Shown here piece after piece: positions 1 through 25,409 of a DNA stretch of 25,409 nucleotides. A model generated the notes under the pieces. That model was not told where the DNA came from. It saw nothing but the letters and a program-made list of their open reading frames with translations, and ran no database searches. Source of the DNA: a virus; the IMG/VR virus record IMGVR_UViG_3300009413_000074, positions 1 through 25,409 of that record; one strand, 5' to 3'. How positions within the stretch are numbered: the stretch's first letter is position 1; the number at the start of each line of letters is the position of its first letter. A program made the position numbers and the translations under genes.

Positions 1-16
1 AGCACTCACATCTGAA

Positions 17-403
17 CTACCCATTAATTGCCTTCCCTGCTATACTTGATTCATATTTCTGAGATTCATCAGTTTTCTGTTCAACAGTAATTTGATTAGA
101 GTTGTGACTTACCTTAAAAGTCATATATATATTTGCAGAATGAACAAAGAATTCTTTCCATGCAGTAATCACATTGTCTTTATCATGTGACCTAATTAGT
201 ATTTGCGTAGAAGAATGTGCAGAAAGAATTGGCTTTAATTCTCTTATATCTCTACAATAACTATCTTTACATATCAAAGTAATTATATTAGGCTTAGGAA
301 AGGGACACTCTTCATATAAAACTTCTACAGATTCTCCTTGCCGAATAAGTTCTACCATTTCTTCTATAGTTATCTCTAGAAAACCATCATCTTTATCAGT
401 CAT
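17..403 (-). CDS. Hypothetical protein in distal tail region (128 aa)
   Basis: No family is recognised. The frame is open further upstream, but the ATG at 403 is preferred. It lies two bases after the stop of the preceding tail gene and has a GGATGG ribosome-binding-like stretch just upstream, while the longer version would begin with an odd Cys-rich segment that is really the overlapping tail gene read in another frame. The protein starts MTDKDDGFLEITIEEMVELI, is acidic at the N terminus, and has several beta-strand-like stretches with no signal peptide or membrane segment. Its position after the hub and tail-tip genes suggests a minor tail or tail-assembly role, which is inference only. The gene ends with TAG at 17-19, so the next gene of the operon lies outside the window. 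Confidence 0.7.
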   Translation of the reverse strand: MTDKDDGFLEITIEEMVELIRQGESVEVLYEECPFPKPNIITLICKDSYCRDIRELKPILSAHSSTQILIRSHDKDNVITAWKEFFVHSANIYMTFKVSHNSNQITVEQKTDESQKYESSIAGKAING

Positions 404-405
404 AC

Positions 406-1236
406 TTACCATCCTACACAACCAATGGTATTTACAGGAGCAGCAGCAGTACCAAGAGCAGTACCCCATACACTGATTGTAGTTATAGATATTTCCTCAT
501 TAAGTAGCTCTAATTTTTCTCCATCTGCTAACCTACCATCATAGTCAGCTGGAGGATCAGCACCATCTAATGCCTCATTAATTTTAAAAAATATTTGTGT
601 TCCTGTATTATTAGTTAACATTACTATTGTAACAGCACTTGAAAACGTTAATGTTACAGGAGTGCTATTAAAGAATGTTCCAGTGGCAGCAATACTTGCT
701 CCAGATTTAATAGCCACGTCAAGACTCCTATCAAATATTATATACCAATATATTGTTAATCGCTCTGAGGAAGTTTTAGTAATATTAACTGCTACCCTTG
801 CCCATAAATTACCTGAATCAGCAGCTGAAAGTAAAGCTAGTTCTCTTATTGTAGCATTAGCTTCAGTAGTAGCAAATTGAACAACAAACCTAGCAGTATA
901 TAGAGATCGAATAGACTTAGAGTCAACTGCTTTAGCATCATTAGAACCGTTATACTGAGATACTGTTTCAAGATCAGTATCATCAGCAGCAGGAGTAGTA
1001 GTACCTGTACCAACTCCTATAAATCCAGGAAAAGTAACAGAACCACCAGTAATAGCTGAAGCTAGTTCCTCTCTGGTTTTGTTAACTAATATATTCTCTT
1101 GTCCACCAGAATTTTTAAGCTCACCAGTTTCTATATCAGTTAAAAGCCAACGTACATACCCTTTAGGTTCCATTGATTCTTTAATTGCACCACGAGAACC
1201 CGGAAGCATTAATTTGCTATTAGGATTCATCTTCAT
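406..1236 (-). CDS. Putative distal tail / receptor-binding-region protein (276 aa)
   Basis: The protein looks like a virion structural protein: Thr/Ala/Gly-rich, with no catalytic motif, and with beta-rich segments such as GFIGVGTGTTTPAADDTDLE (roughly residues 70-90) typical of phage tail-tip proteins. I chose the ATG at 1236, two bases after the stop of the 86-residue gene, with GGGG six bases upstream and GGAGG further upstream. A TTG at 1248 would add four residues but sits only three bases from GGAGG. It lies downstream of the hub-like gene, where siphoviruses usually encode distal tail, baseplate upper or receptor-binding parts. The exact role cannot be decided from sequence alone. Confidence 0.75.
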   Translation of the reverse strand: MKMNPNSKLMLPGSRGAIKESMEPKGYVRWLLTDIETGELKNSGGQENILVNKTREELASAITGGSVTFPGFIGVGTGTTTPAADDTDLETVSQYNGSNDAKAVDSKSIRSLYTARFVVQFATTEANATIRELALLSAADSGNLWARVAVNITKTSSERLTIYWYIIFDRSLDVAIKSGASIAATGTFFNSTPVTLTFSSAVTIVMLTNNTGTQIFFKINEALDGADPPADYDGRLADGEKLELLNEEISITTISVWGTALGTAAAPVNTIGCVGW

Positions 1237-1238
1237 AT

Positions 1239-1499
1239 TTAACCCCAACTACCTCCTTCGCTCCAAACTCCTTGTATATTATCTAATGCTAAGTGATGTG
1301 AAACTCCAGATTGTCCCCATAAAGTCTTATTAGTAGCAGTAGTTAATACAGTAAAGAAATCTTCTTTTAATGTCATTCTATCCTGCTTATGAGATGATTT
1401 AGAAAGAGGCTTGTTTTCTTCTTTAACGGTTCTTTGAAACACCTCAGTATAAAGAATACCTAGCAACCTTGCAAGTTCTATTTCATCTTCTCCAGGCAT
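1239..1499 (-). CDS. Small hypothetical tail-region protein (86 aa)
   Basis: This is a compact reading frame between the hub-like gene and a tail-tip gene. It starts one base after the upstream stop (TAA T ATG), so translation is probably coupled; only a weak purine stretch serves as ribosome binding site. The first 25 residues (MPGEDEIELARLLGILYTEV) look helical and the middle is Lys/Ser-rich. Its last bases carry the GGAGG and GGGG runs that probably serve the next gene. No domain is recognised. The tight packing and conserved strand argue that it is a real gene. Confidence 0.7.
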   Translation of the reverse strand: MPGEDEIELARLLGILYTEVFQRTVKEENKPLSKSSHKQDRMTLKEDFFTVLTTATNKTLWGQSGVSHHLALDNIQGVWSEGGSWG

Positions 1500-1500
1500 A

Positions 1501-2922
1501 TTAAAAAGCTATTCCATAAGGTAAGTTAGAATATACTATATTGCTTTGAATAATTGTGTCTGATAAGTTATTACTAGTATCTGGAGTCAAAACTATTTTA
1601 GTCACAGAGATTACAAACATAGACTCTGACTGAAGTTTGTGCGAATCCCATTTGCGTTGAAACACTTGTCCAGCTTGCCAGCCTTTAGTCCATGATGAAA
1701 ATGAGCCACGCCTTAATATTGTAGACTTTTTTGCTCTTAATAATTGAATAACATGTTCAGCATCATCTAAATTTTTAAATCTCATTCCAGAAGTTTGAGA
1801 ATACATAAACTGATGTTTTCCATCTCCTCCTGTACGACGTGCTAATTCATCAACTGCTGCAAAGTCAGGACCTTCTAAATCATCTGTTATTACATATTTA
1901 TAAGTTACTTTAATTATATCAGTATCAGCCACAGCATTGGCAGATGCAAATCTTACATACGATCCTTGGTCTTTAACATATATAAATACATCTGTTGCTC
2001 CACCTGTCCCATCAGCAGTTTGACCATCTACATCTTCATATTTAAATGTTTGATTTACATCTCCTCCTCCAGTATCTTTAGAAACACTTGTAACACCTAA
2101 AAATCCATATGGAGTACGTGGCAGCATGAATATCTTATTAGTTTCACTTAAATGATCAAGACCCTGAGAACCTAAAAACTTATTTGTCTCAGATTCAGTA
2201 GATTGAAGTTTTATATCTCTTAAGATTATTTCTGATGCTACACCATCAATGCTTTCTAGCTCTTTCCAATCAAAATATTCAGTAATATCATTATTTAAAT
2301 CTAAAGTTAGTAAATTTAAATGTGTAGCTTGTGACGTATTTAATATTTTAAAATATACTTTCTTATCAAAATCAATCCACCATTGCATACCAGTAGATTG
2401 AGCTATCATGTCAAATGCTTGAGATGGTACTATTTTATCAAATGTGAAAGCTGCTAAGATAGCTCCATCAGTCACATTTTCAACATTATCTTTAAAGAAT
2501 GAATAATGTATATCAGAATCACTTTTACCATGTAAATCTGTGAGGATATCTTTAACTGTTTGTCCAGCAGCTTGTGAAGCGTAAAACTCATTAACCAATC
2601 TACGATTTAAAAAATATACATAGTCTTGACAAGTACAAAGTATTTCAACAACATTTCTCTCAACGCCAAATCTCCTTTCAATAGAAGTTAAAACACCTCC
2701 AAATTCTATAGTAGATCCATCTTTAAATATTACTTCATTTCCAGGTTCTGGTTCTTCTATATCTTGGTTTACAATTACTAGAGTAAACTCCATAGTATCA
2801 GCAGCTATCTGTACACTATTTTGAATTACAATAGTAGAAAAGTCAACATAGGGAAGATAAGAAGCAGGGCTATTAGCTCCCTGGGATGTAGCCGGTACTC
2901 CTATTGTTAATGTTAATGCCAT
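1501..2922 (-). CDS. Baseplate hub / tail-associated structural protein (473 aa)
   Basis: Gene order (directly after the tape measure) and composition fit a tail hub (gp27/Tal-like) protein. The N-terminal third has the pattern seen in hub proteins: a beta-rich domain with a segment like FTLVIVNQDIEEPEPGNEV (about residues 46-64), followed by GGVLTSIERR, where a coordinate-frame-like beta domain passes into a second domain. The middle region, with QTVKDILTDLHGK and FDMIAQSTGMQWWIDFDKKV, is typical of proteins that ring the tail tip. I see no lysozyme or peptidase motif. It starts at ATG 2922 with GGAT a few bases upstream, after a 127-base intergenic region full of dyads. Confidence 0.75.
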   Translation of the reverse strand: MALTLTIGVPATSQGANSPASYLPYVDFSTIVIQNSVQIAADTMEFTLVIVNQDIEEPEPGNEVIFKDGSTIEFGGVLTSIERRFGVERNVVEILCTCQDYVYFLNRRLVNEFYASQAAGQTVKDILTDLHGKSDSDIHYSFFKDNVENVTDGAILAAFTFDKIVPSQAFDMIAQSTGMQWWIDFDKKVYFKILNTSQATHLNLLTLDLNNDITEYFDWKELESIDGVASEIILRDIKLQSTESETNKFLGSQGLDHLSETNKIFMLPRTPYGFLGVTSVSKDTGGGDVNQTFKYEDVDGQTADGTGGATDVFIYVKDQGSYVRFASANAVADTDIIKVTYKYVITDDLEGPDFAAVDELARRTGGDGKHQFMYSQTSGMRFKNLDDAEHVIQLLRAKKSTILRRGSFSSWTKGWQAGQVFQRKWDSHKLQSESMFVISVTKIVLTPDTSNNLSDTIIQSNIVYSNLPYGIAF

Positions 2923-3049
2923 TTCACATCCGTTGCATGTTTAGTTAGGAACCGCCAAAAATGGTTTTTCTAGGCCGTTTAATAGGGTTCAACCCAGGTT
3001 TAGGTAGATACCATCGGTCATGGTATCAAACGTCCACAAAAACGTTTTC
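2923..3049 (-). other. Intergenic region with clustered dyads
   Basis: One of the few real gaps between late genes, lying after the tape measure and before the hub gene. It holds a perfect 8-bp inverted repeat with a 5-base loop at 3007-3027 (GATACCAT / ATGGTATC), GGGTTCAACCC at 2985-2995, AAAAATGGTTTTT at 2957-2969 and AAAAACGTTTT at 3038-3048. None is followed by a convincing T tract on the minus strand, so I do not call a Rho-independent terminator. No good -35/-10 pair was found. A regulatory or RNA-processing role is possible. Confidence 0.45.
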
Positions 3050-5539
3050 CTACGCAACTAACGGCGCTCCAGAAAATGTTCCACCCCTAGTAATTCCTTT
3101 CAAGATAGCTCCTGCTGCTGTCCTACCAGCAACTTGTGGGTCGTTAGAGAAACCTCCACTCACGTTGACATTAATACTTATACTATTAGAGGTTCTACTT
3201 GAACCAGTGAAACCTTTATTCATACCAATCATAAGTCCTTCAGTAATATTCTGACCTAATCCCATCATTAATTTAGAAGGAGAATTAAGACCAAAGAAAT
3301 TCTTTATTACTCCTGGTATGATATCAATTTGACTAGTTAACCATCTGACAAAATCTCCCCATCTTCCACTAACACCATTCCATAGACCTTGAACAATTTG
3401 AACTCCAAAGCTAAACATGTCAGGAAGTATCATCTTAGCTACATTTACTAATCCATTAAAGCTATCCCTCCACCTCCCAACAATAAATTCAAGTAAAACA
3501 GTACCAACCTTCTTAGTAAAACCTACTATACCATCAACCATTAAATTCCATCCACCTTGGAGAATACCGCCTAATCTATTGGTTGCAAAGTTAAATAACC
3601 TTACTAATGTAACTTCAAATAACTTTTTAATAGCTGCATGAACTAACCTTGTAAAACCTACTATATCATCAACCATTGCACTCCATGCATTTGATAGTAT
3701 TTCACCTGATTTACTCATAGCACTTACAAAAAGATCCGGTATTGTCTCTGTAAATGTATTTTTTACAAGTTCAATAACTTTCTTTCCAGGTTCTATAAAA
3801 GGCTTAAGAAACATATTAAATGCAATTTTGTGCATTATTCTAGTAGGTGCCATGAATAAATCATCAAGTATTGCCCCGGTACCTTGAAGTATATTTGTTA
3901 AACCTTTCTTCCAATCACCTTCAGCAAGTGATACAAATCCGATAGCTAATTTCATCCATGCTGATTGGAAACCTTGCCACCAATTTCCAGCACTTGCAGC
4001 AGGCCCACTTATTACTTCTCTAAATGCATTGTTTAACTCATTCATTTGCCTTTTCTTGATACCAAGTTCACTTTTATCAAACCTTTGAAACTGTTCATCT
4101 AGCTCTTCAGCAGAAAAACCTAATTCATTAAGTATTTGGTCAAGAGTCTTTCCTTCGTCAAGTAAACTAATAAACTTGTCTATTAATTCATCTGAGCTTT
4201 TAACTCCTTTCACTAACCCTACATCTGCTAATGCTAGCAATTTACCAAACGTATCAAACTCTTCATTTAATGGCCCTGTCTTTTCTATCAAAGCAGCTAA
4301 TTCAAATTTAGTAAGATCATTAATTTTCAAACCATATTTCTCTACTAAAACTCTAGCAGCATCAAGAGCTAAACCTGAAGCTTCTGTAGAACCAGTCAAG
4401 ATAAAGAATTTATCTGAAAGTGATTGCAATCTTAAACCTTCAGCTATTAATCCCTTGAAGCCAATTCCTATTGCACCTACAGCTGCTAAAGCTCCAGCTA
4501 CAGCAAGTGACAGCTTTAAGAATCCAGAGAATTGTAGAAAGATTAAGCTAAAAGCTAACCCAGTAACATTTCTCTGTAAGAGAGACATTGCTATCATTGC
4601 ACCTTGAGAAGCAGATGACAGCTGACGCATACGAGTAGCGGCACCATCACTCACATCTGTCATCATTTGAAAGCCACCTGCGGGGGCTCCAGCTTTTCGA
4701 GCCTCTTGCTCTGTAATCCGCAATTGATTAGAAAAGGAAATAAGTTCACCAGATGTAATTTTTAAACTGGTACTAAATTTCGGATGGACACTTTGAGACA
4801 AAGTATCTAATTGATTTGCCATTTTAAGGATTGTTCCGCTAGAAGCACCACCTATAATGCTAAATCTAGTTAAAGAATCAGCTAGTTTTTGTGTTTCATT
4901 ATGAGCTAAACGTTGGGAATCAGACAGACTTAAATTAGAATTACTAAGTCTCCTCGCATCACCTTCAGCTGTTTTCATTTGGGCAGAAGCTTGTATTAAT
5001 CTATTTGATAAATCCGATATTTGTGCAGAAGCTGCACTTCCAGTATTTTGAGAAAACAGTTGTAATGTTTGAGATAAAGATGATAATCTAGCAGATGTAA
5101 TTTGACCAGTTGCTCCTACTGACCTAATAGATTCTGCCACATCAAAGAATGCCTTAGCAGTAGACTTGTTTGCTTCAGTAAGATTCAAACCTAAGTTCAA
5201 TAGTATACCTTGTTCAGAAGTTAACTGCACAGTTGCTTCTGTTAAGCCTGTAACATCTGTTCCAAGAGTTTTCAGAGCGGAAGCTGCTTCTAAAATAGTG
5301 CGTTGTAAAAAGGAAGCCTGAGCATTAATTTGCTCTATAGAAGATTCAAATCCTCTAAACTGAGACATTCTAGAAGCTGCATTAACCAAACTATCCATTC
5401 CAGTGCCAACACGGTTAAGCGAAGGAGCTAACTGAGAAGAAGTTTGAATTAACTTACTTGAAGCAGTATTCATTTCTTCAAGCACAGGTACAGCATTACC
5501 ACCTGCACTAAACATCATTCTAAATAAGCCAAAAGCCAT
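3050..5539 (-). CDS. Tape measure protein (829 aa)
   Basis: This protein sets tail length and is ejected through the tail. It is the longest tail gene, placed after the chaperone and neck genes and before the hub, as is standard. The first 300 residues are Ser/Ala/Gln-rich and helical or coiled-coil. A long hydrophobic stretch follows at about 311-365, typical of tape measure membrane segments. Spaced Trp motifs recur near the C terminus (AWSAMVDDIVGFT about 618-630, GWNLMVDGIVGFT about 663-675, then GRWRDSF and GLWNGV). The segment SPSKLMMGLGQNITEGLMIG near 754 matches the conserved C-terminal part of many siphovirus tape measures. No lysozyme or peptidase domain was seen. A TAGG site precedes the ATG. 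Confidence 0.95.
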   Translation of the reverse strand: MAFGLFRMMFSAGGNAVPVLEEMNTASSKLIQTSSQLAPSLNRVGTGMDSLVNAASRMSQFRGFESSIEQINAQASFLQRTILEAASALKTLGTDVTGLTEATVQLTSEQGILLNLGLNLTEANKSTAKAFFDVAESIRSVGATGQITSARLSSLSQTLQLFSQNTGSAASAQISDLSNRLIQASAQMKTAEGDARRLSNSNLSLSDSQRLAHNETQKLADSLTRFSIIGGASSGTILKMANQLDTLSQSVHPKFSTSLKITSGELISFSNQLRITEQEARKAGAPAGGFQMMTDVSDGAATRMRQLSSASQGAMIAMSLLQRNVTGLAFSLIFLQFSGFLKLSLAVAGALAAVGAIGIGFKGLIAEGLRLQSLSDKFFILTGSTEASGLALDAARVLVEKYGLKINDLTKFELAALIEKTGPLNEEFDTFGKLLALADVGLVKGVKSSDELIDKFISLLDEGKTLDQILNELGFSAEELDEQFQRFDKSELGIKKRQMNELNNAFREVISGPAASAGNWWQGFQSAWMKLAIGFVSLAEGDWKKGLTNILQGTGAILDDLFMAPTRIMHKIAFNMFLKPFIEPGKKVIELVKNTFTETIPDLFVSAMSKSGEILSNAWSAMVDDIVGFTRLVHAAIKKLFEVTLVRLFNFATNRLGGILQGGWNLMVDGIVGFTKKVGTVLLEFIVGRWRDSFNGLVNVAKMILPDMFSFGVQIVQGLWNGVSGRWGDFVRWLTSQIDIIPGVIKNFFGLNSPSKLMMGLGQNITEGLMIGMNKGFTGSSRTSNSISINVNVSGGFSNDPQVAGRTAAGAILKGITRGGTFSGAPLVA

Positions 5540-5546
5540 AATTAAC

Positions 5547-6164
5547 CTACTTTAAAGAAATGAATCTTCCACCAGGCCCACGAGCAGATATCTGACCTGT
5601 TCTTGGATTAGTATAAATGTTAACCAAGTTATCCATTATCTTTTGAGACTCTTCTTCTGAAATAGCCTCAGCTAATGATGTTAAGCCTGCAACTTCACCA
5701 TCTGGAGGAGTTAATACAAATATGCTACTTAATATAGGATGTGGGTTTATACCACGAGTGCGTATGCTATTTGCTATCCTAAACCCATCTGCACCAGCTC
5801 CAAGCTTAACATTAGCCCATTCAACTATTGGAGCAGATAAAACATTTGGACTTGGTGCAGCACCAAACTCTAGAACTTTCCAATATATCGGAAGTCTAGC
5901 AGCTTGTGGGCCAGTTGGGTCTAAAACTAATGACATAGTAGGGTCATCATCAGAGCCACCTTGCTCTATCTTAACACTCTGTTCATAAGTTCCAGTATAT
6001 CTGATATTTTGTGTTAATATTTCACTCTGAATAACATTACGATACCTAGTCATTATACTTCTTAATAACAAAGATTTAGCAGATGGAATTGAGTTTAAGA
6101 GACTTCTCAAACCACTATTTAGTTTTACTAAATCCTCAAAGTTATATGTAAATTGAACAGGCAT
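5547..6164 (-). CDS. Neck / tail-completion protein, HK97 gp10-like (205 aa)
   Basis: The layout matches HK97 gp10-like tail-completion proteins: a helical N terminus, a YTGTYEQSVKIEQ strand, then a P-x-YWKVLEFGAAP segment (about residues 110-125), an APIVEWANVK helix and an INPHPILSSIF segment. These proteins act in the neck connecting head and tail. The ATG overlaps the stop of the -1 frameshift extension of the tail chaperone (TAATG) and has no clear ribosome binding site, so its translation may depend on ribosomes that finish the frameshifted product. Its position between the chaperone and the tape measure is unusual, because those two are normally adjacent. The family assignment is by pattern and moderately secure. 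Confidence 0.75.
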   Translation of the reverse strand: MPVQFTYNFEDLVKLNSGLRSLLNSIPSAKSLLLRSIMTRYRNVIQSEILTQNIRYTGTYEQSVKIEQGGSDDDPTMSLVLDPTGPQAARLPIYWKVLEFGAAPSPNVLSAPIVEWANVKLGAGADGFRIANSIRTRGINPHPILSSIFVLTPPDGEVAGLTSLAEAISEEESQKIMDNLVNIYTNPRTGQISARGPGGRFISLK

Positions 6165-6801
6165 TATAGTTGTGACTTAATATCAGATAGTGCATCTTTC
6201 ATTTTAGATGCTTTGTTTCGAGATTCATTCATAGCACTTAATCTATCAATATCCCAATATCTAATATTCTCTCTTACATCCCAAGGAGTGGTATTAAACT
6301 GTTCCGCTATAAAGATATCCCAATACTCTTGTCCTACCCAACTGAATCTTCCTGGATTTGGTTTTCTTCCGTTGACGACTGCGATAAAGTATTGGTCAAG
6401 CTCGCTACCCCTTGAGATAAAAAATCAGAGCCAGTTGGGTCTTTTTGAATTGTTGCTACTATATAAGTCATATAGTAACCTGGAATTTCCATCCATATGC
6501 CTTCTTCAGCAGACGGTATAGGTAAAGGTTCTCCAGATTTTTCATGTTTAGAATGGTAAACCAAGTTCCAACCTGTAATTAATTGAAGAATCCATTCAAA
6601 CTCAGCTTCACCTTTACTTAAGGCATCAGCCATAGTTGCAGTTTCACCTAATGCCATGACTTTTGTATTAAATAACTTATGTTTCCTCATAAATGCTTGA
6701 CCTTCTTTGTAAGGCAAGAGGCCAGGACGACTATAAGTTACCCACAAATCTGGAGCACCAACTTGTTCTAATGTAAAAGTTTGGTCATCTGAGTAGCTCA
6801 T
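6164..6801 (-). CDS. Tail assembly chaperone, -1 frameshift fusion (gpGT-like, about 212 aa)
   Basis: Below the slippery site the -1 frame stays open for about 250 bases and ends at 6164-6166. It encodes clearly protein-like sequence: GSELDQYFIAVVNGRKPNPG, then FSWVGQEYWDIFIAEQFNTT and a charged helical tail ending DALSDIKSQL. There is no start codon with a ribosome binding site for it as a free-standing gene. A YWD-containing extension reached by frameshifting is the hallmark of the lambda-like G/GT chaperone system. In the family both forms are needed in a fixed ratio for tail assembly. The product was assembled by joining the 5' part of the zero frame to this frame at 6418-6424. Confidence 0.85.
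6334..6801 (-). CDS. Tail assembly chaperone, zero-frame product (gpG-like, 155 aa)
   Basis: This is the short product of the chaperone pair that loads onto the tape measure during tail assembly. It begins MSYSDDQTFTLEQVGAPDLW, a beta-type start, has a helical middle (ATMADALSKGEAEFEWILQL) and an acidic Ser/Gln-rich tail. It lies shortly upstream of the tape measure, the classical place for this gene. The ATG overlaps the end of the MerR-like gene by 17 bases and is preceded by AAGGAG about 11-12 bases upstream. A slippery heptamer near its 3' end (6418-6424) lets part of the ribosomes enter the -1 frame and make the longer form. Confidence 0.85.
   Translation of the reverse strand: MSYSDDQTFTLEQVGAPDLWVTYSRPGLLPYKEGQAFMRKHKLFNTKVMALGETATMADALSKGEAEFEWILQLITGWNLVYHSKHEKSGEPLPIPSAEEGIWMEIPGYYMTYIVATIQKDPTGSDFLSQGVASLTNTLSQSSTEENQIQEDSVG
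6418..6424 (-). promoter_or_regulatory. Programmed -1 frameshift site T TTT TTA
   Basis: On the minus strand, zero-frame codons GAT TTT TTA TCT give the heptamer T TTT TTA, a perfect X XXY YYZ site and the same heptamer as the HIV-1 gag-pol site. The -1 frame is blocked by a TGA just upstream of the heptamer, is open through it, and continues into the chaperone extension. Both tRNAs can re-pair fully after slipping. I did not find an obvious strong stem-loop directly downstream by eye, and no internal Shine-Dalgarno stimulator was identified. Confidence 0.85.
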
Positions 6802-7138
6802 CTAAATTTTCTCTCCTTGTGATTATTATACCCTTATTTGTATAGAATGTCAATCTGTACTTTCCGTTATATTCTTTAGGTTTCTCTACTATATATCTAT
6901 ATACATTAAAAGAGTTTCCTTCTATTGTATATATGAATATAATATCTCCTATTAACCTACTAAACTTATTACATAATTCCTTTATATCATTTATAATTTC
7001 TAAATCGTAACCATAATGAATGCCTTCTTGTTGTAATTTTGGAAGTAGACCAACTGACCTCCAGTATCGTAAAGTTCTTATCCCTAAATCATATCCATCC
7101 CCATTAAGTAAGTCAACTATTTCTGATTGAGATAACAT
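6785..7138 (-). CDS. MerR-like winged-helix DNA-binding protein (117 aa)
   Basis: The first 60 residues resemble the MerR-type winged helix: SEIVDLLNGDG (first helices), IRTLRYWRSVGLLPKL (about residues 22-37, close to the MerR signature RTLRYYexxGLL), then a GIHYGYD wing in place of the usual GYRxY and a helical DIKELCNKF stretch. The C-terminal half is beta-rich (YTIEGNSFNVYRYIVEKPKE) and is not a MerR effector domain I recognise. It starts immediately after the TAA of the glycosyltransferase gene, with only a weak ribosome binding site. A transcription-factor-like gene in a tail operon is unexpected: it could regulate late genes or be a DNA-binding assembly factor. Confidence 0.7.
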   Translation of the reverse strand: MLSQSEIVDLLNGDGYDLGIRTLRYWRSVGLLPKLQQEGIHYGYDLEIINDIKELCNKFSRLIGDIIFIYTIEGNSFNVYRYIVEKPKEYNGKYRLTFYTNKGIIITRRENLDELLR

Positions 7139-8038
7139 TTACATCTTAATAGTTTTAACTTGGTCTTCACCTATCTCTTCCTTTTCATCAAATAGTTCTT
7201 GTGCTATTGCATCCATTGGAACACGTTTCTCAAAGATGTGACTATATCTTTCTTTATTCATTGCTACTCTAGCTTCATACGACATACTATCTGGACGTGT
7301 AGGAGGAGTTAAAGTGTGTAAAATAGAACTTGTATCTATATGTACAGTATGCTCCCATATGGCAAATCTTTCATAGAATATACCTTCTGTATCCGAATCA
7401 ACAAACTTAACTCCTGGCAATTGCAATAAAGAAGTTTTAATCAATAATGCAGACATAGAAGCCCACTTCTGATTATATACTCCAGAGTTTTTTTCTCTAA
7501 AAGGCCCACCTAACATTTCTCCACTTTTACTATCCATAACCATTGGAGTTATCATAGGTACGTTAAATTCTATAAGATCCACTAAAAGATTAGGTTCAGG
7601 CATAGCATCATTATCAATAAAGAATGTAAATTGTAGACCACTTTTAATAGCGTTCATTGCTCCATGTTCACGAGCAGATGCTACCGATGGATTTGGGAAA
7701 GCACCAAACCAAACTGGAAACTCTTCAAATGATACTTTGTATCCTCTCTTTTGAGTATAGATACACATATCTTTAACTAATTGTTCACAGTCGATTCCTT
7801 TTTTTTCATCTCTCTTCCAACGATTTCCAACTGCTACTATATAAACAGAACCAGGACTTGCATGAGGCCAGCTATAATGATCTTGTTCAAAGTATCTGTC
7901 TTTCTCTAAATCATTACTAAATGTAATTCTCTTTAAGCAATCTCCATTATGGTTTTGTATAATGTCAACACCGTCCTCTCCTTCCTTACTAGCCATTAAC
8001 ATTTTATGATAAACAGTATCTTTATTATAATCCGTCAT
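7139..8038 (-). CDS. GT-A-type glycosyltransferase, paralog A (299 aa)
   Basis: This is likely a nucleotide-sugar glycosyltransferase. It has a strand-helix N-terminal part (SPGSVYIVAVGNRW, about 61-74), a hydrophobic strand ending in the DxD-type motif IDNDAMP (D142 and D144) that in GT-A enzymes binds metal and sugar nucleotide, then GGPFREKNSGVYNQKW and a C-terminal TPPTRPDS ... KERY segment. The same blocks in the same order occur in the next upstream gene and at 17121-18002, so the three are paralogs. It overlaps the end of paralog B by 14 bases, and GAGG precedes its ATG. The target is unknown: virion protein glycosylation fits the setting best; DNA or host-surface modification are alternatives. 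Confidence 0.75.
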   Translation of the reverse strand: MTDYNKDTVYHKMLMASKEGEDGVDIIQNHNGDCLKRITFSNDLEKDRYFEQDHYSWPHASPGSVYIVAVGNRWKRDEKKGIDCEQLVKDMCIYTQKRGYKVSFEEFPVWFGAFPNPSVASAREHGAMNAIKSGLQFTFFIDNDAMPEPNLLVDLIEFNVPMITPMVMDSKSGEMLGGPFREKNSGVYNQKWASMSALLIKTSLLQLPGVKFVDSDTEGIFYERFAIWEHTVHIDTSSILHTLTPPTRPDSMSYEARVAMNKERYSHIFEKRVPMDAIAQELFDEKEEIGEDQVKTIKM

Positions 8039-8915
8039 TCACATCCTCTTTAGCTACTTTAGTAACATCAAATTCTGAGACTTGTTGCTGTTGTAGAATT
8101 TTATTATCTTCTGATTCACCTAAGACTGCTATATATGTATCATTAGATAAAGCTTCGTCATATTCTTCTTGAGATACCCAATTTCGTGTAGGCTCTCTAT
8201 CATATCTTTCCTTTAATCTTTCCATTCTAGTATCCCATTTTACAGAGTCTGGTCTACCAGGAGGACTAGCTAAAGTTAATACTTGAGAAGTATCAATCTG
8301 TTGAGTTAAGCCATATAGAGTTGTTCTATGAGCAAAACCATCTTCAGCTTCATCACTGCTAAAATGAATCTCTGGATTATTAAATATAGCAGTCTTGCAC
8401 AAAAGAAAACACTGAGGTATCCACCTTTGTTCAAATAGACCTGAGTTTATTTCTCTAGTTGGACCTCCTAATTGTAAGTTAATAGCAGGGTCTATAACAT
8501 ATGGAGTAATAATTGAAACATTATGTGCCAGTAATTTAGCAAGCATATCTTCTTGTGGAAGCACATCAGTATCTAACATACATACAAATTGCACTCCACC
8601 TATTCTTGCTTCGTTTTTAATAGCATTACGAGTTGCCGCATGAGAAGCCTGCGGAAAAGTATTATGATATACTTGGAACTCTACATATTGAGCTACATAA
8701 CCAGCTTCTCTAGTATAATCCTTCATTGCTATTATCTTTTCTTTAGATTCACCAGTAAAGTCAGTACCAACTGTAGCTATTAAGACAGAGCCAGGACTAA
8801 AGTGTGATGTACTATTCAAGTCATGAGAAAAGTACCTTTCAGCTACAATCTGATTTTCAAAAGTTAAGGACTTGTCAGCAGGGTTTTTCTGCCTTTCTAT
8901 TTTTGGTTCATCCAT
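8025..8915 (-). CDS. GT-A-type glycosyltransferase, paralog B (296 aa)
   Basis: This gene shares the block order of the two other glycosyltransferases: HFSPGSVLIATVGTDF (about 38-53), MLDTDVLP with D115 and D117 as the DxD-type metal/nucleotide-sugar site, GGPTREINSGLFEQRWIPQC, and SPPGRPDS ... RLKERYDRE near the C terminus. The frame is open to 9008, but ATG 8915 is chosen because AAGGAAGAG lies just upstream and the length then matches its paralogs; the extra upstream codons cover a transcription terminator. A glutamine run (QQQQ) lies near the C terminus. It is the first gene after that terminator and is coupled to paralog A. A role in decorating the virion is inferred from context only. 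Confidence 0.75.
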   Translation of the reverse strand: MDEPKIERQKNPADKSLTFENQIVAERYFSHDLNSTSHFSPGSVLIATVGTDFTGESKEKIIAMKDYTREAGYVAQYVEFQVYHNTFPQASHAATRNAIKNEARIGGVQFVCMLDTDVLPQEDMLAKLLAHNVSIITPYVIDPAINLQLGGPTREINSGLFEQRWIPQCFLLCKTAIFNNPEIHFSSDEAEDGFAHRTTLYGLTQQIDTSQVLTLASPPGRPDSVKWDTRMERLKERYDREPTRNWVSQEEYDEALSNDTYIAVLGESEDNKILQQQQVSEFDVTKVAKEDVNDGL

Positions 8916-8960
8916 ATCTCTTCCTTTAAAATTTAGTGTGCCAACTGTCACTAGTAGCTT

Positions 8961-9006
8961 TAAAATTAAGGGGAAGCAGTAACCTCGCCAAAGAAACTGC
9001 CTCCCC
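8961..9006 (-). terminator. Rho-independent terminator after the tail tube gene
   Basis: On the minus strand GGGGAGGCAGT (9006-8996) pairs with ACTGCTTCCCC (8980-8970) to give an 11-bp stem with one G-U pair and a 15-base loop, followed by TTAATTTTA. It lies 22 bases after the tail tube stop and would limit read-through into the glycosyltransferase genes. A smaller TCCCC/GGGGA hairpin sits just before it. Confidence 0.75.
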
Positions 9007-9027
9007 AAAAAATTAGGGGATTGTCTT

Positions 9028-10128
9028 TTAACCAGTACTTGTGTAAGTTGCTGTTTTCAAATCAGTAAGTCTAACATGTACTGGGCCAGCATTAAGACTC
9101 ATACTAGCATCACCTGTTATAGAAGCATCTGTTACTATTACAGAAGCATCTGTGTTATATAACGCTCTAGCACCTAAAGCAATAGTAGCATGTTCACCCG
9201 TTATATCTACTGTAACAGGGCTGTCAATCAAAGAAAATGTACTATTACCAATAATAAAGCGTCTTATTGTAGAATTATTACTACTTCTATTTCTAACGAA
9301 AGCATTTGTTATTTTAACCTCAGAAGCTGCTCTGTACTTTACTAGTTCTACAGTATTATCAAAGTCCATTACCATAGCTACTGTACAAGATAATGGGCCA
9401 AGCATAATTTGTTCAGCAGTTTGAGTATTTTGCCCAGTATATAAAACTCCTACTGGTCTTGATAAAGTCCACTCAGCACTGATTAACTTAGAGAACTCAA
9501 TTGTGCCAGGATTGTAGGCAGCATCAAAGGCTACTTCTGGAAGCCAACCTTCTAAAGCACTCTCAATAGTTGCTGCTTGAGCACTCAAATCTGCCACAGC
9601 ACCGATATTAACATCTGCACCAGTTAAAGTAGCAGTATAAGTTAATATACCTTCTCCAGCATTCCAAGCAAATACTAGTTCCTGGACTCTACAACCTACA
9701 AAAGTTCGATTGCCTGCTGCTACTTGATTATCTGTTTCAATTGTAAGATACTCTATAGCGGGGTTAGCAGGCAGTTGAAAGTCATGATTCCATAAGTCGT
9801 TAGTTAATGAAGTAGCAACATCTACTCCACCAAATATATTTCTTAGAAATAAACCCACTCCAAACCCAAGTGCAACACCTGGGTCTGATTGGACAGCTCC
9901 TTCAATTGTAATATTAACTAATTTAACTCCAGCAGGTTGCCTAAAGTCTGCCGCATGAGGCCCACGCCGACCATTATCAAGGAGTGGAGTAACTAACTCT
10001 TCAGCAGTAAAAGCAGTTACAGGTATTAGGTGACTAGCAGTAGCCTCGCTATGAATTGAATTATTAGTTTGAGGCCCACCTACTTGAACTACTTGTCTAT
10101 GTGAGTGAACAACATCTGTGCCAGCCAT
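9028..10128 (-). CDS. Major tail tube protein (366 aa)
   Basis: This is the probable tube-forming protein of a non-contractile tail. The middle region matches the siphovirus tail tube pattern: LWNHDFQLPANPAIEYLTIE (about 115-134), then FVGCRVQELVFAWNAGEGIL with a following beta strand, TYTATLTGADVN. The C-terminal third (ADTD/VDITGEHATI region and TDASITGDASMSL) could be an extra beta-sandwich decoration domain, since the protein is longer than many tube proteins. It has one of the strongest ribosome binding sites in the window (GAGGAGG before ATG), and a terminator follows, both consistent with very high expression. It overlaps the stop of the 87-residue gene (TAATG). Confidence 0.85.
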   Translation of the reverse strand: MAGTDVVHSHRQVVQVGGPQTNNSIHSEATASHLIPVTAFTAEELVTPLLDNGRRGPHAADFRQPAGVKLVNITIEGAVQSDPGVALGFGVGLFLRNIFGGVDVATSLTNDLWNHDFQLPANPAIEYLTIETDNQVAAGNRTFVGCRVQELVFAWNAGEGILTYTATLTGADVNIGAVADLSAQAATIESALEGWLPEVAFDAAYNPGTIEFSKLISAEWTLSRPVGVLYTGQNTQTAEQIMLGPLSCTVAMVMDFDNTVELVKYRAASEVKITNAFVRNRSSNNSTIRRFIIGNSTFSLIDSPVTVDITGEHATIALGARALYNTDASVIVTDASITGDASMSLNAGPVHVRLTDLKTATYTSTG

Positions 10129-10391
10129 TAATTAACCTCCTCTAAAGGATTACCTATCTCCACTGGTTCTTCAGTTACTGGGACTGTTATTGACTCTCCA
10201 GGCATACCAGTTTTTGGATAAACATGAAAGTTTAAAAATCTAGGTTCTTTTCCAATTCTATCTGAGAAATTATCTAGTAAATGCTTACCTTCTTTAGTGT
10301 CACAATCAATATATCCAGTAGCGATAATATGTTGACCATGCTCCTGGCAATCTACAGTTAGATGTTCTCCTTGTAGTGTATATAATCTCAT
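10128..10391 (-). CDS. Small tail-region protein (87 aa)
   Basis: A short beta-rich protein starting MRLYTLQGEHLTVDCQEHGQ with an acidic, Pro/Glu-rich end. It has a good AAGGAT site before the ATG and overlaps the next gene's start by the TAATG arrangement. It lies between the tail terminator candidate and the tail tube. No family is recognised; two His and one Cys (C15, H18, H21 region) do not make a convincing metal site. Confidence 0.75.
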   Translation of the reverse strand: MRLYTLQGEHLTVDCQEHGQHIIATGYIDCDTKEGKHLLDNFSDRIGKEPRFLNFHVYPKTGMPGESITVPVTEEPVEIGNPLEEVN

Positions 10392-10400
10392 AGTTAATCC

Positions 10401-10895
10401 TTATGATGGTGTGATACCAAATGTTTCTAAGACATACATATTGAAGATTACATGATGTACAAAGTAATCTCCAAAGAATTGATGGTCTATACTATAATTA
10501 ACTGGCCCATGCATATTTGCTGTGTTATTTAAAGAGATGTTAGCTTCTAATTTATCTAGTACAGCATCTATTAAATCTTGAAATCTACTGTCTGTATCAT
10601 CATCTGTAAAAGAAGCCCAACCCTCTATTCTAAAGTCATATCTTTCAAGTGACTGATGTGTTGTTACAGGATATGAAGTACCTAATCCTCCGTTATTTGG
10701 CCCATATGCCATTCCGCCTTCAACTCTGTAAATCATCCAGGTACGAATCTCTGCTTGGTCTTCTATACCAACAATAAAGTTTTGTATAAATTTATCTTCA
10801 TACTTTGTCCATCGAATGCTAGCATGTACTTGACCAATATCTGTTACAGTTTCAAGTATGGTCTTGATTTCTGCCTGTATTAGCTTACGAGACAT
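10401..10895 (-). CDS. Tail terminator / tail-completion candidate (164 aa)
   Basis: Its size, alpha/beta pattern and position between the head-tail connector and the tail tube fit a tail terminator protein, which caps the finished tail and joins it to the head. The N terminus is a helix (MSRKLIQAEIKTILETVTDI), followed by strands with YDFRIEGWASFTDDDT, a helix with FQDLIDAVLDKLEANI and a strand pair (FGDYFVHHVIFNMYVLETFG). This strand-helix-strand layout is common to gpU/gp17-like proteins. The start overlaps the upstream stop (TAATG). The assignment is by layout and context, not by a diagnostic motif. Confidence 0.65.
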   Translation of the reverse strand: MSRKLIQAEIKTILETVTDIGQVHASIRWTKYEDKFIQNFIVGIEDQAEIRTWMIYRVEGGMAYGPNNGGLGTSYPVTTHQSLERYDFRIEGWASFTDDDTDSRFQDLIDAVLDKLEANISLNNTANMHGPVNYSIDHQFFGDYFVHHVIFNMYVLETFGITPS

Positions 10896-11623
10896 TATCT
10901 ATTGTTAAATGAACGATGAGTTAGAAATGGTTGATTATCAGCAAAACCAAAACCAAAGTCTATATCTCTTACGATACTAGCACCTTTAATAGGGTCAGAT
11001 ATCCACTCCATATATGCATCACGATATTCTTTAGCTACTCTCATATAGTCTGAAGACTTGGTTTTATAATTAACTACATCTGCTCTTAATGTAGGGTCAG
11101 ATGTACCAGCAAATCTAGAGGCCAGCATCATACAAGCTAAGTTAGAAGCCCATAATACTACAGCCTCAGAGTCTATACTTGGTACACTATCAGCAGTTTC
11201 GCTATCAAGATTATTAATGGTGTGTGGTACTGTATAAGTTACCGATATAGTATCACTAGATGAAGGACAGTAACCTATAAAGTGAACATATAAAGCAGTT
11301 GAGTTTCTATAATATTCCCATTCATCCCTCTGTATGTATCTTGGGTCTTCATTGCTTGCAACTGTAGGTGCCTTGGCTTCTATAGATTCAATGGAACTCC
11401 AATACTCTACGAAATCAGGTAGATTAGTAGTATTTACTATAAAGTATTCACTACTAGTACCAGTTATAGAAGCAGACTTAATTAATGGCTTATCTATAGA
11501 ATACTTACGAAGTGCTCTACGAACGAAATCTTCATATACATTAACACCAGAATCATAGTTAGGAGAATTAGCTTCTCTAACCATAACCCTAACACTTTCT
11601 ATATATGCTTCTAGTAAGGCCAA
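10895..11623 (-). CDS. Head-tail connector / adaptor protein (242 aa)
   Basis: This is probably the head completion (adaptor) protein that docks under the portal. It begins MALLEAYIESVRVMVREANS, helical as in gp6/gp15-like connectors, and has a long helical C-terminal half (VVLWASNLACMMLASRFAGT, MRVAKEYRDAYMEWISDP). The start is a TTG at 11623, supported by GGCAGG five bases upstream; no ATG with a ribosome binding site is available. It is the first gene after the 11624-11763 intergenic region with a promoter-like pair, and the terminator candidate follows with an overlap. It could also be a different neck protein. Confidence 0.7.
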   Translation of the reverse strand: MALLEAYIESVRVMVREANSPNYDSGVNVYEDFVRRALRKYSIDKPLIKSASITGTSSEYFIVNTTNLPDFVEYWSSIESIEAKAPTVASNEDPRYIQRDEWEYYRNSTALYVHFIGYCPSSSDTISVTYTVPHTINNLDSETADSVPSIDSEAVVLWASNLACMMLASRFAGTSDPTLRADVVNYKTKSSDYMRVAKEYRDAYMEWISDPIKGASIVRDIDFGFGFADNQPFLTHRSFNNR

Positions 11624-11763
11624 TTTAACCTGCCTGGGGGATTGAATGGTTTGCCAGAACCCGTAAAAACGTTTTTTCAGACATTTCTAGGCCCATAACC
11701 CGGATTTCCTGTGTTCTAGGTCATTTAGATGGATTATAGGCCAGAAAATGATTTCTGTGCATT
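11624..11763 (-). other. Intergenic region with repeated TTMTAGGYC words
   Basis: This non-coding gap separates the glutaredoxin gene (and a tiny ORF) from the connector gene. On the plus strand it holds three related 9-mers, TTCTAGGCC (11685-11693), TTCTAGGTC (11714-11722) and TTATAGGCC (11734-11742), plus AAAAACGTTTT (11665-11675). The exact words TTCTAGGCC and AAAAACGTTTT also occur in the 2923-3049 gap. No T-tract terminator is seen. Confidence 0.5.
11733..11761 (-). promoter_or_regulatory. Possible sigma70 promoter before connector genes
   Basis: On the minus strand TGCACA (11761-11756) is followed by a 17-base spacer and a perfect TATAAT (11738-11733). The spacer contains the dyad CAGAAA-TCAT-TTTCTG. 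The -35 matches four of six consensus bases. Transcription would start near 11726, about 100 bases before the connector start. Confidence 0.45.
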
Positions 11764-11832
11764 TTATACTTCTCCAGTTAAACTTACTAGTGGATTACCA
11801 TTTACATCTACAAGTTTAACATCTTGTATCAT
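11764..11832 (-). CDS. Possible tiny ORF (22 aa)
   Basis: An ATG four bases after the glutaredoxin stop opens a frame of 22 codons starting MIQDVKLVDVNGNP and ending SLTGEV. The composition looks like a beta hairpin from a real protein, but there is no ribosome binding site and no recognised family. It could be a remnant of a larger gene or chance. Confidence 0.25.
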   Translation of the reverse strand: MIQDVKLVDVNGNPLVSLTGEV

Positions 11833-11836
11833 TTAA

Positions 11837-12118
11837 TTATACCGGAACCTCTATTACTTCAGACTCATTAATCTCTGGTTTTAAATTAGCAATTCTAAAT
11901 AGTTGAGTTCCTTCAGTATTTAAGATGTACATACCGACATCAGGAATAACCACTACTGGAGCATGAACTCTACTATCTTTGAAAAGTAATTGGACACCAA
12001 TCATTAATAATGGATTGTCAATCATTATTTCTCTAATGGTGTGACCTTGTGATTCTAGCAATTCTCTTGCCTTATCACAAGCATCACACCCTTCGAGTTT
12101 GTAGAGGAAAACCTCCAC
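11837..12118 (-). CDS. Glutaredoxin/thioredoxin-like protein (93 aa)
   Basis: This is a small thiol-disulfide oxidoreductase-like protein. The beta strand MEVFLYKLEG leads into a redox motif C11-D-A-C14, the following helix is KARELLESQG, and a likely cis-Pro lies at P54 in VHAPVVVIPDVG, all in glutaredoxin order and at glutaredoxin length. The strand after cis-Pro (MYILNTEGTQLFRI) departs from the usual GG motif. The start is GTG 12118, one base after the upstream stop, with no clear ribosome binding site, so it is likely coupled to the beta-helix gene. Phages commonly carry glutaredoxins for ribonucleotide reductase, but a location among head genes suggests a possible role in folding or cross-linking of virion proteins (inference). 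Confidence 0.75.
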   Translation of the reverse strand: MEVFLYKLEGCDACDKARELLESQGHTIREIMIDNPLLMIGVQLLFKDSRVHAPVVVIPDVGMYILNTEGTQLFRIANLKPEINESEVIEVPV

Positions 12119-12119
12119 T

Positions 12120-13520
12120 TTATGCAGCAGCCAAAGTAGCGTTGTCAGCCAACCGTCGGCACAGGAGATAGACGTTAACTACTCCTGCACCAGTACAACT
12201 AGATGATGTACATTTAGCTGTTACTTTCTTGCCAGATTCCATTACTACGCTCCTACCCTTGTCTGCTGTCTTTTTGTCCATGACAATAGTAGAACCCATT
12301 GTGCTCACACTATCTTCACAGAAGGTCTCAGAACCAGCAGCATTGTCTACTTCCATCGTAAACAGTGTGCCAGCAGCAAGTCCAGTACCATCACATTGCA
12401 TTACAAAGTCTTCAATAAGGATCTCTCCAACTGAAGAAGTCCCAGTTACATCCACTCCACCTGTAGTAATAGCAGATGAAGTTAATGCTTTCTTTATAAT
12501 AAATGTAGTGCCCTGCATAGTCCTTAACATACCAGCAGAAGCCGCTACAACAGCAGTACCATCAAAGCCTATAGCATCATATACATCTTTATTAGCAGCA
12601 GGGCCATTACCGGAGGCAGGAGTTCTTGGTGAATGAACAGAAGCTTGGTCAATTGCATCAGTTTCCTCATTGTCTACACAGAATAAAGAGCCTGGGTCAA
12701 AAATTGTACCTAGTGTATCTCCAACAAGCCTGTTACCTACTGCCTGGCCAGTACAAGCTGAAACTAGCTCGACAGCATGATCTCCAGTTTGGAGATTTCT
12801 TACAAAATTGTCTTTAAGGGTAAGATTAGTACAAACTTTGCCAGAAGGATTATGGATTCCAGCATCAGAAAAGTCACCATAGATATGGCAATCGTCAATT
12901 AATACTTGATCTTGTACTTCAGTTAGTTTAATACCACTATTTGCTCCAGCAGTTTGCATGTTAATCGTGACACGTCTAAAAGTAGCACGGTCACAAGCAT
13001 TTGCAGTACCACCATCTACATCAGCAAAGATCAAACACTGAGCAGAGCCATCTTCTCTAAATTCAACATCTTCTAATGTAAAGTCAGTAGAGTTAATATC
13101 AAATAAGGCAGTTAAACTGTCAATAGTAGAAGTAAATAGTATATTCTTTATAGTAATGTCAGCCGCATCAATGTCAATATCAGCAGCTGTAAGTGTAGCA
13201 AGAGTAACAGTTGGTCTTTGCTCACCACGACCCATACCAATAACTGTAATACCAGCTACATCTAAGTCAAGAGCACCAGCACTAGCTAGAGTCTCAGCAT
13301 GATTTGGCATTACAATAATATGGTCACCTTGATTAGCAGTACACTTACCAACTGCAACATCAAGTGTGGCCAAGGCACGATCTTTATCCTTGCCATCATT
13401 TGTATCAGACCCATTTACAGAGTCTACAAAGTAGAAATCACCTGTAGAAAATATAGGGCCGTTGCCTATCATTGGCATTCCTAAAACAGAAATGCCATTT
13501 GGAAAGTTAGTCAGACTCAT
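12120..13520 (-). CDS. Beta-helix (pectin-lyase-like fold) virion protein (466 aa)
   Basis: The start of the repeat domain, YFVDSVNGSDTNDGKDKDRA (about residues 28-47), is the typical opening of right-handed beta-helix phage proteins. Regular short strands follow (ITVIGMGRGEQRPTVTL, ITIKNILFTSTIDS, FTLEDVEFREDGS, VLIDDCHIYGD, LTLKDNFVRNL), each roughly one coil. The last 150 residues form a separate Ala/Thr-rich domain. No catalytic residues of a lyase are evident, so a structural role such as head fibre or decoration is more likely than polysaccharide cleavage. AAGGAGG lies inside the end of the preceding gene, ahead of ATG 13520. Its place just after the capsid gene supports a head association. 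Confidence 0.75.
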   Translation of the reverse strand: MSLTNFPNGISVLGMPMIGNGPIFSTGDFYFVDSVNGSDTNDGKDKDRALATLDVAVGKCTANQGDHIIVMPNHAETLASAGALDLDVAGITVIGMGRGEQRPTVTLATLTAADIDIDAADITIKNILFTSTIDSLTALFDINSTDFTLEDVEFREDGSAQCLIFADVDGGTANACDRATFRRVTINMQTAGANSGIKLTEVQDQVLIDDCHIYGDFSDAGIHNPSGKVCTNLTLKDNFVRNLQTGDHAVELVSACTGQAVGNRLVGDTLGTIFDPGSLFCVDNEETDAIDQASVHSPRTPASGNGPAANKDVYDAIGFDGTAVVAASAGMLRTMQGTTFIIKKALTSSAITTGGVDVTGTSSVGEILIEDFVMQCDGTGLAAGTLFTMEVDNAAGSETFCEDSVSTMGSTIVMDKKTADKGRSVVMESGKKVTAKCTSSSCTGAGVVNVYLLCRRLADNATLAAA

Positions 13521-13522
13521 TT

Positions 13523-13825
13523 TTACTCAACCTCCTTGAAATTATCATGCGTAATTTCATTTGCTAGTAGATATTTAGTCAAGGTAGTCTTTTCTTTAAA
13601 AGTCAAGGTTCCCATCGTATCACCTTGCCCTGTACTACCACTATTCCATATCTTTATTCCGCTAGAGTATCCTACTCTCTTTGTCATGTTACCAGCAAGG
13701 TCATAGTTCTGATAACGGTATTCTCTTTTGCCTTCTTCTGAATCAATAACTAAAACAACTTGAGCATGATATTCATCCTCCATACCTTCATTCTCATGTT
13801 GCATTTCACCAACTGGAGTTGCCAT
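13523..13825 (-). CDS. Small head-region protein (100 aa)
   Basis: This short protein starts MATPVGEMQHENEGMEDEYH, with a strongly acidic first 20 residues followed by beta-rich sequence (AQVVLVIDSEEGKREYRYQN). It has a strong AAGGAGGAG site seven bases before ATG 13825 and comes just after the capsid terminator. It could be a capsid decoration or head-completion protein; no family is recognised. Confidence 0.75.
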   Translation of the reverse strand: MATPVGEMQHENEGMEDEYHAQVVLVIDSEEGKREYRYQNYDLAGNMTKRVGYSSGIKIWNSGSTGQGDTMGTLTFKEKTTLTKYLLANEITHDNFKEVE

Positions 13826-13835
13826 ACTTCTCCTC

Positions 13836-13888
13836 CTTAAAATAAGGTGTAGGAATAACGGCGCTCAAGCAAGCATTACTCCTACACC
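13836..13888 (-). terminator. Rho-independent terminator after the capsid gene
   Basis: On the minus strand GGTGTAGGAGTAA (13888-13876) pairs with TTATTCCTACACC (13858-13846), a 13-bp stem with one G-U pair and a 17-base loop, followed by TTATTTTAAG. It lies 14 bases after the capsid stop. Together with the promoter at 16551-16579 it delimits a single-gene transcript; genes beyond it must rely on read-through. Confidence 0.8.
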
Positions 13889-13901
13889 CATTCAGTTAGA
13901 C

Positions 13902-16502
13902 TTATACTATAGAAGCAACCGAGCCACGATAGTCAATCCAGCCTCCACCATAACGGTGGCGAATCTTGTACGCTATCACATCATGAGTGAAGTGCATACC
14001 TGCTGTTGGGTCACTTTGAACGAACAATTCAGGGTCTCTACGTCCATTCAAGAAACCCATCTCTATCATTTCTACCTGTTCAGGACTAGACATCAAATAC
14101 CAGTTATTAACATCAGTAAACTGAGGTACAACAATAGTCTGGAAGGTTCCAGAAAAAATATTAACAGCATTGTTAGCAGAGTCAGGTACAGAAGATGAAC
14201 GCTGCAATTGGAGTGCTACTTCACGTAGTTCAACAGGAACCAAAAGGAATCGTTCTTCCAAACCAATACGCTTTGAAGATTTATCACGCATGGTACGGAT
14301 TCTGTTAGCAGCATCATTAAATGATGTTCTATTCAAGGCAGAAGTGATACGGTTGTTATGCTCAGCAGTACCACTACCTTGGAAAACATTTTCTGAAGCT
14401 GATTCAGTGTTACCAGCTTGGTCAACATCAATGAAAACAGGGCCATCACCAGAATTTTGAGTAAACAGGTTATCTACATACTCATTAAGAGTAATACCAG
14501 CAGAACGACCCATTTCATCAGAGGTACGAGTCAAAGCACCAAGGTCATCGTCTACAATAGCCCTTTGAGCAACAGTAAGTAGATTACCATACTCAGTAGG
14601 TGTGTAGGTATGCTGGAATTCAGCCCAAGTCAGTTCTGCATACTCTGCACCAGCAGTAGTACGTTCACTCAAAGCACCAAGAGACTCCAGACGGTTTCTA
14701 TCTTGCTGTTTCAAGTCATTTAGACTGATAATGGTAGTAAATGGCTCCCACCACATATTCTGACGCTGATATTGTTTAATCAAGCGCCTGTTCATAGAAG
14801 TACCTAGAACATTAGCAAAGGTTACAGTAGAACCACCAGTAATCTTGGAAGCAGTAGGTGTACTACCAGCACCTTCACGAATTCTCTGATCTAGAGGAAC
14901 AGAACCCCAATTGAACTCCCAATCATCAGTTACAGCAACATATGCTTCTCTGATACCATGCAACCGTGGCACATCAGAGAATTTCTCATCTACTTCCAGA
15001 CCAAACAATACGTCCATTGCAGCCTGCATTCTCTCATCACTATCAATGATTTGATGAGTAGCAGGAAGAACGAAACTATTTTCAGGTTGCGCTAGTCGAC
15101 CACCAGAGTTATATCCAGCAACCATCGAAGCAGACTCTCGATACATTTCTACAGTAGCATCAAGATCAGCTTGCTTAAATACAGTATCTCCATACTGCTT
15201 GACAACAGCATCCTTCATAGGCTGAGGAAGATTAGACTCGCGTAGCACTTCAGAAAGAATACTATTACTCTCCCTAATATCTAACCGACGGATCTTTTCC
15301 TCTAGTTCCTCATATCGATTAGGATTAGAGTTATTAATCATTTCTACTTTTTCAGGAGGATCTTCCACCTTCTCAGCAGGTGCATTTAGTTTCAGAATCT
15401 CCTCGTACAATGTAGGATTAGCTTCTTTAAGCTCCTCAATAGTCAGTCCTTCTATTTCCATTAGTTCGCTCCTAACTTTATTATCATCTGATTCCTTTAG
15501 ATTTTCAATAACCTTTCCACCAGCACCAGGAATATCTACAAGGTCAACAGACCTAACATAACTTATTCCTTCACTATATTTAACTGTTTTACCATCTACC
15601 TTTTTAAAGGAGTTTTTACCTAAACCTAATAGTGATAGTCCAATTAAGTCTAGTTTACCTTCTTCAGAAAGCTCTAGTAGAAGTGGCTTTAACCAAGGCA
15701 CTCCAGAATTAGTTAGGATATGCCAATCAGCGTAAAGTCCATCACCCTCCTTAAGTGTGACATTCTCGTACCACCCTACTAAAGAATTTATTGGCCTATC
15801 TCCACCATTATAATCTTCGGCTGGATGGTTAACGTAAGAACGAGTACCCTCAAATAGAGGCATTGCTTCTTGGAGTACACTATCTGGAAAATACCTTCCT
15901 GATTGTGTATGTCCAGAGACAATCATCCTTACATTCCATACTGAGCCATCTTCATTATCAGAAGCAAGCTTCATAACCTTAGCTTCTGTAATGATTTCCT
16001 CTTGGCCTTCAAGATCAGTGGGTGGTTGAGCAACTTTCATCATTGCTCTTTCCATCAACAATGCTTCTTTCATCTTGCTAGGGTTTGAGTCTTTATCTTC
16101 TTTCTTAGACTTTGTATTGTCTTTCTTTTTATCTTTGTTTATTTGTTTGAAAGCTTCATCCGCCTCAACTAATGATTTAGCTTTGTCTTTAATATCATCA
16201 GAGACATTTAGAGATAAAACTTTTTCATATAAGGCAGTAGCAGCTTCTTGCACACTGGCTGTACTATAAGAAGAATCTCCAGTTAATGGGAATTTACTAA
16301 GAATTGAGCCTAGTCCCTCTGGATCATCTTTAGCAGCAGCAATAATATATCTGGAAAGTGCATATTCTAGCTCATACTTTAAAACATAATCTAAATCACT
16401 TTCAACAGATAAAAGAGCTTGAGCAACAGCAAATAAACTTTCAGGACAATAAGTACAATGTTCTTCTAAAATCTCTAAAAATGTTTTTTCTGATAACACC
16501 AT
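13902..16502 (-). CDS. Prohead protease-scaffold-major capsid protein fusion (866 aa)
   Basis: One frame encodes what is usually three head-assembly functions. Residues 1-170 are an unfamiliar helical domain with a Lys/Asp-rich linker and a C16-x-x-C19 pair. Residues about 175-345 look like a prohead serine protease: SGHTQSGRYFPDSVL, H226 in YVNHPAED, S290 in DLIGLSLLG, and SVDLVDIPGAGG near 318-329. Residues about 345-470 are charged and coiled-coil-like (EELEEKIRRLDIRESNSILS), as expected of a scaffold or delta domain. Residues about 475-866 resemble an HK97-type capsid protein, with a long helical stretch and a C-terminal beta-rich part. Self-cleavage would release the mature capsid protein. 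AAGGA lies seven bases before the ATG, and the gene has its own promoter and terminator. Confidence 0.9.
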   Translation of the reverse strand: MVLSEKTFLEILEEHCTYCPESLFAVAQALLSVESDLDYVLKYELEYALSRYIIAAAKDDPEGLGSILSKFPLTGDSSYSTASVQEAATALYEKVLSLNVSDDIKDKAKSLVEADEAFKQINKDKKKDNTKSKKEDKDSNPSKMKEALLMERAMMKVAQPPTDLEGQEEIITEAKVMKLASDNEDGSVWNVRMIVSGHTQSGRYFPDSVLQEAMPLFEGTRSYVNHPAEDYNGGDRPINSLVGWYENVTLKEGDGLYADWHILTNSGVPWLKPLLLELSEEGKLDLIGLSLLGLGKNSFKKVDGKTVKYSEGISYVRSVDLVDIPGAGGKVIENLKESDDNKVRSELMEIEGLTIEELKEANPTLYEEILKLNAPAEKVEDPPEKVEMINNSNPNRYEELEEKIRRLDIRESNSILSEVLRESNLPQPMKDAVVKQYGDTVFKQADLDATVEMYRESASMVAGYNSGGRLAQPENSFVLPATHQIIDSDERMQAAMDVLFGLEVDEKFSDVPRLHGIREAYVAVTDDWEFNWGSVPLDQRIREGAGSTPTASKITGGSTVTFANVLGTSMNRRLIKQYQRQNMWWEPFTTIISLNDLKQQDRNRLESLGALSERTTAGAEYAELTWAEFQHTYTPTEYGNLLTVAQRAIVDDDLGALTRTSDEMGRSAGITLNEYVDNLFTQNSGDGPVFIDVDQAGNTESASENVFQGSGTAEHNNRITSALNRTSFNDAANRIRTMRDKSSKRIGLEERFLLVPVELREVALQLQRSSSVPDSANNAVNIFSGTFQTIVVPQFTDVNNWYLMSSPEQVEMIEMGFLNGRRDPELFVQSDPTAGMHFTHDVIAYKIRHRYGGGWIDYRGSVASIV

Positions 16503-16550
16503 AAGGTATCCTTAAAAGTATTCTTTGGAATTTACAAGATACAACAATTA

Positions 16551-16579
16551 AGTATAAATATATATACCACTAATGTCAA
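16551..16579 (-). promoter_or_regulatory. Strong sigma70 promoter for the capsid gene
   Basis: On the minus strand TTGACA (16579-16574), a 17-base spacer and TATACT (16556-16551) form a near-consensus promoter. The predicted start near 16544 gives a leader of about 42 bases before ATG 16502. A 7-bp inverted repeat, ACACCTA/TAGGTGT, lies directly upstream, its right arm touching the -35. Confidence 0.8.
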
Positions 16580-16599
16580 CACCTATTTTGTATCTGATT

Positions 16600-17121
16600 T
16601 TAGGTGTCAATTTTCTCTCTTACCAATAATTTGATTAGACATTTCATGTCAGCAGCTTCATTTGTAAATGCTGTATTGGTTACAAGTGTACCAAATAAAC
16701 TGTCATCACCACTCGCTAAGCCAAAAATTAATGGTGTCTCAAATATCACTTGTGCATAAGATATCCCGCCATTATTATCCATTGCAGGAAACAAGATATT
16801 ACCTTGATATTCCTCTTTATCTGCTGCATTAGGATTATCATTGGCTACGTTATCATCTTGATTACCTGTAGGTGTAATATTAAATAGATGAAGAGTTAAT
16901 GCAGGAATAAGGTCTGTAGTCTCTATAGATATATCTGCTTTTACAATTTCACCAATACCACCATTTATGCTTAATATTTCATCAAAGTTCCATGCTGTAC
17001 CTGTAGTAACATGCTCTGACAAAACATCTTCATCATCATAGTTTCCAGCCGCTGCCAGAGCTTTTTCCTCTCTAATTTCTACAATATTAGAACCAGCAAA
17101 AACTTTCTTAGCTGAAGCCAT
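16600..17121 (-). CDS. Head-region structural protein (173 aa)
   Basis: A beta-rich protein with no catalytic motif, starting MASAKKVFAGSNIVEIREEK and containing a LIPALTLHLFNITPTGNQDD stretch (about residues 70-90) followed by an acidic Asn-rich loop. It sits immediately upstream of the capsid transcription unit and has a GGGAG site before ATG 17121, which overlaps the glycosyltransferase stop. A decoration, head-fibre or neck role is possible; I do not recognise a named family. Confidence 0.75.
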   Translation of the reverse strand: MASAKKVFAGSNIVEIREEKALAAAGNYDDEDVLSEHVTTGTAWNFDEILSINGGIGEIVKADISIETTDLIPALTLHLFNITPTGNQDDNVANDNPNAADKEEYQGNILFPAMDNNGGISYAQVIFETPLIFGLASGDDSLFGTLVTNTAFTNEAADMKCLIKLLVREKIDT

Positions 17122-18002
17122 TATTTCACTCCCATAGTTAGTAATTTAGGAATACTTGTACTAGTCTCTAAATGTTTAAAATATTCTAATTGATCTTCTT
17201 TACCAAACAAAAATGGGCAATATATTCCTTCTTTAACCCAAGGACTATCTTTATCTATAGCCTTTCTATTTGGCACCTCTTTTTTATCATATCTTTCTTT
17301 TAGCATATTGGTACGCGTATCAAAGTCATATTGAGCCATTCTACCTGGAGGAGTTACTGTTTGAACCTCTAAATCAGTATCTATCCAGAATTGATGTCCG
17401 TAATGTCTTAAAAGTTGTCCAAATTGACCCTCTTGGTATAAACCTTTAAATCTAATATCAGGACAGTTAAATACTTTAGAATCAAAAAGCATAAAAGATG
17501 CGCCAACCCAACGCATAGGTTGCAAACCTTGGCCTCTCTCAAAACGAGGAATCCCTAAAGCATGATCTTCACCTTGGTCCCAAAGATATGGAGATACACA
17601 AGGAAATGGATGCTCTAATAGCTTAATTAATGTGTCCTTTGCTGGTAATATATCATTATCTATTAAGCATATCTTGTGGAATCCTGCATCTCTCCCCATT
17701 ACTATAGCACTGTCACGCATAATTTGAGTCATTGCCATAGGAAAGTTAATATGATCTTCTTCCACCTCTTGTAACCAAACATTGTAACCTTTAAAGTTAG
17801 ACCACATGACCATATCTACTACCCTGTTCCAACTTTGTGGTTGCCATGAAGTTCCAATTGCAGCTACAAAAACTGAATCAGGACGAATATGCCAATATTC
17901 AGAGAACTTTTCTGAGTTACGTTTCTTTTCAACAGGATTAGCATGAGGTTGTATAGTCCAATTTTCTACTTCAGTGATAGGGACATCATAGAATTGCTGC
18001 AT
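17121..18002 (-). CDS. GT-A-type glycosyltransferase, paralog C (293 aa)
   Basis: This is the third member of the glycosyltransferase family, placed among head genes. Blocks in order: YWHIRPDSVFVAAIGTSW (about 36-53), CLIDNDILP with D115 and D117 as the DxD-type metal/nucleotide-sugar motif at the same positions as paralog B, FERGQGLQPMRWVGASFMLF, and TPPGRMAQYDFDTRTNMLKE followed by RYDKK near the C terminus. The region between the DxD and the C-terminal block is more diverged than between A and B, so it split off earlier. A GAGGGAG site precedes ATG 18002, which directly abuts the upstream gene. No signal peptide or membrane segment is present, so it acts in the cytoplasm. The substrate is unknown. 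Confidence 0.75.
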   Translation of the reverse strand: MQQFYDVPITEVENWTIQPHANPVEKKRNSEKFSEYWHIRPDSVFVAAIGTSWQPQSWNRVVDMVMWSNFKGYNVWLQEVEEDHINFPMAMTQIMRDSAIVMGRDAGFHKICLIDNDILPAKDTLIKLLEHPFPCVSPYLWDQGEDHALGIPRFERGQGLQPMRWVGASFMLFDSKVFNCPDIRFKGLYQEGQFGQLLRHYGHQFWIDTDLEVQTVTPPGRMAQYDFDTRTNMLKERYDKKEVPNRKAIDKDSPWVKEGIYCPFLFGKEDQLEYFKHLETSTSIPKLLTMGVK

Positions 18003-18242
18003 TTACTCCCTCTCAATTTCAATTGAATTAAAATTTAATCTAAGTAAAACATTAGATAACTCTGATAAGTTAGAAAATAGTTCATTTCTACTCTCTGTAG
18101 AACCTAATGATATATCATCTTTATTATCCTTATATTTAGACTTTGATTTATACTTAGTAATAATCAAAGATTGATCTCCACTATTGAAGTAGAAATCTAA
18201 AGTTCCATTATTGGATTTAATCTTAACTTTTATACCAGCCAC
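18003..18242 (-). CDS. Small hypothetical protein (79 aa)
   Basis: A short, Ser/Lys/Asn-rich frame with a beta-like N terminus (MAGIKVKIKSNNGTLDFYFN) and a helical C terminus (ELFSNLSELSNVLLRLNF). The start is GTG 18242, immediately after the TAA of the preceding gene, with only a weak ribosome binding site, so translation is probably coupled. The context between a beta-sandwich head protein and a glycosyltransferase gives no clear function. Confidence 0.6.
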   Translation of the reverse strand: MAGIKVKIKSNNGTLDFYFNSGDQSLIITKYKSKSKYKDNKDDISLGSTESRNELFSNLSELSNVLLRLNFNSIEIERE

Positions 18243-18596
18243 TTAGTACTTACATCTTACAGTGAAATTAGTCTCGTATGTCTCTATTGTATTTCCACCA
18301 TCCACATGAGTCACATGGACACGATAAGATTTACCAATAGTTAATGATTGCAAAGTAGGTAAAGTGATTGCAGTGCCACTTGTTGAAACTGCTTGAGTTC
18401 CTATTACCGAACCACTTACATCAGTGTCAATAGCTTCTATATCTACTACCTTTAAAATAACAGGAGTACCACTTATACTAGTAGAAAAATTACCAATATT
18501 AAGAACATACTGGACTTTTTCATCTGGAGTTTGACTAAAAAACTGTTTAGCATGAACTCCTACTGATCTTCCAGTAAAGTTAACTGTTACAGTCAT
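18243..18596 (-). CDS. Beta-sandwich (Ig-like) head-region protein (117 aa)
   Basis: The regular alternating strands, MTVTVNFTGRSVGVHAKQFF, DEKVQYVLNIGNFSTSISGT, IGKSYRVHVTHVDGGNTIET and YETNFTVRCKY, resemble a fibronectin/Ig-like sandwich of the type found on phage heads and tails. Its size (117 residues) fits a single domain. GGAG lies eight bases before ATG 18596. It could be a decoration protein; the fold guess is by strand pattern only. Confidence 0.65.
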   Translation of the reverse strand: MTVTVNFTGRSVGVHAKQFFSQTPDEKVQYVLNIGNFSTSISGTPVILKVVDIEAIDTDVSGSVIGTQAVSTSGTAITLPTLQSLTIGKSYRVHVTHVDGGNTIETYETNFTVRCKY

Positions 18597-18617
18597 TTAA
18601 GATACTCCAGTCCATAA

Positions 18618-18989
18618 TTAAACTAACTTTCCAAATTCATACAAACCATAGAGTACAGCTATAATCCCACTAGGAATACCAACTCCTAATGCCCCTTTTT
18701 TAACAGCCCCTCTATTTTTTGTCTTTCCGTTAAAATGTCCATCCATACTACTAGATAAGGACATAAATCCATCTTTAACATCAGTTTTGAAGTCTGCCAT
18801 ATTCTTGTTAATATTAGATACATCAGATCTCATACCTGACATGTCTACTTTTACTTCGTTAACATTAGATGTAAGTTGACTTAATTCATATCTAACTGCT
18901 TTTCTTTCTTCTATTGCTGCTAAGTTACGAGCTTCTTCTGTAGCTCTCATTTCTGCAATCTGCTCGAAGATAGTTGGTCTACTCGACAT
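18618..18989 (-). CDS. Coiled-coil protein with C-terminal membrane segment (123 aa)
   Basis: Residues 1-85 are charged and heptad-like (EQIAEMRATEEARNLAAIEE, VNEVKVDMSGMRSDVSNINK), then a Lys-rich hinge and one hydrophobic segment at about 99-120 (GALGVGIPSGIIAVLYGLYE). This architecture is like XhlA-type holin-associated proteins, although the gene sits between the portal and head genes and not in a lysis cassette. It could instead anchor an assembly factor at the membrane. An AAAGGAG site overlaps the portal stop and precedes ATG 18989. Confidence 0.7.
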   Translation of the reverse strand: MSSRPTIFEQIAEMRATEEARNLAAIEERKAVRYELSQLTSNVNEVKVDMSGMRSDVSNINKNMADFKTDVKDGFMSLSSSMDGHFNGKTKNRGAVKKGALGVGIPSGIIAVLYGLYEFGKLV

Positions 18990-18992
18990 TCT

Positions 18993-20498
18993 TTACTCCT
19001 TTGTAGTAACTAACTCGTAAGGCATTAAGTGCTCAGATGGTTCTCCTTCACTAGTAACCTTGTGTCCATTTGTAGATTGACGCAAGCTCTCTACATCTTG
19101 TTCTGATGGAGTATTTCTAGTTTCTACATCTTGTAAAAGTTCAATTCCAGAAGATTGGTCAATATGGTCTAACAAAGTATGCAGCACCGACTTTAATCTA
19201 TCTTTATCCTTTTGTTCTAACACCAACATGTTTTCTGCACGAGAGGCTTGATTAATGAAACCACCAAGATTTCTAAGTGATTGTGTTAATCTCTGTAAGT
19301 CCCGCATGGAAATCTTTGGCATGAATATTTCAATAGTTCTGTCTTTGCCTTCTATAGTCTTGTTTCCGTGTATCTCTGCTTGGTCTAAGACAAAATCGAA
19401 AATCTCTAATAGAATGTCACGCCACACATACTGTCTATCTGCAAGTGTCTTAAATACCCACTCATTAACATCGCCACCTGCTTGCCTTCCACCACCTGGG
19501 TCACCAAATGCTTGCGAGGATAATCCACTTCCACCCCAAATCATGTGCATGAAAGTAGTGGCATCTTGAGTAGCATCATCAGCTTGTAAGTCAGGAGACA
19601 TAGGTTTGCGTTGCTCTTTTTCGTTATGAACGTAAAACCTTCCAGAACGCTGTTTTTGCTCTTGAATAATTAAGTCAGCCATCTTTTTATCTAGTTCAGC
19701 TTTACCAGCACCTTGTACTTCAATATCCCAAAGGAATTGAGACATATAACCTTGTCTTGTAGCACGATTAAAGACAAACTGGTCATATATATCAATCCAG
19801 TCAGCAATTGGATAAAGGTCAGATAAGCCACGTAAAGCATCATGAGACTTATTAATTCCAAAAAAGAACATATCTCCCCAATACTTCATGAAATTGGGGT
19901 TAGAAGTTTCTCCATCTGGTAGAAATATCTCTGTATTTACTTTAATAGCCTGAAACACTTGTTTAGGTACAGACTTTCCACTAACATCTTTCCCTTCTTT
20001 AGTAATGATTTGTTCAACTTCAAATACATTTCTAATATTAGGATGAAGTTCGTGAATAATACTTGGATGAGAAGCTCCTAATTGAACTGCACCATTAACA
20101 TCGTTAACATAGGCAGGATAAAGTGCTTCTCCATATAAACTAAGTGATATAACCCTTTCACGTAAATATTTTCTCCAGTTATTCCTTCTATCCTTCCAAA
20201 ATCTCTGTAATACCCTAGCTACTTCAGGGTCTATAGCCTTTACGATTATACCTTCCCCTACAACGAAGGCCTTCATTACCTCAATTATTCTGTGAGCTAT
20301 AGCATTTCTGCGATATAGATATACAGCTATAGCTTGCATTCTATCCATTTGGAATGTAGGAAGATCTCTACCTCCTACTGTTAATGGAGTCCAGCCTATA
20401 TTCTCTACATCATCAATGTTACCTTGACCAGATGTAGAATAAGGAAGGTTCTCTCTTAAGTTAAATACCTTAGCTACAGATTCTCTAAAAAAATTCAT
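18993..20498 (-). CDS. Portal protein (501 aa)
   Basis: The portal forms the dodecameric DNA-entry ring of the head. The length is typical, and the position directly after the terminase nuclease gene is the standard order. Recognisable portal features are the N-terminal helical region with MDRMQAIAVYLYRRNAIAHR (about 50-69), a wing region with QLGASHPSIIHELHPN, the stem-helix region starting SHDALRGLSDLYPIADWIDI (about 217-236), and the long C-terminal crown helices after GGGRQAGGDVNEW. The start overlaps the upstream stop (TAATG) with no strong ribosome binding site of its own. No fused protease or MuF domain is present. Confidence 0.9.
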   Translation of the reverse strand: MNFFRESVAKVFNLRENLPYSTSGQGNIDDVENIGWTPLTVGGRDLPTFQMDRMQAIAVYLYRRNAIAHRIIEVMKAFVVGEGIIVKAIDPEVARVLQRFWKDRRNNWRKYLRERVISLSLYGEALYPAYVNDVNGAVQLGASHPSIIHELHPNIRNVFEVEQIITKEGKDVSGKSVPKQVFQAIKVNTEIFLPDGETSNPNFMKYWGDMFFFGINKSHDALRGLSDLYPIADWIDIYDQFVFNRATRQGYMSQFLWDIEVQGAGKAELDKKMADLIIQEQKQRSGRFYVHNEKEQRKPMSPDLQADDATQDATTFMHMIWGGSGLSSQAFGDPGGGRQAGGDVNEWVFKTLADRQYVWRDILLEIFDFVLDQAEIHGNKTIEGKDRTIEIFMPKISMRDLQRLTQSLRNLGGFINQASRAENMLVLEQKDKDRLKSVLHTLLDHIDQSSGIELLQDVETRNTPSEQDVESLRQSTNGHKVTSEGEPSEHLMPYELVTTKE

Positions 20499-21415
20499 TA
20501 TAAGATCATCCTTCTATGCATTCCCATACCAACACCATCTCTACGAATAATACCTACACCATTATCACTTTCATTGAAATAGTTATCTAGAGCTTCTTGT
20601 TCCTCTTTGGTTAATCCTCTATCTTCATAATTACGTGCAACAGACTCTACAAATTGTTGAATTTCTTCATTAGAGCCAGGTTCAGAGACACTTGCAGCAG
20701 ATACAGTAGAAATAATAGAAGTTAACACTCCAGCAACTCCATCTAGCGTATCATCATGTGGAGCATCTGGAAAAGAGACCCATTCTTCAACAAATATGTT
20801 AAATTCTTCAATTGGCTGCCATTTTCCCAAATCATCCTGATATCCAGGCAATAAAGCACGTCCAGCGTTAAAATGTGCTCCAGCAGACTCAAATTTGATC
20901 TTTTTATCAGAACGATGCCAATTTTTGTCTGTTTCTTGGATATTGAACATTAATTGTTCTTTTACATGGTTATAGAAGTATAATTGAGGCCCACCAACCT
21001 CAATAACTATAACTTCTGGTGCCCAAACAGCATATACATCCTTAATTAACTGAACTTGTAATTCTAGAGGTGCTTTTGTACGAATTAAGTTCAAAAGGTA
21101 TATCTTATTCTCAAAAAGACCTGCTGTAGCCATACAAAAGAAGTCAGCACTATTCTTTAGAGAAGCAGCAGGGTCAATAAAGGATACTATTTTCTCGAAA
21201 GTTAATGGGCGATTATTCCAATCATACCAACTAAGCCATGAACGCTTCAAGTAGTTACCAGTGGTATCCATAGGTGAGGACTGATATTGTGAGGAAAAGG
21301 ATACAGGCCCCAAGTCAGTTTGCCAATCTTTAAGAATCTTGACAGGAAATTGCTCAGGCCAATAGCTCTCCCCGTCATCTTGAATTGCTTTATATACTAT
21401 TACTTTGCCTGGCAT
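20498..21415 (-). CDS. Large terminase, nuclease half (305 aa)
   Basis: This is the C-terminal nuclease part of a packaging terminase, encoded as its own gene. It opens with the sequence that usually follows the ATPase domain in one-piece terminases (YKAIQDDGESYWPEQFP, then FSSQYQSSP). The RNase H-like active site is visible as D81 in VSFIDPAAS, E139 in VIVIEVGG and D221/D222 in APHDDTLDG. No Walker motifs are present. The start ATG lies 12 bases after the stop of a Cys-rich gene, has no Shine-Dalgarno site, and TAG blocks any upstream extension. The partner ATPase gene is 1,037 bases upstream. A separately translated subunit that associates with the ATPase is the simplest reading. Confidence 0.9.
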   Translation of the reverse strand: MPGKVIVYKAIQDDGESYWPEQFPVKILKDWQTDLGPVSFSSQYQSSPMDTTGNYLKRSWLSWYDWNNRPLTFEKIVSFIDPAASLKNSADFFCMATAGLFENKIYLLNLIRTKAPLELQVQLIKDVYAVWAPEVIVIEVGGPQLYFYNHVKEQLMFNIQETDKNWHRSDKKIKFESAGAHFNAGRALLPGYQDDLGKWQPIEEFNIFVEEWVSFPDAPHDDTLDGVAGVLTSIISTVSAASVSEPGSNEEIQQFVESVARNYEDRGLTKEEQEALDNYFNESDNGVGIIRRDGVGMGMHRRMIL

Positions 21416-21427
21416 TATAATATAAAG

Positions 21428-21724
21428 CTAAAATATAAACTCATGTTGCTCTGTAGTCTTTTTATCTGCATCTCTCTTTCTTCGTTTCTCTCTTCTTTTT
21501 AATTGTGTCTCTGACCATAACCTTTTAAGAGATTTGTCCCAACAACTTATACATAGATTATCTCCAAGCTCTCCATAAATCCTACACAAACGTCCACTTG
21601 GAGACTTACCTTGACATACCCCAATAGTGTATTCAGGGATATGTGCCTCAACCATCGAGTCAGGCCTTGTAGTATTAGTCATCACTACATGACTTTTGCG
21701 CTGTCTTTTAGACTCTTCTACCAT
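21428..21724 (-). CDS. Cys-rich basic small protein between terminase halves (98 aa)
   Basis: Four cysteines, C37-x9-C47-x10-C58-x2-C61, lie in a compact core (GVCQGKSPSGRLCR, NLCISCWDKS), followed by a strongly basic stretch at about 76-92 (KRREKRRKRDADKK), which suggests a zinc-binding nucleic-acid-binding protein. The ATG overlaps the end of the preceding gene in another frame, without a ribosome binding site. The family is unknown. Its place directly before the terminase nuclease half hints at a packaging role. Confidence 0.7.
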   Translation of the reverse strand: MVEESKRQRKSHVVMTNTTRPDSMVEAHIPEYTIGVCQGKSPSGRLCRIYGELGDNLCISCWDKSLKRLWSETQLKRREKRRKRDADKKTTEQHEFIF

Positions 21725-21987
21725 TTACGGATTTTAGGCCTCTTGTCGATATTTTCAACCTTGTCATCTCTTAACCAATAACGCATATCATCTGGAATTA
21801 TACCTAAAACCCAAGCTTTTCCACAGTTACCACACATATATGCTTTATTTTCACTAATTTCAGACTTTAATAGCTCATTTTGGCCTTGGCAACCATTACA
21901 TTGCCATAAAAGGCTTTCACCATCGGGTATTGGAGTAATTTTAATCTTTGGAAGCTGAGGTTCCTCAAAAGGATTAATTACAGTCAT
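21718..21987 (-). CDS. Zinc-ribbon small protein between terminase halves (89 aa)
   Basis: A clear zinc ribbon, C30-x2-C33 in WQCNGCQGQ and C52-x2-C55 in YMCGNCGKAW, is flanked by a Pro-rich N terminus and a charged C terminus. The ATG at 21987 is chosen because it overlaps the upstream stop as ATGA, the usual coupled arrangement; an ATG six codons earlier has no ribosome binding site. Such ribbons bind nucleic acid or act as protein-protein modules. No more specific family is recognised. Confidence 0.75.
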   Translation of the reverse strand: MTVINPFEEPQLPKIKITPIPDGESLLWQCNGCQGQNELLKSEISENKAYMCGNCGKAWVLGIIPDDMRYWLRDDKVENIDKRPKIRKW

Positions 21988-22439
21988 TTCTTGACTACCA
22001 TCCATGTAGATTCAGCTATAGGAGTCTGATGATAAGGATATTTCTCTAATTTAGGGAATGTTGAAGAGAAAACAGGCCAATCCTTAACTAAGAGATCGTC
22101 ATTGCAACCAAAAGTCTTTACTAATATAGAACCTGACACTTCTCTAGCAGCTAAAATAATAGGCTCATAGAGACTAGGACTTATATAGTCTGCTATCCAT
22201 GTTCTATGAAGGCCAGTTACTGAAGATACACATAAAAGTCTAACATAACCTATTAAGCTAGTATGATAGTCTTTTCCTTTAAGTAAGAAATATATTACAT
22301 CATCTGATTTACTAAAGACATCCCATGTTTGTTCTGCTTTAGGAAAGTTAGCTCTACCTTCTGAAATACAACGATTATCAACAACAGAAGCTAATTTAAT
22401 CTGATCCCAAGTTGTGGCTTTCTCTACTGAATAATTCAT
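21984..22439 (-). CDS. Unidentified protein, possibly GNAT-like (151 aa)
   Basis: The ATG at 22439 is preferred, with AGGTG five bases upstream; a GTG six bases earlier is also possible. The gene starts just after the terminase ATPase stop. The order of helices and strands, with a central IGYVRLLCVSS strand, a WIADYISPSLYEPIILAARE strand-helix and a C-terminal strand, is loosely like an acetyltransferase (GNAT) fold, but I do not see the pyrophosphate-binding Q/RxxGxG/A loop, so catalysis is doubtful. It is the largest of the three genes between the terminase halves. Function is unknown. Confidence 0.7.
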   Translation of the reverse strand: MNYSVEKATTWDQIKLASVVDNRCISEGRANFPKAEQTWDVFSKSDDVIYFLLKGKDYHTSLIGYVRLLCVSSVTGLHRTWIADYISPSLYEPIILAAREVSGSILVKTFGCNDDLLVKDWPVFSSTFPKLEKYPYHQTPIAESTWMVVKK

Positions 22440-22452
22440 TACCACACCTACA

Positions 22453-23313
22453 TTATAGTTTTTCTAACTCTTGCTCTAATTCTCTATAACGTTTAACTTG
22501 GTCCAAAACTTCTGCTACCATATTCCCAGTTAACTCTGCGCCAGTATCCAGCATCTTCGCAATAACTGATATATAGATATCTTTCATTGACCATCTAGAG
22601 CCTACAACAACAATTTGAGTTTTGGCATGACGAGAACCCTTTAATTCTTCGTTGAACCAGTAATTGATGTCGAGAATTTGATTATCAGTTTTGACATCAC
22701 TTCTGTCAATAATATCGTCAAGAATGATAATATCAGCACGACGCCCAACAACAGCACCGCCAACACCAACAGAAAAGATAGAACAATCCTTTGCATCAAC
22801 ACGATAACCCAGTTTATTAAATTCTGGTCTACCTTTAACAATCTTCTCTGTTTCATTCCATTTCACTGTTTCAGAGTTAATAGATGTAGAGATAACTGGA
22901 ATCATATTACCAAATAAGAGTTGATACTTTTCCAGTTTCATTATGTTTTCTATACTTCTACTAAACGAAGATGCTAACGTAGCAGTATGAGAACCAATGA
23001 TAACTCTAATACCTCTATCTTGTCCTAGTCTGTAAGAAGGATAACGTGTTGAAGCAATAGATGACTTACCAGAGTTTCGAGGAACAATACCTACTACATC
23101 CTCAAATGTATCTAAAGCTTCGCATAACTCTATATGATGAAGAGCATTCTTCTCTTCAAATACATATTCATTGAAAGTTTCTAATTTATTCCTAGAACCT
23201 ATTACCTCTCTGTCAACAGTTACCTTTTCTGTAACAACTTTAAAAAGGTCTGTTAGTTGATTTTGGTCAACATTAAGGATATCAGGATTTTGAAGTAAAT
23301 TAGGATTTAGCAT
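22453..23313 (-). CDS. Large terminase, ATPase half (286 aa)
   Basis: This is the motor part of the packaging terminase as a separate gene. Walker A is PRNSGKSS at residues 78-85, Walker B with catalytic carboxylates is ADIIILDD at 193-200, and the coupling motif is VVVGSRW at 235-241. After this the sequence runs only about 45 residues (MKDIYISV then a charged helix ending ELEQELEKL) and stops, whereas normal large terminases continue into the nuclease domain. There is no nuclease active site. The ATG overlaps the terminase small subunit stop. The charged C-terminal helix could mediate docking to the nuclease half (inference). Confidence 0.92.
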   Translation of the reverse strand: MLNPNLLQNPDILNVDQNQLTDLFKVVTEKVTVDREVIGSRNKLETFNEYVFEEKNALHHIELCEALDTFEDVVGIVPRNSGKSSIASTRYPSYRLGQDRGIRVIIGSHTATLASSFSRSIENIMKLEKYQLLFGNMIPVISTSINSETVKWNETEKIVKGRPEFNKLGYRVDAKDCSIFSVGVGGAVVGRRADIIILDDIIDRSDVKTDNQILDINYWFNEELKGSRHAKTQIVVVGSRWSMKDIYISVIAKMLDTGAELTGNMVAEVLDQVKRYRELEQELEKL

Positions 23314-23906
23314 TATTGAGTAGCCACAGGGAGAGAAATACGATTTAAGCCATGATTAATAGCTTCTCTAGTATCTGCATCAATTACGTTAGTATCTATT
23401 ACCTCTCCAATAGTCTGCATTATTGCAGCAACAACCTTAACATCAATAACATACTTTCTACCAACTTCAATTTCATGCTTGGTTTGTATTAACTTAGCAA
23501 TTGTCTTAGTTAGAGTAGTGATATTACGAGTTAATTCTCCAGCATCAAAGCTAATACCCATTTCTTGAAGTACTGAAGTATCTATATTAGCAAAAAGTTC
23601 TATGTGTTTATCAAATAACTCTAGGTAAGCTCTATTTAGAGCAATCTCTCTATCTAGTGAGTATATATTCCTATCTAAAAGATAAAACTCCATTCTGTCT
23701 TGTAGAGCTGGTATTTGATACATTCTTACAGGAGAACTATTAGACTTATCTTCGTGCCACTTACAGCGACCTTCGTTAGGATGGTCTGTACCTTGACCAC
23801 TTGTACTGGTACAAATATCCCCGCCTACCTTTGTGGCACCACAAATTCCATATCTTTTATCTTTTTTAACAATTTCCTTTTTATCTTTATCGTAGTTATC
23901 TATCAT
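23313..23906 (-). CDS. Terminase small subunit candidate (197 aa)
   Basis: Residues 20-52 carry a Cys/His block, C22-GATKVGGDI-C32 ... GTDHPNEGRCKWH with H42, C48 and H51, a pattern seen at the N terminus of some terminase small subunits (CxxxTKxGxxC ... GTxHxGxGxCKxH), probably a zinc-stabilised DNA-binding element. The rest is helical, with a long central coiled-coil-like region (about 68-160) as expected for the oligomerisation core. It lies immediately upstream of the ATPase gene, the normal order, and its ATG overlaps the 45-residue zinc-ribbon gene's stop as ATGA. In the family this protein recognises the packaging site. The assignment rests on context plus this motif. Confidence 0.75.
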   Translation of the reverse strand: MIDNYDKDKKEIVKKDKRYGICGATKVGGDICTSTSGQGTDHPNEGRCKWHEDKSNSSPVRMYQIPALQDRMEFYLLDRNIYSLDREIALNRAYLELFDKHIELFANIDTSVLQEMGISFDAGELTRNITTLTKTIAKLIQTKHEIEVGRKYVIDVKVVAAIMQTIGEVIDTNVIDADTREAINHGLNRISLPVATQ

Positions 23907-24040
23907 AATATTGTTTTCTGCTTCATCTCAAATCCACAACCAACACATGTGATACTTTTACTAGTAGAGCCATTTCCAGAAAAGACTTTATTCACATAAA
24001 GACATTGTGGACACATTACTTTTAATATAGTTAATCCCAT
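23903..24040 (-). CDS. Mini zinc-ribbon protein, 45 aa
   Basis: A very short gene that is easily missed. It starts MGLTILKVMCPQCLYVNKVF and has C10-x2-C13 and C32-x2-C35 (SITCVGCGFEMK), a complete zinc ribbon with an 18-residue loop. Its ATG lies inside the end of the TnpB-like gene and its TGA overlaps the terminase small subunit ATG as ATGA, so all three are translationally chained. The size and layout resemble Com-like phage zinc-finger proteins, but resemblance of layout is all I can claim. It probably binds nucleic acid or a packaging protein. Confidence 0.75.
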   Translation of the reverse strand: MGLTILKVMCPQCLYVNKVFSGNGSTSKSITCVGCGFEMKQKTIL

Positions 24041-24492
24041 GCTAGCATCCTTAACTTATCCTCGGTAGCATGTTTAAGATTTCTAGCTGCATTAACATCA
24101 GCATTAACTCTAAACCCACAATAAGTACAAACAAACAACCAAGGTTCTCTTCTAGATTCTCTATCCACAAACTTGCAATTACTACATATTATACTAGATT
24201 TAAACTTGTCTACATATATTATATCTATATGACCGAACGTTCTTGCTTTACAGTAGTTAGTTATTAGGTTACTTGCTAAATCTAAGCCTTTAATCTTCTT
24301 TTTATCGTGTCTATTATCTTCTAATGCAATAACTAAGGTGTTATATTGAATTATCTGCCTAAAGAGCTCATATGCATCTTCAGAAGTCTTAACAGTCATT
24401 CGGAATCCAGTAGATAGAGCTATATTGCCAACTTTACCTATATCGATTCCTACAACTTCATGTATAGCATGTAACATTTCGCAAAACGGCAT
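24031..24492 (-). CDS. Minimal TnpB-like RuvC nuclease with zinc ribbon (153 aa)
   Basis: Only the catalytic core of a TnpB/OrfB-type protein is present. RuvC-I is VVGIDIGKVGNIALS with D17, RuvC-II is LVIALEDN with E58, the zinc ribbon is C93-x2-C96 ... C112-x2-C115 (CSNCKF, CTYCGF), and RuvC-III is NADVNAARN with D122, the hallmark TnpB ending. The N-terminal WED/REC region that holds the guide RNA is absent: a TGA lies two codons before the ATG and there is no upstream extension. All three catalytic carboxylates are kept, so it may still cut DNA, for instance as a branch resolvase before packaging. No transposon ends or tnpA are seen. An alternative start is ATG 24477. Confidence 0.8.
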   Translation of the reverse strand: MPFCEMLHAIHEVVGIDIGKVGNIALSTGFRMTVKTSEDAYELFRQIIQYNTLVIALEDNRHDKKKIKGLDLASNLITNYCKARTFGHIDIIYVDKFKSSIICSNCKFVDRESRREPWLFVCTYCGFRVNADVNAARNLKHATEDKLRMLAWD

Positions 24493-24503
24493 TTTTCAAG
24501 CCA

Positions 24504-24532
24504 ATATTAACACAGATAACATTAAATGTCAA
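24504..24532 (-). promoter_or_regulatory. Leftward promoter for the packaging operon
   Basis: On the minus strand TTGACA (24532-24527) is followed by a 17-base spacer and TAATAT (24509-24504), with TG one base before the -10 (extended -10). Transcription would begin near 24497, leaving almost no leader before ATG 24492 of the TnpB-like gene. Confidence 0.6.
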
Positions 24533-24588
24533 TAACACAAGAAAAATCAGATTTTGACCTATTATTAATGTACGCGCACGCGCGTCTT

Positions 24589-24598
24589 CTCTTTATAG
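24589..24598 (+). repeat. Direct repeat CTCTTTATAG, copy 1
   Basis: Exact 10-bp match to 24699-24708, 110 bases apart, the two copies flanking the G-rich tract. They could be terminase small subunit or regulator binding sites. Confidence 0.5.
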
Positions 24599-24663
24599 CT
24601 ATTTATAGTGATATCAAAATACTTTCTATTGACAAAATAATGAGCACAGGCGTACCATAATCT

Positions 24664-24679
24664 GGGGTGGGGGCCGGGG
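24664..24679 (+). other. G-rich tract, candidate cos/pac core
   Basis: GGGGTGGGGGCCGGGG is a sharp compositional outlier in an AT-rich sequence. It lies just upstream of the packaging genes, where cos or pac sites are usual, and between two direct repeats. Only three G runs of four or more exist, so it is not a classical G-quadruplex. A packaging-site role is inferred. Confidence 0.3.
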
Positions 24680-24698
24680 TGACGATAGTGGAGGATTA

Positions 24699-24708
24699 CT
24701 CTTTATAG
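24699..24708 (+). repeat. Direct repeat CTCTTTATAG, copy 2
   Basis: Second exact copy of the 10-bp repeat found at 24589-24598, on the other side of the G-rich tract. Confidence 0.5.
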
Positions 24709-25108
24709 TATAGCGCCTTTTTTAAATATCTGATCTTGTAGTTTTATTACTTTTGGTTTACCAAAGGTTCGTTTTCGCGTTAGCGTGGCAGTCCTCGCGC
24801 AACTTATAAATGCTAATTCCACAAAGATTTATTCTACACACTTTCTCTTTCCATAGTTGTTGCTTTCCACAGAAATTCTGAATGCTTAATATTAATGGGG
24901 AGTCTAGGGCAAAAAGGAAAATTTGTGAGCGATTCTGTGTCTGGTGAAGATTATAGAAGTGAGCTCTTAGAAAATAAAATTTGTTCGAAAAAATGTTTCT
25001 GGTGTCCCTTACCTGTAATCGTTATTTCTTGATATGGGTTCCCATCCTTGAATGAATTCTATGTAGGTATCATTTACTCGTATACTATGTGCTAGTTAAC
25101 ATCATTGC

Positions 25109-25123
25109 TTGACTTCTAGTCAA
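25109..25123. promoter_or_regulatory. Operator-like dyad TTGACT-TCT-AGTCAA
   Basis: A perfect 6-bp inverted repeat with a 3-base centre, suited to a dimeric repressor. A similar 7-bp dyad with a 3-base centre follows 42 bases later (25151-25167). Confidence 0.4.
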
Positions 25124-25150
25124 TTTTGTGTTAGGGGTATTGACACGTTA

Positions 25151-25167
25151 TTGATACCATGTATCAA
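25151..25167. promoter_or_regulatory. Operator-like dyad TTGATAC-CAT-GTATCAA
   Basis: A perfect 7-bp inverted repeat with a 3-base centre, just downstream of a TTGACA hexamer (25140-25145). No good -10 follows that hexamer, so it is called as an operator candidate only. Confidence 0.45.
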
Positions 25168-25184
25168 ATACGAACTTCGTCACA
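25168..25184. repeat. Dyad repeat copy 1 (ATACGAACTTCGTCACA)
   Basis: Matches the copy at 25369-25385 at 15 of 17 positions. The core ACGAACTTCGT (25170-25180) is palindromic. A third, shorter relative, TCGAATATCGT, is at 25200-25210. The shared pattern WCGAANNTCGT suggests a set of repressor sites. Confidence 0.5.
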
Positions 25185-25199
25185 AAATCAGGATATGCG

Positions 25200-25210
25200 T
25201 CGAATATCGT
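25200..25210. repeat. Dyad repeat copy 2 (TCGAATATCGT)
   Basis: Fits the WCGAANNTCGT pattern of the copies at 25170-25180 and 25371-25381; it lies 30 bases from the first, close to three helical turns. Confidence 0.4.
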
Positions 25211-25254
25211 TATAACATGGGCTCTAAACTACGAATAATTCATTTTCAACCCCG

Positions 25255-25282
25255 TTGACGTTACGACTTCTAACGCTATAAT
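25255..25282 (+). promoter_or_regulatory. Rightward sigma70 promoter
   Basis: TTGACG (25255-25260), a 16-base spacer and a perfect TATAAT (25277-25282). Transcription would start near 25289 and run out of the window to the right, opposite to all structural genes. Dyad repeats lie on both sides and a SOS-like palindrome lies downstream. Confidence 0.7.
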
Positions 25283-25313
25283 GTAGGCAGGCACATACCC
25301 GACCCGATAGGAT

Positions 25314-25327
25314 AGAACATATGTTCG
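25314..25327. promoter_or_regulatory. LexA/SOS-box-like palindrome
   Basis: AGAACATATGTTCG matches the Gram-positive SOS box CGAACRNRYGTTYG at all but the first base and contains the perfect 12-bp palindrome GAACATATGTTC. It lies about 25-40 bases downstream of the predicted rightward start and covers the ATG of a possible gene. A phage repressor with similar specificity is an alternative reader. Confidence 0.5.
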
Positions 25328-25409
25328 ACTTCCCATACGGCGCAATGCGCTGTCACACATCTAATCAGATACGAAAATCGTCACATTTAATCGCGCACAT
25401 TACGAATTA
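25321..25409 (+). CDS. Possible rightward gene, 5' end only
   Basis: ATG 25321, with AGGA eight bases upstream (25309-25312), opens a frame beginning MFDFPYGAMRCHTSNQIRKS that stays open to the window edge (29 codons). It lies just downstream of the rightward promoter and under the SOS-like palindrome. Twenty-nine codons are too few to identify a product or exclude chance. Confidence 0.35.
   Translation, partial: MFDFPYGAMRCHTSNQIRKSSHLIAHITN
25369..25385. repeat. Dyad repeat copy 3 (ATACGAAAATCGTCACA)
   Basis: Matches 25168-25184 at 15 of 17 positions, core ACGAAAATCGT (25371-25381). It lies about 90 bases downstream of the rightward -10, inside the possible rightward gene. Confidence 0.5.

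What the first reader, a model, noticed from the sequence alone, without database searches (positions are those of the whole stretch)
20498..23313. Large terminase split into separate ATPase and nuclease genes with three genes between them
The ATPase gene (Walker A, Walker B, GSRW motif) ends soon after the motor domain, and the nuclease gene begins with the sequence that normally follows it and carries its own D81/E139/D221-D222 active site. The 1,037 bases between are almost fully coding, with overlapping genes on the same strand, leaving no room for a group I or II intron core, and no intein-like ends are present. So this looks like a stable two-subunit terminase in place of a spliced gene. 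A separable motor and nuclease would be mechanistically interesting.
Basis: partly seen in the sequence, partly recalled or inferred. Interest (0 to 1): 0.75.

Follow-up and report, generated by a model that had tools for sequence, protein, structure and literature searches.

The report
DNA-packaging motor split into two genes
In a small group of uncultured phages the protein that pumps DNA into the virus head, nearly always a single chain, is made as two separate proteins, cut inside the motor itself, with two small zinc-protein genes always sitting between the two gene halves.

Summary
On the minus strand, 23313-22453 encodes a TerL ATPase core and 21415-20498 the remainder of TerL. The two match adjacent columns of a one-piece TerL profile (267-464, then 469-722). 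The split is not an assembly error or a decaying gene. An independent assembly is 99.99% identical, and two further lineages (about 80% and 52-62% amino-acid identity) have the same break. Both halves are under purifying selection (dN/dS 0.12-0.13). In the relatives the interval is fully coding, no Rfam intron is found, and a 58-kb relative shows no second TerL of the two families tested. All 35 complete relatives carrying the same motif are one-piece.

Two corrections. First, only two of the three intervening genes are conserved; both are zinc-binding-like and were found only in split-TerL contigs. Second, the break is not at the ATPase/nuclease hinge. It lies inside the motor, just after the P-loop core, so the "nuclease" gene also carries the lid subdomain and the hinge. 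The likely product is an obligate two-chain motor subunit, not a separable motor and nuclease. Assembly of the chains, and any role of the zinc proteins, is inferred and untested. PHROGs already holds half-length TerL families, so this is a new variant of a known kind.

The parts
22453..23313 (-). TerL-N: P-loop (ASCE) ATPase core, 286 aa; Walker A K83, P-loop Arg R79, Walker B D199/D200, GSRW 238-241; ends in a 33-residue helical tail absent from one-piece TerLs
   Evidence: phrog_38 columns 267-464; model aligns to T4 gp17 residues 100-312 at Z 17; dN/dS 0.13; tail conserved
20498..21415 (-). TerL-C: lid subdomain (about residues 5-49), hinge and RNase H-like nuclease (D81, E139, D221/D222), 305 aa
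   Evidence: phrog_38 columns 469-722; nuclease fold aligns to T4 gp17 359-561 (Z 14.4) and G20c/P74-26 nuclease from about 254-257 (Z 16-17), leaving the first ~48 residues for the lid; dN/dS 0.12
21718..22005 (-). z95: small zinc-ribbon-like protein, CxxC...CxxC, conserved between the two halves in every split contig
   Evidence: four invariant Cys down to 27% identity; found in the six split contigs only; dN/dS 0.13 against L003
21428..21724 (-). z98: second small Cys-rich protein (C..C...CxxCWD), conserved between the two halves in every split contig
   Evidence: alignment of four lineage members, 23-45% identity; one copy in all seven records tested, always in this place
21984..22445 (-). 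153-codon ORF of unknown function inserted between TerL-N and z95 in this phage only; not part of the conserved block
   Evidence: absent from L003, L004 and L007; only hit is the near-identical contig of the same phage; no match in named phages
23313..23906 (-). 197-aa protein directly upstream in the same operon, conserved in all three lineages; small-terminase candidate by position
   Evidence: 77% identical in L003, 195-aa homologue in L007; only a sub-threshold HGGxSTG-domain match
18993..20498 (-). Portal protein, starts at the TerL-C stop codon
   Evidence: phrog_10963, E 1.6e-29

Best explanation
This is a genuine, old fission of the terminase large-subunit gene. Chain 1 is the P-loop core (the engine). 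Chain 2 is lid + hinge + RNase H-like nuclease (transmission, hinge and wheel/cutter). Shown here: two intact, selected, co-directional genes with a conserved break point and one origin. Inferred: the chains are co-translated from one coupled operon and bind each other through the core-lid face that normally closes over ATP, helped by the new C-terminal helix on chain 1. Five or so such heterodimers then form the packaging ring on the portal, chain 2 transmitting the lid movement to the nuclease domain as in one-piece TerL. Also inferred, more weakly: the two small zinc proteins act with the terminase, for example as a linker or adaptor between chains or to DNA, TerS or portal.
For: Adjacent profile columns and nothing missing between the halves. 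Same break in three lineages, including contigs from other samples, and in an independent 99.99% identical assembly. Split clade monophyletic in both half-trees (99/100 and 100/99). dN/dS 0.12-0.13 for both halves against 0.08 for portal, with the tail conserved. Gene borders overlap or abut: L003 has 4, 7 and 11-base overlaps and no non-coding base between the halves. No intron model hit. A 58-kb relative has only the two halves by phrog_38 and no phrog_2 TerL. Core/lid border: ATPase model ends at T4 312, Sf6 172, P74-26 204-209, D6E 198 in the best core rows, and the nuclease fold starts at T4 359, Sf6 210, P74-26 257; the segment between is the lid and lies at the start of chain 2, where YKAIQDDG...EYQ is shared with one-piece TerLs. 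In D6E the lid precedes linker 230-241 (PMC5727402). In T4, loss of the hinge leaves ATPase and nuclease active but abolishes translocation (PMC9958956), which fits a viable break falling upstream of it.
Against: No RNA, protein or binding data. The lid part of the chain-2 model has only moderate confidence (pLDDT 57-84), and two D6E rows let the chain-1 tail overlay part of the lid, so the exact core/lid border is a model. Conservation of the zinc genes shows linkage, not participation. The two half-trees place the clade beside different one-piece TerLs, with weak support in the nuclease tree, so fission of one ancestral gene is favoured but not proved over assembly from two sources.
Confidence: 0.82

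Rival explanations
1. The halves are exons of one gene joined by a self-splicing intron, with z95, z98 and the 153-codon gene as intronic ORFs, as in phages whose terL is cut by group I introns.
For: Group I introns splitting terL into 2-3 pieces with splicing seen in RNA reads are documented in Jug phages (PMC12363816).
Against: No Rfam hit at gathering thresholds in window, L003 or L007, and only chance hits with a permissive scan of the interval. In L003 and L007 every base between the halves is coding, with overlapping or abutting frames. Both halves have their own start, stop and extra sequence; the chain-1 tail is selected. The intervening genes are not homing endonucleases, and the arrangement is fixed across three lineages.
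Confidence: 0.05
2. The packaging enzyme is a four-part complex in which z95 and z98 are required subunits that hold the engine chain to the lid-nuclease chain.
For: z98 lies between the halves in all seven split records and z95 in all six found by the scan plus the window; both are translationally coupled to the halves and keep their cysteines at 23-29% identity.
Against: They evolve faster than the halves (dN/dS 0.43-0.62 against L007, near saturation of dS). Gene order in phage head modules is often conserved without physical contact. No structure or homologue of known function.
Confidence: 0.3
3. Assembly error, sequencing frameshift or a decaying, non-functional terL.
For: Parabacteroides phage phiPDS1 was reported with TerL in two CDS, its authors naming assembly or codon-table causes (PMC10773633); its close relative has one intact ORF of the same total length.
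Against: Here 540-1037 bases with conserved genes separate the halves, in several independent contigs and lineages; both halves keep all catalytic residues and dN/dS near 0.12.
Confidence: 0.01
4. The two genes are paralogous or scavenged pieces from different TerLs, the real terminase being a full-length gene outside the contigs.
For: The window and most relatives are fragments. Half-trees place the clade beside different one-piece TerLs, weakly supported in the nuclease tree.
Against: No phrog_38 TerL other than the two halves and no phrog_2 TerL in the 58-kb relative. The halves sit directly before portal and after the TerS candidate, the normal terL place, and are under strong selection.
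Confidence: 0.06

Closest known systems
One-piece TerL (phrog_38; T4 gp17, phage D6E, P74-26/G20c, Sf6, T7/PhiV-1 large terminases)
   Same: Same P-loop ATPase core, same lid/linker sequence, same RNase H-like nuclease with three acidic positions, same place before portal
   Different: There one chain; here two chains with the break between core and lid, an extra helical tail on the core, and two zinc-protein genes between
Intron-split terL of Jug phages (PMC12363816)
   Same: terL read from separated ORFs
   Different: Those are joined by group I introns, shown by RNA reads; no intron is detectable here and the gap is made of conserved, coupled genes
Parabacteroides phage phiPDS1 two-CDS TerL (PMC10773633)
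   Same: Annotated as two TerL CDS
   Different: Short gap, and an intact relative ORF of the same total length, which suggests a frameshift, stop or sequence error rather than fission
PHROG phrog_4758 (243 columns) and phrog_5573 (250 columns), half-length TerL families
   Same: The two halves match these nearly end to end (E 2.4e-26 and 2.3e-23), so separate TerL half-genes are already in databases
   Different: Their members could not be identified with the tools; whether they are true fissions or intron-split genes is unknown
Microcystis phage Mae-JY22
   Same: Only named phage with a detectable portal relative (29%); also the best match for the capsid/protease protein (27%)
   Different: Has a one-piece TerL of another family (phrog_2)

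Membership tests
Terminase large subunit (TerL) | ASCE P-loop ATPase with Walker A, Walker B and coupling motif | tested here: met
   fold Z 17 to T4 gp17, Z 19.6 to PhiV-1 TerL
Terminase large subunit (TerL) | RNase H-like nuclease with conserved acidic residues | tested here: met
   D81, E139, D221/D222 invariant; fold Z 14-17 to TerL nucleases, above the RuvC rows at 10-11
Terminase large subunit (TerL) | Both domains on one polypeptide | tested here: not met
   two separate ORFs in all split contigs; so it works like a TerL but is a two-chain form
Group I or II intron-interrupted terL | Ribozyme core between the exons | tested here: not met
   no Rfam match at gathering thresholds in window, L003, L007; permissive scan only chance hits
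Group I or II intron-interrupted terL | Spliced transcript | not testable with these tools
   no RNA data
Intein-split TerL (trans-splicing) | Intein N and C splice domains at the break | tested here: not met
   no Pfam match of any kind for either half at E up to 1; PHROG matches are TerL apart from one weak unknown-function family; the tail is a short conserved helix
Functional two-chain packaging motor | Chains associate and package DNA | not testable with these tools
   needs purified proteins
z95/z98 as zinc-binding proteins | Conserved cysteine ligands | tested here: met
   invariant Cys pairs; metal binding itself untested

The most novel reading that the evidence does not exclude
A lineage of phages runs a multi-chain DNA-packaging motor in which the ATP-hydrolysing engine is one protein and the lid-hinge-nuclease is another, the ATP site being closed in trans, with two dedicated zinc proteins as obligate subunits that couple or regulate engagement of the engine with the nuclease chain.
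Probability: 0.25. Interest if true: 0.8.

Novelty: new variant of a known kind. Interest (0 to 1): 0.62.

Why it matters
How the ATPase stroke is passed to DNA through lid, hinge and nuclease is debated (models summarised in PMC5727402 and PMC9958956), and in T4 the ATPase and nuclease domains without the hinge cannot translocate. A natural terminase cut between engine and lid would let the two parts be mixed, mutated and titrated independently, and shows which covalent link evolution can dispense with. It also warns that annotation and TerL-based taxonomy can count such phages as having two 'terminases' or a broken one.

Tried and rejected
Sequence search of solved structures with either half gave no usable hit, so folds were compared instead. 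Genome scans for bacterial or archaeal relatives found none, so host is unknown. Regions of named phages chosen from the halves' hits were read: all have a one-piece TerL except phiPDS1, which looks like a frameshift or stop. Members of the half-length PHROG families could not be traced. The 153-codon gene has no match in PHROGs, Pfam, NCBIfam, PADLOC or named phages. Literature searches for split terL returned only intron and frameshift cases.

Full report
Observation. All genes concerned lie on the minus strand of a 25.4-kb viral contig. The gene at 23313-22453 matches columns 267-464 of the one-piece TerL family phrog_38, and the gene at 21415-20498 matches columns 469-722. In one-piece relatives fetched from IMG/VR, a profile of the split ATPase ends 3-9 residues before a profile of the split nuclease begins in the clearest cases. 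The two genes are therefore the two parts of one TerL with nothing lost. Catalytic residues are intact in both.

Is it real? A second assembly covers 8.8 kb at 99.99% identity. Two contigs that are about 92% identical to each other, L003 and L004, carry the same two genes at about 80-82% amino-acid identity. In them the ATPase stop overlaps the start of the 95-codon gene and the nuclease start overlaps the end of the 98-codon gene. A third lineage, three near-identical contigs (99.4-99.9%), has the same arrangement at 62% (ATPase) and 52-53% (nuclease) identity. Both halves show dN/dS of 0.12-0.13 against L003, close to portal at 0.08. The 33 ATPase residues beyond the break, which one-piece TerLs lack, are also selected. 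Both half-trees make the split clade one group (99/100 and 100/99).

How unusual? A scan of IMG/VR for the DNA encoding YKAIQDDG, the motif at the break, gave 39 contigs. Thirty-five have an open frame of more than 200 codons upstream (one-piece), three are this clade, and one is truncated at the motif. The TerL regions read in named phages are one-piece, apart from phiPDS1 (see below). However, PHROGs contains an ATPase-only and a nuclease-only TerL family that the two halves match nearly end to end, so half-length TerL genes are already in databases; I could not find out which phages they come from.

Where is the break? The ATPase model (mean pLDDT 81) aligns to T4 gp17 residues 100-312 and ends there; the nuclease fold in the second model (pLDDT 74) starts at T4 359. 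The same gap appears against Sf6 (172 / 210) and P74-26 (204-209 / 257). The piece between is the lid, or transmission, subdomain, and it is encoded at the start of the nuclease gene, where its sequence is shared with one-piece relatives. That this stretch is the lid in T4 and Sf6 is established knowledge of these structures, and PMC5727402 places the lid just before the linker in D6E. Model residue numbers of the nuclease are one less than protein numbers. Thus the break falls between engine and lid, upstream of the hinge. In T4, without the hinge the isolated ATPase and nuclease domains keep their activities but lose translocation (PMC9958956), which is consistent with a viable break falling upstream of the hinge rather than in it. 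Some D6E rows extend the ATPase model into the lid through its new tail, so the border is accurate to perhaps ten residues.

The intervening genes. The 95-codon and 98-codon genes keep paired cysteines at 23-29% identity. z95-like sequences were found only in the six split contigs of IMG/VR (the pattern-based scan is not exhaustive), and z98 occurs once in each of the seven split records tested. The 153-codon gene is confined to this phage and is best seen as a recent insertion. The coupled order 197-aa gene, TerL-N, z95, z98, TerL-C, portal is the conserved unit.

Alternatives. An intron is disfavoured by absence of any Rfam match at gathering thresholds, by only chance hits in a permissive scan of the interval, and by the lack of non-coding sequence between the halves in two lineages. 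phiPDS1 (PMC10773633) differs: its intact relative has an ORF of the same total length, pointing to a frameshift, stop or sequence error. Jug phages (PMC12363816) have proven group I introns. A second TerL was not found in the 58-kb relative with two TerL families, but no closed genome is at hand.

Mechanism. Shown: two conserved, selected genes, one break, one origin. Inferred: the products bind through the core-lid interface, forming a two-chain motor subunit; the lid-hinge-nuclease chain transmits force as in one-piece TerL. Speculative: the zinc proteins are terminase subunits. No experiment supports the inferred steps yet.

Noticed in passing
window 24492-24031 (-): 153-aa RuvC-like protein with a TnpB/Cas12f-type zinc-ribbon C-terminus (PF07282, E 1.8e-12) but no N-terminal guide-binding part; its C-terminal end is 65% identical in L003. 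A resolvase-like gene also lies just upstream of TerS-TerL in Erythrobacter phage vB_EliS-L02, so it may be a packaging-associated junction nuclease.
   Followed up: partly
window 24040-23903 (-): 45-aa zinc-ribbon ORF directly before the TerS candidate: a third small Cys-rich protein in the same operon.
   Followed up: no
window 8038-7139, 9008-8025 and 18002-17121 (-): Three similar proteins resembling glycosyltransferases (DND/DTD-type motifs) scattered in the structural module; no PHROG match for the two scanned.
   Followed up: no
window 16502-13902 (-): 866-aa protein matching head maturation protease and major head protein families together (phrog_29592, phrog_4523, phrog_15531): a protease-capsid fusion, closest to Microcystis phage Mae-JY22.
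   Followed up: partly
L132 2721-4283 (Microcystis phage Mae-JY22): This phage shares portal and capsid families with the window but has a TerL of another family, so terL appears to have been exchanged relative to the head genes.
   Followed up: partly

What the first reader, a model, noticed from the sequence alone, without database searches (positions are those of the whole stretch)
24031..24492. TnpB-like nuclease core without its guide-RNA-binding half, at the head of the packaging operon
RuvC-I D17, RuvC-II E58, four zinc-ribbon cysteines and RuvC-III D122 are all kept, yet only 41 residues separate D17 from E58 and no N-terminal WED/REC domain exists; a TGA blocks extension. There is no tnpA and no transposon end. 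Retained catalysis plus chaining to the terminase genes suggests a domesticated protein, perhaps a branched-DNA resolvase for packaging or an RNA-free nuclease.
Basis: partly seen in the sequence, partly recalled or inferred. Interest (0 to 1): 0.7.

Follow-up and report, generated by a model that had tools for sequence, protein, structure and literature searches.

The report
Guide-less TnpB nuclease in phage
A phage seems to have cut down a TnpB-type (Cas12-related) nuclease to its DNA-cutting core, dropping the half that binds guide RNA, and made it the first gene of its DNA-packaging operon, the reverse of the known domesticated TnpBs that keep the RNA and lose the cutting.

Summary
The 153-aa minus-strand ORF has a complete predicted RuvC (RNase H) fold with D17, E58 and D132 and a CxxC...CxxC zinc ribbon of TnpB/Cas12f type. 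It lacks the whole N-terminal half and a helical hairpin of about 42 residues between RuvC-I and RuvC-II. All nine key residues align with positions invariant in 47 phage TnpBs. The nearest solved structures are the RuvC plus zinc-ribbon halves of Cas12f and TnpB (Z about 13), then bacterial RuvC and poxvirus resolvase (Z about 10). A related phage (large terminase 80% identical) carries a homolog at the same end of the packaging operon, 65% identical over the 46 residues that can be compared, with dN/dS about 0.17. A more distant sister phage (52%) lacks the gene. No transposase, TnpB N-terminus or known RNA family is nearby. Pattern scans found no other compact member. Best reading: a domesticated, RNA-independent nuclease acting on branched or nicked DNA when packaging begins. 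The molecular identity is well supported; the substrate is inferred.

The parts
24031..24492 (-). mini-RuvC: 153-aa RuvC core (D17, E58, D132) plus TnpB/Cas12f-type zinc ribbon (C103, C106, C122, C125); no WED/REC, no RuvC-I/II helical hairpin
24504..24532 (-). sigma70-like promoter match with extended -10 (TTGACA-17-TAATAT, TG before); the -10 ends 11 nt before the ATG, so the first gene would have almost no leader (no Shine-Dalgarno seen)
   Evidence: (consensus match only; about 7 such sites expected by chance in the region)
24493..25409 (.). about 0.9 kb without a credible gene upstream of the ORF; no TnpB N-terminus, no Rfam match
23903..24040 (-). 45-aa four-cysteine zinc-ribbon ORF, start overlaps the end of mini-RuvC
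23313..23906 (-). 197-aa gene at the small-terminase position (conserved in relatives; no family match)
22453..23313 (-). large terminase, ATPase part
   Evidence: PHROG 38, 9.8e-40
20498..21415 (-). large terminase, nuclease part (separate ORF)
   Evidence: PHROG 38, 5.9e-38
18993..20498 (-). portal protein
   Evidence: PHROG 10963, 1.6e-29

Best explanation
It is a domesticated TnpB/Cas12f-lineage nuclease reduced to the catalytic RuvC domain and its target-nucleic-acid-binding zinc ribbon. Without WED/REC and the helical hairpin it cannot hold an omega/guide RNA the TnpB way, so it most likely cuts DNA by shape, like RuvC-type resolvases. Placed first in the packaging operon, it is made together with terminase and most likely trims branched or nicked recombination intermediates (Holliday junctions, Y-forks, flaps) so that concatemers can be packaged. 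Shown by sequence: the architecture, the retained catalytic residues, the genomic position, and purifying selection on the C-terminal third. Predicted: the complete fold. Inferred: RNA independence, substrate, and the link to packaging.
For: All catalytic and zinc residues align with invariant TnpB positions. Complete RNase H fold plus zinc ribbon, pLDDT 81, pTM 0.78. VIA-align Z 13.6 OsCas12f, 12.9 ISFba1 TnpB, 10.4 T. thermophilus RuvC bound to a Holliday junction, 10.2 fowlpox resolvase. Syntenic homolog in L008 with dN/dS 0.226/1.30. First gene of an overlapping chain into the terminase and portal genes. The sister phage G004 encodes RuvB with both P-loop and winged-helix domains, a Sak4-like annealing protein and a PD-(D/E)XK exonuclease, so recombination intermediates are expected in this phage group, and no canonical RuvC was found there. 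[quoted passage not shown]
Against: No biochemical data. The good model depends on TnpB rows in the alignment; the single-sequence model fails (pLDDT 39). The homolog in L008 is cut at the residue matching 102, so its D17/E58 and compactness are unseen, and there 2.4 kb of other genes lie between it and the terminase genes. The sister phage G004 lives without the gene. The early region of the window's own phage is not in the record, so its RuvB is unknown. RuvC and poxvirus resolvases work as dimers; dimerisation was not tested.
Confidence: 0.42

Rival explanations
1. Packaging-site accessory nuclease: it helps terminase cut or nick at cos/pac, as the HNH protein gp74 does in HK97, rather than resolving branches.
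For: A small nuclease at the terminase end of the late operon. HK97 gp74 stimulates cos cleavage by the large terminase (PMC9410871). The related phage L008 has another small nuclease, an SNase homolog, directly before the small-terminase-position gene.
Against: No cos/pac site identified. The sister phage packages without it.
Confidence: 0.2
2. Host- or rival-directed nuclease (host DNA breakdown, superinfection exclusion, counter-defence) that merely rides on the late operon.
For: Accessory distribution: present in the window phage and L008, absent in G004. Basic protein (pI 8.5).
Against: Head position in the packaging operon and selection comparable with neighbouring genes. PADLOC hits are mostly the zinc ribbon shared with Cas12.
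Confidence: 0.18
3. Decaying remnant of a TnpB transposon gene with no function.
For: TnpB fragments occur in phages (phrog_17087 is a C-terminal TnpB fragment family).
Against: No tnpA, no N-terminal remnant, no Rfam-listed RNA. An internal deletion leaves the fold intact. dN/dS 0.17 against the relative. The ORF overlaps the next gene.
Confidence: 0.1
4. Still RNA-guided, using a guide or a REC-like partner supplied in trans.
For: RuvC and TNB parts contact guide/target nucleic acid in Cas12f (established knowledge).
Against: No partner gene found in the record and no listed RNA family.
Confidence: 0.05

Closest known systems
TnpB (IS200/IS605, IS607) RNA-guided nuclease
   Same: RuvC triad, TNB zinc ribbon, RuvC-III NAD.NAA.N motif; 22-30% identity over the aligned part to phage TnpBs; Z 12.9 to ISFba1 TnpB
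   Different: No WED/REC, no RuvC-I/II helical hairpin, no omega RNA recognised, no transposon; 153 against about 350-420 aa
Cas12f RuvC-TNB half
   Same: Best structural matches (Z 13.6 OsCas12f, 13.5 AsCas12f)
   Different: Stand-alone domain, no CRISPR, no guide-binding half
TldR (TnpB-like nuclease-dead repressors)
   Same: TnpB exapted in association with non-transposon genes, also in phages
   Different: Mirror image: TldR keeps guide/DNA binding and loses RuvC catalysis (PMC13418256); this keeps the catalytic residues and loses the guide half
RuvC / poxvirus A22-type resolvases
   Same: Compact stand-alone RuvC fold (Z about 10), similar size
   Different: Zinc ribbon present, sequence clearly TnpB-like, three catalytic acidic residues recognised rather than the four of RuvC
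HK97 gp74-type HNH packaging endonucleases
   Same: Small nuclease associated with the terminase genes
   Different: Unrelated fold (HNH)

Membership tests
TnpB RNA-guided nuclease | RuvC-I/II/III D-E-D triad | tested here: met
   D17, E58, D132 aligned to invariant columns
TnpB RNA-guided nuclease | C-terminal TNB zinc ribbon (PF07282) | tested here: met
   1.8e-12, above gathering cut-off
TnpB RNA-guided nuclease | N-terminal WED/REC half (PF01385 and upstream) | tested here: not met
   no match in any frame of the record; NF040570 matches only two short stretches, far below its 100-bit cut-off
TnpB RNA-guided nuclease | associated tnpA or transposon | tested here: not met
   no Y1_Tnp or serine recombinase in the record; many TnpBs also lack tnpA, so this is a weak criterion
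TnpB RNA-guided nuclease | omega RNA / guide RNA | tested here: inconclusive
   no Rfam family, but omega RNAs are poorly covered by Rfam; the 3' end overlaps another ORF
RuvC-type Holliday junction resolvase (PF02075) | compact stand-alone RuvC fold | tested here: met
   predicted complete fold, Z 10.4 to Tth RuvC
RuvC-type Holliday junction resolvase (PF02075) | sequence match to the RuvC family | tested here: not met
   no PF02075 match in the record at E <= 1
RuvC-type Holliday junction resolvase (PF02075) | dimer that cuts four-way junctions | not testable with these tools
   needs biochemistry
TldR | catalytic RuvC residues lost, guide-binding half kept | tested here: not met
   the opposite on both counts

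The most novel reading that the evidence does not exclude
A TnpB has been converted back into a guide-free, structure-specific RuvC resolvase that clears branched DNA for phage packaging: a reversal of the usual path from RuvC-like enzyme to RNA-guided nuclease.
Probability: 0.35. Interest if true: 0.8.

Novelty: new variant of a known kind. Interest (0 to 1): 0.58.

Why it matters
TnpB exaptation is known in two directions, both RNA-guided: active CRISPR effectors and dead repressors. A conserved, catalytically intact RuvC-zinc core without the guide half would be a third direction. It would also be a very small natural test of what the RuvC/TNB module does on its own, which bears on how RNA guidance was gained and whether it can be lost.

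Tried and rejected
Read as a truncated full TnpB with its N-terminus in another frame: no PF01385 in any frame. Membership in phrog_17087 (a 141-aa family matched at 1.2e-4): rejected, because in full TnpBs that profile starts only after RuvC-I. Close relatives in annotated phages and plasmids: the hits are TnpB/transposase genes. Terminase search in genome contigs for a host: none. RuvB search for the early region of the window's phage: only the sister. Similarity between the non-coding stretches upstream of the operon in the window and in L096: none. Single-sequence structure prediction was uninformative. Literature searches found no described guide-less, nuclease-intact TnpB in phages; the library is partial.

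Full report
Observation. The ORF at 24031-24492 on the minus strand encodes 153 aa. D17 (RuvC-I), E58 (RuvC-II), C103/C106/C122/C125 and the RuvC-III aspartate are present; the last is D132, not D122 as first written. An in-frame TGA two codons before the ATG closes the frame. Pfam gives Cas12f1-like_TNB at 1.8e-12 for residues 89-139. The N-terminal half has no family hit of its own, but against a profile of 47 phage TnpB RuvC segments residues 1-90 score 9.5 bits, with none of 2000 shuffles above 6.1, and in the full protein the match lies in the correct order relative to the zinc ribbon.

Anatomy. In an alignment with phage TnpBs, D17, E58, D132, the four cysteines, N134 and N138 all fall on columns that are invariant in 47 of 47 TnpBs; a second, 28-row alignment agrees apart from near-invariant RuvC-I/II columns. 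What is missing is precise: the whole WED/REC half, about 42 residues of helical hairpin between RuvC-I strand 3 and the helix before RuvC-II, and the loop after RuvC-II. AlphaFold2 with that alignment gives pLDDT 81 and pTM 0.78 with strands 13-18, 23-26, 31-33, helix 37-48, strand 54-58, helix 64-83, strand 90-94, zinc ribbon, helix 131-152: a complete RNase H fold. The model leans on the TnpB rows; with the sequence alone it fails (pLDDT 39). Structural matches rank Cas12f (Z 13.6) and TnpB (12.9) first, T. thermophilus RuvC (10.4) and fowlpox resolvase (10.2) after.

Neighbourhood. The ORF is followed by overlapping genes: a 45-aa zinc-ribbon ORF, a 197-aa gene at the small-terminase position and the large-terminase ATPase ORF, then small genes, the large-terminase nuclease ORF and portal. 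Upstream lie about 0.9 kb without a credible gene, no TnpB N-terminus, no Rfam family, and a sigma70-like extended -10 promoter match that ends 11 nt before the ATG (consensus match only). No Y1 or serine-recombinase tnpA is in the record.

Relatives. The same phage occurs in a second contig (L002). L008, a phage with an 80% identical large-terminase ATPase part, starts inside a homolog: 50 residues, 65% identical over 46, all four cysteines and the RuvC-III aspartate kept; dN/dS over 46 codons is 0.226/1.30, in the range of its neighbours. In L008 about 2.4 kb of other genes, including an SNase homolog, lie between it and the terminase genes. The sister G004 (58 kb, large terminase 52%) has no TNB domain anywhere and its operon begins with the gene at the small-terminase position; it encodes RuvB, a Sak4-like protein and an exonuclease but no recognisable RuvC. 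Pattern scans for other compact members found none, within the limits stated under Tried and rejected.

Interpretation. Retained catalytic residues, loss of the guide-binding half, selection and packaging-operon position together favour a domesticated RNA-independent nuclease. [quoted passage not shown] a gp74-like helper of terminase (PMC9410871) is the main rival. The contrast with TldR, which keeps guide and DNA binding and loses the nuclease (PMC13418256), is the most notable point. Function is not shown.

Noticed in passing
20498-23313: The large terminase is split into an ATPase ORF and a nuclease ORF with three small genes between (two in relatives); the split is conserved in L008, L009 and L096, down to 52% identity.
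   Followed up: partly
L137:6356-7210: Sister phage G004 encodes a RuvB with both P-loop and C-terminal winged-helix domains (Pfam 1.1e-18 and 2.4e-17), apparently unusual for a phage.
   Followed up: partly
7139-8038, 8025-9008, 17121-18002: Three related proteins of about 300 aa without a Pfam match, glycosyltransferase-like by eye.
   Followed up: no
11837-12118: Glutaredoxin-like protein (Pfam 4.2e-5) between structural genes.
   Followed up: no
L096:2313-2341: A 12-of-12 sigma70 promoter match with extended -10 about 270 nt before the packaging operon of the sister phage.
   Followed up: no
24493-25409: About 0.9 kb non-coding end of the record with G-rich and palindromic stretches; possibly the packaging or origin region.
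   Followed up: partly
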